Below are positions 1 through 64,000 of a stretch of 64,000 bases of DNA, in pieces. Origin of the DNA: Arthrobacter sp. ISL-95. GTDB taxonomy: Bacteria; Actinomycetota; Actinomycetes; Actinomycetales; Micrococcaceae. Both the position numbers and the translations under genes were made by a program. The first letter of the stretch is position 1. The number at the start of each line of letters is the position of its first letter. The stretch spans positions 124,001-188,000 of the forward strand of contig NZ_JAGGPR010000001.1 of NCBI RefSeq assembly GCF_018613695.1, in the 5' to 3' direction. Under the pieces are notes generated by a model. The model did no database searches. It worked only from the letters and a program-made list of their open reading frames with translations, and was not told the origin of the DNA.

Positions 1-255
1 GGCATCGGAAGCATCGGCAGAAACCAGGGTGAAGAACGCTGCCGCGGCCCTATTGAGGAGAAGTCCGGACCGCTCCATGGCCACGGCTGTGTTTTCCAAG
101 GTGGCCAGCTCAGAATTGTCCACAATCCTGGAAATTTCGCTGAGATGCTCGGACAAACCTGCCTCTACGGCCTCGGCGTAGTGCTCTGCCGAGATGCCGG
201 CGAAGGGAGGAAGCCCGTAGGGCAGAGCGCTGGGGCTCAAGAGTGGGTTGGTCAT
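1..255 (-). CDS. M3-family metallopeptidase (peptidyl-dipeptidase Dcp-like), N-terminal fragment
   Basis: The first 85 codons are present and the gene runs off the left edge. The start is ATG at 255 on the minus strand (MTNPLLSPSALPYG). The Asn-Pro-Leu opening, the LPPFAGISAEHY stretch and the LENTAVAMERSG stretch near residues 53-64 resemble the N-terminal helical region of oligopeptidase A / Dcp-type M3 zinc peptidases, which degrade short peptides in the cytoplasm. The HExxH zinc site lies far downstream in this family and is outside the window, so catalytic competence cannot be judged. It is divergent from the CapA-like gene, with only about 70 bp between the chosen starts. The family call is by similarity of this fragment alone. 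Confidence 0.72.
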   Translation of the reverse strand, partial: MTNPLLSPSALPYGLPPFAGISAEHYAEAVEAGLSEHLSEISRIVDNSELATLENTAVAMERSGLLLNRAAAAFFTLVSADASDA

Positions 256-325
256 GAAGTGACTCTTTCACGTAAGAATCGTGTCCTCAAGAGCGGCACG
301 CCCGGATCCCCAAGGCTTCCGCCGT

Positions 326-1597
326 ATGATGAAATTCATGGGCAAAATCACATTTTCCGTGGGACGGTTCCGTCCTCACAAAGCGGCACTCTTGCTGAGC
401 GGCATGGCTTTGGCCTTGTCTCTGAGCGCCTGCGGTGCTCTTGCAGAAAACAATGACGCTGACGACCCCAGCAGCGCTGCTCCGGCCCCGGCCGCCGAGT
501 CGCCAAGCCCAACCCGCACCCCCGCACCAAACCCCACCCCGGGCAAGGGGCCCGCTTGTCCGGAACTCCGCTGTACTTCCATCACGGTGACAGGGGACAT
601 GTTGGTTCACACCCAGCTCTGGCAACAAGCGAGAGCTGACGCAGCGGCGTCGGGACAGACTGGATATACCTTCGTTCCTCTTCTCGAAGGGCAGCGACGC
701 TATATCCGCAACAGCGACCTCGCCATCTGCCATCAGGAAACCCCCGTTGCTACACCGGAAGGGCCCTTCTCTGCCTACCCGTCTTTCAACGTGCCGCCGC
801 AGATCATCACGGCTTCCAAGGATGTGGGTTACAAGGCTTGCACCACGGCCAGCAATCACACCATTGACCGTGGAACCGAAGGTTTGCTCCGGACTCTGGA
901 CGCCCTGGACGCAGCGGGCCTGAAGCACACAGGTTCGTACCGGACGGAGGCGGCATCCAAGGAGATACTCATGCTCCAGACGGACGCTGCCAAAGTGGCC
1001 GTCATCATTGGAACCTATGGCCACAATGGTCAGATCCCCGAATACCCTTGGCTGGTTGACGAGCTGGATCCGGCGGCCATGATCGCGAAGGCAAAACAGG
1101 CCAAGACACTTGGGGCTGACATCGTGCTGGGCGTCATGCACGCCGGCGACGAGTACGCCAGTGAAGCCAACGCCCAGCAGCAGGAGGTTGCGCACGCGTT
1201 GGTGGACAGTGGCCAGTTCAGTATGATCTACGGGCACCACACGCACTCGGTGTTGCCGATCGAAAATTACAAGGGCACGTGGATTGTCTACGGTCTGGGC
1301 AACGGCGTCACTGAATTGTCGCCGTGGTACGTCCTGAACAACGAAGGGCTGTTGGTGAGGGCGCAATTCAGCCAAAACAGTTCGGGGATATGGACTGCTT
1401 CGGACCTCGCCTGGGCTCCGTCAGTAATCGTTAGGGATCCGTACCGTTGGTGCTCCGTGGCCAGCGACGCACCGCAGGGAGTCTGCGCCACCCCTGCGGC
1501 GGACGCTGAGACTCATCAGCGAACCAAAGAAGTGGTTGAGTCCATGGGCGCAGCCACCGCAGGCGCACATGAACTGCTGATCACCAAGGAAAAGTAG
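326..1597 (+). CDS. CapA-family (poly-gamma-glutamate synthesis/metallophosphoesterase-like) lipoprotein
   Basis: 423 aa from ATG 326. A GTG at 281 in the same frame would add 15 residues, and neither start has a strong Shine-Dalgarno sequence; 326 has a weak AAGG. A hydrophobic stretch ends in LSAC (Cys36), a lipobox, so the protein is probably a surface lipoprotein. A Pro/Ala/Ser/Thr-rich linker follows to about residue 80. The CapA domain then shows VTGDMLVH, ASNHTIDRG and YGHHTHSVLP, the metal-site motifs of the CapA/calcineurin-like phosphoesterase fold, plus VYGLGN. CapA proteins are linked to polyglutamate capsule export, but no capB or capC is nearby, so the substrate is unknown. It converges on gatD with a 3-bp gap. 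Confidence 0.82.
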   Translation: MMKFMGKITFSVGRFRPHKAALLLSGMALALSLSACGALAENNDADDPSSAAPAPAAESPSPTRTPAPNPTPGKGPACPELRCTSITVTGDMLVHTQLWQQARADAAASGQTGYTFVPLLEGQRRYIRNSDLAICHQETPVATPEGPFSAYPSFNVPPQIITASKDVGYKACTTASNHTIDRGTEGLLRTLDALDAAGLKHTGSYRTEAASKEILMLQTDAAKVAVIIGTYGHNGQIPEYPWLVDELDPAAMIAKAKQAKTLGADIVLGVMHAGDEYASEANAQQQEVAHALVDSGQFSMIYGHHTHSVLPIENYKGTWIVYGLGNGVTELSPWYVLNNEGLLVRAQFSQNSSGIWTASDLAWAPSVIVRDPYRWCSVASDAPQGVCATPAADAETHQRTKEVVESMGAATAGAHELLITKEK

Positions 1598-1600
1598 CGC

Positions 1601-2377
1601 CTACCGCGGCCGGCGGGCGGCGTGTTCGCGCGCAAGTCGGGCATAACCGTCGTCGGGCGTTCCCGGCACGAAACTGCCGAACTTGCGTTCGGCCGCCGTG
1701 CGAATCAGGAAGTCGGCAATGGCCGGGTTCTTTGGGAGCAGGGAACCATGCAGGTAGCTCGCTACAACGTTGTTGTAGCGGGCGCCCTCGTGCCCGTCCT
1801 TGCTGTTGTTGCCGGCGCCCTTGGTCACGGTCCCCAGTGGCTCGACGCCGGGGCCCAAAGTAGTCTGCCCGCTGTGGTTCTCGTAGCCAAGGATGTCGCC
1901 AAACTCGGTGGACTTCATGGTCACGTTGCCGATGAGTCGCTCATCAGTACCGTGGGTTTCGACGTCAAGGATGCCGATGCCAGGAATGACCGGACCCGTG
2001 CTGGTCTTGAAGAACTTCCCGAAAAGCTGGTAAAGCCCACAGATCACCAGCATGGGAGCGCCTTCGTCCGCCAGCTGCTTTAACTGGCCGGCGCGCGATT
2101 GGAGGTCGTTCTGAATGACCAGCTGGCCGCTGTCCTGCCCGCCTCCGCCCACAATGATGTCGACGTCGTCCGGGAACTCGTCACCCACGTTGTACTCGAG
2201 CAACTCCGGCGTGTAGCCATGCCACTTGATCCGTTGCTTGAGGACCAGGGCGTTGCCCCAGTCACCGTAGATGTTCATTTCGCGCGGGTAGAGCTGGAGC
2301 ACGCGGATTGTTCCCTTGCTGGACTGTTTGTCCGGCGTGGGATGGCTGTCCGCCGTGGGCTGTGCTTCCGAAGTCAT
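1601..2377 (-). CDS. gatD: Lipid II isoglutaminyl synthase, glutamine amidotransferase subunit GatD
   Basis: 258 aa. Class I glutamine amidotransferase of the GatD/CobQ type. It releases ammonia from glutamine for MurT, which amidates D-Glu in the lipid II stem peptide at the inner face of the membrane. The nucleophile is Cys113 in VICGLYQLFG, and the probable catalytic His is His210 in ASYLHGSLLP. The IYGDWGN and YENHSGQT motifs are typical of the family. The ATG overlaps the murT stop by 4 bp (ATGA), so the two subunits are translationally coupled. The first 20 residues are a polar, low-complexity extension. Confidence 0.93.
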   Translation of the reverse strand: MTSEAQPTADSHPTPDKQSSKGTIRVLQLYPREMNIYGDWGNALVLKQRIKWHGYTPELLEYNVGDEFPDDVDIIVGGGGQDSGQLVIQNDLQSRAGQLKQLADEGAPMLVICGLYQLFGKFFKTSTGPVIPGIGILDVETHGTDERLIGNVTMKSTEFGDILGYENHSGQTTLGPGVEPLGTVTKGAGNNSKDGHEGARYNNVVASYLHGSLLPKNPAIADFLIRTAAERKFGSFVPGTPDDGYARLAREHAARRPR

Positions 2378-3705
2378 GAGACCACCTCAACTATGGTGAT
2401 TTTGGCCAGCTCGCGACGAATGGCGAGCATGGAAGTGTACGTGCAGAAGACGCGCTTGGGCTTGCCCCGCGAACCGTCGATGAAGGCCCGCAGTGCTGCG
2501 GTGATGTCCGGTTCAACCACTCCGAAGTGAACATCGTCGTACTGAAGTCGGAGCGCCATGTCGTAGGCGCGCACGCCCGTAAGAACTTCCACGCCGTCTT
2601 CGCGCAGGGAATCAAACTCAACATCCCACAGCCAGGACATGTCCCTGCCATCGGCGTAGTTGTCGTTGATGGCGATCATGGTGGCGTACCCGCCGGCGGG
2701 GAAGGACTTCAGCCCGAGCCGGAAACCGCTGGGGTTCTTCACGAGCACCAACTCCAGGGGCTGTCCATCCACTGTGAGGCTTTCGCCCCGGCCGAAAGCG
2801 GGAGCAACTTCCCCCAACGCCTTCACGAGCTTGGGTGTATCAACGGGGCCGGTTCCCAGTATGGACCTCGCCAGCGACAAAGCCGCCGCTGCATTGAAGA
2901 TGTTATAGACGCCGCGCAGCTTCATCGATGTGGTGACGGTCTCCCCGTCGAACTCAAAGTCGGCGTCCTGGGCACCTACCCGTCGGAGCACGACGTCGGC
3001 AGCCGGCAGGTCTACATCCTCACCGGTCTCTGCGGCAACAGAGGTCCCTGACGGGGACGGGCCGATAGCCGTGGTGCGCATTTCGTCGTCGTTGGGGAAC
3101 GTGCTCCGCAAGGATTCGTCGAGGCCGAAGTACCGGACTTCAGGGTGGTGAACGGCCTCAAGGGTGTTGATGGCGGTGGCAATCCGGGCGACGCGGGGGT
3201 CTTCCCGGTTGAGGACAACGGTGGCGGTGGTCTTGGAGGCGATGTGTTCCAGCAGCCGGGCGGTCTTGTCAATTTCACCGAAGCGGTCCAACTGGTCCCG
3301 CAGGACGTTCAACAGGAGGCTGAATCGCGGCTCCACTTTGTTGACGAAATGCACAGCGTGGGCTTCGTCCAATTCCAAAATGGCGATGTCCGCATCGAGC
3401 TTTCCACGCCAATCCACATCCCCCAGAAGGGAAGCAGCCACACCACGGGTGAAGTTGCTGCCGCTGCGGTTGGTGAAGACTTTCAGGCCCTGGCTTTCAA
3501 GGAGTTCCACCACCATCTTTGTGGTGGTGGTCTTGCCGTTGGTGCCGCTGACCACGGCAACGCCAAGGGGGAGCGAAGCCAGCGTTCGCTGCATGAAGCC
3601 GGGATCGATTTTCTCAACCACCAAGCCGGGAAAAGCTGAGCCTCCGCCCCGGAGTCGGGACAGTGTGCGGACCAGCTTGCCGAGGGGAACGCTGAAGGAA
3701 AGCAT
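2374..3705 (-). CDS. murT: Lipid II isoglutaminyl synthase subunit MurT
   Basis: 443 aa from ATG 3705. A start at 3780 in the same frame would add 25 residues, but 3705 fits the family N-terminus ([20 protein letters not shown]) and sits 7 nt after a TATATT box. Mur-ligase fold: P-loop [10 protein letters not shown] at residues 54-63, ELDEAH and [13 protein letters not shown] in the central domain, and a C-terminal DUF1727 region with [15 protein letters not shown], which holds the Asp thought to complete the GatD active site. It activates the alpha-carboxyl of D-Glu with ATP for amidation. Unlike the staphylococcal enzyme, the central domain contains no cysteine, so no Cys4 zinc ribbon can form. 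Confidence 0.93.
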
Positions 3706-3712
3706 GCTCTGT

Positions 3713-3718
3713 AATATA
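3713..3718 (-). promoter_or_regulatory. -10 element of murT (leaderless)
   Basis: On the minus strand TATATT is followed by 7 nt and then the murT ATG at 3705. This spacing puts transcription start at or beside the start codon, and no Shine-Dalgarno sequence is present. No good -35 box is seen, which is common for leaderless actinobacterial promoters. Confidence 0.55.
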
Positions 3719-3796
3719 TCCCAGTCAGGGCATGGAACCCCGACCGGGCGTGTGGGCTTGGTAACCGCGGGCAGCGTCACGACGGCCTTGGGCCAC

Positions 3797-3802
3797 TATG
3801 AT
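3797..3802 (+). promoter_or_regulatory. -10 element of pdxT (leaderless)
   Basis: TATGAT, one base from the consensus, is followed by 6 nt and the pdxT ATG at 3809. There is no Shine-Dalgarno sequence. Together with the murT box it forms a compact divergent promoter of about 100 bp. Confidence 0.6.
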
Positions 3803-3808
3803 GGTCGA

Positions 3809-4510
3809 ATGACCAACCCCCTTTCTGACGCTCCGTCACGCGTGGGTTCAGGACTCCGGATCGGCGTGCTGGCTCTCCAGGGCGACTTCCGCGAGCATAT
3901 TCACGCTGTAGAGGCCGCTGGCGCCACCGGCGTGGGCATACGCCGCCCTTCAGAGCTCGACGACATCGACGGCCTGATCATCCCCGGCGGCGAATCCACC
4001 ACCATTGACAAACTCTCCCGGATCTTCGAAGTCCGTGATCCCCTCCAAAAGCGCATCGCCGAGGGCCTGCCGGTTTACGGCTCCTGTGCCGGCATGATCC
4101 TGTTGGCCAACGAAATCGCAGACCCTGCAACTGACCTGGACGGAAATCCGCAGCAGACTTTTGGTGGGCTGGATATCACTGTCCGCAGGAATGCTTTTGG
4201 ACGGCAACGGGAGTCCTTCGAAACCGACCTCGATTTCAAAAGTCTCGATTTCAGTGCAGGGGAATCCGGCGTGGATCCCGTTCACGCAGTGTTCATTAGA
4301 GGTCCTTGGGTGGAGCGTGTAGGTCCGGGTGTGGAAGTCCTTGCCCAGGTTGACCCCGACCACGCCAGCCACACGGCTACTTTGCATGGAGTGGCTAGAA
4401 TTGTTGCAGTGCGTTCCGGCCAGCTGCTGGCCACCTCCTTCCACCCGGAAGTGACGGGAGAGAAACGTGTGCATGAACTCTTTATTCGAATGATCAGAGG
4501 AGAAGCGTAA
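3809..4510 (+). CDS. pdxT: Pyridoxal 5'-phosphate synthase glutaminase subunit PdxT
   Basis: 233 aa. Class I glutaminase that supplies ammonia to PdxS for ribose-5-phosphate-dependent PLP synthesis. Seen: [16 protein letters not shown] at 59-64, nucleophile Cys93 in YGSCAGM, and His212/Glu214 in SFHPEVTGE, which complete the triad. Start choice: ATG 3809 lies 6 nt after TATGAT, and the residues before it ([15 protein letters not shown]) form a short non-conserved tail. The partner gene pdxS is not in the window, so the two subunits are unlinked here or pdxS lies elsewhere. yebC begins 3 nt after the stop and is probably co-transcribed. Confidence 0.94.
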
Positions 4511-4513
4511 AGC

Positions 4514-5269
4514 ATGTCAGGCCACTCCAAATGGGCGACCACCAAGCACAAGAAAGCCATCATTGACGGCAGGCGTGCAAAGTCGTTCGCGAAACTGATC
4601 AAGAACATCGAAGTTGCTGCCCGCATGGGTGGTCCGGACCTCGCCGGCAACCCTGGACTTGAACTTGCCGTCACCAAGGCCAAGAAAACTTCGGTTCCCA
4701 ATGACAACATCGACCGCGCCATCAAACGTGGGGCAGGCCTCACCGGTGAAGTGGTGGACTACACCGAGATCATGTACGAGGCCCGCGGTCCCCAGGGTTC
4801 GGCCTTGTTGATCGAATGTCTGACCGACAATAAGAACCGCGCTGCATCCGAGGTGCGCCTTGCAATCTCCCGCAACGGAGGCACTATTGCCGATCCCGGT
4901 TCCGTGAGCTATCTTTTCGCCCGCAAGGGTGTTGTTGTCCTGCCCAAGAATGGCCTCAGCGAAGACGACATCCTGATGGCGGTGCTGGAAGCCGGAGCCG
5001 AAGAAGTCAAGGACAGCAGTGAGAACTGGGAAATCCACTCCGAGCCCTCTGATCTTCAGGCCATCCGCGACGCCCTGAAAGAAGCGGGCATCGACTACGA
5101 CACCGATGAAGCCGAATTCGTTCCCTCCATGCAGGTTGACCTGGATGTTGACGGCGCCAAGAAGTTCATGAAGCTCGTGGATGCCTTGGAAGACCTGGAC
5201 GACGTCCAGAACGTCTACAGCAATGCGGACCTCAGCGAGGAAGTTCAGGCTGCCCTCGACGCCGAATAG
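4514..5269 (+). CDS. YebC/PmpR-family DNA-binding regulator or translation factor
   Basis: 251 aa, the usual family length. It begins [14 protein letters not shown], then [28 protein letters not shown], the hallmark of the YebC/TACO1 family. Members have been described as transcription regulators (including of ruvC-region genes) and more recently as ribosome-associated factors that help polyproline stretches. Which applies here cannot be read from sequence. It follows pdxT by 3 nt and precedes ruvC, the order conserved in many actinobacteria. The acidic C-terminus ([14 protein letters not shown]) is typical. Confidence 0.9.
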
Positions 5270-5334
5270 TCGGCCACGGCGCAGCGCGTCATTTTGACAC
5301 TCAGCAGCTTCACAGCCACCAGGAAGGCCCGGAC

Positions 5335-5913
5335 TTGACTCTTCGCGTATTGGGAGTCGATCCGGGCCTTACCCGTTGCGGCATAGGTGTGGTGGATATA
5401 GAAAAGAACCGCAGGGCCACCATGGTGGCCGTTGGGGTGGTGGGCACCTCTGCTGAACTGACTTTGGACAAACGCCTGCTGGTCATTGCCCAAGCCATCG
5501 ACGAATGGCTGGACCTGCACAAGCCGGACGTCGTCGCCGTCGAACGTGTCTTCTCACAGATGAACGTCAGCACGGTGATGGGTGTAGCCCAGGCGTCCGG
5601 CGTGGTGATCGTGGCGGCCGCACGGCGCGGCATCCCCGTCGCGTTGCACACACCTTCGGAGGTCAAGGCGGCTGTCACAGGCAGCGGCACAGCCAACAAG
5701 GACGCCGTGACCAAGCTGGTGACCAAGATTCTGCGCCTGGATGCGCCGCCCAAGCCGGCTGATGCCGCGGACGCTCTTGCGCTTGCCCTGACCCACGCAT
5801 GGCGCGTGGGCAGTGGAATGGGCTCAGCTGGTGGCGCCAGCAGCAACGGCGGTCCCACTCCCGCCCAAAAAGCATGGGCCGAAGCCGAAGCGAAAGCGCG
5901 CCGGAAACGGTGA
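5335..5913 (+). CDS. ruvC: Crossover junction endodeoxyribonuclease RuvC
   Basis: 192 aa from a TTG start with AGGAAGG at 5321-5327. It cuts Holliday junctions during recombinational repair. The four catalytic acidic residues are visible: Asp9 ([10 protein letters not shown]), Glu70 (VAVERVFSQ), and Asp143 and Asp146 ([12 protein letters not shown]). Residues after about 165 form a Gly/Ala-rich basic tail. First gene of the ruvC-ruvA-ruvB set; a 102-bp gap separates it from ruvA. Confidence 0.95.
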
Positions 5914-5938
5914 TTGTCAGCTCCCCTTGCTAGGGTAT

Positions 5939-5954
5939 TCGTAGATATGTTCGG
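5939..5954 (+). promoter_or_regulatory. Candidate LexA (SOS) box upstream of ruvA
   Basis: TCGTAGATATGTTCGG matches the actinobacterial SOS palindrome TCGAAC-N4-GTTCGA with a perfect right half and two changes in the left half. It lies 61 bp before the ruvA start. A further short dyad, TAGCCG/CGGCTA, follows at 5966-5985. Confidence 0.35.
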
Positions 5955-6015
5955 ATAGTCCGCTTTAGCCGCAGTATTACGGCTACGGAGCAGACAGTAT
6001 TTCAGGAGCCGGGTC

Positions 6016-6660
6016 TTGATCAGTTTTCTCCGTGGAACCGTAGCCCACGTTGGTTTGTCCACCGCTGTAATCGACCTCAACGGTGCGGGAATGAGCGTTT
6101 TCGCCACGCCGCAGACCTTGAGCCACCTCAAAACAGGAACTGAAGCCAAGCTCTTCACGTCCATGATCGTCCGCGAAGATTCCCTGACGCTGTTCGGTTT
6201 CGCGGACGACGACGAACGCGAAGTCTTCGACGTCCTGCTCAGCGTCAGCGGGGTAGGGCCACGTCTGGCCTTGGCCGTCCTGGCCGTGCATGAACCGGAA
6301 GCCATTCGGGTGGCGGCGCACACCGGTGACAGCAAGACGTTCACCAAGGTGCCGGGGATCGGTCCCAAGGTAGCCGGCCGGATTGTCCTTGAACTGGCCG
6401 GAAAGTTGGTTCCCCACGGAACCGGTGCCGGCGCTGCTCCCGCTGCAGCCCCGAACGCCGAATGGAAGCCGCAGGTTGTCGCAGCCATGACCAGCCTGGG
6501 CTGGTCCGAGAAGGACGCCAACGGCAGCATCGACAAAGCCATGGCCGACTCACCGGACCTTGTGGACGCTGGTAACGTGGCTCAAATTCTCCGGGCCACT
6601 CTTCGCTGGCTTGGCCAGGACGGGGCGCGCGCAGGTAACCGTGTAGGCAGCCGTGGCTGA
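6016..6660 (+). CDS. ruvA: Holliday junction branch migration protein RuvA
   Basis: 214 aa from TTG 6016, with CAGGAG about 7 nt upstream. RuvA tetramers hold the four-way junction and load RuvB. Seen: N-terminal OB fold ([13 protein letters not shown]), helix-hairpin-helix motifs in [14 protein letters not shown] and [17 protein letters not shown], and the C-terminal RuvB-binding domain ([16 protein letters not shown]). The 3' end overlaps ruvB by 8 bp, so the two are translationally coupled. Confidence 0.95.
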
Positions 6661-7729
6661 GCAGTCACTCGTCAGCGGGGGAGAGGAACCGGAAGAGCGG
6701 GTCATTGAAGCTGCTCTCCGTCCCAAGAACCTGCATGATTTCGTGGGGCAGCACCGGGTCCGCAAGCAACTTGCCCTGGTGCTTGAGGCTTCAAAAATGC
6801 GTGGTCGCAGCGCCGATCACGTGCTGATGTCCGGGCCTCCAGGTCTCGGTAAGACCACCCTTGCCATGATCATTGCAGCGGAAATGAACGCGCCACTGCG
6901 TATCAGCAGCGGGCCGGCCATCCAGCACGCGGGGGATCTGGCCGCCATCCTCTCCTCGCTCTCGGAGGGCGAGGTCCTCTTCCTTGATGAAATACACCGC
7001 ATGTCCAGGCCGGCGGAAGAAATGCTGTACATGGCCATGGAGGACTTCCGCGTGGACATCGTGGTGGGAAAAGGCGCTGGTGCAACTGCCATTCCTTTGG
7101 AACTGCCCCCTTTCACGCTGGTGGGAGCCACAACCCGCGCCGGACTTCTTCCGGGTCCGTTGCGGGACCGGTTCGGCTTCACCGGGCACCTTGAGTTCTA
7201 TTCAGTGACAGAACTCGAACTTGTCCTCCGGCGCTCTGCTGGTCTTCTGGACCTGAAGGTCAATTCTGCGGGCTTCACGGAGATAGCCGGCCGGTCCAGG
7301 GGAACGCCGCGTATTGCCAACAGGCTCCTGCGTCGTGTCCGTGACTGGGCTCTGGTTCATGGCATTGATCAAATCGATGCACGTTCGGCCTCAGCGGCCC
7401 TGGATATGTATGAAGTAGACGAACGCGGCCTGGACAGGCTTGACCGCTCCGTTCTTGAAGCCCTCATCACTAAGTTCAACGGCGGCCCGGTGGGCTTGTC
7501 CACGTTGGCCATTGCCGTGGGTGAGGAACCCGAAACGGTGGAGACCGTCGCTGAGCCGTTTTTGGTCCGCGAAGGACTACTGGGACGCACACCGCGGGGG
7601 CGGATCGCCATGGCATCCGCTTGGACCCACCTTGGCTATGCGGTCCCGGCCGGAGTCTTCGGTCAGGAGACACTGGCCCTGTTCGGTGAGGACGAAAACC
7701 ACGCCGAAAGTGTGGATACCGTCGGTTAA
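6653..7729 (+). CDS. ruvB: Holliday junction branch migration ATPase RuvB
   Basis: 358 aa from GTG 6653. Hexameric AAA+ motor that drives branch migration with RuvA. Walker A GPPGLGKT at 61-68, Walker B FLDEIHR with Asp112/Glu113, sensor 1 GATTRAGLL, arginine-finger region PLRDRFG, and a C-terminal winged helix ([17 protein letters not shown]). The N-terminus ([13 protein letters not shown]) is family-typical. It starts inside the 3' end of ruvA. The C-terminal 25 residues are acidic and poorly conserved. Confidence 0.96.
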
Positions 7730-7827
7730 CACCCTCTGTTCAGCTTTTCCCACTAGACTGGTATGACGCTCGGCACGTTCGAGTCCTTGATCCATGCCCG
7801 CTCTGCGGATCTGCCAGGGACGTTGCC

Positions 7828-8256
7828 GTGAACCAAAACGTAAGTACAGAACGGAACTTCCCTGTGGATCCAATGACCATATTGCTGTTCGTCATGCTTG
7901 GACTCTTTGTCTTCATGATGTTCCGCCGCAACAAGAAGACCCAGAAGCAGCAGGCTGAAATGCAGTCAAAGTTCGCTCCGGGCGTCGACGTCATGACCAG
8001 CTTCGGTCTCTTTGGCCGCATCGTGTCCATCGACGAAGCCGAGAACAAAGTCGTCATTGAACTTTCGCCGGGTAACCAGGCAACGGTTCACCGTCAGGCT
8101 GTCACCAAGGTGGTCGAGACCACCCCCGAGGAAGCACCGGTTGTTCCGGACGACGCATCTTCCCTGACCGCCGCGCAGACCGAAGCTCCTGCCGCCGTCG
8201 AGACCCCGGAAGAAACCATCGCGCGCCTCAACAAAGAGGACAAGAAGGACATCTAG
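7828..8256 (+). CDS. yajC: Preprotein translocase accessory subunit YajC
   Basis: 142 aa from GTG 7828, with AGGGA just upstream. Single membrane segment at about residues 15-33 (MTILLFVMLGLFVFMMF), then the YajC core RRNKKTQKQQAEMQSKF and GVDVMTSFGLFGRIVSID. YajC associates with SecD-SecF at the translocon. The C-terminal 45 residues are Ala/Glu/Pro-rich and variable. It lies between ruvB and secD, as in most actinobacteria. Confidence 0.93.
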   Translation: MNQNVSTERNFPVDPMTILLFVMLGLFVFMMFRRNKKTQKQQAEMQSKFAPGVDVMTSFGLFGRIVSIDEAENKVVIELSPGNQATVHRQAVTKVVETTPEEAPVVPDDASSLTAAQTEAPAAVETPEETIARLNKEDKKDI

Positions 8257-8306
8257 CACCGTCAGTCGCGGCGACACCGCGCAAGGCAACTTCTACGGCA
8301 GCGGAA

Positions 8307-8344
8307 AGCCGCCGGCAGACGCTTACCAGCGTCGGCCGGCGGCT
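8307..8344 (+). other. Strong hairpin between yajC and secD
   Basis: AGCCGCCGGC pairs with GCCGGCGGCT around an inner ACGC/GCGT stem. It has no U-tract, so it is a weak terminator candidate. It may be an RNA stability or processing element that sets secDF levels relative to yajC. Confidence 0.5.
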
Positions 8345-8370
8345 GTCCGGCGATAACAGGAAGATCGATA

Positions 8371-10122
8371 ATGGCAAGGACCGGCCCCAAAAACTCAGCC
8401 CGCAGGGTGCTGACCTGGCTTGGAGCAATTTTCGTTGTATTAACCGCTGTCTTGGCTGGCGGAGTGGTAACTGGCCACGCCAGTTGGGCTCCCAAGCTTG
8501 CTCTGGACCTTGAAGGCGGAACCCAGATGATCCTGGCTCCCCGGGTAGAGGGCTCCAGCGAGATCAATGAGGAGCAACTCAACCAGGCTGTCGCCATCAT
8601 CCGGCAGCGTGTGGATGGCTCCGGTGTTGCCGAAGCCGAAATCAGCACTCAGTCGGGCCGGAACGTTGTGGTCAGCCTTCCGGGAACGCCTTCCAAGGAG
8701 ACCCGCGACCTCATTCAGGCCTCGGCCGACATGAACTTCCGCCCCGTCATCACTTATGGTGACCCGGCAGCTGTACCGGCCGAGCAGCGCACCCCTGAGG
8801 ATCAGCTCCCCAAGCCCACCGCGCAGCCCACAAACGCCAGCGACATCAACTGGGTCACCGCGGACATCGTCAAGGAATTCGAAGCGCTCGACTGTGTGAA
8901 TCCGTCGCCGGAAAAGCGCGATCGTTCGGATCCCGCCAAACCGTTGGTGACCTGCGAGGCGGCCACGGACAAGACCCCGGCCATCAAGTACATCCTCGGG
9001 CCTGTTGAGGTCAAGGGCCAGGACATCAGCGATTCCACCTTCACCCAGGTTCAGGGTGCCCAGGGGTCAGTGACCAATACCTGGGGCGTGAACATCGTTT
9101 TCAACTCGGATGCCACGGCAAAGTTCAAGGCCGTAACCGAACGCCTTAACCAGTTCTACGCTGCGGCTCAGGCCCAAGGTACTGATGATCCCAAGTCGCA
9201 GTTCGCTATCGTGCTGGACGACAAAGTGCTTTCCGCCCCGCGCGCGCTGGCTGTCATTACTGATGGCAAGCCCCAGATCACGGGTAACTTCACCCAGGCG
9301 TCTGCGAAGGCCCTCTCCGATCAGCTCCGATACGGCGCACTGCCCATCAGCTTTGAGATCCAATCACAAGAGCAGATTTCCGCGACGCTTGGTGGCGACC
9401 AACTTCGCCTCGGGCTGCTGGCAGGCATGATCGGCTTGTTGCTCGTAGTTGTCTACTCACTCTTCCAATACCGTGCCCTTGGCCTGGTGACCATCGCATC
9501 CCTTGTAGTTGCTGGTGTGCTGACCTATTTGGCGATTGCCATCCTCGGGTGGACGGAAAACTACCGTCTCTCCCTGGCTGGTGTGGCCGGTCTGATTGTG
9601 GCCATCGGCCAGACTGCGGACTCGTTCATTGTTTACTTCGAACGCATCAGGGATGAGCTGCGAGAGGGGCGTGGACTGGTTTCTGCCGTGGAGAACGGCT
9701 GGAAGCGGGCCAAGCGTACAGTGCTGGCCTCGAAGGCCGTCAACCTTCTGGCGGCGCTTGTCCTTTACTTCGTGGCTGTTGGCAACGTCCGCGGTTTTGC
9801 CTTCACCCTCGGCCTGACCGCCTTGGCTGACCTCCTGGTGGTGTTCATGTTTACGCACCCCATGCTGCAGGTTTTGGGGCGCACCAAGTTCTTCGGCGAA
9901 GGACACCGCTTCTCGGGGCTTTCCCCTGACCGTCTAGGCGCGGTTCCGCTTTACCGTGGCGCTGGCCGGCTTCGCACGCCCGCCGAAAAGCCCGCAGTGG
10001 TTCGCCCTCGGAACACTGGTGCGGCTGCCGAAGCCGAACGTCGCATGACCATCGCCGAGAGGCGCCTCGCCGAGAAGGGCCAGCTCACTGGTCCTTCGAA
10101 CGGCACCAAGGAGGAGAAGTAA
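8371..10122 (+). CDS. secD: Protein translocase subunit SecD
   Basis: 583 aa from ATG 8371, with AGGAAG 10 nt upstream. One N-terminal membrane helix (about 11-31), a large extracytoplasmic region starting ALDLEGGTQMIL, then about five membrane helices from residue 350 on. The conserved SLAGVAGLIVAIGQTADSF segment carries the acidic residue tied to proton-driven protein release. Actinobacterial features are the long insert after residue 125 and a basic cytoplasmic tail of about 60 residues. The stop overlaps the secF start (TAATG). Confidence 0.95.
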   Translation: MARTGPKNSARRVLTWLGAIFVVLTAVLAGGVVTGHASWAPKLALDLEGGTQMILAPRVEGSSEINEEQLNQAVAIIRQRVDGSGVAEAEISTQSGRNVVVSLPGTPSKETRDLIQASADMNFRPVITYGDPAAVPAEQRTPEDQLPKPTAQPTNASDINWVTADIVKEFEALDCVNPSPEKRDRSDPAKPLVTCEAATDKTPAIKYILGPVEVKGQDISDSTFTQVQGAQGSVTNTWGVNIVFNSDATAKFKAVTERLNQFYAAAQAQGTDDPKSQFAIVLDDKVLSAPRALAVITDGKPQITGNFTQASAKALSDQLRYGALPISFEIQSQEQISATLGGDQLRLGLLAGMIGLLLVVVYSLFQYRALGLVTIASLVVAGVLTYLAIAILGWTENYRLSLAGVAGLIVAIGQTADSFIVYFERIRDELREGRGLVSAVENGWKRAKRTVLASKAVNLLAALVLYFVAVGNVRGFAFTLGLTALADLLVVFMFTHPMLQVLGRTKFFGEGHRFSGLSPDRLGAVPLYRGAGRLRTPAEKPAVVRPRNTGAAAEAERRMTIAERRLAEKGQLTGPSNGTKEEK

Positions 10123-11117
10123 TGACCACGAGCTTCGCAACCTTCGGCCATGAGCTCTACACGGGCAAGCGATCGTACAACTTCGTAAAGTCGAAGAAGA
10201 TCTGGTTCATCATCGCGGCGGTCGCCGTGGCGCTCTCCATCCTGGTTCCCGTCGCCAAGGGCGGCTTCAACCTCGGTATTGAGTTCCGTGGCGGTTCGGA
10301 ATTCACTGTTTCAAACGTGAGCACCACTGATGCCGCCCTCGGTGAAAAGGCCGTGCATGATGTGGTGCCGGGAGCCATCCCGCGTGTAGCAAACGTGGCA
10401 GGCAACACCATGCGCATTCAAACGGACCAGTTGACCGATGACGAGACGAACCGCATCAAGGATGGCCTCACCAGCGCCTATGGGGTGACGGAGAACGAGG
10501 TGACGTCCAACTTCGTGGGACCAACCTGGGGCCAGGATGTCACCCGTCAAGCCCTCATTGGCCTGGTGGTCTTTGTAGGGTTGGCAGCTGTCCTGATGGC
10601 GCTGTACTTCCGAACCTGGAAAATGTCGTTGTCGGCACTTGTTGGCATGCTCGTCACCATGTTCACCACGGCGGGTGTCTACGCCCTGAGCGATTTTGAA
10701 GTCACGCCGTCGGCGATCATCGGCTTCCTGACCGTGCTCAGCTACTCGCTGTATGACACCGTGGTGGTTTTCGACAAGATCCGTGAAAATACCTCGGACA
10801 TTTCCACGTCCACACGCCGCACGTTCGGCGAAGAAGTCAACCTTGCTGTCAACCAAACCCTGGTCCGCTCCATCAACACCATGATGGTAGCCATCCTCCC
10901 GGTTGCAGCAATCCTCTTCATTGGTGCCGGTCTCTTGGGTGCTGGAACGCTGCGGGATCTTTCCCTGGCTCTGTTCGTGGGCATCCTCATTGGCACTGCA
11001 GCCACGATTTTCATCGCGGCACCGCTGTACGCATGGTTGCGACAGAGCGAACCTGACCTGGTGAAGCAAGCCAAGAGGGTTGCCCATCGCAGGACTGAAG
11101 CCGCAGTTCAGGGCTGA
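10122..11117 (+). CDS. secF: Protein translocase subunit SecF
   Basis: 331 aa. The start overlaps the secD stop by one base, so translation is coupled. N-terminal membrane helix (about 27-45), an extracytoplasmic domain opening GFNLGIEFRGGSEF, then five membrane helices with the SecF signature TVLSYSLYDTVVVFDKIREN and the RSINTMMVAILPV stretch. With SecD it uses the proton gradient to pull secreted proteins through SecYEG. A strong intrinsic terminator follows within 25 bp. Confidence 0.95.
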   Translation: MTTSFATFGHELYTGKRSYNFVKSKKIWFIIAAVAVALSILVPVAKGGFNLGIEFRGGSEFTVSNVSTTDAALGEKAVHDVVPGAIPRVANVAGNTMRIQTDQLTDDETNRIKDGLTSAYGVTENEVTSNFVGPTWGQDVTRQALIGLVVFVGLAAVLMALYFRTWKMSLSALVGMLVTMFTTAGVYALSDFEVTPSAIIGFLTVLSYSLYDTVVVFDKIRENTSDISTSTRRTFGEEVNLAVNQTLVRSINTMMVAILPVAAILFIGAGLLGAGTLRDLSLALFVGILIGTAATIFIAAPLYAWLRQSEPDLVKQAKRVAHRRTEAAVQG

Positions 11118-11139
11118 GCAGCCCCGCAATTTTGCCTTG

Positions 11140-11176
11140 AGCCGGCCTCCGCACCTGTGCGGAGGCCGGCTCTTTG
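11140..11176 (+). terminator. Intrinsic terminator after secF
   Basis: A perfect 15-bp stem (11140-11154 with 11157-11171) with a 2-base spacer, followed by CTTT. It ends the ruvC-secF transcription unit before the (p)ppGpp synthetase gene. Confidence 0.8.
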
Positions 11177-11272
11177 ACTTGCCTGTGTCATCGTCATGTG
11201 CTGCCCGGTTGCAGAAGCATTCACCTGCGGGAATAGACTGGGAGAATTAAATCGGTTGTGAGGGGTACTTCT

Positions 11273-13666
11273 GTGGAAGAACGTGCGACGTCGGCACCAC
11301 CGGCGGGCGGGGATGACAGCCCCAAGGCTGTGGCAGGTCCGGCAACGAGTGTGCCCGGACGGACTGCAGCTGCGGTTCCGGTCGATGCTCCCGGCGTGCG
11401 TCCCACCTTCCCCGGACGGAGGGAACGCACCCGTTCCCGCCTTGCCCGCCTGACGGGCCGGGGCATTGCTCCGTACTCTCCCATTCTGGAACCACTGCTG
11501 CGTACAGTGAGGGCGAACAATCCCAAAGAGGACTTCGATCTGATTCAGCGCGCCTTCGCGGTGGCAGAGCAGAGCCACCAGGGGCAAAAGCGCAAGAGCG
11601 GTGATCCTTACATCACCCACCCGGTGGCAGTGGCCACCATCCTGGCTGAACTCGGCATGACCGGGACAACGCTGGCGGCCGCCCTGCTGCACGACACCGT
11701 GGAGGATACCCCGTACACCCTGGCTGACCTGACGCGGGATTTCGGCCCCGAAGTTGCCATGTTGGTGGATGGCGTCACCAAGTTGGACAAGGTCAGTTTC
11801 GGTGAGGCTGCCCAGTCGGAGACAGTTCGCAAGATGGTCGTCGCGATGGCCAAGGACATCCGCGTACTGATGATCAAGCTGGCGGACCGCCTTCATAACG
11901 CGCGCACCTGGCGCTTCGTTTCTGCGGAGTCTTCATCGCGCAAGGCCCGCGAAACGCTGGAGATCTTCGCACCACTGGCCCATCGCTTGGGTATGAACAC
12001 CATCAAGTGGGAACTGGAAGACCTTTCCTTTGCAGCGCTCTACCCCAAGGTGTACGAGGAAATCGTGCGCATGGTGGGAGACCGCACGCCTGAGCGGGAA
12101 AAGAGCCTCAGCGTTATCCGCAACCAGATCGCGGATGACCTTCGGACGGCTCGAATCAAGGCGACCATCACAGGTCGGCCCAAGCACTATTACTCGATTT
12201 ATCAGAAGATGATTGTCCGCGATAAGGACTTCGACGACATCAACGACCTCATGGGCGTGCGGGTGCTGGTGGATTCGGTGCGTGACTGTTATGCAGCACT
12301 GGGGACCCTGCATTCGCGGTGGAACCCGCTTCCGGGCCGGTTCAAAGATTACATCGCCATGCCCAAGTTCAACATGTATCAATCCCTGCATACCACCGTG
12401 ATTGGCCCCGGCGGCAAGCCCGTGGAGATCCAGATCCGCACCCATGAGATGCACCGCCGGGCCGAGTACGGCGTGGCCGCCCACTGGAAGTACAAGGACC
12501 AGCCCAACCGGACCGCGCAAGGTCCGGGCAGCCCGCGTGACGGGGACATGGGGTGGCTGCGGTCGCTGGTTGACTGGCAACAGGAGACCTCCGATCCCGG
12601 AGAGTTCCTGGACTCACTTCGCTACGAGATCAACGCCCGGGAAGTCTTTGTTTTCACCCCGAAGGGCGAGGTCATGGCCCTTCCGGCAGGGTCAACGCCT
12701 GTGGACTTCGCGTACGCCGTGCACACTGAGGTGGGCCACAGAACCATTGGCGCCCGGGTCAACGGCAAGCTGGTTCCGCTCAACAGCGAACTGAACCATG
12801 GCGACTGGGTTGAAATTTTCACCTCCAAGGCAGAAGGCGCAGGCCCAAGCCAGGACTGGCAACACTTCGTCAAATCGGCCCGTGCGCGCAATAAGATCCG
12901 CCAGTGGTTCACCAAGGAACGCCGCGAAGAAGCGATTGAGCGCGGCAAGGACATGCTGACCAGGGCCATGCGCAAGCAGAACCTGCCACTGCAGCGCCTG
13001 ATGACCCACGACGCCTTGTCAGCCGTGGCAGAGGACTTCCATTACGTTGACATCTCCGGGCTGTATGCAGGTGTCGGTGACGGGCACACGTCAGCCCAAT
13101 CCGTCATGGAAAAGCTCGTTGAACACTTGGGCGGCCATGAAACGCCCGACGATGACCTCGATGAAGTCAGTATCCCCACCCAGGTTGCGAAGTCGAAGTT
13201 CTCGGATTCCGGCGTCATCGTCCGGGGCGTGGGTGACGTCTGGGTCAAGCTGGCGCGGTGCTGCACACCGGTACCGCCGGACCCCATTCTGGGCTTCGTC
13301 ACCCGCGGTTCTGGAGTTTCCGTCCACCGGACGGACTGCACCAACGTCGCGGGTCTGCGTGACCAGCCGGACAGAATTGTTGACGTTGAGTGGGCGCCTA
13401 CCCAGTCCAGTGTCTTCCTGGTGGAAATTCAGGTGGAAGCGTTGGACCGGAAGTCCCTGCTTTCCGACGTGACCCGTATTTTGTCCGAAAACCATGTCAA
13501 CATCCTTGCCGCATCTGTTCACACGTCCAGTGACAGGGTTGCGATCTCGAAATTTGCCTTCGAGATGGGTGATCCCAAGTACCTGCACCACGTCTTGAAT
13601 GCGGTCCGGCGGATCGACGGTGTGTTCGACGTCTACCGCACTACTGGAAACCGCCGGCGCAGCTAA
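11273..13666 (+). CDS. rel: Bifunctional (p)ppGpp synthetase/hydrolase (RelA/SpoT, Rel)
   Basis: 797 aa from GTG 11273, which has GAGGGG 7 nt upstream; a GTG 15 bp earlier is possible. It makes and degrades (p)ppGpp during the stringent response. Domains in order: HD hydrolase with HPVAVATIL and LLHDTVEDT (His/Asp near 140); synthetase with [14 protein letters not shown] and the RFKD motif typical of bifunctional Mn-dependent hydrolases, followed by [16 protein letters not shown] ([18 protein letters not shown]); a Cys-containing region ([10 protein letters not shown]); and a C-terminal ACT domain. It appears to have its own promoter behind a terminator. apt, which often sits between secF and rel in actinobacteria, is absent here. 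Confidence 0.95.
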
Positions 13667-13694
13667 CAAGGGACTCAGCTAAGAAGGGTCTCAT

Positions 13695-14300
13695 CTAGAG
13701 CTCTGATGAGACCAGCTGCGCCAAGGTGGCCAAGGCGCGTCTCTTGTGAGGGACCCGTGGGGCGGCTTCGACGGCCAGAACGAGCAACCGGAGCTTGATG
13801 CCGAGCTCCTCCCGTGCCAAGAGACGCCTTAGCGCCGGCAGAGCGCGATTAGTTTCAACGTGGAGAGCGATGTCAGCTGCGGTACGGAGCGGGCTGCTGA
13901 CCAGCATTCCTCCGAGGCTGACAACGTCCATTTGACCTAGCCGGACTTCGTGCAGGCTGCACGGCGTGGTTCCCCGCAGGCTGGAGATGCGGTGTTTCGC
14001 ATCAACCAGCAGCGACAAGTGCTCGGGTGGTTTGGCGCAACCGTAGATCCATGCTGCCGTGAGCCGTCCGGCGACCACCTTGGTCCGGATTCGTTCCGGG
14101 ACTGTCAGGGCCGCTGCGCGGGCTCTAAGGCGGTGGGTGATAGCCATACCGGGTGAGGCGTAACTCTTCCCGTACAGGGGCAGCAGGATGCCATCGAATG
14201 CCATGCCCTGCAGTTCGTTCCACGAAAAGACGCGGCTGGGGGAGTAGAGCTCGGATATGACCGGCTCCTGCAAGTGGGGGGCGGTGACAGCGGGGACCAT
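13695..14300 (-). CDS. Hypothetical protein resembling AbiEi-family antitoxin/transcriptional regulator domains
   Basis: 201 aa from ATG 14300. Features seen: SPSRVFSWNELQGMAFDGILLPL near the N-terminus, a basic middle (HRLRARAAALTVPERIRTKVV), and a C-terminal half with PLRTAADIALHVE, which recalls the AbiEi-like proteins common in actinobacteria and often found without a toxin. No membrane segment or signal. No AbiEii-type nucleotidyltransferase toxin is adjacent, so an active type IV toxin-antitoxin pair is not supported. It converges on rel with a 28-bp gap. The family call is tentative. Confidence 0.55.
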   Translation of the reverse strand: MVPAVTAPHLQEPVISELYSPSRVFSWNELQGMAFDGILLPLYGKSYASPGMAITHRLRARAAALTVPERIRTKVVAGRLTAAWIYGCAKPPEHLSLLVDAKHRISSLRGTTPCSLHEVRLGQMDVVSLGGMLVSSPLRTAADIALHVETNRALPALRRLLAREELGIKLRLLVLAVEAAPRVPHKRRALATLAQLVSSEL

Positions 14301-14333
14301 TCATCGATCATTCCGTGTGGCCGCCCTACGAGT

Positions 14334-14376
14334 ACAGGCCCCGCCGGGTTATGTGGATAACCCGGACGGAGCCTGT
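14334..14376 (-). terminator. Nested hairpin after the DUF349 gene, containing a consensus DnaA box
   Basis: Inner 9-bp stem CCGGGTTAT/ATAACCCGG with a 4-nt loop, and an outer ACAGGC/GCCTGT stem. It lies 24 bp past the DUF349 stop. There is no U-tract on either side, so termination is uncertain. On the minus strand 14360-14352 reads TTATCCACA, the exact DnaA-box consensus. Confidence 0.45.
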
Positions 14377-14399
14377 AGGAAACTGCTTACTCAGAAACC

Positions 14400-15992
14400 C
14401 TAAGCGAGGTCACTGGCGGAGCGTTGGATCTGGTCGAGCCATGCTTGACGCGCTTCCAGGGCTTCACGGGCGGCCTTAATGCGGCGCTGGTCACCAGCCT
14501 TTTCAGCCTTCTCCAGGTCTTCCTTGAGGCCTGCGATTGCGGACTCGAGCTGTGACAAGGCACTGTTGGTGCGGGCCTTGGTTTCCGGATTGCTCCGGCG
14601 CCACTTCTCTTCCTCAGCTTCACGGACCGCATCTTCAACCTTGCGAAGCCCGGCTTCGATCCTGCCCATATCGGCCCGGGGAACCTTGCCGGCATCTTCC
14701 CAACGATCCCTGATGGACTGGAGGGCCTTCTTTGCGGCGTTGAGATCGTTGATGGGCAGGAGCGCCTGTGCCTCAGCCACCAGCTGTTCCTTCACGGCCA
14801 GGTTCGCCGTGTATTCCTGGTCGATCTGGTCGTTGGCAACCTGACGGTTGCTGAAGAAGACGTCTTGGGCAGCGCGGAAGCGGCCCCACAGTGCATCATC
14901 ATCCTTGCGGCTCGCACGCGGAGTGGTCTTCCACTGGTCCATCAGCCTGCGGTACTCACCCGCAGCGAACCCCCAGTCCGTGGAGGTGGAGAGCGCTTCA
15001 GCTTCAGCAATCAGGGCTTCCTTGGCGGACTTTGCAGCGGAGTTGTTGCTGTCCAGCTGGGAGAAGTAGGCGCGGCGGTGACGATCAAATACCGTCCGAG
15101 CCGAACGGAAACGCTTCCACAGCGCGTCTTCGTTGCTACGACCGAGCCTGACCCCGCTCTTTTGCGCGGCCTTCCATGTTTCAAACAGCTCGTTCATTCG
15201 TGCGCTGGAGGTCTTCCACTGGATCTGAGCGGGGTCCTGGCCGGCAATGGTCTCAGCTTCGGCAACAATCGCTTCGCGTGCCGCAAGTTCGTTGGCGCGC
15301 ACCGCCTCATGGGCGGCCTTCTCCGACTTTTCCAGCTCAACGATCTGGGTTGACAGGGCGTCCAGGCGGGCCTCGGCAGCACGGATGTCGCCCACCATGT
15401 TGCGCTCCGAGAGCTGCTCACGCAGGTGGGTTACTGTCTTTTGCATGTCCGTGGCAGGAGCCTTGGACTCCACACGGTGTTCCAGGAGAACTACCTGCGC
15501 GATGACGTCGTCGAACTTGCGGGCAAAGTAGCCAAGTGCCTCGTCGGCGCTGACGCCCGGGTACTGACCAACAGCGATCTCTTCACCGTCCAGCGTCAGG
15601 AAGACATGGCCATCACCTTCGGCGCGTCCCCATTTGGCTGCCTCGGCGAGTGAAGCCGCCGAAACCGCAGGTGCGGCAGGAACGACGGCGGCGGGAGCCT
15701 TGGGGCGGGCCGCGAAGGCTGCGGGTGAAGGCGCTGCTGACGGCGTCGGACGCGGCGCAACCGGTGATGCGGGCTCTGCGGCCGTTTCCTCCCTGACTTC
15801 CCCTGCAGCAGGCGAGGCCTCTTCTGCCTGAGCTGCCCCGTTTGCTGGCGTTGCATCGTTGGCTGGTGCTGCCTCGTGGGCCGGAGCATTCTCCTCCGGA
15901 GCCGGCGCGCCGGAACCGTTGTTGCCGGTTGCCTCGACTGCTTCTTCGTTGGCCACTACTACTGTTTCGTCGGATTTCTGACTGTCTGTCAC
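14400..15992 (-). CDS. DUF349 domain-containing protein
   Basis: 530 aa from GTG 15992, with no clear ribosome-binding site. The first 130 residues are Ala/Pro/Glu-rich low complexity. The rest holds repeated DUF349 units recognisable by DALWKRFRSARTVFDRHR and DALWGRFRAAQDVFF, within long charged helices that probably form coiled coils (EVEDAVREAEEEKWRRS type sequence near the C-terminus). No enzymatic motif is seen. The family is widespread in actinobacteria and has no firm function. A cytoplasmic, RNA- or ribosome-associated role is only a guess. Confidence 0.85.
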   Translation of the reverse strand: MTDSQKSDETVVVANEEAVEATGNNGSGAPAPEENAPAHEAAPANDATPANGAAQAEEASPAAGEVREETAAEPASPVAPRPTPSAAPSPAAFAARPKAPAAVVPAAPAVSAASLAEAAKWGRAEGDGHVFLTLDGEEIAVGQYPGVSADEALGYFARKFDDVIAQVVLLEHRVESKAPATDMQKTVTHLREQLSERNMVGDIRAAEARLDALSTQIVELEKSEKAAHEAVRANELAAREAIVAEAETIAGQDPAQIQWKTSSARMNELFETWKAAQKSGVRLGRSNEDALWKRFRSARTVFDRHRRAYFSQLDSNNSAAKSAKEALIAEAEALSTSTDWGFAAGEYRRLMDQWKTTPRASRKDDDALWGRFRAAQDVFFSNRQVANDQIDQEYTANLAVKEQLVAEAQALLPINDLNAAKKALQSIRDRWEDAGKVPRADMGRIEAGLRKVEDAVREAEEEKWRRSNPETKARTNSALSQLESAIAGLKEDLEKAEKAGDQRRIKAAREALEARQAWLDQIQRSASDLA

Positions 15993-16058
15993 CGCTAAAA
16001 GTCTTTCGCTTGGAGGGAACTGCTCAGGTAATGCACCCCGGGCCGGGCCTGGAGCTGG

Positions 16059-16853
16059 TTACTTCAGAGAAAACGAGTCTATCGTGACAGGTGCCACAGG
16101 GGCGCCGTCGCTGGTGTTTTCACCGGGTTTAAGGCCTGCTGCCGCAATGTTGGCAACGACGTCCAAGCCACTGGTCACCTTACCCACCACGGTGTACCCG
16201 CCGGCCGTATCAGCCGGAATGGTGGTGTCCTTGTAGACGATGAAGAATTGGTGCCCGTTGCCGTAAGCGTTGTTGCCGGTACGTGCCACGGCAATCGTCC
16301 CTGCAGCGTACTTGTTGTCCGCGGGAGTATTTTCCAGCGGCCCCCACCGGTAATTTGCGTCATCGGCTCCGTCTTCGGACTTGGCGCCGCATTGGAGGAG
16401 GCCGAAAGTTTCGGAAGTGGTCAACCGGTGGCAGGTCGCGCCGTTGTAGTAGCCGGCGTCGCTGAGGGACTTGAACACGGCGGCGGCCTGCGGTGCTGCG
16501 GTTCCGTTCAGTTCAATGCCGAGAACGCCGCTGTTCAATGCGAGCTCGCCAGTGAAAGTTTTACCGGCAGCCGTTTCAGGACCGGGTATGTCGGCGCTGT
16601 TCGATGCGGCCGGAGAAGCGGAAGGCGAACTGAGCCCTGCTTCGGCAGCGGCGAACTCCGCCTCGGTGGGATTGGAGCTGAAAACGGTCAATTGCAGCAC
16701 TACGGCCAGGACCACTGCCACACCGGCTGCACTCGCGGCGATGGTGTTGTCCCTTTTGCGTCGCTTGCCCTGTTCCTGCCGCAGGGCACGCTTGGCTTCC
16801 ATTTGCCTGATGCGCCGTTTCGCTTCGCGGTCATCCCGCGACCTTGTTGCCAA
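16059..16853 (-). CDS. Membrane-anchored peptidyl-prolyl cis-trans isomerase (cyclophilin type)
   Basis: 264 aa from TTG 16853, preceded by AGGAGG at a short 4-nt spacing. A longer start at 16952 lacks a ribosome-binding site. A basic cytoplasmic head (RSRDDREAKRRIRQMEAKR), one membrane helix near 40-60 (TIAASAAGVAVVLAVVLQL), a Ser/Pro-rich linker, then a cyclophilin domain with GELALNSGVLGIELNG, YYNGATCHRL, GNAYGNGHQFFIVY and GYTVVGKVTSGLDVV. The catalytic-Arg and FxxPxxF signatures are degenerate, as in many actinobacterial secreted cyclophilins. Likely an extracytoplasmic folding catalyst. Divergent from hisS. Confidence 0.87.
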   Translation of the reverse strand: MATRSRDDREAKRRIRQMEAKRALRQEQGKRRKRDNTIAASAAGVAVVLAVVLQLTVFSSNPTEAEFAAAEAGLSSPSASPAASNSADIPGPETAAGKTFTGELALNSGVLGIELNGTAAPQAAAVFKSLSDAGYYNGATCHRLTTSETFGLLQCGAKSEDGADDANYRWGPLENTPADNKYAAGTIAVARTGNNAYGNGHQFFIVYKDTTIPADTAGGYTVVGKVTSGLDVVANIAAAGLKPGENTSDGAPVAPVTIDSFSLK

Positions 16854-16932
16854 GAGTCCTCCTGATTGTGTCCACTTTCGAAGGCTGCCGACAGGAACCC
16901 GGCATGCTGCATTAGATGTGCACGCGCGGAAA

Positions 16933-16963
16933 GCATAAACTGGCTGCCGCACATAGTTTATGC
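16933..16963. promoter_or_regulatory. Perfect 9-bp dyad between the cyclophilin gene and hisS
   Basis: GCATAAACT at 16933-16941 and its exact complement AGTTTATGC at 16955-16963, separated by 13 bp. AT-rich within GC-rich surroundings and set between divergent genes, so either an operator or paired -10 regions. Confidence 0.4.
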
Positions 16964-16987
16964 ATGACCGGCTGGACGCCCGCCCTG

Positions 16988-17008
16988 TAAACGCCGAAAG
17001 GGCGTTTA
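16988..17008 (+). other. GAAA-loop hairpin in the hisS leader
   Basis: TAAACGCC pairs perfectly with GGCGTTTA around loop GAAAG. It sits 51 nt before the hisS ATG and has no U-tract behind it. Possible RNA stability element or attenuation stem. Confidence 0.45.
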
Positions 17009-17058
17009 AAGCTGCGGTGCGATGCCAGCGTCAGCTTTCTTCGAGGAGACTTTCCACC

Positions 17059-18408
17059 ATGGCACGTACCGCCTCCCTGTCCGGATTCCCCGAGTGGCTT
17101 CCCCAGGAGCGGTTGGTGGAGCTCCATGTGCTGGATACGCTCCGGAAGACGTTTGAACTGCACGGCTTCTCTTCCATCGAGACACGTGCTGTTGAAACCG
17201 TGGGCCAACTGCTGCGCAAAGGCGAGATCGACAAAGAGGTCTATGGTCTCAGCAGGCTCCAGGACGACGAAGGTGAGGACGCAAAATCGGACAAGTCCGA
17301 CCCCAACGCCTTGGCCCTCCACTTCGACCTGACTGTTCCTTTCGCCCGCTATGTGGTGGAGAACGCCGGCTACCTGGCGTTTCCGTTCCGCCGGTATCAG
17401 ATTCAGAAGGTATGGCGGGGTGAGCGACCGCAGGAAGGCCGGGCACGTGAGTTCACCCAGGCGGACATCGATGTTGTGGGCGACGGCGAACTGCCGTTCC
17501 GTTACGACGTCGAAATCGCGTTGGTCATCGCCGAGGCCCTCAGTGCCTTGCCCATCCCGGACTTCCGGCTTCGGATCAATAACCGCAAGCTGGCCGAAGG
17601 CTTCTACCGCGGCATTGGGCTTAGCGACACAGCCGGGGTGCTGCGCAGCATCGATAAATTGGAGAAGATCGGCCCCGCGAAGGTAGCCGAACTGCTTAAG
17701 AGCGAGCTCGCGGCCACGGACGAACAGGCCGGTCTTGCCCTTGAACTTGCATCGATCCGTACCGAGGACGCCTCGTTTGTGGACCGGGTCCGCGCACTTG
17801 GAGTGAAGGATGATCTCCTGGAAGAAGGCCTGAACGAACTTGAGCAGGTCATCCAAGCCGCAGTTCTGCGCGCTCCCGGCAAGGTCATCGCGGACCTCAG
17901 CATCGCCCGCGGCCTGGACTACTACACCGGGACCGTGGTTGAAACGGTGCTCGTGGGCCACGAGCAGCTGGGTTCCATTTGTTCTGGAGGCCGCTATGAC
18001 GCGCTGGCGAGCAAGGGCAACCGCAAGTTCCCCGGCGTCGGCCTTTCCATTGGCGTAACCCGCCTTGTGTCCCGCATCCTCAGCCAGGAACTGGCCGCCG
18101 CATCGCGTTCAGTGCCCACGGCGGTATTGATCGCCCTGAACTCGGACGACAGTTGGTCTGCCGCGCAGGACATTGCAGCCCAGTTGCGCGGCCGGGGTGT
18201 TGCCACGGAAGTTGCAGCCAAAGCCGAGAAATTCGGAAAACAGATTAAGTTTGCCGATCGTCGCGGTATCCCTTTTGTGTGGTTTACCGATGACGATGGC
18301 AAGCACCAGGTCAAGGACATTCGTTCAGGCGTACAAGTTGATGCCGATCCCGCCAGCTGGATGCCTGCTGACGAGGATTTGCACGTCCGGGTCACCACCA
18401 CCGGCTAG
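17059..18408 (+). CDS. hisS: Histidyl-tRNA synthetase
   Basis: 449 aa from ATG 17059, with GAGGAG about 8 nt upstream (17043-17048); an in-frame ATG at 16960 is too early. Class II synthetase that charges tRNA-His. Seen: SGFPEWLPQERLVELHVL, motif 2 region YQIQKVWRGERPQEGRAREFTQ (quoted in part), the HisRS-specific RGLDYYTGTVVET and CSGGRYDALA, and a C-terminal anticodon-binding domain (VPTAVLIALNSDDSW). The leader carries two dyads. aspS follows after 110 bp, the usual neighbour in actinobacteria. Confidence 0.95.
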   Translation: MARTASLSGFPEWLPQERLVELHVLDTLRKTFELHGFSSIETRAVETVGQLLRKGEIDKEVYGLSRLQDDEGEDAKSDKSDPNALALHFDLTVPFARYVVENAGYLAFPFRRYQIQKVWRGERPQEGRAREFTQADIDVVGDGELPFRYDVEIALVIAEALSALPIPDFRLRINNRKLAEGFYRGIGLSDTAGVLRSIDKLEKIGPAKVAELLKSELAATDEQAGLALELASIRTEDASFVDRVRALGVKDDLLEEGLNELEQVIQAAVLRAPGKVIADLSIARGLDYYTGTVVETVLVGHEQLGSICSGGRYDALASKGNRKFPGVGLSIGVTRLVSRILSQELAAASRSVPTAVLIALNSDDSWSAAQDIAAQLRGRGVATEVAAKAEKFGKQIKFADRRGIPFVWFTDDDGKHQVKDIRSGVQVDADPASWMPADEDLHVRVTTTG

Positions 18409-18468
18409 GGTCCAACGATTGATCCCTGGTTGTGGCGGGAGCCGTGGCCGGGGCAGGTAAACTCGGAC

Positions 18469-18491
18469 GGGATCGTCTTTGCAACGATCCC
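18469..18491 (+). other. Hairpin in the aspS leader
   Basis: GGGATCGT pairs with ACGATCCC around a 7-nt loop, 27 nt before the aspS GTG and followed by TCTATATTTC. It could act as a weak terminator/attenuator or protect the mRNA 5' end. Confidence 0.45.
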
Positions 18492-18518
18492 TCTATATTT
18501 CATGCTGAAAGGAATGCT

Positions 18519-20312
18519 GTGCTGCGCACACATGACCTCGGATCTCTTCGCTCCGAGCACATTGGACAAACCGTTACCCTGGCCGGCTGGGTGGGCCGCC
18601 GCCGTGATCACGGTGGCGTTGCATTCGTTGACCTGCGGGATGCGTCCGGTGTAGCCCAGGTGGTGGTCCGTGAAGAAGAGGTCTTCCACGGCCTGCGGAA
18701 CGAGTACGTCCTGCAGGTGACGGGAACGGTCAACAAGCGTCCCGAAGGCAACGAGAACCCCGCACTGGCCACCGGTGAGATTGAAGTCATGGCGGACAAG
18801 GTGGTCATCCTCAACACCTCCGACCCCCTGCCGTTCCAGATTGACGAACACGTGGAGGTTGGCGAGGAAGCCCGTCTCAAGCATCGCTACCTTGACCTCC
18901 GCCGCCCCGGCCCCGCCCGCAACATGCGTTTGCGGTCGGAGGCAAACCGCGTGGCACGCGAACTCCTTCACCAGCGTGGCTACGTCGAAATCGAGACTCC
19001 CACGCTCACACGTTCGACGCCGGAAGGCGCCCGGGACTTCGTTGTTCCGGCACGTCTTGCCCCGGGTTCCTGGTACGCGCTCCCGCAGTCGCCGCAGCTT
19101 TTCAAGCAGCTCCTTCAGGTGGGCGGCTTTGAGAAGTACTACCAGATTGCCCGTTGCTACCGCGATGAGGATTTCCGCGCGGACCGCCAGCCGGAATTCA
19201 CTCAGCTGGACATCGAAGCCAGCTTCGTCGATCAGGACGATGTCATTGAGCTCGGCGAGGCAATCGTCAAGGCGCTGTGGCAGCTGATCGACGTCGAGAT
19301 CCCCACGCCGATCCGCCGCATGACGTACCTGGATGCAATGGCAAAGTACGGCTCGGACAAACCGGACCTGCGTTTCGGTGTTGAACTCACCGAACTCACG
19401 GAGTTCTTCAAGGACACCAACTTCGGTGTGTTCAAGGCGCCGTACGTTGGCGCCGTTGTGATGCCCGGTGGTGCTTCCCAGCCGCGCCGTACCTTGGACG
19501 GCTGGCAGGAGTTTGCCAAGCAGCGCGGACACAAGGGCCTGGCTTATGTCCTCTTCAAGGAAGATGGCGAGCTCGCTGGCCCCGTTGCCAAGAACCTCAC
19601 GGATGAAGAGCGCGCTGGCCTTGCTGACGCTGTCGGCGCCAAGCCCGGCGATTGCATCTTCTTCGCCGCTGGGGAGAAGTCCGCGGCGCGCGCCCTGCTG
19701 GGTGCTGCCCGTGTTGAAATCGGCCACCGTACCGGCCTGATCGATCCCAAGGACTGGGCGTTCGTCTGGATCGTGGACGCTCCCATGTTCGAGCCCGCAG
19801 CCGCAGCTGTCGCCTCCGGTGACGTTGCAGTGGGCGCCGGGCAGTGGACGGCAGTGCACCACGCCTTCACCTCACCCAAGCCTGAGTTTATGGACACGTT
19901 CGATCAGGACCCCGAATCGGCATTGTCTTACGCTTACGACATCGTGTGCAACGGCAACGAGATCGGCGGCGGCTCCATCCGTATCCATGAGCGCGAGGTA
20001 CAGGAACGTGTCTTCCAGCTCATGGGCCTGGACAAGGAAGACGCCGAAACGAAGTTCGGCTTCCTGCTGGAAGGCTTCAAGTACGGCGCGCCCCCGCACG
20101 GCGGAATGGCCCTGGGCTGGGATCGCGTGGTTGCACTGCTTGCCGGCGTGGAGTCCATCCGCGACGTCATTGCTTTCCCGAAGTCGGGCAACGGCTACGA
20201 CCCCCTGACGGCTGCACCGGCACCGATCACGCCCCAGCAGCGCAAGGAAGCAGGCGTCGACTTCAAACCGGAGTCCAAGCCCGCAGGCAAGCCGGAAACC
20301 AAGTCCGAATAA
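18519..20312 (+). CDS. aspS: Aspartyl-tRNA synthetase (probably non-discriminating, Asp/Asn)
   Basis: 597 aa from GTG 18519, with AAGGA 5 nt upstream; the frame stays open to 18432 but without family similarity. Class II synthetase of the bacterial type: N-terminal OB fold ([11 protein letters not shown]), motif 1 region, flipping-loop [11 protein letters not shown], motif 2 [17 protein letters not shown], inserted GAD domain, motif 3 [11 protein letters not shown]. His31 followed by Gly-Gly resembles the non-discriminating enzymes that also charge tRNA-Asn for later amidation by GatCAB. The last 20 residues are a Lys/Pro-rich tail. Confidence 0.95.
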
Positions 20313-20328
20313 AGCAGTAAGCGGCAGT

Positions 20329-20360
20329 CAAAGGCTCTTCACCACAGTGGAGGGCCTTTG
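20329..20360 (+). terminator. Terminator-like hairpin after aspS
   Basis: CAAAGG-CTC on the left arm pairs with GAG-GG-CCTTTG on the right. The U-tract is poor. It lies 17 bp past the aspS stop. Confidence 0.5.
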
Positions 20361-20405
20361 GCGTCCCCGCTGTCGAACCCTCCTGTCAATGAAAGGTGCT
20401 GCTGA

Positions 20406-21188
20406 ATGGTGGAGCAGGCATTCCTGGAATCGCTCATGGACAACGCCTGGCCTGCGCTTGAGCGTAAGGATGTAGGGGAGTGGGTCCTGCGTGCTTCGGG
20501 CGGAGTGACCCAGAGGGCTAATTCCGTATGGCCCCGCAACCCGACCGGCTCTCTGGAGGGTAGCCAGGGCATCATGCGAGCTGTGCGTACAGCAGCGGAG
20601 TGGTATCGGCTTCGCCGGCTTCCGCTGATCTTCCAAGTCTTCGACGACCCCCGCAGCACGGCCCTCAATGCCGTGCTTGATGAGCAGGGCTTCACGAGGC
20701 AGTCGGCAACAAAGATCATGGTCCGTGGCGGGGAGGGCCTGCCGGTTGGCACCTCAGGCCGAGATGTTGAAGTAGCCGATGAACCGTCTGAGGAATGGCT
20801 ACGCGTGTGGTGGTCCGTCGACGGCCGTGGAGGCGACGCTGAACTGTCGGTCGCTCACAATATGCTCTCCGCCTGCCCATCGCTGTACGCGATGGTGAGG
20901 GACGACGACGGCGTCCCGGCCGCCGTCGGGCGCCTCGCTTTGGTGGATGGCTGGGGCGGAATCTACACCATGGCGACGTCGACAGAGCACCGAAGGCGCG
21001 GATACGGGACCGAGGTTCTGGCGGCGTTGTTGAATGCCGGTGCCCATCAAGGTCTTGAGGGATTCTGGCTGCTGGTTACCGAGGCCAATCACGGGGCGCA
21101 GCAACTCTACTCGCGAGCTGGTTTCACCGACCACGGCAGCTACCTGTACCGGCAGGCATCCCTGAGGCGTGCGCCCAGCGGCTGTTAG
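20406..21188 (+). CDS. GNAT-family N-acetyltransferase
   Basis: 260 aa from ATG 20406, with AAAGG 10 nt upstream. The C-terminal half carries the acetyl-CoA loop as RRRGYGTEVLAALL (about residues 197-210), then VTEANHGAQQLYSRAGF, both typical of GNAT enzymes. The N-terminal half (MVEQAFLESLMDNAWPALE; WVLRASGGVTQRANSV) matches a two-domain actinobacterial GNAT subgroup. The substrate cannot be told: the neighbours are aspS and a VLRF1-like gene, which points at most to translation-linked genes. Confidence 0.88.
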   Translation: MVEQAFLESLMDNAWPALERKDVGEWVLRASGGVTQRANSVWPRNPTGSLEGSQGIMRAVRTAAEWYRLRRLPLIFQVFDDPRSTALNAVLDEQGFTRQSATKIMVRGGEGLPVGTSGRDVEVADEPSEEWLRVWWSVDGRGGDAELSVAHNMLSACPSLYAMVRDDDGVPAAVGRLALVDGWGGIYTMATSTEHRRRGYGTEVLAALLNAGAHQGLEGFWLLVTEANHGAQQLYSRAGFTDHGSYLYRQASLRRAPSGC

Positions 21189-21199
21189 CCCAGAACTGC

Positions 21200-21213
21200 C
21201 GAACCACGGTTCG
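21200..21213. promoter_or_regulatory. Perfect LexA-box core CGAAC-N4-GTTCG between convergent genes
   Basis: CGAACCACGGTTCG lies 12 bp past the acetyltransferase stop and 31 bp from the stop of the opposing gene. It has the exact core of the actinobacterial SOS box but no adjacent promoter, so it may be a chance match or a tiny hairpin. Confidence 0.3.
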
Positions 21214-21243
21214 CAGGCCAAGGACTACTGGTCCAGCCGGCTG

Positions 21244-21843
21244 TCAGGCGGGCGGATCAGTCACCGTGATGCGTACGGCGCAGGCATCGGCAGCGGCCTT
21301 CGCCAGCACTGCAGTCTTTGGAGCTTGAACGTCCAGGAAGGCCAAGCGCGCCCGCCCGGACAAAGCCCTCAGCACCGGTTGGGCAAGAACCTGATCCACC
21401 AGCACGCGGTCGCCGCCCGGGACGATGTACTCAACGCGGTGGTCATTGAAGATCCGCGCAGCGTGCTCTGCTGTGGCCTTGGCTTCGAGGAATCGATTGC
21501 CGCTCTTCGAAGCGAGGATCGTGCTGCCGCTGGCAGCGGCTACGGCGTAACCGCCCTTGCGAACCAGCAGCAGGCCAAGCCCTCTTTCCTGGTTTGCCAG
21601 GGAAGCCAAGCGGTCCACTCCAGTCCTTCCCCCGCCAGGACGTCCATCGGCCGGCCACGGTGCTTTCAAGAGGGCGGTTGCTCCATTGGCTGCCCGCAAA
21701 AGAAGCCCGTCGTGGTCGAAGTCTTCCCGAACCGGTCCATGGCTTAACGCAAACCGGTCCACCCAACCTTGCAACCTGGCCGCGGGTACCAAAGCGGTCC
21801 GGTTGCCGGAACTCTGATGAGGGGCAGATGCTCGGCGATCCAC
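21244..21843 (-). CDS. VLRF1-like (Vms1/ANKZF1 release-factor-like) protein lacking the catalytic loop
   Basis: 199 aa from GTG 21843, with AAGGAG 9 nt upstream. Residues 89-120 (GLLLVRKGGYAVAAASG, then ASKSGNRFLEAK) and 140-199 (VPGGDRVLVDQVLAQP, FLDVQAPKTAVL, AVRITVTDPP) follow the actinobacterial VLRF1 peptidyl-tRNA hydrolase family, which frees nascent chains from stalled ribosomes. In that family about 20-25 residues with a GG-x-x-QQ-type loop and a basic helix sit between these blocks. Here residue 122 leads directly into ATAEHAARIF, so the catalytic Gln loop is missing while the frame is intact. Hydrolase activity is therefore doubtful. It is divergent from rarA. Confidence 0.68.
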   Translation of the reverse strand: MDRRASAPHQSSGNRTALVPAARLQGWVDRFALSHGPVREDFDHDGLLLRAANGATALLKAPWPADGRPGGGRTGVDRLASLANQERGLGLLLVRKGGYAVAAASGSTILASKSGNRFLEAKATAEHAARIFNDHRVEYIVPGGDRVLVDQVLAQPVLRALSGRARLAFLDVQAPKTAVLAKAAADACAVRITVTDPPA

Positions 21844-21872
21844 GTCGATGTCTCCTTTGCTGGAACTATGAG

Positions 21873-21878
21873 TAGCCT
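21873..21878 (+). promoter_or_regulatory. Possible -10 element of rarA (leaderless)
   Basis: TAGCCT fits TANNNT and is followed by 6 nt and the rarA GTG at 21885. There is no Shine-Dalgarno sequence. The motif is short, so chance is possible. Confidence 0.35.
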
Positions 21879-21884
21879 ATCCAT

Positions 21885-23381
21885 GTGGAAGATCTCTTTG
21901 GTGCCGGTGCAGTTGATGACGACGAGTCCGAGGATCTGCCCGCGTCAGGGGGTCCTTCCGATGCCCACTGGATGGCTTCCCAGCGGAGTCCGCTCGCCGT
22001 AAGAATGCGACCCCGGTCCTTGGACGAGGTAGTGGGGCAGCAGCACCTGCTGGGGCAGGGTTCGCCGTTGAGGCAGCTGGCTGCCGGTGCTGAAGCTGCC
22101 GGCCCCGCGGGCCCAAGTTCGGTTATCCTTTGGGGTCCGCCCGGCACCGGAAAGACGACGCTCGCCCATGTCATCGCTCGCGGGCCGGGACGTAAGTTCG
22201 TTGAATTGTCGGCAATTACCGCCGGCGTCAAGGATGTTCGTCGCGTCATGGACGAGGCTTTGACTGCCCGCGACCTGTACAAGAAGACCACCGTCCTTTT
22301 CCTCGACGAGATCCATCGCTTCAACAAGGCCCAACAGGACGCCCTGCTCCCTGGTGTGGAGAACCGCTGGGTGGTGCTGGTGGCTGCCACCACGGAGAAC
22401 CCGTCCTTCTCCGTGGTGTCGCCACTCCTGTCCCGCTCGCTCCTGCTCACCCTGAAGCCGCTCACCGATGACGACATTTCGGGTCTGCTTCAGCGGGCGG
22501 TGGCCGACGCGCGTGGTCTCGCCGGCCGTGTGGAGCTGAGCCCTGAGGCGTTGGACCATCTGGTCCGGCTATCCGGAGGAGACGCCCGGAGGGCTCTTAC
22601 AGCATTGGAAGCCGCTGCCGGCGTCGCCTTCGGTGACTCCGCCGCCGTCGATATTATCGACGCCGATGCCGTAGAGCCCGTAGAGGACGGTGAACCCGAG
22701 GACGGCGAAACCGGACTTGCGAATGACGGCCTTCCTGACGCTCCCGTAGTGGTGGAACTCCGCCATACTGAGCGTGCGTTGGATGCTGCGGCCGTCCGCT
22801 ACGACCGCGCCGGCGACCAGCACTACGATGTGGCCAGTGCGTTCATCAAGTCCATTCGGGGCTCTGACGTGGATGCGGCCCTGCATTATTTGGCGCGGAT
22901 GCTTGAGGCCGGGGAGGACCCAAGGTTCGTTGCGCGGCGGATCGTGATCTCCGCTGCGGAAGATATTGGAATGGCCGATCCCACGGCGTTGCAGACCGCG
23001 GTGGCAGCTGCCCAGGCAGTGCAATTGATCGGCATGCCGGAGGGGCGGATCGTGCTGGCCGAAGCTGTGGTCCACCTGGCCACCGCGCCCAAGTCCAACG
23101 CGGCGTACATGGGTTTGAACAAAGCCGTGGCAGATGTTCGTGCCGGATTCGGGGGCGGCATCCCCATGCACCTCCGTGACGCGCACTACCCGGGCGCAAA
23201 GCAACTGGGTCACGGGAAGAGCTATAAGTACGCCCATGATGAACCGCACGGTGTGGCAACCCAGCAGTATCCCCCGGATGACCTGGTGGGTAAGGACTAT
23301 TACCAGCCCACTAATAACGGAGCTGAACGTGATATTGCCGCCAGGCTGGAACGGCTCCGCAAGATCGTGCGGGGGGAGTAG
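21885..23381 (+). CDS. rarA: Replication-associated recombination ATPase RarA (MgsA)
   Basis: 498 aa from GTG 21885. AAA+ ATPase of the clamp-loader type that acts at stalled replication forks. Seen: [22 protein letters not shown], Walker [11 protein letters not shown], Walker [16 protein letters not shown], sensor 1 [10 protein letters not shown], and the C-terminal tetramerisation region [16 protein letters not shown] and [12 protein letters not shown]. An acidic insert of about 35 residues ([17 protein letters not shown]) separates the ATPase core from the C-terminal domain and is longer than in E. coli RarA. Confidence 0.94.
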
Positions 23382-23585
23382 CACCCCGATCACGCCGGCT
23401 GCGGATGCCAGCCCTGCCCATGGTAGGATTGATCCTTGTCTGGCATGGCCTGACGCACAATCCCACTGAAGATTCCTTCAATAGTGCTGTGCGCCTGGGC
23501 TAGTAGCAAGAGGTAGCGGTTGGCCGATGCTCTCCCTGATGGAGGCCAGTAACACTGACACACCGCAGTAATTGGAAGGACACAA
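23382..23585 (+). other. 204-bp leader region of rpsD
   Basis: No ORF with a plausible ribosome-binding site and no strong terminator is seen. TAGGAT at about 23423 could be a -10 box. The length leaves room for an S4-binding leader that would give autoregulation, but I could not define a conserved structure. GGAAGGA at 23574-23580 is the rpsD ribosome-binding site. Confidence 0.4.
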
Positions 23586-24206
23586 GTGGCTAACAACACT
23601 CGTGCTCGCCGTACCGCACGCCTTTCGCGTGCACTCGGCATTGCTCTGACCCCCAAGGCCGCCAAGTACATGGAGCGCCGCCCGTACGGCCCCGGCGAGC
23701 ATGGCCGTGCCCGCAAGAAGCAGGACTCCGACTACGCCGTACGTCTGCGCGAAAAGCAGCGTCTGCGCGCCCAGTACGGCATCCGCGAAGCCCAGATGAC
23801 CCGTGCCTTCGAAGAAGCACGCCGCACCAAGGGCCTGACCGGTGAAAACCTGGTTGAGCTCCTCGAAATGCGTTTGGACGCCCTCGTGCTCCGTGCAGGC
23901 TTCGCCCGCACCATCGCACAGGCCCGCCAGCTGGTTGTGCACCGCCACATCATGGTTGACGGCATCCGCGTGGACCGCCCGTCCTTCCGCGTTGGCGAAG
24001 GCCAGCTGATCCACGTTCACAGCCGCTCCGAGGTTATGCCCCCGTTCCAGGTGGCTGCCGCTGGTGCACACGCGCTCAACAACGTGCCGGCATACCTGGA
24101 CGTCAAGATTGACGCCCTCCAGGCCCGCCTGGTTCGTCGCCCGAAGCGCTCCGAGGTCCCCGTGATCTGTGAAGAGCAGCTCGTCGTCGAATTCTACGCT
24201 CGCTAA
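23586..24206 (+). CDS. rpsD: 30S ribosomal protein S4
   Basis: 206 aa from GTG 23586 with a strong GGAAGGA. Primary binder of the 16S 5' domain. The N-terminus (ANNTRARRTARLSRALGIAL) has no Cys cluster, so this is the zinc-free form. The S4 RNA-binding domain is visible as LEMRLDALVLRAGFARTIA and ARQLVVHRHIMVDG. It is monocistronic here: a long leader precedes it and an intrinsic terminator follows, unlike the rpsM-rpsK-rpsD-rpoA order of some bacteria. Confidence 0.96.
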   Translation: MANNTRARRTARLSRALGIALTPKAAKYMERRPYGPGEHGRARKKQDSDYAVRLREKQRLRAQYGIREAQMTRAFEEARRTKGLTGENLVELLEMRLDALVLRAGFARTIAQARQLVVHRHIMVDGIRVDRPSFRVGEGQLIHVHSRSEVMPPFQVAAAGAHALNNVPAYLDVKIDALQARLVRRPKRSEVPVICEEQLVVEFYAR

Positions 24207-24218
24207 ATTTCAGCAGCG

Positions 24219-24262
24219 CATACAAAGAAGCCCGTGGCACACGCCGCGGGCTTCTTTGTATG
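24219..24262 (+). terminator. Intrinsic terminator after rpsD
   Basis: Long stem CATACAAAGAAGCCCG paired with CGGGCTTCTTTGTATG around an inner GGC-acac-GCC. It is 12 bp past the rpsD stop. The U-rich stretch lies inside the 3' arm. Confidence 0.8.
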
Positions 24263-24292
24263 TAAGGTACCGGTCCAATATAGGTAAGGTAC
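24263..24292 (+). promoter_or_regulatory. Direct repeat TAAGGTAC x2 before the DUF948 gene
   Basis: TAAGGTAC at 24263-24270 and 24285-24292, exactly 22 bp apart (about two helical turns). Either tandem -10-like boxes (TAAGGT) or binding half-sites. Confidence 0.3.
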
Positions 24293-24364
24293 TTGGGGAG
24301 GCCTTGCCCAGAGCCGGGAACCGGCTGGTGCGGGGCAGCAAAACGATCCAAGGAGAAGAGTTCT

Positions 24365-24739
24365 ATGTCTGGTGGCGACATCGCCGGCCTCATCGCAGCA
24401 GGAGTGTTCGCGCTCCTCGTCCTGCTTTTGGCCGTGCCCATTTTGAAGCTGGGCGGCGTTTTTGACGAGGTGCGGACCTCCATCCGTTCCATCAGCGATG
24501 GCGCCACGCCCCTGATGGATGAAGTGACTGCAACAGTCACCACCACCAACCAGCAGCTGAAGAAGGTTGACGGCATCGCCTCCAACGTCTCCGACGCGTC
24601 GGCCAACATCTCCGCGTTGTCCTCGCTTGTTGCAGCCACGGTGGGCTCGCCGTTGATCAAGGTGGCCGCCTTCAGCTACGGCGTCCGTTCTGCGTTCGCT
24701 GGACGCCGCACACCCTCCTCCGGCCGCCGCAGCCGCTGA
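24365..24739 (+). CDS. DUF948 domain-containing membrane protein
   Basis: 124 aa from ATG 24365, with AAGGAGA 8 nt upstream. One N-terminal membrane helix (GLIAAGVFALLVLLLAVPIL, about 8-27), then a Thr/Asn/Ser-rich helical region (EVTATVTTTNQQLKKVDGI, ASNVSDASANISALSSL) of the kind seen in methyl-accepting-like coiled coils. The family is membrane-anchored and has no known function. It sits upstream of alaS together with the next small gene, an arrangement shared by many actinobacteria. Confidence 0.82.
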   Translation: MSGGDIAGLIAAGVFALLVLLLAVPILKLGGVFDEVRTSIRSISDGATPLMDEVTATVTTTNQQLKKVDGIASNVSDASANISALSSLVAATVGSPLIKVAAFSYGVRSAFAGRRTPSSGRRSR

Positions 24740-24787
24740 CCCATCCAGCCGCTGACCCAACCTGCCGCTGAACTACAGGGAGACCTC

Positions 24788-25018
24788 ATGAAAAGAATTG
24801 TGTGGATGGGCATTGGCGTCGCCATCGGCGTCATTGCCTTCCGTAAGATCACCGAAGCCCAAGCAAATTTTGGACCGGAAGGGCTGAACCGAGCTGTTGG
24901 CCGGATGGCTGATGGTCTGTTCGACTTTGCCGACGCCGTGCGTACGGGAACACACCAACGCGAAGAGGAATTGCGGGCGGCGTTGGGTATCGACGACGCC
25001 GTAGCCTCACGGCGCTAG
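24788..25018 (+). CDS. Small hypothetical protein with a membrane segment (DUF6167-like position)
   Basis: 76 aa from ATG 24788 with AGGGAGA upstream. N-terminal hydrophobic helix (IVWMGIGVAIGVIAF, about 4-18), then an amphipathic region (NRAVGRMADGLFDFADAVR) and a charged tail. No catalytic motif. Streptomyces and relatives carry a small DUF6167 protein at the same place between a DUF948 gene and alaS; similarity is likely but not shown. Probably co-transcribed with the DUF948 gene (48-bp gap). Confidence 0.7.
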   Translation: MKRIVWMGIGVAIGVIAFRKITEAQANFGPEGLNRAVGRMADGLFDFADAVRTGTHQREEELRAALGIDDAVASRR

Positions 25019-25133
25019 CGGGAACGGTTCGCCCCCGCGCCCTCAACAGGGCAGAATGGAAAGCTGCGGAACGGCACCAGCCGGTACCGCGCACATCGTG
25101 TGCAGTGAATTGAGAAGGGTAAGTAATCAGCTA

Positions 25134-27812
25134 ATGAAGTCGCAGGAGATCACCAAACGCTGGGTGGACTTTTTTGTCAACAAGGGCCACACCGCCGTTC
25201 CCTCCGCGTCGCTCGTTTCCAGCGACCCGTCACTTCTCTTCACTGTGGCCGGAATGGTGCCTTTCATTCCCTACCTCACCGCGCGCGAAGAGCCTCCCTA
25301 CAGCCGTGCTACGAGCGTCCAGAAGTGCATCCGCACCGGAGACATCGAAGAAGTAGGCAAGACTGCCCGCCATGGCACGTTCTTCCAGATGTGCGGCAAC
25401 TTTTCCTTTGGAGACTACTTCAAGGAAGACGCCATCAAGTTTGCTTTCGAGCTGCTCACCACAAGCGTTGACGACGGCGGTTACGGACTTCCGGCCGAGC
25501 GCCTCTGGGTGACGGTCTACGAAGAGGACGACGAAGCCAAAGAGCTGTGGCTCAAGAACACCGGCATTCCCGCTGAGCGAATTCAGCGCATGGGCAAGGC
25601 TGACAACTACTGGTCCACCGGTCAGCCCGGCCCTGCAGGTCCCTGCTCCGAGATCTATTATGACCGCGGCCCTGCCTACGGCATTGAAGGCGGCCCCCTG
25701 GCCGACGAGACCCGCTACATCGAAATCTGGAACCTCGTGTTCATGCAGTACCAGATCGAGAACGTTCGCTCCAAGGTGGACTTTGACATCGTGGGTGAAC
25801 TGCCGCAGAAGAACATCGACACCGGCCTTGGCATGGAGCGTCTTGCGATGATCCTCCAAGGTGTTGAAAACATGTACGAGACCGATCAGGTCCGTCCTGT
25901 GATCGACAAAGCAGCTGAACTGTCCGGACGCGAGTACACCTCGGCTGAGTCACCGGAAGATCCGCATCACACGGACGATGTCCGCATGCGTGTTGTTGGC
26001 GACCACATTCGTTCTGCCTTGATGCTCATTGCCGATGGCGTGGCACCGTCCAACGAAGGCCGTGGCTATGTGCTGCGCCGCCTGATCCGACGCGCTGTCC
26101 GCGCCATGCGCCTGCTCGGCGTCGAAAAAGCCTGCCTGCCTGACCTGCTACCCGCCTCCCGCGACGCCATGAAGGGCGTCTATCCGGTGGTGGAGACCGA
26201 CTTTGCCCGCATCAGCCGTATTGCCTACGCCGAAGAAAAGGCGTTCCTGCGCACTATTGCTTCCGGTACGGCCCGTCTGGAAGATGCTGTAGCCGAGTCG
26301 AAGGCTGCCGGCGTTCCACTTTCCGGTGCGGACGCCTTTGCCCTGCACGACACGTACGGCTTCCCGATCGATCTCACCTTGGAAATGGCTGAAGAAGCCG
26401 GCCTCAAAGTGGACGAGGCAGGCTTCCGCGCTCTCATGCTCGAGCAGCGCCAGCGTGCCCAGGCCGATGCGAAGGGCAAGAAGGGCGGCCACGCCGACCT
26501 CAGCGCATACCAGGAGCTCCTGGGTAAGGGCGAAACAGTCTTCACCGGATACAGCGAACTTGAGGGCGAAGCAAAGGTCCGGGGCATCGTCAGCGGCGGC
26601 CGGCCGGTGGCGCACGCGTCCACCGGCGACGAAATTGAATTGGTCCTCAACGAAACTCCGTTCTATGCAGAAGCCGGCGGCCAGTCCGCTGATACCGGCC
26701 TCATCACCGGCGACGGCTTCGTCGTGGAAGTTCTGGACGTACAGCGCCCCATCAAGGGCCTTAGCGTTCACAAGGCGATTGTCCGTGAAGGTGAGATCGC
26801 AACCGAAGCGTTGGTGCGCGCCGCCGTCGACCGTGAACGCCGTCATGCCGCCGAGCAGGCCCACACGGGCACTCACATTGTGCATGCTGCGTTGCACCAG
26901 ATCCTGGGCCCGGAAGCTACACAGCGCGGTTCGTACAACAAGGCCGGATATCTTCGCTTTGACTTTGCCTGGGGCGAAGGCCTCAGCACGGCTACGCGCT
27001 CCGAAATCGAAGAGGTCTCCAACATCGCCATCCGGAACAACTTCCGGGTGGACACCAAGGTCATGGGGCTCGCTGAGGCCAAGGCGTTGGGCGCCATGGC
27101 ACTCTTCGGCGAAAACTACGGCAGCGAAGTACGTGTGGTGGAGATCGACGGCGCGTGGTCCCGTGAATTGTGCGGTGGCACCCACGTGGCCAACACGTCC
27201 CTGATCGGCAGTCTCTCCTTGTTGGGCGAACAGTCTGTTGGCTCGGGAAACCGCCGTGTTGAGGCCTTTGTTGGCTTGGACGCATTCCGTCACCTGGCAG
27301 CCGAACGAGCCCTGGTTTCGGAGCTCACGGATCTTTTGAAGGTTCCGTCCGGACAACTTGCCGACCGTATTTCCAGCACCCTGAACAAGCTCAAGGCCAC
27401 GGAGAAGGAGCTTGATCGACTCCGCAAAGAGCAGCTCGCAGCAGCGGCCGCCACCCTGGTGGGTACTGCCAGGGATGCTGCCGGTGTGCGGGTTGTAGCC
27501 CACGACGCCGGTCAGGTGGGGGGAGCTGATGATCTTCGCAACCTTGCACTCGATCTCCGCAACCGCCTGGGATCGGAAGCTTCTGCGGTGGCCGTTGCAG
27601 GTGTCAGCAATGACCGTCCCGTCATCCTGATCGCCACCAACGAGGCTGCCCGCGAAGCAGGCGTAAAGGCCGGAGCGCTGGTGCGTTTGGCTGCAGGAAT
27701 CCTCGGCGGCGGCGGTGGCGGCAAGGACGACGTTGCCCAAGGTGGCGGCACCGACGCTGGGAAGGTCTCTGAGGCCCTCACAGCGGTGGTGGATGCGATT
27801 GCCAAGCGCTGA
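25134..27812 (+). CDS. alaS: Alanyl-tRNA synthetase
   Basis: 892 aa from ATG 25134; an earlier in-frame ATG at 25056 adds residues not found in the family. Class II catalytic core (LLFTVAGMVPFIPYL, QKCIRTGDIEEVGKTARH, FGDYFKEDAI), tRNA-recognition domain, editing domain with AHTGTHIVHAAL and CGGTHVANTS giving the four zinc/editing ligands that clear Ser- and Gly-tRNA-Ala, then a DHHA1-type C-Ala domain with a Gly-rich GGGGGGKDD loop near the end. ruvX follows 2 nt after the stop. Confidence 0.96.
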   Translation: MKSQEITKRWVDFFVNKGHTAVPSASLVSSDPSLLFTVAGMVPFIPYLTAREEPPYSRATSVQKCIRTGDIEEVGKTARHGTFFQMCGNFSFGDYFKEDAIKFAFELLTTSVDDGGYGLPAERLWVTVYEEDDEAKELWLKNTGIPAERIQRMGKADNYWSTGQPGPAGPCSEIYYDRGPAYGIEGGPLADETRYIEIWNLVFMQYQIENVRSKVDFDIVGELPQKNIDTGLGMERLAMILQGVENMYETDQVRPVIDKAAELSGREYTSAESPEDPHHTDDVRMRVVGDHIRSALMLIADGVAPSNEGRGYVLRRLIRRAVRAMRLLGVEKACLPDLLPASRDAMKGVYPVVETDFARISRIAYAEEKAFLRTIASGTARLEDAVAESKAAGVPLSGADAFALHDTYGFPIDLTLEMAEEAGLKVDEAGFRALMLEQRQRAQADAKGKKGGHADLSAYQELLGKGETVFTGYSELEGEAKVRGIVSGGRPVAHASTGDEIELVLNETPFYAEAGGQSADTGLITGDGFVVEVLDVQRPIKGLSVHKAIVREGEIATEALVRAAVDRERRHAAEQAHTGTHIVHAALHQILGPEATQRGSYNKAGYLRFDFAWGEGLSTATRSEIEEVSNIAIRNNFRVDTKVMGLAEAKALGAMALFGENYGSEVRVVEIDGAWSRELCGGTHVANTSLIGSLSLLGEQSVGSGNRRVEAFVGLDAFRHLAAERALVSELTDLLKVPSGQLADRISSTLNKLKATEKELDRLRKEQLAAAAATLVGTARDAAGVRVVAHDAGQVGGADDLRNLALDLRNRLGSEASAVAVAGVSNDRPVILIATNEAAREAGVKAGALVRLAAGILGGGGGGKDDVAQGGGTDAGKVSEALTAVVDAIAKR

Positions 27813-27814
27813 CG

Positions 27815-28405
27815 GTGAATTCCAGTTCTGACAATGACGTCTACCCCCGCGGCATCAAGCTGGGGGTAGACGTCGGTACCGTTCGGGTGGGTCTGGCCAT
27901 CTGCGATCCGGACGGGATCCTGGCCACACCGTTCAAGACCGTGGGGCGTGACAGCAAGAAAAACTCCGATGTGCGGGTAGTGGTCAAGCACGCTGTTGAA
28001 CTGCCGGCGGTACAGATTTTTGTGGGTCTTCCCCGCACCATGAAGGGCGAGGAAAGAGCGTCCGCGCAAATGGCCATGGACTACGCGGACCTTCTTACCA
28101 GCGAGCTTCAACGCGTAGGTTTGGACGTTCCCGTAAACCTCGTCGATGAACGACTTTCAACTGTTACGGCACACCGCAACCTGCACGAAGCTGGCATGAG
28201 CAGCAGGAACCACCGTAAAGTAGTTGATCAGGTTGCCGCTGCTGGAATACTGCAGCACGCAATCGACATGCAAAAAGCCAGAGGAACGGATGTTGGCCGC
28301 CGAGTGCAGGCACCGGCGCAGTCCGAAAAACCCAGCAGTGCCCCAACGCTGCGGGCTGCCTCCGGCCGTGAATCCGATTCTTCTAAGAGGGGACTGCAAT
28401 TGTGA
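27815..28405 (+). CDS. ruvX: Putative pre-16S rRNA nuclease / Holliday junction resolvase-like RuvX (YqgF)
   Basis: 196 aa from GTG 27815. RNase H-like fold with GVDVGTVRVGLAICD (first catalytic Asp), VFVGLPRTMKGEE, and VNLVDERLSTVTAHRNL followed by HRKVVDQVAAAGIL (last catalytic Asp). YqgF matures the 16S 5' end in E. coli; a resolvase role has also been proposed. A C-terminal tail of about 40 residues is unrelated to the core. It overlaps mltG by 4 bp. alaS-ruvX-mltG-aroE is a conserved actinobacterial order. Confidence 0.92.
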   Translation: MNSSSDNDVYPRGIKLGVDVGTVRVGLAICDPDGILATPFKTVGRDSKKNSDVRVVVKHAVELPAVQIFVGLPRTMKGEERASAQMAMDYADLLTSELQRVGLDVPVNLVDERLSTVTAHRNLHEAGMSSRNHRKVVDQVAAAGILQHAIDMQKARGTDVGRRVQAPAQSEKPSSAPTLRAASGRESDSSKRGLQL

Positions 28406-30237
28406 GCCCGGTCAACAACGACCCCTCCAGCGGTACCGCCGGCGGCGGTATGCCGCTCACCCGCAAAGAGCTGCGGGCGCGTGAACGATTCCTTGCCACG
28501 CAGAACCACAACGTGGTGCCCGTTCCCGAAGCCACTCCGGGGGAGGCAGCTCCCTCCGAAACTGGTGAGCCGGAATTGCCCCGACCGGTCCCGGCGGTTC
28601 AGCAAGCGGCATCGGTCCAACCTGCCGGGCGTCCTGCGCCCGTAGCGCCGCCGACGCCCGTGGCACCCCCGACGCCCGTGGCACCCCCAACACCCGTGGC
28701 ACCCCCAACACCTGTCGCGTCCCCAACGTCCGCAGCCACCAAGACGCAACCCGAGGTACCGGCCGATGAGGCTGATGAGGCCTCGGTTTCCGCGACAGAA
28801 GCGCATGGAGAGCCGGAGGGCCACCATCGGGGCCCGCATGAACATGAAGAGCATGAGCATGAGCGTGAGGGCCACTCCCACGCGGCCAATGAGCACGCCG
28901 CCAGTGAGCATCCTGTTGTTGAGCACGGCGAGGTTGATCACGGAGATACTCCGGACGGTCATATCCGCCCCGATGATCTCCATCATGGTGAGATGGAGCA
29001 CGAATCTGTTTCCGCAGTTCATCCCGAGGCGCCCGCCGACGGTCATGAGTACGCGGAGCACGATGTTCACTACCAACTCGGCATCCATGACGAACTCCAC
29101 AATGACGTTCTTCTTCATGATGAGCATCCTCACCACCTCATTGCCCCTGCAGCCAGTCCGGCGTCCAAGGCCGCCGCTAAGAAGGCCCGCCGCCGTCGTC
29201 GAGTCCTGGCCCTTCTGATCACACTGGGCGTCTTCGTCGCCGCCATCGCCATCGGTGCCCAGTTCCTCAAGCCCCTGTTGGGCATGGACAAAATTTCCGA
29301 CTACCCCGGTCCGGGGACGGGGTCGGTGACCATCACGGTGCCCGAGGGGTCCGGCCCCAAGGCCGTAGCCAACGATCTTGTTGCGAACCGTGTGGTGGCT
29401 GATTCCGATACTTTCGTTAAGGAGTTCGTCAACGAAGGCGGTGAACTGTCGCCAGGCTCCTTCACTTTCCGCACCGAGATGAAGACTTCAGATGCTGTGG
29501 CTGTCCTTGTGAACAAGGATGCATCCAAGGTGATGTACTTTGCGCTGAGCGCCGGGCTGCGTATCAATGAATCGTTGGAGGCCATCTCCAAGGGTTCGGG
29601 TATTCCGATGCAAGAGCTCAACGCCCTGAACCAGGCACCGGGTCAGTTCGGTGTTCCGGCCAAGGCCAAGAACCTCGAAGGCTTCCTGGCCCCGGGCGAG
29701 TATCGGTTCGAGCTCGGTACGTCCGCCAAGGCCATCATTCAGAAGTTGGTGACCACCACCCTTGATGAACTCAAGGCCCAAGGAGTTACTGACCCCGCAA
29801 AGCAGTACGACACCGTAACCATCGCCAGTATTGTTCAGGCTGAAGGTGGCCAGGCAGACTACGGAAACGTAGCTGGAGCAATCTACAACAGGCTTAAGCC
29901 GAACAACGTGGAGACCAGCGGACTGATCCAGTCCGACGCCACGGTGACGTACGGCCTGGGCAAGAAGTCGTTCCACCTCACTGAGGAAGAAAAGGCCGAT
30001 AAGTCCAACCCCTACAACACCTACGCCAACGTGGGGCTGCCGGTGGGGCCCATTGGCTCGCCGGGCAAGACGGCGATTGATGCTGCTGCCAAACCCACAC
30101 AGAACGAGTACCTCTACTGGGTGACCATCAATCTGGATACCAAGGAGACCAAGTTCTCCAAGACGCTGGCTGAGCACAACACTTACGTTGAGCAGTACAA
30201 CGCGTGGTGCCTGGCCAATGCGGGACGGTGTGTGTGA
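28402..30237 (+). CDS. mltG: Endolytic murein transglycosylase MltG with His-rich cytoplasmic region
   Basis: 611 aa from GTG 28402, overlapping ruvX. Cuts nascent peptidoglycan strands next to the membrane. In order: polar head (LTRKELRARERF), Pro-rich hexapeptide repeats VAPPTP at 81-110, a His/Glu/Asp-rich stretch at 135-245 with 27 His, a basic anchor (KKARRRRR) and one membrane helix at about 268-287, then the YceG/MltG domain. The probable catalytic Glu481 is in ASIVQAEGGQ, with SDATVTYG and NTYANVGLPVGPIGSPG downstream. The head before the helix is much longer than E. coli MltG and lies in the cytoplasm. Confidence 0.93.
   Translation: MSPVNNDPSSGTAGGGMPLTRKELRARERFLATQNHNVVPVPEATPGEAAPSETGEPELPRPVPAVQQAASVQPAGRPAPVAPPTPVAPPTPVAPPTPVAPPTPVASPTSAATKTQPEVPADEADEASVSATEAHGEPEGHHRGPHEHEEHEHEREGHSHAANEHAASEHPVVEHGEVDHGDTPDGHIRPDDLHHGEMEHESVSAVHPEAPADGHEYAEHDVHYQLGIHDELHNDVLLHDEHPHHLIAPAASPASKAAAKKARRRRRVLALLITLGVFVAAIAIGAQFLKPLLGMDKISDYPGPGTGSVTITVPEGSGPKAVANDLVANRVVADSDTFVKEFVNEGGELSPGSFTFRTEMKTSDAVAVLVNKDASKVMYFALSAGLRINESLEAISKGSGIPMQELNALNQAPGQFGVPAKAKNLEGFLAPGEYRFELGTSAKAIIQKLVTTTLDELKAQGVTDPAKQYDTVTIASIVQAEGGQADYGNVAGAIYNRLKPNNVETSGLIQSDATVTYGLGKKSFHLTEEEKADKSNPYNTYANVGLPVGPIGSPGKTAIDAAAKPTQNEYLYWVTINLDTKETKFSKTLAEHNTYVEQYNAWCLANAGRCV
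28642..28731 (+). repeat. Tandem 18-bp repeat inside mltG
   Basis: Five units of about 18 bp (28642, 28660, 28678, 28696, 28714) encode VAPPTP; the first and last are diverged. Copy number may vary between strains. Confidence 0.85.
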
Positions 30238-31088
30238 GTCGTCGTGCCGCAGTCCTGGGGCACCCGATTTCACATTCGAAGTCTCCGGCACTGCACTCTG
30301 CTGCTTACGCCAAGTTGGGCGTGGATATCGACTACTCCGCGATCGACGTCACTGTGGACCGGCTTCCTGCCTTCATGGATTCCCTCCGTGGTGACGACGC
30401 CTGGTGCGGCCTTTCGGTTACCATGCCGTTGAAGTCGGCCATGGTCAAGGAAGTCGATGATGTACGCGGCGCGGGCGCCCACCTTGGCGTCATCAACACG
30501 GTGGTATTCGAGCACGACGCCGGGCAGGTTCGTCGGGTGGGTTACAACACCGATGTTGCAGGCATCGTGGAGGCAGTGCGGTACGCAGGTGTGGTTGCCG
30601 CACCCCACGCGGCCATCCTCGGCGGAGGCGGCACCTCGGCTGCGGCTGTCGCCGCAGCACAGGAACTCGGTGCCCGCCACGTTGACGTTTTCGTTCGCGA
30701 CGCCGGACGTGCCGGTGATGCGCAAGCCGCAGCTGCCGCCGTCGGAATTTCCCTCACCGTCCGGCCTTTGACGGAAGCTGCAACCGCTGTGGCCGGGACG
30801 GATCTGGTGATTTCCACGTTTCCACCTCGTGCCGCCGATTCCCTGGCGGAGGAGCTGGCATCGCTGCCGCGCACCGGCGCCGGTGTGCTATTGGATGTCG
30901 CCTACGATCCTTGGCCCAGCCGCCTGGCGGAAGTCTGGCACGGTCAAGGGGGAGCCGTGGTCCCGGGCTTGGAGATGCTGATGTACCAGGCGGCCGAGCA
31001 GATCAGGCGCTTTAGCGGCTGTGATGTCGACGCCGCCGTCATAGATGTGATGTGCGACTCAGTCGGGCTTCCCCGGCGAGTGTTCTAG
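30234..31088 (+). CDS. aroE: Shikimate 5-dehydrogenase
   Basis: 284 aa from GTG 30234, overlapping the mltG stop (GTGA); upstream in-frame starts would extend into mltG. Reduces 3-dehydroshikimate with NADPH. Seen: [18 protein letters not shown] (substrate Ser pair), [11 protein letters not shown] (catalytic Lys), [16 protein letters not shown], the nucleotide loop LGGGGTSAA and [13 protein letters not shown] near the C-terminus. First gene of an aroE-aroC-aroK-aroB run. Confidence 0.93.
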
Positions 31089-31114
31089 ACGCCCTACATG
31101 GCAGGATTGGTTAT

Positions 31115-32313
31115 ATGTTGCGTTGGTTGACTGCCGGTGAATCCCATGGTCCGGCCCTGATCGGAATTGTTGAAGGCGTGCCTGCCGGTGTTGAACTCAC
31201 CAGCGGGCAGATTCGTGATGCGCTGGCGCGTCGCCGCCTTGGCTATGGACGTGGTGCCCGCATGAAGTTTGAGCAGGACGAAGTCACCATCATGGGTGGC
31301 GTACGCCATGGGCTTACCCAAGGCGGCCCTGTGGCCATTCAGGTTGGAAACACGGAGTGGCCCAAGTGGGAGCAGATTATGTCTGCTGACCCCGTAGATC
31401 CTGAAGTCCTTGCCGATCAAGCCCGCAATGCACCCTTGACCCGTCCGCGTCCGGGGCACGCCGATTTCACGGGCATGCAGAAATACGGGTTCGACGAAGC
31501 CCGTCCGGTTCTCGAACGTGCCAGTGCACGTGAAACGGCCACACGCGTGGCTCTTGGTACCGTTGCCGCCCAGTTCCTTAAGCAACTGGGCATCGAGTTG
31601 GTAAGCCATACTGTTTCCATTGCCAGCGTGACCGTCCCCGAGGGCAGGCCGTTGCCGATGCCCCGGGATGTCATAGCCCTCGACGCCGACCCCTTGCGTT
31701 GCTTCGACCGTGAGACCTCGAACGCGATGGTGGCCGAGGTGGATGCCGCCCACAAAGAAGGCGAAACGCTGGGTGGCGTGGTAGAGGTACTGGCTTACGG
31801 GCTTCCGCCGGGACTGGGCAGCTACGTCCACTGGGATCGTCGTCTCGACTCCCGCCTGGCGGCCGCGCTCATGGGTATCCAGGCCATCAAGGGCGTAGAA
31901 GTAGGCGATGGCTTCCTTACGGCGGCTCGCCGTGGATCTGCGGCCCATGACGAGATCCTCAAGGATGAGAACGGCAAGATCGTTCGCCAGACCAACCGGG
32001 CCGGTGGCATCGAAGGCGGCATGAGCATTGGTGAAGTCCTTCGTGTCCGGGCTGCAATGAAGCCCATTGCCACAGTTCCGCGTGCGTTGCGCACTATCGA
32101 CGTAAGTACCGGTGAGCCTGCCAAGGCACACCACCAGCGCTCAGACGTTTGTGCGGTTCCCGCAGCCGGTGTGGTGGCTGAAGCCATGGTCGCGTTGGTT
32201 CTGGCAGAGGCTGTCGCCGAGAAGTTTGGCGGGGACTCGGTGGCCGAGACCCAGCGCAACCTGCAGGCCTACCTTGAAAGCATCCCGGCCACCTTGGACT
32301 CGGTCGGCCGGTA

Positions 32314-32314
<1 letters not shown>
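31115..32314 (+). CDS. aroC: Chorismate synthase
   Basis: 399 aa from ATG 31115. Converts EPSP to chorismate with reduced FMN, the last shikimate step. Family motifs: [66 protein letters not shown] and [18 protein letters not shown]. The stop overlaps the aroK GTG by one base. Confidence 0.96.
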
Positions 32315-34477
<2,163 letters not shown>

Positions 34478-34630
34478 GGCCCTGTGGAACATTCCCCGCA
34501 AGCCTTTGAAGTATTTGCCGGTAGAATGGTTCTTGGATTTTTGATAAATACGCGCTGGCGGGCCGATTGGTACGCCTGCTTGGCATAGATAGCTGGCAGC
34601 CAGCACCAGTGCGATAACCAGAGGATACGA

Positions 34631-35194
34631 GTGGCAACCACAAACGACATCAAGAACGGGACCGTACTGAAGCTCGAGGGCCAGCTCTGGAACATCATCG
34701 AGTTCCAGCACGTCAAGCCTGGCAAGGGCGGTGCCTTCGTCCGCACCAAGATGCGCAACGTCATGTCCGGCAAGGTGGTCGACAAGACCTTCAACGCCGG
34801 CCTGAAGATTGAAACCGCTACGGTTGACCGCCGCGATTACCAGTACCTGTACCAGGACGGCGAAGACTTTGTCTTCATGGACACCCAGGACTACGACCAA
34901 ATCACTGTGTCCGGTGCCACCGTGGGCGATGCCACCAACTTCATGCTCGAGAACCAGATGGTCAACATTGCCATCCACGAGGGCACGCCGCTGTACATCG
35001 AATTGCCCCCGAGCGTTGTCCTCGAAATCACCTACACGGAGCCGGGCCTTCAGGGCGACCGCTCTTCGGCAGGCACCAAGCCGGCAACCGTTGAGACCGG
35101 CTACGAAATCCAGGTTCCGCTGTTCGTTGAGCAGGGCACCAGGGTCAAGGTTGACACCCGGGATGGCAGCTACTTGGGTCGGGTCAACGACTAG
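34631..35194 (+). CDS. efp: Elongation factor P
   Basis: 187 aa from GTG 34631 with AGAGGA 5-6 nt upstream. Relieves ribosome stalling at polyproline. Three beta-barrel domains of normal length. The tip loop reads [14 protein letters not shown]: Lys32 is the position modified in other bacteria, and the residue after the second Gly is Gly rather than the Pro of the PGKGP actinobacterial subgroup. No epm, earP or ymfI gene is in the window. A 153-bp gap with a possible TAGAAT -10 box precedes it. Overlaps nusB by one base. Confidence 0.96.
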
Positions 35195-35604
35195 TGAGCG
35201 CACGCGGTAAAGCCCGTAGCAGGGCGCTTGAAGTACTTTTCGAGGCGGAGCAACGTTCCGTTTCGGCTTTCGACGCGATGACAGCGCGCCGGGAGAAGAC
35301 CGATCTTGTTATCAATCCCTACACGGTGGAAATCGTCGAGGGTGTTGTTTCCATGCAGGCAACCATCGACGAGTTCCTGCAGACGTATGCCCAAAGCTGG
35401 ACGCTGGAGCGGATGCCTTCGGTTGACCGCATCATTCTCCGCATCGGTGCGTGGGAACTTCTCTACAATGACGAAGTTCCGGACGGCGTAGCTGTCAGCG
35501 AAGCTGTAGCTCTCGCAAAGACCATGTCTACGGACGAATCGCCCGCCTTCATCAATGGGCTGCTTGGCCGCCTGCAGAAGCTCAAGCCGTCGCTCCTGGC
35601 TTAG
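35194..35604 (+). CDS. nusB: Transcription antitermination factor NusB
   Basis: 136 aa from GTG 35194. All-helical NusB fold: ARGKARSRALEVLFEAEQRS, WTLERMPSVDRIILRIGAWEL and PDGVAVSEAVALAKT, then FINGLLGRL near the end. With S10 it binds boxA for rRNA antitermination. Translationally coupled to efp, as in many actinobacteria. A strong terminator follows. Confidence 0.95.
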   Translation: MSARGKARSRALEVLFEAEQRSVSAFDAMTARREKTDLVINPYTVEIVEGVVSMQATIDEFLQTYAQSWTLERMPSVDRIILRIGAWELLYNDEVPDGVAVSEAVALAKTMSTDESPAFINGLLGRLQKLKPSLLA

Positions 35605-35640
35605 GCATGTTTTGCCGCCGGATGTAGCCGCCTGAAATTA

Positions 35641-35675
35641 AGAAGGACCCGTATCCACTGGATGCGGGTCCTTCT
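35641..35675. terminator. Bidirectional terminator between nusB and the PrsW-like gene
   Basis: AGAAGGACCCG pairs perfectly with CGGGTCCTTCT around a 13-nt loop. It lies between convergent genes, 36 bp past nusB and 3 bp past the stop of the opposing gene. Confidence 0.8.
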
Positions 35676-35678
35676 ACG

Positions 35679-36929
35679 TTATTGGAGCACTGCTGCCCTG
35701 AGTGAGGGGATGCTCCTGAGAAGTTCGAGCTCGTCATGCTGATGGACGTGGACGTCGCGGCCGCTGAGAATCCGTTGCCGGGTAAATGCCAGTGTGGTGG
35801 CCCCTTTGATGAAGGATTTCATGTTGCTGCCTCGCCCGCGGGAAGATGCCCAGCGAATAGCGTGTCGTCGGCCTCGCGAGGTAGCCAACATCTCCACTTC
35901 TGCCGGAGTGAACCAGCCTGCGCGGGCATATTCGAGGAGTCGTTGCCGGGTGAGTTTTCCTTCAGCGACCCTGAGGAGGATGATTCCCACCGCTGCCACG
36001 AGGAAGATCGGGACCTGGACCACGAAGTATTCCACCAGGAAGTTCTGACCCATGCTGTTCCATCGGTTATGCAGGAAAATTGCGGGCAGCAAGCCGATGA
36101 AAAAGGCCAGGAGTGCATAGCCCGTGTGCCATTTTCGGGCGGCGAAGCCCATGATCAGTCCGGTTGTCCCCGTGAAAATTGCATGCGCGAATGGCGACAT
36201 CACACCACGGAGGATGAAGATCCGGACCAAGTCAGTGCCTGGATCAGTGGACGAGGCTATTTCCCTTCCGAAGTAGAGAATGTTCTCCGTAAAGGCGAAG
36301 CCTGCGGCGATGGTGAAGGCGAACACCACCCCATCAACGGGTCCGTCAAAGTACTTGCGTGCTGCCAGTATCAGGACCAACAGTCCGAGCGACTTGGTGA
36401 ATTCCTCCACGATGGGGGCTTGGACCGTTGCCATGAAGTAAGTGAAGGCTTCTTCGCTGGAGGTGGGGGCGGCGAGGGCGAAGAGCGGCTGGATGAGCAG
36501 TGTCCCGGCAATGGAAACCGCGGCACCCCACGTGAAAGCGAACCACAGGAGCCTCTTTGGTTCGGGTTCCCAGCGGTCGATCAGGCGTACCGTCAGGAGC
36601 ACCACGGAGAGCGGAATCAAGGAGGCAATGAAGCCGATCACAAAACCGGTGATGCCGGTGTTGCCCAGCAGAAACGGCACCACCAGGAACATGCTGCCGA
36701 GAACCAGCACTGTTGCCCCGACGAGCAGGGGAAGCGTCCCCCAGGTTCGGCGTGCTTGCGGCGCTGGTGGCATGGCCCAGGTTTGGCGGGGGAGAGTTGC
36801 AGGATTGCCCGGGGCCGGCTGGTAGTTCCCGGGCTGGACGCGGCCGATCCACGTGGGGTTGGCGCCAGGCTCCAGGTAAGGCCGCGGATATGGTTGCCCG
36901 CCGGGTTGGCCGTGGTGGTTCATGGTCAT
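35679..36929 (-). CDS. PrsW-family intramembrane protease
   Basis: 416 aa from ATG 36929; an in-frame ATG at 36974 or a second at 36923 is possible. A Pro/Gly/Gln-rich cytoplasmic head of about 55 residues is followed by about eight membrane helices. The PrsW signatures are APIVEEFTKSLG (catalytic Glu pair), FAFTENILYF and SPFAHAIFTG. In Bacillus PrsW starts the degradation of an anti-sigma factor; the target here is unknown and no anti-sigma gene is adjacent. A basic/His-containing tail (DVHVHQHDELEL) ends the protein. Confidence 0.88.
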   Translation of the reverse strand: MTMNHHGQPGGQPYPRPYLEPGANPTWIGRVQPGNYQPAPGNPATLPRQTWAMPPAPQARRTWGTLPLLVGATVLVLGSMFLVVPFLLGNTGITGFVIGFIASLIPLSVVLLTVRLIDRWEPEPKRLLWFAFTWGAAVSIAGTLLIQPLFALAAPTSSEEAFTYFMATVQAPIVEEFTKSLGLLVLILAARKYFDGPVDGVVFAFTIAAGFAFTENILYFGREIASSTDPGTDLVRIFILRGVMSPFAHAIFTGTTGLIMGFAARKWHTGYALLAFFIGLLPAIFLHNRWNSMGQNFLVEYFVVQVPIFLVAAVGIILLRVAEGKLTRQRLLEYARAGWFTPAEVEMLATSRGRRHAIRWASSRGRGSNMKSFIKGATTLAFTRQRILSGRDVHVHQHDELELLRSIPSLRAAVLQ

Positions 36930-37053
36930 GGGCAAGAGCCTATTCCACGGCACGGACTGTGAGCTTAAACTCACCAGCTGCGGCTGCCTCGGATGAGTTG
37001 GGAAAGGGGTGCTGTGGTAGCTTTGAAAAGCAAATATTCCTTTTTTAATTCCG

Positions 37054-37063
37054 TCCCGTGAGG
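37054..37063 (+). promoter_or_regulatory. PyrR-binding loop in the pyrR leader
   Basis: UCCCGUGAGG matches the core of the PyrR recognition consensus ARUCCNGNGAGGYU. The flanking pair A-U of the consensus is replaced by C-G, keeping the stem. It ends 8 nt before the Shine-Dalgarno AGGGGAG at 37071-37077. Confidence 0.65.
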
Positions 37064-37084
37064 CGGGGAAAGGGGAGACGAGCG

Positions 37085-37669
37085 ATGACTGAAGTCACTT
37101 CAGGGCACGTGCCGTCGCGGGTTGTTCTCAATCAGGCGGACATTGATCGTGCGCTCACTCGTATCGCCCACGAGATCCTTGAAGCCAACAAAGGATCCCA
37201 GGATTTGGTCCTGTTGGGCATTCCCAGCCGCGGCTATCCATTGGCCGTGCGGCTTGCCAGGAAGATCGCAGCAGCCGACCCCACGGTTAACGCCGAAGCC
37301 ATGGTGGGCCAACTGGACGTCACCATGTTCCGTGACGATCTTTCCCACCAGCCCACGCGGCCCCCGCGACACACCCGGCTCCCGTTGTCAGGCATCGATA
37401 ACAAAGTTGTTGTCCTGATTGACGACGTCCTGTATTCGGGGCGGACCATTCGCGCTGCTCTGGATGCCCTGGTTGATCTTGGCCGCCCGCGGATTGTCCG
37501 CCTTGCTGTGCTTGTGGACAGGGGACACCGCGAGCTTCCCATCCGGGCAGATCACGTGGGAAAGAACCTGCCCACTTCCTCATCGGAAAAGGTCCGGGTC
37601 CACCTCGAGGAGATCGACTCCGTGGACGGCGTCCCCGTCAACGAGGTAGTTATTGAGGCTGGCAAGTGA
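37085..37669 (+). CDS. pyrR: Bifunctional pyr operon regulator / uracil phosphoribosyltransferase PyrR
   Basis: 194 aa from ATG 37085 with AGGGGAG 7 nt upstream; an upstream GTG is within the RNA element. Binds pyr mRNA when UMP is high. PRPP loop [18 protein letters not shown] at about 116-133, [10 protein letters not shown] and DVTMFRDDL are family motifs, and [20 protein letters not shown] follows. Leads the operon pyrR-pyrB-pyrC-(membrane protein)-carA-carB-pyrF. GTGA overlap with pyrB. Confidence 0.95.
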
Positions 37670-38673
37670 AACATCTCCTTTCCACCGAAAACCTCAGTCT
37701 TTTCGATGCCATCCGTGTGCTGGACACGGCCGAGGAAATGTCCGTGGTCGGCGAGCGTGAGGTAAAGAAACTCCCGGCGCTGCGCGGCCGGACCGTGGTG
37801 AACCTCTTCTTCGAGGACTCCACCCGTACCCGCATCTCCTTCGAGGCAGCAGCCAAGCGACTCTCAGCTGATGTCATCAACTTTGCCGCCAAAGGATCCT
37901 CGGTATCCAAGGGAGAGTCCCTCAAGGACACGGCGCAAACACTGGCAGCCATGGGCGCGGACGCTGTCGTGATCCGGCACTGGGCCTCCGGCGCGCCGCA
38001 CCGGCTTGCTGCTACGGACTGGATAGACGCAGCGGTCATCAACGCCGGCGACGGGACCCATGAGCACCCCACCCAGGCCCTGCTGGACGCTTTCACCATG
38101 CGTAGGCATTGGTCGCAGGTCAACGGCACTGAGTCCACGGGGGCAGACCTCAAAGGCATGCGGGTAGCGATTGCCGGCGATGTCCTGCACTCGCGCGTTG
38201 CCCGTTCCAATGTCTGGCTGCTCAAGACCCTTGGCGCCGAGGTCACGCTCGTGGCGCCACCCACGCTGCTGCCCATCGGCGTCGAGCGCTGGCCTTGCAA
38301 GGTCAGTTACAACCTGGATGAGACGCTGGAAGCCGGCACCGACGCCATGATGATGCTGCGCGTCCAGGGTGAGCGCATGAACGCCTCGTTCTTCCCTTCA
38401 ACCCGCGAGTATTCGCGCCGGTGGGGTTTCGACGACGCACGGCTCCGCGCGCTGGATGACCTCGGCATGAAGGACACCATCATCATGCACCCAGGCCCCA
38501 TGAACCGGGGCTTGGAGATTTCATCGGCAGCCGCCGATTCGCCGCGTTCAACTGTTCTCGCTCAGGTGCGAAACGGTGTCTCGGTCCGCATGGCGGCCCT
38601 GTACCTGCTGCTCTCCGGTGATTCCCGTGAAGCCGCCCCCAACGTAAGCCTGTCCAGCAAGGAGACCAACTGA
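37666..38673 (+). CDS. pyrB: Aspartate carbamoyltransferase catalytic subunit
   Basis: 335 aa from GTG 37666, overlapping pyrR. Joins carbamoyl phosphate and aspartate. Carbamoyl-phosphate site [15 protein letters not shown], the Lys loop [26 protein letters not shown], and [11 protein letters not shown] with [11 protein letters not shown] near the end. No pyrI regulatory-subunit gene follows, as is usual in actinobacteria. One-base overlap with pyrC. Confidence 0.96.
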
Positions 38674-39998
38674 TGGCCGAGAACACCTACCTGATTCGTG
38701 GGGCCGCCATCCTCGGCGGCGAAGCTGAAGACCTCTTGATCCGTGACGGCGTCATTGAAGCACGCGGCAAGGACCTTTCCGCGGACGACGCAACTGTGAT
38801 CGACGCCCAGGGCCTCGTTGCACTGCCAGGCATGGTGGACGTTCACACGCACTTGCGCGAACCCGGCCGCGAAGACGCCGAAACGGTGGAGACCGGCACC
38901 CGCGCGGCTGCCCTGGGTGGTTTCACCGCTGTCCACGCCATGGCCAACAGCAACCCGGTGGCTGACACAGCCGGAGTCGTCGAGCAGGTTCACAGCCTGG
39001 GTCGTGCATCCGGGTGGGTGGATGTCCGGCCAGTGGGTGCCGTCACCGTGGGTTTGGCGGGACAGCAGCTGGCAGAACTGGGCGCAATGGCGGACTCCCG
39101 CGCCCAAGTCCGGATGTTCTCCGATGACGGCATCTGCGTCCACGATCCCGTCCTGATGCGCCGTGCCTTGGAATACGTCAAAGCGTTCGACGGCGTGGTG
39201 GCCCAGCACGCGCAGGAGCCCCGCCTTACCGCCGGTGCGCAGATGAATGAAGGCGCAGTGTCCGCAGTACTTGGACTCACCGGCTGGCCGGCTGTTGCCG
39301 AGGAAAGCATCATTGCCCGCGATGTTCTGCTGGCCCAGCACGTGGGTTCCCGCCTTCACGTTTGCCACGTCTCCACGGCAGGATCCGTGGAAATCGTGCG
39401 ATGGGCCAAGGCGCGGGGGATCAACGTTACTGCCGAGGTCACTCCGCATCACCTCCTGCTCACTGATGAACTGGTCCGCAGCTACGACCCCGTCTACAAG
39501 GTCAACCCCCCGCTGCGCACCGATGCCGACGTTCAGGCGCTGAGGGAGGGCCTGGCCGATGGCACCATCGACGTCGTGGGAACCGACCACGCCCCGCACC
39601 CCAGCGAACACAAGGAATGTGAATGGGCGCAGGCTGCCATGGGCATGACCGGTCTTGAAACCGCACTGTCCGTGGTGCAGGAGACCATGATCGAAACCGG
39701 CCTCATGACCTGGGCTGATTTCGCCAGGGTGACCTCGTTCACGCCTGCAGTCATTGGGCGCGTCGTTGATCAGGGCCGCCCGCTGGAGGTTGGCGAACCT
39801 GCCAATGTCATCTTGGTGGACCCGGCTGCGCGTTGGACCGTTGACCCGCATAAAATGGCAACCATGGGCCGCAATTCACCGTTCAAGGGCAAGGAGCTGC
39901 CCGGATCCGTGGTGGCAACCTTCTTCAAAGGCCACCCCACGGTCCTCGACGGTCAGCTCAACACGCCTTACAGGTACCCGGCAGTCAGCAGCAACTAA
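38673..39998 (+). CDS. pyrC: Dihydroorotase (type I)
   Basis: 441 aa from ATG 38673. Zinc amidohydrolase that closes carbamoyl-aspartate to dihydroorotate. Metal ligands: His pair in VDVHTHLREPG, His in RLHVCHVSTAG, Asp/His in VGTDHAPHP. The usual bridging position in MFSDDGICVHD is Asp rather than a modified Lys, as in other type I enzymes. The stop overlaps the start of the next gene (TAATG). Confidence 0.95.
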   Translation: MAENTYLIRGAAILGGEAEDLLIRDGVIEARGKDLSADDATVIDAQGLVALPGMVDVHTHLREPGREDAETVETGTRAAALGGFTAVHAMANSNPVADTAGVVEQVHSLGRASGWVDVRPVGAVTVGLAGQQLAELGAMADSRAQVRMFSDDGICVHDPVLMRRALEYVKAFDGVVAQHAQEPRLTAGAQMNEGAVSAVLGLTGWPAVAEESIIARDVLLAQHVGSRLHVCHVSTAGSVEIVRWAKARGINVTAEVTPHHLLLTDELVRSYDPVYKVNPPLRTDADVQALREGLADGTIDVVGTDHAPHPSEHKECEWAQAAMGMTGLETALSVVQETMIETGLMTWADFARVTSFTPAVIGRVVDQGRPLEVGEPANVILVDPAARWTVDPHKMATMGRNSPFKGKELPGSVVATFFKGHPTVLDGQLNTPYRYPAVSSN

Positions 39999-40519
39999 TG
40001 GACAACCAAACTCTGACCGTGCTCATCACGGTGCCGCTGATCGTCGTCGTCCTCGCGATGATCTGGCTGGGCTGGCGGAACCGGCTGAGGCGACAAGCCG
40101 ACGTCGAACGCCTCCCGGAGGTGCCCGAACAGCTGACGCCGGCCGCAGTGGTCGCAGATGGCCAGTACGTGGCCACCACCACGGCGGGCGACTGGCTGGA
40201 CCGGATAGCAGTCCAAGGCCTCGGTATCCGGACCAACGCGGAATTGAGCATTCACGCTGAAGGCGCACTGTTCGACCGTTCCGGTGCAGCCCCGGTATTC
40301 ATCCCGCGCTCCGCACTGGTCGATAGCCGCGAAACCAACGGCATGGCCGGAAAATTCGTCGAAAAGGACGGACTCCTGGTTATCAACTGGAAGCTGGGCT
40401 CCCGTGAACTCGACACCGGATTCCGCTCCAGGCACGCAACCGACAAGCAGCTCCTCCTCGATGCCCTCCAAGAATTGATCTCCGCAGCCCCTCAGGCAGA
40501 TGCCGATAGTGGAAAGTAA
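39998..40519 (+). CDS. Membrane-anchored PH-like protein in the pyr operon
   Basis: 173 aa from ATG 39998. One N-terminal membrane helix ([19 protein letters not shown], about 8-26), then a cytoplasmic basic segment ([15 protein letters not shown]) and a compact beta-rich domain ([42 protein letters not shown]) suggestive of bacterial PH-like domains. No catalytic residues are evident. It is locked between pyrC (1-bp overlap) and carA (5-nt gap); the position recurs in actinobacterial pyr operons. A role in membrane placement or regulation of the pathway is possible but unproven. Confidence 0.75.
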
Positions 40520-40523
40520 TAAA

Positions 40524-41747
40524 GTGACGGATAGTAACGCAGCCACCACCCCCGCCCCCTCAGCAGCAGTACTCGTGCTCGAAGACGGCCGCATGTTCCG
40601 CGGCCGTAGCTATGGAGCCCAGGGAACCGCCCTGGGTGAGGCAGTCTTCGCCACCGGCATGACCGGCTACCAGGAGACCATCACCGATCCCTCCTACGCC
40701 CGCCAGCTGGTGGTCCAAACTGCTCCGCACATCGGGAACACAGGCGTCAACAGCGAAGACGCTGAATCCCGCCGAATCTGGGTGGCCGGGTACATTGTGC
40801 GCGACGCCGCGCGCCGACCCTCCAACTGGCGCTCCGAGCGCAGCCTCGATGAAGAATTGGTGGAGCAGGGAATCGTCGGCATCCAAGGCGTAGACACCCG
40901 TGCCATCACCCGCCACCTTCGCGAGCACAAGACCATGCGTGCAGGTATTTTCTCCGGTGAGGCCGCACAGGCCACCGACAAGGAACTCCTGAACGCTGTC
41001 CTGGCTAGTGCCCCCATGGAAGGCGCAGCGCTGGCTGAGGAAGTCTCCATTGACCAGGCCTACGTCGTGGAACCCAAGGACCACGGCTGGGAAGGCGAGC
41101 CGCGCTTCTCCATCGCGGCCGTTGACCTGGGCATCAAGGCGATGACACCCGTCCGCTTTGCAGAGCGTGGGGTGCGCGTGCACGTCCTGCCCGCAACCTC
41201 CACCCTGGAGGACGTCAACGCAGTCAAGCCGGACGGCTTCTTCATGTCCAACGGACCCGGTGACCCCGCCACGGCAGACCACCAGGTCTCGTTGCTGCGC
41301 TCGGTATTGGACGAGAAACTTCCGTACTTCGGCATCTGCTTCGGTAACCAGATCCTGGGCCGCGCCTTGGGCTTCGGCACCTACAAGCTCCGTTACGGCC
41401 ACCGTGGCATCAATCAGCCCGTCATGGACCGCCGGACCGGCAAGGTGGAAATTACCTCGCAGAACCACGGCTTCGCCGTTGACGCGCCGCTGAACGGTTC
41501 CACCGTGGCGCCGGAGGAGCGCTTCGGCCGTGTTGAAGTCAGCCACGTTTCGTTGAACGACGACGTCGTCGAAGGACTCGCCTGCCTCGACATCCCCGCT
41601 TTCTCGGTCCAGTACCACCCTGAAGCCGCGGCCGGACCCCACGATGCCGCTTACCTCTTCGACCGCTTCATCGACCTCATGGCCGACACCAAGTCCAAGG
41701 CCACAGGCGCCAACTCCACCGATTCCAAGACTGAGGACAAGAAGTAA
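40524..41747 (+). CDS. carA: Carbamoyl-phosphate synthase small (glutaminase) subunit
   Basis: 407 aa from GTG 40524, with GGAAAG 7 nt upstream; ATG 40500 would overlap the previous gene without a ribosome-binding site. Hydrolyses glutamine and channels ammonia to CarB. N-terminal CPSase domain ([31 protein letters not shown]), then a class I GATase with [12 protein letters not shown] (Cys nucleophile) and [11 protein letters not shown] (His/Glu). Overlaps carB by one base. Confidence 0.96.
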
Positions 41748-44700
41748 TGCCCAAGCGTACAGATCTCAAGAGCGTCCTTGTCATCGGTTCCGGCCCCATT
41801 GTGATCGGCCAGGCGGCCGAATTCGACTACTCCGGTACACAGGCGCTTCGCGTCCTGAAGGAGGAGGGCCTGCGGGTCATCCTCGTGAACTCCAACCCGG
41901 CCACCATCATGACGGACCCCGAGTTCGCTGATGCCACCTACGTTGAGCCCATCACTCCCGAGGTGGTGGAAAAGATCATCGCCAAGGAGCGTCCGGACGC
42001 CATCCTGCCCACCTTGGGTGGCCAGACCGCGCTCAACACGGCTATCGCACTGGACAAGAACGGTGTGCTGGAGAAGTACAACGTGGAACTCATCGGCGCC
42101 AACATTGCCGCGATCGAACTCGGTGAAGACCGCGAGAAGTTCAAGGGCGTGGTGGAGCGTTGTGGCGCAGAATCTGCACGCAGCCACATCATCCACACCA
42201 TGGACGAGGCCTTCGCTGCTGCGGAGGACCTCGGCTACCCGATGGTGGTCCGCCCGTCCTTCACCATGGGCGGCCTGGGCTCGGGCCTGGCGTACAACGA
42301 GGAAGACCTCCGCCGCATCGTCGGCCAAGGCCTCCAGTACAGCCCCACCACCGAGGTCCTGCTCGAAGAGAGCATCCTGGGCTGGAAGGAATACGAGCTG
42401 GAGATGATGCGCGACAAGAACGACAACGTCGTTGTGGTGTGCTCCATCGAGAACTTCGACCCCGTGGGTGTCCACACCGGTGACTCCATTACGGTTGCTC
42501 CGGCGTTGACCCTGACGGACCGCGAGTACCAGAAGCTGCGCGATGTTTCCATCGCCGTAATCCGCGAAGTCGGTGTGGACACCGGCGGCTGCAACATCCA
42601 GTTCGCCATTGATCCCGCCACAGGCCGTGTAGTGGTCATCGAGATGAACCCGCGCGTATCCCGGTCCTCCGCGCTGGCGTCCAAGGCAACCGGCTTTGCT
42701 ATTGCCAAGATCGCCACGAAGCTGTCCCTGGGTTACACCTTGGACGAAATCCCGAACGACATCACGCAGAAGACGCCCGCCTCGTTCGAGCCCACCTTGG
42801 ACTACGTGGTGGTGAAGGTTCCGCGCTTTGCTTTCGAAAAGTTCCCGGCAGCGGATAACACCCTGACTACCACCATGAAGTCCGTTGGCGAAGCCATGGC
42901 CATGGGCCGCAACTTTACCGAAGCCCTGCAGAAGGCTCTCCGTTCCTTGGAGCAGAAGGGCTCGCAGCTCGACTTCAGCTCCGTGCCGGAGTACGAGGTT
43001 GCCGAGCTCATCGAGAAGGCCAAGCGCCCCACAACGGACCGCCTGCACCAGGTGCAGCGGGCAATGCTGGGCGGTGCCACGGTGGAAGACCTTTTCGAAG
43101 CAACAAAGATCGATCCTTGGTTCCTGGACCAGCTGCAGCTCCTCAACGAGACCGCGCAGGAGATCCGCAAGGCCGGCGTGCTCACGGAGGAAATGCTGCG
43201 GAACGCCAAGCGCCATGGTTTCTCCGATGAGCAGATCGGTGCGCTGACGCACAACAACGAAGCTGTCGTCCGCGGCGTCCGCCAGGCCCTGGGCATCCGT
43301 CCGGTCTACAAGACAGTGGATACCTGTGCCGCCGAGTTCGCCGCCTACACTCCGTACCACTACTCGTCCTATGACGAGGAAGATGAGGTAGGCCTGCACG
43401 CCAAGCCCTCCGTCATCATCCTTGGCTCGGGGCCGAACCGCATTGGCCAGGGCATCGAGTTCGACTACTCCTGCGTCCATGCCTCCATGGCGCTGCGCAA
43501 GGCCGGCTACGAGACCGTCATGGTCAACTGCAACCCGGAGACCGTCTCCACGGACTACGACGTCTCCACGCGCCTCTATTTCGAGCCGCTGACCCTTGAG
43601 GACGTCCTCGAGGTCATCGCCGCTGAAGAGCGCACCGGTGGCGTCATGGGCGTCTTCGTGCAGCTTGGCGGTCAGACCCCGTTGAAGCTGGCGCAGCAGC
43701 TGGCCGACGCCGGCGTTCCGATTTTGGGCACTTCGCCAGAAGCGATCGATCTGGCGGAGCACCGCGGCGCGTTCGCCCGTGTCCTGGATGAAGCCGGACT
43801 GACCTCCCCGAAGAACGGCACCGCCGTATCCTTCGAGGACGCCAAGAAGATCGCCGACGAAATCGGCTACCCGGTGCTGGTCCGTCCGTCTTACGTCCTC
43901 GGCGGCCGCGGCATGGAAATCGTCTACGACGAAGCAAACCTCTCCCGTTATATCGCCAACGCCACGGAAATCACCACGGACCACCCGGTGCTGATCGACC
44001 GCTTCCTTGAGGACGCCGTCGAAATTGACGTTGATGCTCTCTTCGACGGCACTGACATGTACCTCGGTGGCATCATGGAGCACATCGAAGAAGCCGGGAT
44101 CCATTCCGGTGACTCTGCTTGCGTGCTTCCCCCGATCACCCTGGGCAACAACGTGATAGAGCGGGTGCGCACGGCGACCCGAGCCATTGCCGAAGGTGTG
44201 GGCGTCCGGGGCCTCATCAACATCCAGTTCGCACTGGCCTCTGATGTCCTGTACGTCCTTGAAGCCAACCCGCGTGCTTCGCGCACCGTTCCGTTCGTCT
44301 CCAAGGCAACGGGTGTGCAAATGGCCAAGGCGGCAGCGCTCATCGGCACGGGGGTGACCATTAACCAGCTCCGCGGCGCCTACAAGATGCTGCCGGAAAC
44401 CGGTGACGGCTCCACCCTGCCGCTGGACGCCCCGGTTGCTGTCAAGGAGGCAGTCCTTCCGTTCAGCCGCTTCCGTACTCCTGAAGGCAAGGTTGTGGAC
44501 TCCCTGCTCGGCCCGGAAATGCGCTCCACCGGTGAAGTCATGGGCATCGACAAGCACTTTGACACGGCGTTCGCCAAGAGCCAGGCAGCGGCAAACAACG
44601 CCCTGCCCACCGAAGGCAAGATTTTCGTCTCAGTAGCCAACCGCGACAAGCGCTCGGTGATCATGGGCGTCAAGCGCCTCTCGGACCTGGGCTTCGAGAT

Positions 44701-45055
44701 CGTCTCCACCGGAGGCACGGCTGACGTGCTGCGCCGCAACGGCATCCAGGCGACTCCGGTACGCAAGGTTGCCGAGGGCAGCAGCGCAGAGGGCGAAGGC
44801 ACCATTGCTGATCTGGTCATCGCGGGCGAGATCGACATGGTCTTCAACACGCCCTCCGGTGGCGAGGCCCGCAGCGACGGATACGAACTCCGTGCCGCTG
44901 CCACGTCCATCGGCATTCCCTGCATCACCACCGTTGCCGAGTTCAACGCCGCCGTGCAGGCCATTGAGGCCTTGCGCACCTACGAATGGTCTGTGACCAG
45001 CCTGCAGGAGCATGCGGCCAACCTCGCGGCAGCAAAGGAAGCAGCCAGTGCCTGA
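41747..45055 (+). CDS. carB: Carbamoyl-phosphate synthase large subunit
   Basis: 1102 aa from ATG 41747. Makes carbamoyl phosphate for pyrimidines and arginine. Two homologous ATP-grasp halves: [19 protein letters not shown] then [16 protein letters not shown] in the first, [18 protein letters not shown] then [16 protein letters not shown] in the second. An MGS-like allosteric domain ends the protein ([33 protein letters not shown]). Length matches the family. The single car gene pair lies in the pyrimidine operon, so arginine synthesis must share it unless another copy exists. Confidence 0.97.
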
Positions 45056-45923
45056 GTCTGCTTCACCACAGCAGGAGCAGCAGCCGGCCCGGGAGTCTTT
45101 TGGCTCCCGGCTGGCTGCGGCCATGGCGGCCCGCGGTCCGCTCTGTGTCGGTATCGACCCCCACCCGCAGCTCTTGGCTGAATGGGGTTTAAACGACGAC
45201 GTCGCCGGCCTGGAGCGCTTCTCGCTGACAGTGGTGGAGGCCGTGGCTTCACTCGCTGCCGCGGTCAAGCCGCAGGTGGCGCTCTACGAGCGACACGGCT
45301 CGGCCGGAATGGCTGTTCTGGAACGCACCCTCGCCGCCTCCGCGGAGGCGGGCGTGCTCAGCATCGCCGACGCCAAGCGTGGGGATATCGGCTCCACCAT
45401 GGCGGCTTACGCGGATGCATGGCTGCGGGATGGTTCGTCCTTGGCTGCGGACTCGGTGACCCTGAGCCCGTACCTTGGCTTTGAGTCCCTGCGCCCGGCT
45501 TTGGATCTTGCTGCGCAGTACGGCAGGGGAGTGTTCGTGCTTGCACTGACATCGAATCCGGAAGGAAAGTCTGTCCAGCACGTCGGCGGAAGCGATTCCG
45601 TTGCGCGCAGGATTGTGGCCGCAACTGCAGCTGAAAACCAGCGGTACCAGGGCACTCTTGGTTCTGTGGGTTTGGTTGTTGGCGCCACCATCGGTTCCGC
45701 GCTGGAGGATCTTGGCATCGACCTTGCCCCGGTCCGTGGAGCTATCCTGGCCCCGGGCCTCGGCGCCCAGGGCGCTACTCCTGCTGATCTTCGAGCGACT
45801 TTCGGCGCCGCCTACCCCAGCGTCCTGGCGACCTCCAGCCGTAGGATCCTGGCTGCTGGTCCGTCTTTGGCGGGCCTGCGTGCCGCTACAGAAGAGACGC
45901 TGGGCGGGCTTCGCTCGGAGTAA
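45048..45923 (+). CDS. pyrF: Orotidine 5'-phosphate decarboxylase (type 2)
   Basis: 291 aa from GTG 45048, with AAGGA 9 nt upstream; it overlaps the end of carB by 8 bp. Converts OMP to UMP. Catalytic Asp-Lys-Asp signature [39 protein letters not shown] and [11 protein letters not shown]. The longer type 2 form is typical of actinobacteria. Last recognised pyr gene; pyrD and pyrE are not in this window. Confidence 0.94.
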
Positions 45924-46021
45924 GTTGCCCACCCTCATTGCGCAACCGGGCCCCCTGCCGGTAGGTTCAGGATCAGTCCGCGTGATCTGGATCACAATCG
46001 CGATCTGACAGGGGTTTGGCA

Positions 46022-46348
46022 GTGGGCCTTAAAGAGCTGACACCGCAGGAGCGTTCCGATGCGCTTGAGAAGGCTGCCAAGGCGCGGGCCGTGCGTGCCG
46101 CCGCCAAGGAAAGACTCAAGCGCGGGGAGGTTAGCGTAGCGGAGCTCATTTCTTCCGGTACCACCGATGAAGCCATTGCGCGCATGAGGGTAGTGGAGTT
46201 GTTGGAGGCCCTGCCCGGCATCGGGCCCGTCAGGGCTGCCGGGATCATGGCGGAGATCGGCATTGCGGGATCCCGGCGCATCAGGGGGTTGGGAATTCAC
46301 CAGGCCCGGGCGCTGGTAGATTTTATGGATACCCAGCAAAGCGTTTGA
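46022..46348 (+). CDS. mihF: Actinobacterial integration host factor (mIHF)
   Basis: 108 aa from GTG 46022, with AGGGG 7 nt upstream; a TTG 6 bp earlier is in frame. Nucleoid protein of the mIHF family, unrelated to E. coli IHF. N-terminal long basic helix (EKAAKARAVRAAAKERLKRG), then the helix-two-turn-helix region VVELLEALPGIGPVRAAGIM and SRRIRGLGIHQARAL that grips DNA. The gene lies between pyrF and gmk, its standard place. Confidence 0.93.
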   Translation: MGLKELTPQERSDALEKAAKARAVRAAAKERLKRGEVSVAELISSGTTDEAIARMRVVELLEALPGIGPVRAAGIMAEIGIAGSRRIRGLGIHQARALVDFMDTQQSV

Positions 46349-46369
46349 CGCATCTCCCCGAAGGAATCC

Positions 46370-46942
46370 GTGAGCAAGAAACCCGGACTGACTGTCCTTG
46401 CAGGCCCCACTGCCGTTGGCAAGGGAACCGTATCCACCTACATCAGGGACAACTATCCGGAGGTTTGGCTCTCAGTCTCGGCAACAACCCGGGCTGCGCG
46501 TCCGGGCGAAAAGGACGGGGTTCACTACTTCTTCAAGTCCGCCGAGGAGTTTGACTCCCTTGTAGCTGAGGGTGAGCTGCTGGAGTGGGCCGTGGTACAT
46601 GGCCGAAACCGCTACGGGACCCTCCGCAGCACCGTGGATGCCGCTATCGCCGACGGAAAGTCGGTACTTCTTGAGATTGACCTCCAAGGTGCGCGACAGG
46701 TCAAAGCTGCCGTCCCGGACGCGAATTTCGTGTTCCTGGCACCACCCAGCTGGGACGAAATGGTGCGCCGCCTGGTGGGTCGCGGCACCGAAACTCCCGA
46801 GGAACAGCAGCGCAGGCTGGGAACCGCTAAACTGGAACTTGCTGCTGAACCGGAGTTTGACCACACCGTCATCAATGACGACGTTCGCCGGGCAGCGGAC
46901 GAGCTTGTTTCACTCATGGGGCTTACCCCGCACCAGCGCTAA
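46370..46942 (+). CDS. gmk: Guanylate kinase
   Basis: 190 aa from GTG 46370, with AAGGA 5 nt upstream. Phosphorylates GMP to GDP. P-loop [11 protein letters not shown], where the family commonly has GPSGVGK; GMP-binding region [19 protein letters not shown] and ILLE-type Asp as [13 protein letters not shown]. Lid region [17 protein letters not shown]. It feeds GTP, the precursor of (p)ppGpp. Confidence 0.95.
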
Positions 46943-46982
46943 AGCGCTTGCATTTGTTGGCCCGCTAAAATTTGGAGAATTC

Positions 46983-47243
46983 GTGTCCACGAACCTTGAA
47001 GGCATCATCAACCCGCCGATCGATTCGCTGCTTGAGGCTGCTGATTCCAAGTACGGCCTGGTCATCTTCGGCGCCAAGCGCGCCCGCCAGATCAATGCCT
47101 ACTACGCACAGCTGCACGAGGGCCTGTTCGAGTACGTTGGCCCGTTGGTTGACACCAAGCTGAATGAGAAGTCGTTGTCCATCGCGCTGCGCGAGATCAA
47201 CGAAGGCCTGCTGGTTTCCACGCCGATCGAGCCCGCAGAATAA
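46983..47243 (+). CDS. rpoZ: RNA polymerase omega subunit
   Basis: 86 aa from GTG 46983 with GGAG 6 nt upstream. Assists assembly of RNA polymerase. Motifs: [36 protein letters not shown] and [15 protein letters not shown], all typical of actinobacterial omega. Lies between gmk and coaBC, the common order. Confidence 0.94.
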
Positions 47244-47270
47244 CAAAGACTGCCTGTTGACGGAGGTCAC

Positions 47271-48527
47271 GTGCGCATAGTCCTCGGAGTCGGGGGAGGG
47301 ATCGCAGCCTATAAGGTTGCATCGCTCCTCCGGCTTTTTACTGAAGCCGGTCACAAGGTGTCGGTCATCCCCACGGATGCCGCTACCCGATTCGTCGGTG
47401 TGGCCACCTGGGAAGCCCTTTCCGGCAACCCTGTGAGCAACAGCGTCTTCGACGACGTCGAGAAGGTCAACCATGTCCGCCTGGGGCATGAGGCGGACCT
47501 GATCGTGGTTGCTCCTGCCACCGCCGATCTCCTGGCCAAGGCAGCTACCGGACAAGCAGGCGACCTCCTCACCAACACGCTCCTCATGGCCAACGGGCCG
47601 GTTCTGTTTGCTCCTGCCATGCACACGGAAATGTGGCAGCACGCCGCAACCCAAACCAACGTTGAGACGTTGCGGAGCCGTGGCGTGACGGTGCTCGAGC
47701 CTGCTTCCGGTCGCCTGACGGGAGCCGACTCGGGTCCGGGCCGTCTGCCCGAACCGGAAGCCATTTTTGCTGCCGCCATGGCTTTGGCTGAGGCTTCTAC
47801 GGATGACGAACCGGACGCAGCACCAGCCGCGCACACATCCTTGGCTGGACGTACGGTCAGCATCTCCGCCGGTGGCACCCGGGAAGCGTTGGACCCGGTC
47901 CGGTTCCTGGGCAACCGCTCCTCCGGCAAACAGGGCGCAGCTTTGGCCGCGGCGGCTTTGGCTGCCGGAGCAACAGTTCGGTTCCTTGCTGCGCACATGG
48001 ACGTCCAGCCGCCTGCCGGCGTCGAGCTTGTCCGCGTTGAATCAGCCTTGGAACTGCGCGAGGCTGCGCTAAAAGCTGCAGTGGACTCCGACGTCGTTAT
48101 TATGGCTGCTGCCGTCGCGGACTTCCGTCCGGCAGAGGTCTCGGACACCAAGATCAAGAAGGTCGACGGCGAGGACGCACCTGTGGTGCGGTTGATCCGG
48201 AACCCGGACATTCTGCACGAGCTGGTGGAGCGTCGCAATGCCGGCGGTGGCCAGCAGTTGATTGTCGGTTTCGCAGCCGAAACGGGCGACGCCCAAGGCG
48301 ACGTCCTGGAACATGCAGCGGCCAAGCTCAAGCGCAAGGGCTGCGACCTCCTGGTGGTGAACCAAGTGGGCATTGGCCGTGTTTTCGGCCTAGATGAGAA
48401 CTCAGTGGTCATTCTCTCCGGTCACGGAGCCGCAGCTGAATCGGCCGCCGGCTCAAAGGCCGACGTCGCGGCTGCTGTGATTGATCGGGTGGGCGCCGAA
48501 CTCACGCGGGTCTTCCCGGCCACGTAA
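47271..48527 (+). CDS. coaBC: Bifunctional phosphopantothenoylcysteine decarboxylase / phosphopantothenate-cysteine ligase CoaBC
   Basis: 418 aa from GTG 47271 with GGAGG 4 nt upstream. Two steps of coenzyme A synthesis. N-terminal flavoprotein CoaC: GVGGGIAAYKVASLLR, catalytic His in KVNHVRLGHEAD, and APAMHTEMW in the flavin/substrate loop. C-terminal CoaB: ISAGGTREALDPVRFLGNRS, SSGKQGAALA and AAAVADFRP. A linker of about 25 residues joins the halves. Confidence 0.95.
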   Translation: MRIVLGVGGGIAAYKVASLLRLFTEAGHKVSVIPTDAATRFVGVATWEALSGNPVSNSVFDDVEKVNHVRLGHEADLIVVAPATADLLAKAATGQAGDLLTNTLLMANGPVLFAPAMHTEMWQHAATQTNVETLRSRGVTVLEPASGRLTGADSGPGRLPEPEAIFAAAMALAEASTDDEPDAAPAAHTSLAGRTVSISAGGTREALDPVRFLGNRSSGKQGAALAAAALAAGATVRFLAAHMDVQPPAGVELVRVESALELREAALKAAVDSDVVIMAAAVADFRPAEVSDTKIKKVDGEDAPVVRLIRNPDILHELVERRNAGGGQQLIVGFAAETGDAQGDVLEHAAAKLKRKGCDLLVVNQVGIGRVFGLDENSVVILSGHGAAAESAAGSKADVAAAVIDRVGAELTRVFPAT

Positions 48528-48593
48528 CTGAGCCCACACACCCGAATTCTTAGCAAAGGGACACACGGCAGATGCCGCCGTCCCGCAACCCAG

Positions 48594-48599
48594 TAAGGT
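48594..48599 (+). promoter_or_regulatory. Possible -10 element of metK (leaderless)
   Basis: TAAGGT is followed by GGTCGA (6 nt) and the metK GTG at 48606. No Shine-Dalgarno sequence. The same GGTCGA spacer sits between the -10 box and start of pdxT. Confidence 0.4.
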
Positions 48600-48605
48600 G
48601 GTCGA

Positions 48606-49835
48606 GTGACTTTACCGCTGCACCATGAACACCATGGCACCCCGTCCAAGCTCCGGCTCTTCACCTCCGAATCGGTCACTGAAGGGCACCCGGACAAGAT
48701 CTGCGACCAAATCAGCGACGCCATTTTGGACGCTCTGCTGGCTGCTGATCCTGAATCCCGGGTCGCTGTTGAAACCATGGCCACTACGGGCTTGGTGCAC
48801 GTGGCTGGTGAGGTTACTACCGATGCCTACGTGGAGATTCCGCAGATTGTCCGCGAGACGATCCTGGGCATTGGCTATGACTCGTCCGCAAATGGATTCG
48901 ACGGCGCCCGCTGTGGTGTGTCGGTGTCCATCGGCCAACAGTCCAACGACATCGCCGGTGGCGTATTCAACTCACTTGAGGCCCGTGAAGGCCGGCAAGA
49001 GGACGACTACGACCTCCAGGGCGCCGGCGATCAGGGAATCATGTTTGGCTATGCCAGCGATGAGACGGCGTCTTACATGCCTACCCCCATCTGGCTCGCC
49101 CACCGTTTGTCCGAACGCCTTACTGAGGTCCGCAAGAACGGCGAGTTGGCTTACCTTCGCCCGGACGGCAAGACACAGGTCACCGTAGGTTACGACGGCG
49201 ATCGGCCGGTTTCCGTGGAAACTGTGGTCATCTCCAGCCAGCACGCTGAAGAGGCCAGCCTTGAGCAGCTTCGCGCGGACTTGGCCAGCTACGTGATCGA
49301 CCCCGTCATGTCAGCCTCCAACCTGGATATCTCACACACCGCAAACATCCTCAACCCTGCAGGCGCCTTCGTCATCGGCGGTCCCGTAGGGGACGCCGGG
49401 CTCACAGGACGCAAGATCATCGTGGACACTTACGGGGGATTTTCCCGCCACGGCGGTGGCGCATTCTCCGGTAAGGATCCGTCCAAGGTGGACCGTTCAG
49501 CGGCTTATGCCATGCGCTGGGTCGCCAAGAACGTGGTGGCCGCCGGACTGGCCAAGCGGGCTGAGATTCAAATTGCCTACGCCATCGGCCAGGCACGCCC
49601 GGTTGGAACGTACGTTGAGACCTTCGGCACGGAAACCGTTGATCCGGCCCGCATTAGCGAAGCCATCGATGAACTGTTCGACCTTCGTCCGCGCGCCATC
49701 ATTGATGCGCTTGATCTCAAACGGCCCATTTACGCAAAGACGGCGGCCCACGGTCACTTTGGTCGCGACGACCCCGATTTCACGTGGGAACGCCTGGACC
49801 GGGTGGCCGACCTGAAGGAATACTTCAACGCCTGA
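48606..49835 (+). CDS. metK: S-adenosylmethionine synthetase
   Basis: 409 aa from GTG 48606. Makes SAM from methionine and ATP. Motifs: [64 protein letters not shown] and a flexible-loop region [13 protein letters not shown] short His-containing head (LPLHHEHHG) precedes the domain. No SAM riboswitch is seen in the 78-bp upstream gap; a leaderless start is likely. Confidence 0.96.
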
Positions 49836-49919
49836 CCCTTGGACACCGGTTGGGCGGCGGACGCATCAACCCTGCGTTGTTGTAATGTCAGTGGCCCATG
49901 ATTGGCTGGTGCCAGAGAG

Positions 49920-49953
49920 ATGCCCGCGGCGGGTCAATCCCGCTGCGGGCATT
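49920..49953 (+). terminator. Hairpin after metK
   Basis: ATGCCCGC-GG-CGGG pairs with CCCG-CT-GCGGGCAT around TCAAT; nearly perfect 14-bp stem. No U-tract, so termination is uncertain. Confidence 0.5.
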
Positions 49954-50005
49954 CCAGGTTAAGAATGCGTGGTGCTTTTCCGCGCCAGAGGTGGAGGTGA
50001 AGTGC

Positions 50006-52087
50006 TTGGCAGGTCACGATGCCCAGCCGTCGTTGCTGCAGGGCTTTCCGGATCGCGCGCCGATCAACGGTCCGCCACTTGCGGCTGAAAATCCGGTGGC
50101 GAGGGTGGTGCTCGAGTCGTCCCTGCCCCATTTGGACCGGCCATTCGACTACAGCGTTCCAGCTGAACTCGCGGAGGTGGCTGCGCCCGGCGTCCGGGTT
50201 AAGGTCAAATTCAACGGCCAGGAGCTCAACGGCTACATCATTGAAAGGCGCGCAGACTCGGATGCTGCGGCACCGCTGAGCACCCTGCACAAAGTGGTCT
50301 CACCGGTTGCGGTCCTCACCCCGGCCGCTATGGAGTTGGCCGGTACCGTAGCTGCCCGGTACGCCGGAACCCTCAGCGATGTCCTTCGAACGGCAATTCC
50401 TCCGCGGGTGGCCAAGGTGGAGAAGGAGCTGCTGGCCGGAGAGTTGGACGCGGGTGTTGTTGACCTGAAACCGGACACGGATGCCCGCGCGTGGGCTTCT
50501 TACGGCAATGGCGAGCCGTATCTGCAGCACCTCGCTAACGGCGGTTCCCCCAAAGCTGTCCTCACTGCTCTCCAGGGATTCGGCCCTGATGGTTGGCCGG
50601 CCCTGGTAGCTTCGGCCGTTGCCACGGTTCGTTCTTCGGGACGCGGCGCGGTGGTGGTGGTGCCGGACTATCGTGATCTTGAGCAGTTGGAAAGGGCGCT
50701 GGGCAATGTCCTGCCCGCATCCGACGTTGCCCGGCTAACGGCCGATGACGGACAAACTCCCCGCTACAGGAACTTTCTCAGGCTTCTTAGCGGTGCGGCG
50801 GGAGTAGCGATCGGCACTCGCTCGGCGGCCTATGCTCCGGTTCGCGATCTTGGTCTGGTGATCTGCTGGGACGACGGCGACGACCTCCACATCGAGCAAC
50901 GGGCTCCTTATGCGCACACCAGGGAAGTCCTGCTGTTGCGCGCCGAGCAGGAGAACGCTGCTTGTCTCATGGCCTCGCACAACCGAAGCACCGAACTCCA
51001 ACGCCTTGTTGAGATGCAGTGGGCAGTTCCGATTGAAGCACCGCGAAGTACTGTCCGCGCCACAACGCCCAGGCTTCTCAACACCGCCGACAGTTTCGAA
51101 CAAGAACGTGACCCACTGGCGCGTATTGCGCGTTTGCCGGGTGCGGCGTGGCGGGCAGCCAAAGAGGGCCTGGAGCGGGGTCCTGTCCTGGTCCAGGTGG
51201 CCCGGGCCGGATATGCCCCGTCTTTAGTGTGCGAGACATGCCGCGAATTGGCGCGCTGCAACGCCTGCCAGGGGCCTCTGGCCGTGTCCAGCAGTTCGGC
51301 CATGCCCGCTTGCCGGTGGTGCTCCACGCCCGCGCCGCAATGGCGCTGCGCTCACTGCAGCGGAACACGACTGCGCCGGGGAGCGGCAGGCGTCATGCGG
51401 ACGGCAGAGGAGTTGGGGCGGGCTTTCCCGGGCAAAGCGGTGGTGACCTCTTCCGGTGAACACATCAAGGCAACTGTTTCTGATGCTCCCGCCCTGGTGG
51501 TCGCTACGGTGGGCGCTGAGCCTGTTGCACCAAACGGTTACGCGGCAGCCCTGTTACTGGACGGCAACTCGTTGCTCCGGCGCGAGAACCTGCGCGCAGG
51601 GGAGGACACTGTCCGCCGGTGGTTCAACGCCGCATCCCTCGTGAAGCCGGCCAGCCAAGGTGGACTCGTGGTCATTACAGCCGACGATACCGCGGCTACG
51701 GGAGCACTGTTGCGGTGGGATGCTGCCGGCTTCGCCTCACGTGAACTGGCGCTTCGAAAGGAATTGCAGCTGCCCCCGGCAGTCCGCGTGGCTTCCGTGA
51801 CCGGTTCCAGGGCCGACGTCGTGCATTTCAGCGACGCTCTGGAGGCCAGCGCCGCGCTGGGCTCGGTAGCAAAGCTCCGCAAAGCCGGGCCCGCGCCGGT
51901 TCAGTTGTTCGGCGGTGCCCAATCGTCAGCCGCTGATATCGATGCAGAGGTCAGGACGCTCTACTTCATTCCTTACGCAGACGCTGCGGAGACCACCCGT
52001 GCCATGCGGGCTGTGAAGGTGGCCAGTGCCGCCAAGCGCACGTCGGGCCCGGTGCAGTTGCGGATGGACGGAGTAGACGTCCTCTGA
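50006..52087 (+). CDS. priA: PriA-like primosomal protein lacking helicase motifs
   Basis: 693 aa from TTG 50006, with GGAGG 8 nt upstream; the frame stays open to ATG 49898, which has no ribosome-binding site. N-terminal PriA DNA-binding domain (ARVVLESSLPHLDRPFDY). The Cys zinc cluster is kept (CETCRELARCNACQG, ACRWC, WRCAHCSG), but there is no Walker A GxTGSGKT and the DEAH box is replaced by CWDDGDD. It therefore cannot be an active helicase. This degenerate form is typical of actinobacteria and may serve only as a replisome-loading scaffold. Confidence 0.9.
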   Translation: MAGHDAQPSLLQGFPDRAPINGPPLAAENPVARVVLESSLPHLDRPFDYSVPAELAEVAAPGVRVKVKFNGQELNGYIIERRADSDAAAPLSTLHKVVSPVAVLTPAAMELAGTVAARYAGTLSDVLRTAIPPRVAKVEKELLAGELDAGVVDLKPDTDARAWASYGNGEPYLQHLANGGSPKAVLTALQGFGPDGWPALVASAVATVRSSGRGAVVVVPDYRDLEQLERALGNVLPASDVARLTADDGQTPRYRNFLRLLSGAAGVAIGTRSAAYAPVRDLGLVICWDDGDDLHIEQRAPYAHTREVLLLRAEQENAACLMASHNRSTELQRLVEMQWAVPIEAPRSTVRATTPRLLNTADSFEQERDPLARIARLPGAAWRAAKEGLERGPVLVQVARAGYAPSLVCETCRELARCNACQGPLAVSSSSAMPACRWCSTPAPQWRCAHCSGTRLRRGAAGVMRTAEELGRAFPGKAVVTSSGEHIKATVSDAPALVVATVGAEPVAPNGYAAALLLDGNSLLRRENLRAGEDTVRRWFNAASLVKPASQGGLVVITADDTAATGALLRWDAAGFASRELALRKELQLPPAVRVASVTGSRADVVHFSDALEASAALGSVAKLRKAGPAPVQLFGGAQSSAADIDAEVRTLYFIPYADAAETTRAMRAVKVASAAKRTSGPVQLRMDGVDVL

Positions 52088-52105
52088 CCCTGGCTGTGCC
52101 CTCGG

Positions 52106-53188
52106 CTACGCCTTTCGTCGACGCTGAGACACCACTTCTTCGGCTGCGGCAAGGAGCTGCCGTGCCGATTCGTCCCAGTTGAATTTTGCAGCGCGTTCCA
52201 CAGATGTTCGGGAGCGCTCCCGCCAGAGGGAATCCTCGCCCAGTGCAGTCACAGCCGCCGCGAATTCCGCCGGCGATTCAGGGTGAACGTAGCTGACGGC
52301 TTCGCCTCCGACCTCACGGAAGATGGGAATGTCACTTGCGATTACGGGCGTACCCAAGGCCATGGCCTCAACAAGCGGCAATCCATATCCCTCAGCACGT
52401 GAAAGGCTGACCAGTGCGGTGGCCCTCAGCAGGAGTTCGTCGTATTCCGCATCAGTGACACCGTTGTGAAACACCACCTTGGCTCGGTCGGGAACCAAGG
52501 CCTCCAATTCAGCTTTGCGTTGGGGGGTGATCCGGCTGAGCAAGTGCAGGGTGTATTCGTGCAGGCCGGACATGCCCCGGATCATGGTTTCGACGTTCTT
52601 GTAGGGCATGAACGAACCCATGTAGAGGATGGACTTGTCTGCGCCTGCTTCAGGGTCTCGAGGTGTTTGACCGGGTTGGGGTGCGTTCCCCACAATTCGA
52701 ACGGGACGCTTCGTCAGTGCGTACTTGGCCATGAGGGCTTCAGTGGTGTGGCTGATGGTAGCCACGATGTCGGCGCGGTTGAGCAGGAGCCGCTGTGGCC
52801 AGAACGCCTTGTGGTAGAGCCTCCACAGCAGGCGGACGGGGGCGGGCAGGAAGCCCGGGGGTGTCGGGTGTTCGTAGTAAATGAGGTCATGAAGGGTGAG
52901 AACCAGCCCGTATTTGCGGCCGAAGGTGCCCATGGTCTGCATGGGGCAGACCACCACGTCAGCACCAACGGGGTTGACCTTGCGGGCCACGAACAATTCC
53001 AAAGGTGACAGCGGGCTGTTGACCATGACGTGCGGGACGTCAGGGAGAAGGGCCAGTTGGCGCTTGTCGCTGATCAGCATGGTGACGTCGGCGATTTTTG
53101 ACGTTGCGGCTATGAGGCTGGAACCGTAGCGGCTGATGCCATCGTGATGGTCCGTTCGGGTAAAGCGGGCGTCGATGACGATTTTCAC
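52106..53188 (-). CDS. Glycosyltransferase family 4 protein
   Basis: 360 aa from GTG 53188, overlapping the preceding hydrolase stop by 3 bp. GT-B fold: N-terminal acceptor domain (MKIVIDARFTRTDHHDGISRYG quoted in part) and the C-terminal Rossmann domain with ILYMGSFMPYKNVE and the donor-binding SLSRAEGYGLPLVEAMALG, whose Glu-x7-Glu pattern is typical of GT4. Cytoplasmic, no membrane helix. Donor and acceptor unknown. Coupled to a hydrolase, so both may modify one envelope or storage glycan. Confidence 0.88.
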   Translation of the reverse strand: MKIVIDARFTRTDHHDGISRYGSSLIAATSKIADVTMLISDKRQLALLPDVPHVMVNSPLSPLELFVARKVNPVGADVVVCPMQTMGTFGRKYGLVLTLHDLIYYEHPTPPGFLPAPVRLLWRLYHKAFWPQRLLLNRADIVATISHTTEALMAKYALTKRPVRIVGNAPQPGQTPRDPEAGADKSILYMGSFMPYKNVETMIRGMSGLHEYTLHLLSRITPQRKAELEALVPDRAKVVFHNGVTDAEYDELLLRATALVSLSRAEGYGLPLVEAMALGTPVIASDIPIFREVGGEAVSYVHPESPAEFAAAVTALGEDSLWRERSRTSVERAAKFNWDESARQLLAAAEEVVSQRRRKA

Positions 53189-54129
53189 GCGGGATGTTCC
53201 TCCAGGAAGGTACGGATTGCTTCTGCGGCCGGAACCGGCGTCTCGTAGTGGATGAGATGCCCGACGTCGGGAATCACTTCCAGCTTTGCCTCGGGTAGGC
53301 GTTTCATGAGTTTGTGCTGGTTGGGAAGGGTGGCGATCTCATCTTTTTCGCCGGCAATGAGCAACACGGGGAGCGCTAATTGCTCAGCGACTTCAGCTAC
53401 GTTGCCCGAGACGGAAGCCTTGAACGATTCGAGCAGGCTCTTCCTGTCTGCGAAGGCACTGAAATAGGCGTCGTGCTGGCCGTGGATGAAACGGCGCAGG
53501 TTTTTGTCCTTGGTCTTGGCCATGGTGATGCTCATGATGCGAACGATCACCCGGTTGCGAAGGACCGCCAGTCCCAGCGCGCGGGGAAGTTTGGCGGACA
53601 CTTGGTAATACAGCACCGCAAGCTTTGTCATGATGCCCTTGGGACCCTCCAGAGCCGGGGCGGCGATCGGGTTGATGAGGACCAGCGGGTAGACGGCTCC
53701 CGGATTCGCGGCGGCAAAGTGGCTGGTAACGATTGAGCCAAAGGAGTGACCCAGAAGGACAGTCTTGTTATCCAAACCGAGCGCGGCCATGAAACCGGAG
53801 ATGAACTTCCCATAGCGTTCAACGGTGTGTTCGTCCTCGACGAAGGGTTCCGAGCTCCCGAAGGCGGGCAGGTCCGGCATGATGATGCGCATTTCCGGAA
53901 GGTGATCGGCGACGCGCAGCAATCCATGGTGGTCTCCCCGGAAGCCATGGATGACCAGAACGGTGCGGGTCATGGGAGTGACGCTGACAGGCCGGTACGT
54001 CCAGTAGGCTACGTTGCTGCCGTCCACATCGACGTCGGAGGCGCTCGTCCGCCCCCGCAGCCCCGTGCTGAAGAAGTCGTTGGTGGCCTCTACACCCTTG
54101 GTGGAGTGTTCGGTGTCCACGTTGTCCAT
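53185..54129 (-). CDS. Alpha/beta hydrolase
   Basis: 314 aa from ATG 54129. Alpha/beta-hydrolase fold: VLVIHGFRGDHHGLL (oxyanion HG), nucleophile Ser in LLGHSFGSIVTSHF, acid candidate Asp in IAGEKDEIATLP, and His in PDVGHLIHYETP. Helical lid around AVLYYQVSAKLPRALG. The first 30 residues are polar. Substrate unknown; it lies between an aldo/keto reductase (10 bp upstream) and a glycosyltransferase with overlapping start. Confidence 0.88.
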   Translation of the reverse strand: MDNVDTEHSTKGVEATNDFFSTGLRGRTSASDVDVDGSNVAYWTYRPVSVTPMTRTVLVIHGFRGDHHGLLRVADHLPEMRIIMPDLPAFGSSEPFVEDEHTVERYGKFISGFMAALGLDNKTVLLGHSFGSIVTSHFAAANPGAVYPLVLINPIAAPALEGPKGIMTKLAVLYYQVSAKLPRALGLAVLRNRVIVRIMSITMAKTKDKNLRRFIHGQHDAYFSAFADRKSLLESFKASVSGNVAEVAEQLALPVLLIAGEKDEIATLPNQHKLMKRLPEAKLEVIPDVGHLIHYETPVPAAEAIRTFLEEHPA

Positions 54130-54139
54130 ACGTTGGTCC

Positions 54140-55036
54140 CTACTTCACGTTGTCCGGGTGTGATCCCGTCCGATGATGGCGTTCGAGTGCTGCGATGCCG
54201 TCCATGTCCGCGCCCTCCAGGTCGAAATCGAAGACGGCGAAGTTTTCCTTGATCCGTCCCGCTGTGCTCGCTTTGGGGATGACCAGATTTCCCAACTGAA
54301 GATGCCACCGCAGAATGATCTGGGCCGGAGTCCGGCTGTACTTTTCGGACAGCGAGAGGATTGCCGGGTCCTCCAGCACCTGCCCGCGGCCAAGGGGGCT
54401 CCATGCCTCGGTGCGGATTCCGAGTTGCTCGTGCAAAGTCCGCAATCTGGTCTGCTGCAGCCAAGGGTGCAGTTCAATCTGGTTGACCGCAGGAACAACC
54501 TCGGCCTTTTGCATCAGCTGGTCGAGATGGTCGGGCTGGAAGTTGGAAACGCCGATGGCCCGCACCTTTCCCTCCCTGTAAAGGGTTTCCATGGCCTTAT
54601 AGCTTTCGGCGAACAATCCCCGTCCGGCACACGGCCAATGAATCAGGTAGAGGTCCACGTAGTCGAGTCCAAGGTTTGCCATGGATGTGTCAAAGGCTCG
54701 CAGCGTTGCATCGTAGCCCTGGTCATCGTTCCAGACCTTGGTGGTTACGAAGACGTCCTCACGTGCGAGTGCGTGCACAGATTCGCCGGAGCCGCCGGTG
54801 CCTCTGTTGGCTTCGGCGGCGTCGCCGATTGCGCCGCCCAATGCCCGGCCCACACCTACCTCGTTGCCGTACATAGCTGCTGTATCGAATCTCCGGTAGC
54901 CTTCGCCGAGTGCCGTGGCGACCAATGCTTCTGCGTCCTTGGCGGGAACTTTATAGAGTCCGTATCCCATGCGGTCCATCTGTACGCCATTGTTCAGCGC
55001 CAACGTGTTTGATGTCAGCTCGGAAGGGGATCTCAT
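54140..55036 (-). CDS. Aldo/keto reductase
   Basis: 298 aa from ATG 55036; longer in-frame starts at 55063 (GTG) and 55054 (ATG) exist. NADPH-dependent (beta/alpha)8 barrel. Tetrad: Asp/Tyr in FDTAAMYGNEVGVG, Lys in VFVTTKVWNDD, His in YLIHWPCAGRG. Also AIGVSNFQPDHL, VNQIELHPWLQQ and VIPKASTAGRIKENF for cofactor binding. An insert (AANRGTGGSGESVHALA) follows the Tyr region. Seven base pairs separate the longer start from the regulator stop, so they are probably one transcript. Confidence 0.88.
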   Translation of the reverse strand: MRSPSELTSNTLALNNGVQMDRMGYGLYKVPAKDAEALVATALGEGYRRFDTAAMYGNEVGVGRALGGAIGDAAEANRGTGGSGESVHALAREDVFVTTKVWNDDQGYDATLRAFDTSMANLGLDYVDLYLIHWPCAGRGLFAESYKAMETLYREGKVRAIGVSNFQPDHLDQLMQKAEVVPAVNQIELHPWLQQTRLRTLHEQLGIRTEAWSPLGRGQVLEDPAILSLSEKYSRTPAQIILRWHLQLGNLVIPKASTAGRIKENFAVFDFDLEGADMDGIAALERHHRTGSHPDNVK

Positions 55037-55070
55037 AGCAACGACTCTACCCATTCCTTGCACGATTGCT

Positions 55071-56033
55071 TCAGGAATGGCCGTTGAAACTCACCAGGCG
55101 TCGGGCTGAGGCTTCGTCCAGAATAAGGTCTGTTGCCAGTCCCGCTGCCAGAGCTCCCTGGAGGCCGTTGATCTTGGACGCTCCTGATACCACGCAGATC
55201 CGGCGCCTGACTTGACGCAACTGTTCATGGCTGGGACCGGTTGACCTTGCATTCAGGGTGATGCCGTCCGAGGACCCGTCACTCCGGAAGAAGACCGTTG
55301 CAACGTCACCCACGACGTCGTCGGCCGCCAGCATGGTGAGGTCATGTTCATCGAGGTAACCACCGGCGTAGACATGGCTCGGGTAGTCCGAATCCACCGA
55401 TCCGACGCCGAAGATGGCGATGCTCATCCGATCCTGCAAGTCCAGTATGCGTTGAACGCTGCGCTCATTCCACATTGCCGTCTTGGTGGAGGCATGATCA
55501 AAAAACGCCGGAACGGGGAACTGCTCCACGCGCGCACCGTAGGCGCTCCCGAAGCGCCGCATGATGTCACTGGCATAGGTAATGCCGGTGGTTTGCATGT
55601 TTCCGGCGCCGTTGAGCTGAACCACAATGCTGTCGTGGGTCACCTTGCGGGTGAGGTGCCGGCTGACCGCGCTGAGTGTCGCGCCCCAGGCCACGCCGAT
55701 GATGGCATTCGAGTCCACCAAGGGCCCGATTGTTCGTGCAGCCTGCATGGCTACGCGGTCCAAGGTCTCGGCCTCGTTGAGAGTATCCAGAACCGGAACC
55801 ACGTGGACGTCCACGCCGTACTGGTTCCGGATCTGGCTTTCCAGCTCAGGGCCGGTATCAAAGGGACTTCGAATCTGGATCTGAACCAAGCCTGTTTCCC
55901 TTGCGGAAGACAACAGCCTGGACACCGTGGACCTGGACGTCCGGAGTTCCCGGGCAATCGCATCCATGGTCAGGTCCTGCAGGTAATACATCTGTGCAGC
56001 CCGGAGCGCATCCGAGTGACGTGATCGTGCCAT
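55071..56033 (-). CDS. SorC-family (sugar-binding) transcriptional regulator, candidate glp regulator
   Basis: 320 aa from ATG 56033 with AAGGA upstream. N-terminal helix-turn-helix (TMDAIARELRTSRSTVSRLL at about 22-41), then a sugar-phosphate-isomerase-like sensor domain (IIGVAWGATLSAVSRHL, VVQLNGAG, IAIFGVGSVDSDYP). The divergent neighbour is glpD with a palindrome between them, so it may sense glycerol 3-phosphate or a related phosphosugar and control glpDFK. It could instead control the downstream reductase-hydrolase-glycosyltransferase genes. Confidence 0.88.
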   Translation of the reverse strand: MARSRHSDALRAAQMYYLQDLTMDAIARELRTSRSTVSRLLSSARETGLVQIQIRSPFDTGPELESQIRNQYGVDVHVVPVLDTLNEAETLDRVAMQAARTIGPLVDSNAIIGVAWGATLSAVSRHLTRKVTHDSIVVQLNGAGNMQTTGITYASDIMRRFGSAYGARVEQFPVPAFFDHASTKTAMWNERSVQRILDLQDRMSIAIFGVGSVDSDYPSHVYAGGYLDEHDLTMLAADDVVGDVATVFFRSDGSSDGITLNARSTGPSHEQLRQVRRRICVVSGASKINGLQGALAAGLATDLILDEASARRLVSFNGHS

Positions 56034-56046
56034 CTCATTTCCTTAC

Positions 56047-56060
56047 TGCACGTTTGTGCA
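56047..56060. promoter_or_regulatory. Candidate operator between the SorC-type regulator and glpD
   Basis: TGCACGTTTGTGCA is a perfect 5-bp dyad with a 4-bp spacer, 13 bp before the regulator ATG and 6 bp upstream of a -35 box reading toward glpD. Confidence 0.5.
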
Positions 56061-56066
56061 TATAGC

Positions 56067-56095
56067 TTGACTCCATTTTCCACCTTCGCAAGATT
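56067..56095 (+). promoter_or_regulatory. Candidate glpD promoter
   Basis: TTGACT (56067-56072) and AAGATT (56090-56095) with a 17-bp spacer, about 60 bp before the glpD start. Confidence 0.45.
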
Positions 56096-56155
56096 AGTGG
56101 TGAACGGTGCAGCAGCGAGTGGCGCGGCGCACGAACCAAGCCCAAGGGAGCAGTT

Positions 56156-57937
56156 TTGGGACACAACAAGATTTCCGGTACCTCACAGCAAACTCAGCGC
56201 GACTCCGTGGTTGCCCTGCAGGAGAGGCCTTCGGCCAAGGTACTCATCATCGGCGGGGGCATCAATGGTGTGGGAACGTTCCGCGATCTCGCCCTGCAAG
56301 GCGTGGACGTGGCACTTGTTGAACGCGGTGACTACTGCCAAGGCGCCAGCGGAGCGTCGTCCCACATGATTCATGGCGGCATCCGATACCTGGAGAACGG
56401 TGAGTTCCGCCTGGTTCAGGAATCCGTGGTTGAGCGCAACAGGCTCCTGCGGATCGCTCCGCACTACGTGAAGCCACTGCAGACCACCATTCCGATCTTC
56501 AGCACGTTCTCCGGCATCCTCTCCGCACCCATGCGCTTCCTCACCCACAAACAGGGCAAGCCCAAGGAACGCGGCGCGTTTCTCATCAAGGTCGGTTTGA
56601 GCATGTACGACTTCTTCTCCCGCGACGGCGGCAGCGTACCCCGCCACCAATTCCGGGGCCGTACCAGGGCCCTGGCCGAGCTTCCCAAGCTTCACTCCGG
56701 AATCAAGTACGCGGCTACCTATTTTGATGCTTCCGTTCACAACCCGGAACGCCTCACCCTCGACGTCCTGCAGGATGGTGAGAAAGCAGGCCGCGGCGGT
56801 GGACTGCCGGGAGGGAGCGCCCGAGCCAGCAATTACGTGTCGCTCGTGTCCATGGGCTCGGACGGAGTCCGGCTCCGCGATGAACTGACCGGCAAGGAAT
56901 TCGACTTCCAGGCTGACGTCATCGTCAACACCACCGGTGCCTGGGTAGACCTCACCAACCAGGCCATGGGAGCGGTCAGCAAGTTCATGGGCGGCACCAA
57001 GGGATCGCACATCGTCCTGGACCACCCTGAACTGCTTGCTGCCTGCAACGGCCGGGAAATCTTCTTCGAGCACACTGATGGCCGCATCGTCCTGATCTAC
57101 CCCATGGGAGACCGTGTGCTGGTTGGAACCACGGACGTGGACGCTGACATGTCACAAGACGCCGTCTGCACAGAGGAAGAAATCGACTACTTCTTCGATC
57201 TCGTTGGCCATGTCTTCCCCACCATCAAGGTGGAACGCGAACAGATCGTCTACAGCTTCGCCGGTGTTCGGCCCCTGCCGCGCCACGACGAGACCCAGCC
57301 CGGATTCGTCTCACGCGACTACCGCATCGAACGCAGCGTCCGTACCGGCAGCGACTCGGTGGCGACGCCAGGCGGCAAGGCCGCCGTCGTCCTCAGCTTG
57401 GTGGGTGGTAAATGGACCACGTTCCGCGCCTTGGCCGAGCACATGACCAACGACGTCCTCGGCGAACTGGGGCTGGAACGCAAAGTCTCGACGGCGAAAC
57501 TCGCCATTGGCGGTGGCGCCGGCTTCCCTGCCACTGAACAAGGGGAACAGGAATGGATCAAGAAGCACATGGGGCCGGGCCTGGACGCTGACCGGGTAGC
57601 TGTCCTGCTGACCCGGTACGGAACCAGGGCAGAGGACGTCATCAACTACCTCAACGCCGGACACGACGCTCCGCTGCGCTCCACCCGCGAACTGAGCGTC
57701 CGGGAATTGGCTTTCATGGCCGAGCACGAGCAAATCGGGCATTTGGTGGATGTCCTCATCCGCAGGACCTCGCTCGCGTTCCGTGGCCTGGTTACCGGCG
57801 AGTTGCTCAATGAGATTGCCGCGGCGTTGGCAGAACCGCTGGGTTGGGACGCTGCTGCCCGCGAGGCAGAAATCCGCCACGCCCAAGAAGTGTTGCAGCG
57901 CTTCCACAAGGTTGACGTGCACAGTCTCGTAGCCTGA
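56156..57937 (+). CDS. glpD: Glycerol-3-phosphate dehydrogenase (FAD-dependent)
   Basis: 593 aa from TTG 56156 with AGGGAG 6 nt upstream. Oxidises glycerol 3-phosphate to dihydroxyacetone phosphate and passes electrons to the quinone pool at the membrane face. FAD site LIIGGGINGVGTFRDLALQG, GASGASSHMIHGGIRYLE, GTKGSHIVLDHPE and GVRPLPRHDE; a C-terminal helical DAO domain with VGGKWTTFRALAEHM. An extra Gly/Arg-rich loop (AGRGGGLPGGSARAS) lies near residue 220. Followed by glpF after a structured 172-bp gap. Confidence 0.95.
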   Translation: MGHNKISGTSQQTQRDSVVALQERPSAKVLIIGGGINGVGTFRDLALQGVDVALVERGDYCQGASGASSHMIHGGIRYLENGEFRLVQESVVERNRLLRIAPHYVKPLQTTIPIFSTFSGILSAPMRFLTHKQGKPKERGAFLIKVGLSMYDFFSRDGGSVPRHQFRGRTRALAELPKLHSGIKYAATYFDASVHNPERLTLDVLQDGEKAGRGGGLPGGSARASNYVSLVSMGSDGVRLRDELTGKEFDFQADVIVNTTGAWVDLTNQAMGAVSKFMGGTKGSHIVLDHPELLAACNGREIFFEHTDGRIVLIYPMGDRVLVGTTDVDADMSQDAVCTEEEIDYFFDLVGHVFPTIKVEREQIVYSFAGVRPLPRHDETQPGFVSRDYRIERSVRTGSDSVATPGGKAAVVLSLVGGKWTTFRALAEHMTNDVLGELGLERKVSTAKLAIGGGAGFPATEQGEQEWIKKHMGPGLDADRVAVLLTRYGTRAEDVINYLNAGHDAPLRSTRELSVRELAFMAEHEQIGHLVDVLIRRTSLAFRGLVTGELLNEIAAALAEPLGWDAAAREAEIRHAQEVLQRFHKVDVHSLVA

Positions 57938-57962
57938 GCTCAAGCAGCGGAAAACAGCTTGA

Positions 57963-58083
57963 CCGTCCCAGCGTGCGGTAGGGACGGAATGGGGTAGGTG
58001 GGCCCGCCAGGGGCCCACCACACCGGGACGGTTCCGGGGTACATCGGAACCGTCCCAACAGCCTCTTCACCCGCGAGGAGGCT
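57963..58083 (+). other. Cluster of hairpins with alternative pairings in the glpD-glpF gap
   Basis: CCGTCCC (57963-57969) with GGGACGG (57981-57987); GTGGGCCC with GGGCCCAC (57998-58018); GGGACGGTTCCG with CGGAACCGTCCC (58025-58056); AGCCTC with GAGGCT (58060-58083). The two CCGTCCC and two GGGACGG segments can exchange partners. No U-tract. Confidence 0.7.
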
Positions 58084-58109
58084 GACAACAGAAAAATGAG
58101 GAGTCAAAG

Positions 58110-58862
58110 ATGTCTCTTGGAATTGTTTTCCTTTCCGAAGTATTCGGAACCATGATGCTGACCCTGTTGGGCTGCGGTGTCGTGGCAAACGTTGCGCTCA
58201 AAGGCACCAAGGGCAACAACGGTGGATTCTTGATGGTGACGTGGGGCTGGGGTATTGCGGTCTTCGCGGGCGTTTTCGTGGCTGCAAAGTCCGGTGCGCA
58301 CCTCAACCCGGCCGTCACTTTAGGCCTGTTGGTCAATCAGAAAGCAGAATACGCCCCAGGCGTTCCCGTGGATTTCGCGTCCACCCTGACGTACTTCGGC
58401 GCTGAATTGCTCGGCGCATTCCTGGGTGCTGTTGTTTGCTGGCTCGCTTACAAGCAGCACTTCGATGAGGAGCCCGTTGCGGCAAATAAGTTGGGCACCT
58501 TCTCCACCGGTCCGGCCATCCGTTCCACCCCGTGGAACCTCATCACCGAAATCATCGGCACGTTCGTCCTGGTCTTCGTCATCCTGACCTTCGGCGGCAC
58601 CCCCTCAGGCCTCGGCCCGCTGGCAGTTGCACTGCTTGTTGTCGGTATCGGCGTTTCCCTCGGTGGCCCCACCGGTTACGCCATCAACCCCGCACGTGAC
58701 CTTGGCCCCCGCATCGCCCACGCCCTCCTTCCCATCAAGGGCAAGGGCAGCAGCGACTGGGCATACTCCTGGATTCCGGTCGTCGGACCGCTGGCTGGCG
58801 GTGCCCTCGCAGGGCTTGTGGCCATCTGGGTGCCGGACATCATGCCCGCACTCGCAGGCTAG
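58110..58862 (+). CDS. glpF: Glycerol facilitator (aquaglyceroporin)
   Basis: 250 aa from ATG 58110 with GAGGAG 6 nt upstream. Six membrane helices and two re-entrant NPA loops: HLNPAVTLG and YAINPARDLGPR. The Asp after the second NPAR and the Gly/Phe-rich pore residues mark a glycerol channel rather than a water-only aquaporin. Lets glycerol enter by diffusion for GlpK. Lies between glpD and glpK. Confidence 0.95.
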   Translation: MSLGIVFLSEVFGTMMLTLLGCGVVANVALKGTKGNNGGFLMVTWGWGIAVFAGVFVAAKSGAHLNPAVTLGLLVNQKAEYAPGVPVDFASTLTYFGAELLGAFLGAVVCWLAYKQHFDEEPVAANKLGTFSTGPAIRSTPWNLITEIIGTFVLVFVILTFGGTPSGLGPLAVALLVVGIGVSLGGPTGYAINPARDLGPRIAHALLPIKGKGSSDWAYSWIPVVGPLAGGALAGLVAIWVPDIMPALAG

Positions 58863-58943
58863 TAATGCACTCACTCGCAACACCCATCCGCACGTTGTAG
58901 ATCACCACCTGAGCAGCTAACAAAAACAGACAAGGACGTCACC

Positions 58944-60458
58944 ATGAATCAATACGTCATCGCCATCGATCAGGGCACCACCAGCTCCCGTGCCATCGTC
59001 TTCGACCACACGGGCAACATCGTCTCCACAGGCCAGATGGAGCACGAGCAGATCTTCCCGCAGGCCGGCTGGGTGGAGCACAACCCCGCCGAAATCTGGA
59101 ACAACACCCGCGAAGTCATTGCCTCAGCCCTGTCCAAGGCGAACCTGACACGGCACGACATCGCCGCCGTCGGCATTACCAACCAGCGCGAAACCGCTGT
59201 CGTCTGGGATAAGAACACCGGCGAGGCCGTCTACAACGCCATCGTCTGGCAGGACACCCGCACCCAGCCGATCGTCGATGAACTGGCACAGGACGGGGGA
59301 GTGGAGCGCTTCAAACAGAAGGTCGGCCTTCCGCTGGCAACGTACTTCTCCGGCACCAAGATCAAATGGATCCTGGACAACGTCGAAGGCGCCCGTGAGA
59401 AAGCCGAAGCCGGCGACCTCCTCTTCGGCAACACCGATGCCTGGGTTCTTTGGAACCTGACAGGCGGTGTGGACGGCGGTGTGCACGTTACTGACGTCAC
59501 CAACGCCTCCCGCACCCTGTTCATGGACCTTGAGACACTGCAGTGGGACCAGGAAATCCTGGACGTCTTCGGTGTCCCGGCCTCCATGATGCCTGCCATC
59601 AAGTCCTCCTCCGAGGTGTACGGCCACGTCCACACCTCGCAGTTGCTTCGCGAAACGCCGGTAGCCGGCATCCTCGGCGACCAGCAAGCAGCAACCTTCG
59701 GTCAGGCCGCATTCCAACCAGGGGAAGCCAAAAACACCTACGGCACCGGCTGCTTCCTGATCTTCAACACCGGCGAAGAGATCGTCCACTCCAAGAACGG
59801 CCTCCTCACCACCCTCGGCTACAAACTGGGCGACGCCAAGCCGCACTACGCCCTCGAAGGATCCATCGCCGTCACCGGGTCCTTGATCCAGTGGCTCCGC
59901 GACAACCTCGGCATGATCAGCTCCGCCCCGGAGGTCGAGGAACTCGCCGCCGGTGTTAAGGACAACGGCGGCGTTTACATCGTCCCGGCGTTCTCAGGCT
60001 TGTTTGCACCGTACTGGCGTGCAGACGCACGCGGCGCGATCGTCGGCCTCACGCGGTTCGCCAACAAGGGCCACATCGCCCGGGCGGCACTGGAAGCAAC
60101 TGCTTTCCAGACACGCGAGGTACTCGACGCCGTCAACGCCGATTCAGGTGTCCCGCTCACCGAACTGAAGGTCGACGGCGGCATGGTCGCCAACGAAGCC
60201 CTCATGCAGTTCCAAGCAGACATCCTGGGAGTACCCGTAGTCCGTCCGAAGGTGGTCGAAACCACGGCCCTTGGCGCTGCCTACGCCGCTGGCCTCGCGG
60301 TCGGATTCTGGAAGGACCTGGGCGAGCTCAGCGCTAACTGGAACGAAGACAAGCGCTGGGAACCGCAGCTGCCGGCAGAAGAGCAGGAGCGCCAGCTGCG
60401 CCTCTGGAAGAAGGCTGTAACAAAGTCGATGGACTGGGTCGACGAAGATGTGAAGTAG
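58944..60458 (+). CDS. glpK: Glycerol kinase
   Basis: 504 aa from ATG 58944, with AAGGA about 10 nt upstream. Traps glycerol as glycerol 3-phosphate. FGGY-family motifs: [59 protein letters not shown], the ATP site [17 protein letters not shown] and [15 protein letters not shown]. Length and spacing are normal. A strong terminator follows. Confidence 0.96.
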
Positions 60459-60470
60459 TCATCTCACGAC

Positions 60471-60547
60471 AGAGGTTCCGGGGACTCCCGCCCGCCCGCT
60501 TCGCGGTGCCCACCACACCATGGCGGGGAGTCCCCGGAACCTCTTTT
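60471..60547 (+). terminator. Intrinsic terminator after glpK
   Basis: Very long stem: AGAGGTTCCGGGGACTCCCG (60471-60490) pairs with GGGGAGTCCCCGGAACCTCT on the 3' side ending 60544, followed by TTTT-type U-tract. Separates glpK from the leuS leader. Confidence 0.85.
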
Positions 60548-60601
60548 GGCGCACGGCCGTCTTACACCCAGCCCATGGGTTTGGTGGGGTAAGGTATTGG
60601 T

Positions 60602-60628
60602 ATGCGTGCGATCCTTCTGCTTAGCTAG
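60602..60628 (+). CDS. leuS leader peptide MRAILLLS
   Basis: Eight codons: ATG CGT GCG ATC CTT CTG CTT AGC then TAG. Three consecutive Leu codons after one Ile, just before a hairpin and an intrinsic terminator and upstream of leuS, form the classical pattern of ribosome-mediated attenuation. Translation could start with AAGG 7 nt upstream. Alternatively TAAGGT (60590-60595), 6 nt before the ATG, may be a -10 box giving a leaderless start. Below normal annotation length. Confidence 0.65.
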   Translation: MRAILLLS

Positions 60629-60654
60629 CCGCTCGGCTTTACTAGCCGTGCGGC
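60628..60654 (+). other. Leader hairpin overlapping the leader-peptide stop
   Basis: GCCGC-T-CGGCT pairs with AGCCG-T-GCGGC around TTACT; one U-U mismatch. It starts at the last base of the leader stop codon, where a ribosome stalled on the Leu codons would disturb it. Confidence 0.65.
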
Positions 60655-60655
60655 C

Positions 60656-60680
60656 GCCCCTCCATTGTTGAGGGGCTTTT
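60656..60680 (+). terminator. Attenuator terminator in the leuS leader
   Basis: GCCCCTC pairs with GAGGGGC around a 7-nt loop, followed by TTTT. It lies 69 nt before the leuS GTG. GGTGGGG at 60583-60589 could pair with its left arm (6 of 7) if transcription starts upstream. Confidence 0.75.
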
Positions 60681-60748
60681 GTGTGTCCGGGACATTCCGG
60701 TGCCAAGCAGGAGTCAAAACCGCCATCGAAGAACAGAAGAGGGCAGCA

Positions 60749-63277
60749 GTGAGCGTTCAGCCGGAGACAGAGACCGGAACAGCACCAACAGCCGCAGCCG
60801 AAGTGCCTGAAGAGGGCGTCTACAGCTTCGCTGCGATGGAAGCCAAGTGGCCGCAGGTGTGGGAGGACCTCAAAGTCTTCACCCCTGCCGACGACGGTTC
60901 CAAGGAACGCCGCTACGTGCTGGACATGTTCCCCTACCCCTCCGGCGACCTCCACATGGGCCACGCAGAAGCGTTCGCCATGGGCGACGTCGTAGCGCGC
61001 TACCTGCGCCAGAAGGGCTTCGACGTCCTGCACCCCATCGGGTGGGATTCTTTCGGGTTGCCTGCTGAGAACGCTGCGATCAAGCGCAACGCTCACCCCA
61101 GCGAGTGGACGTACGCCAACATTGACACCCAGGCGGCGTCGTTTAAGCGTTACGCCATCTCTGCCGACTGGTCCCGCCGCATCCACACGTCAGACCCGGA
61201 GTACTACCGGTGGACCCAGTGGCTGTTCAAACGCTTCTACGAGCGTGGCCTGGCTTACCGCAAGGACTCACCCGTTAACTGGTGCCCCAAGGACCTCACC
61301 GTCCTGGCGAACGAGCAAGTAGTCAACGGTGCTTGTGAGCGTTGCGGCACGCCTGTCACCAAGAAATCCCTGAATCAGTGGTACTTCAAGATCACCGATT
61401 ACGCTGACCGCCTCCTCGAAGACATGGACCAGCTGAAAGGCCACTGGCCTGAGCGCGTTCTGGCCATGCAACGCAACTGGATCGGCCGTTCAGAAGGAGC
61501 CCACGTACGCTTCGTCATCGAAGCCACGCAAGACCGTGCCGAGCGCGAAGTTACGGTGTTCACCACGCGGCCGGACACCCTCTACGGTGCAACGTTCTTC
61601 GTTGTCGCAGCGGATGCGCACCTGGCCCTGGACCTGGTGACTCCGGAACAGCACGATGAATTGATGGCCTACCGCGAGAAGGTCAAGGCCCTCTCCGAAA
61701 TCGAGCGCCAGTCCGCCGAACGCGAGAAGACCGGCGTCTTCACCGGCCGCTACGCCATTAACCCGCTCAACGGCGAGAAGCTCCCCGTGTGGGCCGCTGA
61801 CTACGTCCTGGCCGACTACGGCACAGGTGCCATCATGGCCGTGCCGGCCCACGACCAGCGCGACCTCGACTTCGCCAATGCCTTCAACCTGCCTGTCCGG
61901 GAAGTGTTGGAGACCGGCGCCGAAGACCCGGCAGAGACCGGTATTGCCACTGCCGGCGAAGGTAAGCTGAAGAACTCCGGTGACCTGGATGGCTTGTCCA
62001 AGTCCGAAGGCATACCCGCAGCAATTGAGATTCTGGAGAAGCTGGGAACCGGTGAGAAGTTCGTCAACTTCCGGCTGCGTGACTGGCTGCTGAGCCGCCA
62101 GCGTTTCTGGGGCACCCCTATCCCCATCATCCACTGCGGTGAATGTGGCGAAGTGCCCGTCCCCGACGACCAGCTCCCGGTCAGGTTGCCGGACAACCTG
62201 CGCGGTGAGGCGTTGTCACCCAAGGGAACTTCACCTCTGGCCGCCGCTGTCGAGTGGGTCAACGTCCAATGCCCCAACTGCGGCCGTGCTGCGCAACGTG
62301 ACACGGACACCATGGACACGTTTGTGGACTCGTCCTGGTACTTCCTGCGGTTCGTCTCGCCCGACTACACCGAAGGCCCGTTTGATCCCGAAAAGATCAA
62401 CAATTGGATGCCCGTTGGACAGTACGTAGGAGGCGTGGAGCACGCCATCCTGCATCTGCTCTACGCACGTTTCTTCACCAAAGTCATCAAAGACATTGGC
62501 CTGATTGAGGCCAACGAACCGTTCTCGGCACTGCTCAACCAGGGCCAAGTACTCAACGGCGGCAAGGCCATGAGCAAGTCCCTGGGCAATGGTGTGGATT
62601 TGGGCGAGCAGTTGGACAAGTTCGGCGTCGACGCCGTCCGCCTCACCATGGTCTTCGCCTCCCCACCGGAGGACGACGTCGACTGGGCGGACGTTTCGCC
62701 GTCGGGTTCGGCCAAGTTCCTGGCCCGTGCCTGGCGCCTTGGCCAGGACGTCAGCAGCGAACCCGGTGTCGATCCTGCCACCGGTGACCGTGCTCTGCGA
62801 ACAGTCACGCACAAGACCATCGCCGACGCCGCCGAACTGTTGGACAACAACAAGTTCAACGTGGTGGTTGCCCGTCTGATGGAGCTGGTTAATGCCACGC
62901 GCAAGACCATCGACTCGGGTGCAGGTGCCGCAGATCCCGCCGTTCGTGAAGCCGTGGAAGCCGTAGCAGTGATCCTGAGCCTCTTTGCGCCATACACCGC
63001 TGAAGATCTCTGGAACACCCTCGGCCACCCTGCTTCCGTGGCCAATGCGGGCTGGCCTCAGCACGACGACGCACTGCTGGTTCAGGATACGGTCACCGCA
63101 GTGGTCCAGGTTCAAGGCAAGGTTCGCGACCGCTTGGAAGTCTCGCCGGACATCACCGAGGACGAGCTGCGTGAACTCGCCCTGGCCTCGGACAACGTCC
63201 AGCGGGCCCTGGACGGCCGCGGCATCCGGACGGTTATCGTGAGGGCACCTAAACTGGTGAACATCGTCCCTGCCTAG
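60749..63277 (+). CDS. leuS: Leucyl-tRNA synthetase
   Basis: 842 aa from GTG 60749, with GAGGG 5 nt upstream; the open frame extends to 60665 into the terminator. Class I synthetase with HIGH-type [17 protein letters not shown]1 editing domain ([39 protein letters not shown], each quoted in part), and the second signature as [10 protein letters not shown], where the family canon is KMSKS. C-terminal anticodon domain and ARELA-type tail ([17 protein letters not shown] is quoted from it). A 30-residue Gln/Glu/Ala-rich head precedes the catalytic core. Apparently controlled by leader attenuation. Confidence 0.95.
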
Positions 63278-63289
63278 CAGGTATTGAAC

Positions 63290-63314
63290 GGCCGCCGGCA
63301 GTCTGCCGGCGGCC
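63290..63314 (+). terminator. Hairpin after leuS
   Basis: Perfect inverted repeat GGCCGCCGGCAG / CTGCCGGCGGCC with a tiny loop, 12 bp past the leuS stop. CATCATCTTT follows, a weak U-tract. Confidence 0.55.
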
Positions 63315-63336
63315 GGCCATCATCTTTGGAGGTCGC

Positions 63337-64000
63337 GTGCCTGAGCGAGAACCACCCGCATGGATATGGCTCAAGGAAAGAGTGGCGCGTCTCCGGCAGC
63401 CAACCGCGCCGGTTGTGGTCGCGGACGTGCCGTTGGCCGCCGTCGTCAAGACTGCGATCGTCACTGATTCCGCAGCTGCCCTGCCTCCGGATTGGGTGTC
63501 CGCCTTCACGGCCGACGGGCGTCTGGCAGTTGTTCCCATGCCGGTTATGGTTGGGACCGAAATCTACGGCGAGGGTGAAGACGATATTACCCAAACCCTC
63601 TCTTTGGCTCTCGCTTCGGGCGCCTCGGTGAAAACTTCACGGCCATCACCCGGGCAGTTTGAGCAGGCTTACCTCGCTGCGCAACGCCACGGCTTCGAGT
63701 CTGTGGTGTCCATCCACATTTCGTCCGAACTCTCCGGAACCGCTGACGCCGCCAGGCTGGCCGCGGCAAGGGTAACCATTCCGGTCGAAATAGTGGACTC
63801 GCGCACAGTGGGAATGGCACAGGGAATGGGCGTGCAGAGTGCCGTCGTAGCAGCAGCCGATGGCCAAGGAGCCGCAGAAGTCCGCGGTTTCGCCGAAAAG
63901 CGCATGGAGCGCACCAAAGTCTATTTTTACGTACCCAGCCTCGAACAATTGAGGCGGGGTGGCCGCATCGGTGCGGCAGCATCCCTGTTCGGGACCGTCC
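63337..64000 (+). CDS. DegV-family fatty-acid-binding protein, N-terminal part
   Basis: The first 221 codons are present from GTG 63337 (GGAGG 5 nt upstream); the gene leaves the window on the right. A head of about 40 residues (PAWIWLKERVARLRQP) precedes the DegV fold: KTAIVTDSAAALPPDW, VKTSRPSPGQFEQAY, VVSIHISSELSGTADAARLA and YFYVPSLEQLRRGGRIG. Family members bind a fatty acid and can feed FakA-type kinases in phospholipid or lipid-salvage pathways; the FakA gene is not visible. Confidence 0.87.
   Translation, partial: MPEREPPAWIWLKERVARLRQPTAPVVVADVPLAAVVKTAIVTDSAAALPPDWVSAFTADGRLAVVPMPVMVGTEIYGEGEDDITQTLSLALASGASVKTSRPSPGQFEQAYLAAQRHGFESVVSIHISSELSGTADAARLAAARVTIPVEIVDSRTVGMAQGMGVQSAVVAAADGQGAAEVRGFAEKRMERTKVYFYVPSLEQLRRGGRIGAAASLFGTV

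Follow-up and report, generated by a model that had tools for sequence, protein, structure and literature searches.

The trp-type attenuators of enteric bacteria are built from an antiterminator and a terminator that share bases. Attenuators on synthetase genes are not new, and for leuS they have been predicted in Streptomyces coelicolor and S. avermitilis (Seliverstov et al. 2005, PMC1262725), predictions that are compared here through their description in the text and not through the drawn antiterminator helix. In S. lividans TK24, the report on LeuL2 describes, in the part drawn on here, a leaderless ORF (MRAVRLLLSEPR and a stop codon) with a hairpin and then a uridine stretch between it and leuS (PMC8079986). 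Another actinobacterial Leu leader peptide, the LEU element of leuA, is described, in the part of the 2005 paper used here, as lacking an intrinsic terminator and as having Leu codons that pair with the Shine-Dalgarno box (PMC1262725). Finally, for ilvB1 of Mycobacterium tuberculosis, a ribosome at the stop codon has been proposed to mask ∼26 nt and thereby to prevent formation of the antiterminator, and the portion of the text considered describes the two structures as mutually exclusive (PMC13236596). In the literature searched, we found no printed description of a leuS leader in the Micrococcaceae.

The leader analysed here lies on the plus strand of the window, that is, the whole 64,000-nt stretch of Arthrobacter sp. 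ISL-95 DNA under study, between the end of the glpK ORF (60458) and the GTG start codon of leuS (60749). The leuS gene (60749-63277, start picked by eye) encodes a leucyl-tRNA synthetase of 842 aa, whose closest named matches, including that of Paenarthrobacter nitroguajacolicus, are 97% identical. Directly 3′ of glpK, a GC-rich long inverted repeat followed by TTT (60471-60544) is presumably the terminator of the glpK unit, parting that unit from the leuS leader. All the pieces listed in the initial annotation are present and base-exact: a -10-like box TAAGGT (60590-60595); an 8-codon ORF, MRAILLLS (60602-60628), with the Leu codons CTT CTG CTT (60614-60622), the last of which (60620-60622) is the presumed sensing codon; a UAG stop codon (60626-60628) preceded by an AGC codon; a hairpin, hereafter P1 (60628-60654, GCCGC U CGGCU - loop - AGCCG U GCGGC), the presumed antiterminator, whose 5′ arm begins within the stop codon; a linker of 1 nt (C60655); and an intrinsic terminator (60656-60687) with its stem at 60656-60676 and its tail, TTTTGTGTGTC, at 60677-60687. 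In this tail TTTT runs to 60680 and is followed by GTGTGTC to 60687; here and in the homologous tails, the sequence is kept beyond the needs of a U-tract.

RNAfold folded 60602-60690 into P1, the terminator and a weak 5′ helix at -37.4 kcal/mol (z -3.1), an energy that none of 200 shuffles matched. A simple terminator scan of 60300-60900 returned the terminator of the leuS leader as the sole terminator-like site, which on its own is weak evidence because the shuffled region gives 0.4 ± 0.6 sites; it is the conservation across relatives described below that argues against a chance arrangement. No Rfam 15 family, T-box included, matched the 64-kb window at its gathering score.

The window leader has the features of a leader-peptide attenuator, namely a short ORF rich in codons for the regulated amino acid and an intrinsic terminator before the gene, and also those of the LeuL2 type: the same gene, a leaderless MRA-like short ORF with a run of three Leu codons (MRA...LLLS), and a hairpin and U-tract terminator directly before leuS. 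It is homologous to the S. lividans leader. Four loci (L139, L141, L142 and L143) encode the exact LeuL2 peptide and share CTTCTGCTTAGC.AGCCGC with the window. The two leaders differ, as far as the published description goes, in where translation ends: in the window UAG falls at the first base of P1 and the peptide has 8 residues, whereas LeuL2 ends at UGA after the 5′ arm of P1 and has 12.

We then compared the upstream regions of leuS genes among relatives. From a search of 61 genomes of the genus we took 50 leuS upstream regions, all of which (50/50) carried leader, P1 and terminator; with two loci added later the count was 52/52. TGCTTA, AGCCGC, GCCCCTC and GAGGGGCTTTTGT were invariant in the own-genus alignment. 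The element was present in 32/57 loci from other genera of the family, the remaining 25/57 being without it by the criteria used, and in 18/47 examinable loci of the class outside the family, a non-random sample made up of 28 loci with the best HMM scores and 20 picked by hand, many from larger genomes, from which L111 was excluded with 66 nt of upstream sequence only; G088, with an incomplete leuS, was not in the sample. Among the class loci, L110 has the element (MRPTVRLLAGPR and a stop codon, last Leu codon CTC), L116 has P1 and the terminator in a sequence that does not include the leader start and was not counted as a match, and L110, L115 and L116 stand outside the codon, covariation, folding, spacing, pairing and pause statistics. 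The element was not found upstream of leuS in L080, L128 and L137. One family match, L075, was judged false; the codon and covariation set includes it, as one of its 33 family rows, and the folding, spacing, pairing and pause sets do not.

Of 80 named loci, 58 had the element and 22 were without it by the criteria used, one (L288) having 42 nt upstream only and another (L314) being scored in a frame that is probably not that of the leader. Records of Arthrobacter, Paenarthrobacter, Pseudarthrobacter, Specibacter, Sinomonas, Zafaria and Renibacterium carried it, as did some of the records of Glutamicibacter, Kribbella, Actinomadura, Auraticoccus, Propionibacteriaceae and Nocardioidaceae. Among these loci, no record of Kocuria, Rothia, Micrococcus, Nesterenkonia, Yaniella or Auritidibacter was found to carry it. 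A pattern of the terminator and part of its tail, which demands TG in the tail and allows a variable gap, matched 93/197 family genomes in 16/32 genera, with one match each in 90 of the 93, while the reversed control pattern gave 0 matches. No leader was found at L189, L193 and L230, so some matches to this pattern are not leuS leaders. The leuS element is real and conserved and, by these comparative signs, functional. Two loci depart from the common layout. In L066, from another genus of the family, P1 is missing, and the leader MAYFLG leads straight into the terminator, the left arm of which begins within the leader's stop codon; this may be a natural variant or the product of decay, and it bears on the role of P1. 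In L221, P1 and the terminator are kept and the start codon and Leu run are seemingly lost, so that the leader looks decayed.

The promoter of the leader also recurs. TANNNT stands exactly 6 nt 5′ of the start codon in 50/50 own-genus loci that were chosen without a promoter criterion; other spacing counts were picked for a -10 box, and only these 50 loci are free of such selection. Because of this spacing, the 5′ end of the leader RNA is probably A60602, the first base of the leader's ATG. This favours the leaderless start that the initial annotation had offered as an option, and it removes the antiterminator proposed there, GGTGGGG at 60583-60589, which lies upstream of the -10 box, should therefore be absent from the RNA and is not kept among the own-genus upstream sequences listed.

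The choice of the last Leu codon in the leader is far from the background in leuS genes. The last Leu codon was CTT in 52/52 own-genus leaders and in 14 of the 16 class rows (CTC in the other 2), and among the 33 rows from other genera of the family it was CTT in 22, CTA in 7, CTC in 2, CTG in 1 and TTA in 1, the TTA row being the false match L075. In 57 leuS genes with 3982 Leu codons, CTT occurs 150 times (3.8%) and CTA 16 times (0.4%); thus the last Leu codon is nearly always one of two triplets that together account for ∼4% of the Leu codons of leuS genes. Rarity of the presumed sensing codon would fit a stall sensor. The exceptions within the genus concern the other positions, the middle Leu codon being Val in L012 and the first being Ile in L033. 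Conservation of the Leu codons and of the stop codon had been put forward as a check; the former held, and the stop proved not to be strict, being kept in 46/50 own-genus loci of alignment A1, with L017, L027, L029 and L047 reading on into P1. In loci L139 and L141-L143, the 5′ arm of P1 lies in Glu-Pro-Arg codons and the stop comes after that arm; in most family loci the stop falls at the first base of P1 because the GAG there is UAG.

The geometry around P1 is more constant than the stop. The minimum free energy fold has a hairpin just 5′ of the terminator in 95/100 leaders (52/52 in the genus, 30/32 in the family and 13/16 in the class). From the end of the last Leu codon to P1 there are 5 nt in 77 of these 95 folds and 4 nt in 11, and the linker between P1 and the terminator measures 0 nt in 59, 1 nt in 32 and 2 nt in 4. 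In 48/52 own-genus and 22/30 family folds, the stop codon begins 1-2 nt ahead of P1's first base; in 13/13 class folds it begins 7, 8 or 11 nt beyond that base. It is thus the distances from Leu codon to P1 and from P1 to terminator that are kept, and not the position of the stop. Within 3 nt of the terminator core, 85/100 real leaders had a hairpin of 7 bp or more, compared to 311/2000 shuffles. Compensatory stem changes, which the initial annotation had also named as a check, were found for P1 in the family outside the genus, where the 32 distinct rows contained 57 cells changed on both sides versus 31 ± 4 after shuffling (0/1000 as many) and the proportion of paired cells was 0.62 versus 0.48 ± 0.02 (0/1000; slid registers 0.34-0.46), figures that are not probabilities because the shuffles ignore relatedness. 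Extra pair types in the same rows showed no excess over shuffles (165/1000). Within the genus, where the first five pairs are invariant, P1 covariation was no better than in shuffles, and nor was it in the class set alone, with 2 both-side cells versus 1.1 in shuffles (307/1000).

The initial annotation had seen no clear antiterminator, and we likewise found no conserved pairing partner for the arms of the terminator. Pairing of the Leu codons with the 3′ arm of P1, an alternative hairpin in some loci, exceeded a probability of 0.5 in 1/100 free RNAs and was rejected as a general solution; pairing of the Leu codons with an AGCAGG-like stretch 3′ of the terminator is good by eye and no better than in shuffles. 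Exclusion by shared bases was not found either, since P1 ends 0-2 nt before the terminator in 95/95 folds. The terminator had a probability of at least 0.5 in 98/100 leaders when free, in 100/100 with a ribosome at the last Leu codon and in 99/100 with a ribosome at the stop. Because the predicted terminator forms in every ribosome state, P1 and the terminator are not mutually exclusive by pairing. The unusual part of this leader is a pair of abutting, non-overlapping hairpins with nearly fixed spacing.

We consider it likely, from the comparative evidence, that the element is a leucine-responsive, ribosome-mediated transcription attenuator of leuS in which P1 hinders the terminator. Its core, a leucine leader-peptide attenuator of leuS, is what the initial annotation had proposed, and conservation, codon choice, the covariation of P1 in the family and the Streptomyces homology all speak for it. 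In this mechanism, a ribosome would begin to translate the leaderless 8-codon ORF as RNA polymerase transcribes first P1 and then the terminator. With charged tRNA-Leu plentiful, the ribosome would move past the last Leu codon and into the 5′ arm of P1, the base of which is 5 nt further on, and open it; the terminator would then form and most transcripts would end near 60683-60687. With leucyl-tRNA short, the ribosome would stall at the Leu codons and P1 would remain folded, one base from the terminator stem, where it could sterically hinder closure of that stem in the exit channel, allowing polymerase to read through and more LeuRS to be made. The switch would very probably raise enzyme output when charged leucine tRNA runs short. 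We infer that the ribosome stalls, that leuS output rises as leucyl-tRNA runs short, and that P1, which would itself be the antiterminator, acts sterically. As in the trp-type and ilvB1 systems, the position of the leader ribosome would decide between antiterminator and terminator, and the sign agrees with that proposed for ilvB1 in the text cited above; unlike the mutually exclusive structures described there, P1 and the terminator of the window abut and share no bases.

The reach of the ribosome sets a limit on this model. With 12 nt masked beyond the first base of the A site and the ribosome at the last Leu codon, the probability of P1 was above 0.5 in only 7/100 leaders. A 12-nt reach would thus open P1 at that codon, and the model therefore requires that the ribosome stall at one of the preceding Leu codons or unwind less RNA ahead of it. 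With an unwound reach of ∼11 nt from the P site, a stall at any of the three Leu codons would leave P1 closed, and a ribosome at the stop would cost P1 its lower pairs. That P1 in the actinobacterial leuS leaders blocks termination sterically while sharing no bases with the terminator, the ribosome opening an abutting hairpin instead of choosing between overlapping ones, is a more tentative proposal, to which we give less than an even chance.

The same leucine attenuator could be built in another way if the leader codons GCGUGCGA (60604-60611) paired with the U-tract tail UUGUGUGU and aided release: a Leu-stalled ribosome would cover the leader start, a ribosome at the stop would free it, and P1 would be merely a pause hairpin or an insulator. 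RNAalifold proposes such a helix on alignment A1, with 3/400 cells broken and none changed on both sides, and pairings of 8-10 bp between leader and tail occur in L058, L089, L091 and L093. Leader starts also paired with their own tails better than shuffled leaders did, both in the genus (-6.2 versus -3.4 ± 0.5; 0/300 as good) and in the family (-4.55 versus -3.0 ± 0.2; 0/300 as good); the class leaders, however, showed no clear excess (p 0.11), and tails swapped between species pair almost equally well (p 0.08 in the family, 0.19 in the genus and 0.18 in the class; 0.07 to 0.53 in a separate test). The comparison with shuffled leaders leaves out L191 and uses manually assigned starts for L211 and L214. 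In its tail set TTTTGTGTGTC far outnumbers any other tail, and the set is biased by single-locus pieces taken from matches to the terminator pattern, which requires TG in the tail; the pause test was done without those pieces. The tail may be kept for a different reason, as a pause site: the elemental pause pattern G-10 Y-1 G+1, as given in the part of PMC12288461 drawn on here, is present in 52/52, 32/32 and 12/16 leaders of genus, family and class, against a background of 78%, 62% and 46% in shuffled tails. At the moment of decision, moreover, the tail would probably still be part of the RNA-DNA hybrid. We therefore hold a release by leader-tail pairing to be unlikely.

Readings that abandon leucine-sensing attenuation have less in their favour. 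The terminator might be a premature one in which rare Leu codons sense the general speed or coupling of translation, leuS being set by overall translation; indeed, in L073 and L077 the Leu count of the leader is down to one and yet hairpin and terminator persist. Most leaders nevertheless hold a Leu codon at a fixed distance from P1, ahead of the gene for the Leu synthetase, and in the same genome leuA and a leuA-like gene likewise have Leu leaders, which makes a switch lacking leucine specificity improbable. Translational control, with Leu codons pairing with the purine-rich AAGCAGGAG 5′ of the leuS start, has a precedent in the leuA LEU element, described in such terms in the part of Seliverstov et al. 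(2005, PMC1262725) used here; in the window, CUUCUGCUU is able to pair with AAGCAGGAG, 3′ of the terminator, and 6/52 genus loci reach a rank p of 0.05 or less. Against shuffled downstream sequence, however, the median rank p was 0.23 in the genus, 0.71 in the family and 0.56 in the class, and in the window 20/100 shuffles pair as well as the real downstream stretch. Pairing of Leu codons with the downstream Shine-Dalgarno region, the feature of the LEU element, is thus at chance at leuS, and we give translational control of this kind hardly any credence.

Through this comparison the published Streptomyces leuS leader gains counterparts in Arthrobacter-like soil bacteria and in several further groups of Actinobacteria. 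The comparison also yields a geometric rule that reporters could test, in which a rare Leu codon is set 5 nt from P1 and P1 0 to 2 nt from the terminator. Should P1 indeed act without base sharing, a class of attenuators would escape searches that require antiterminator and terminator to overlap.

The Leu leaders of the other genes in the same genome encode VRAAMLLLSCRGEA and a stop codon (L317, around 1335, before leuA) and MLYGLLLLRRHGGA and a stop codon (L318, around 1284), the latter preceding the second, leuA-like gene, which scores under the family cut-off. Within the leuA leader VRAAMLLLSCRGEA lies CTTCTTCTTAGCTGCCGC, which resembles CTTCTGCTTAGCTAGCCGC in the leuS leader, and this likeness hints at a shared origin or constraint.
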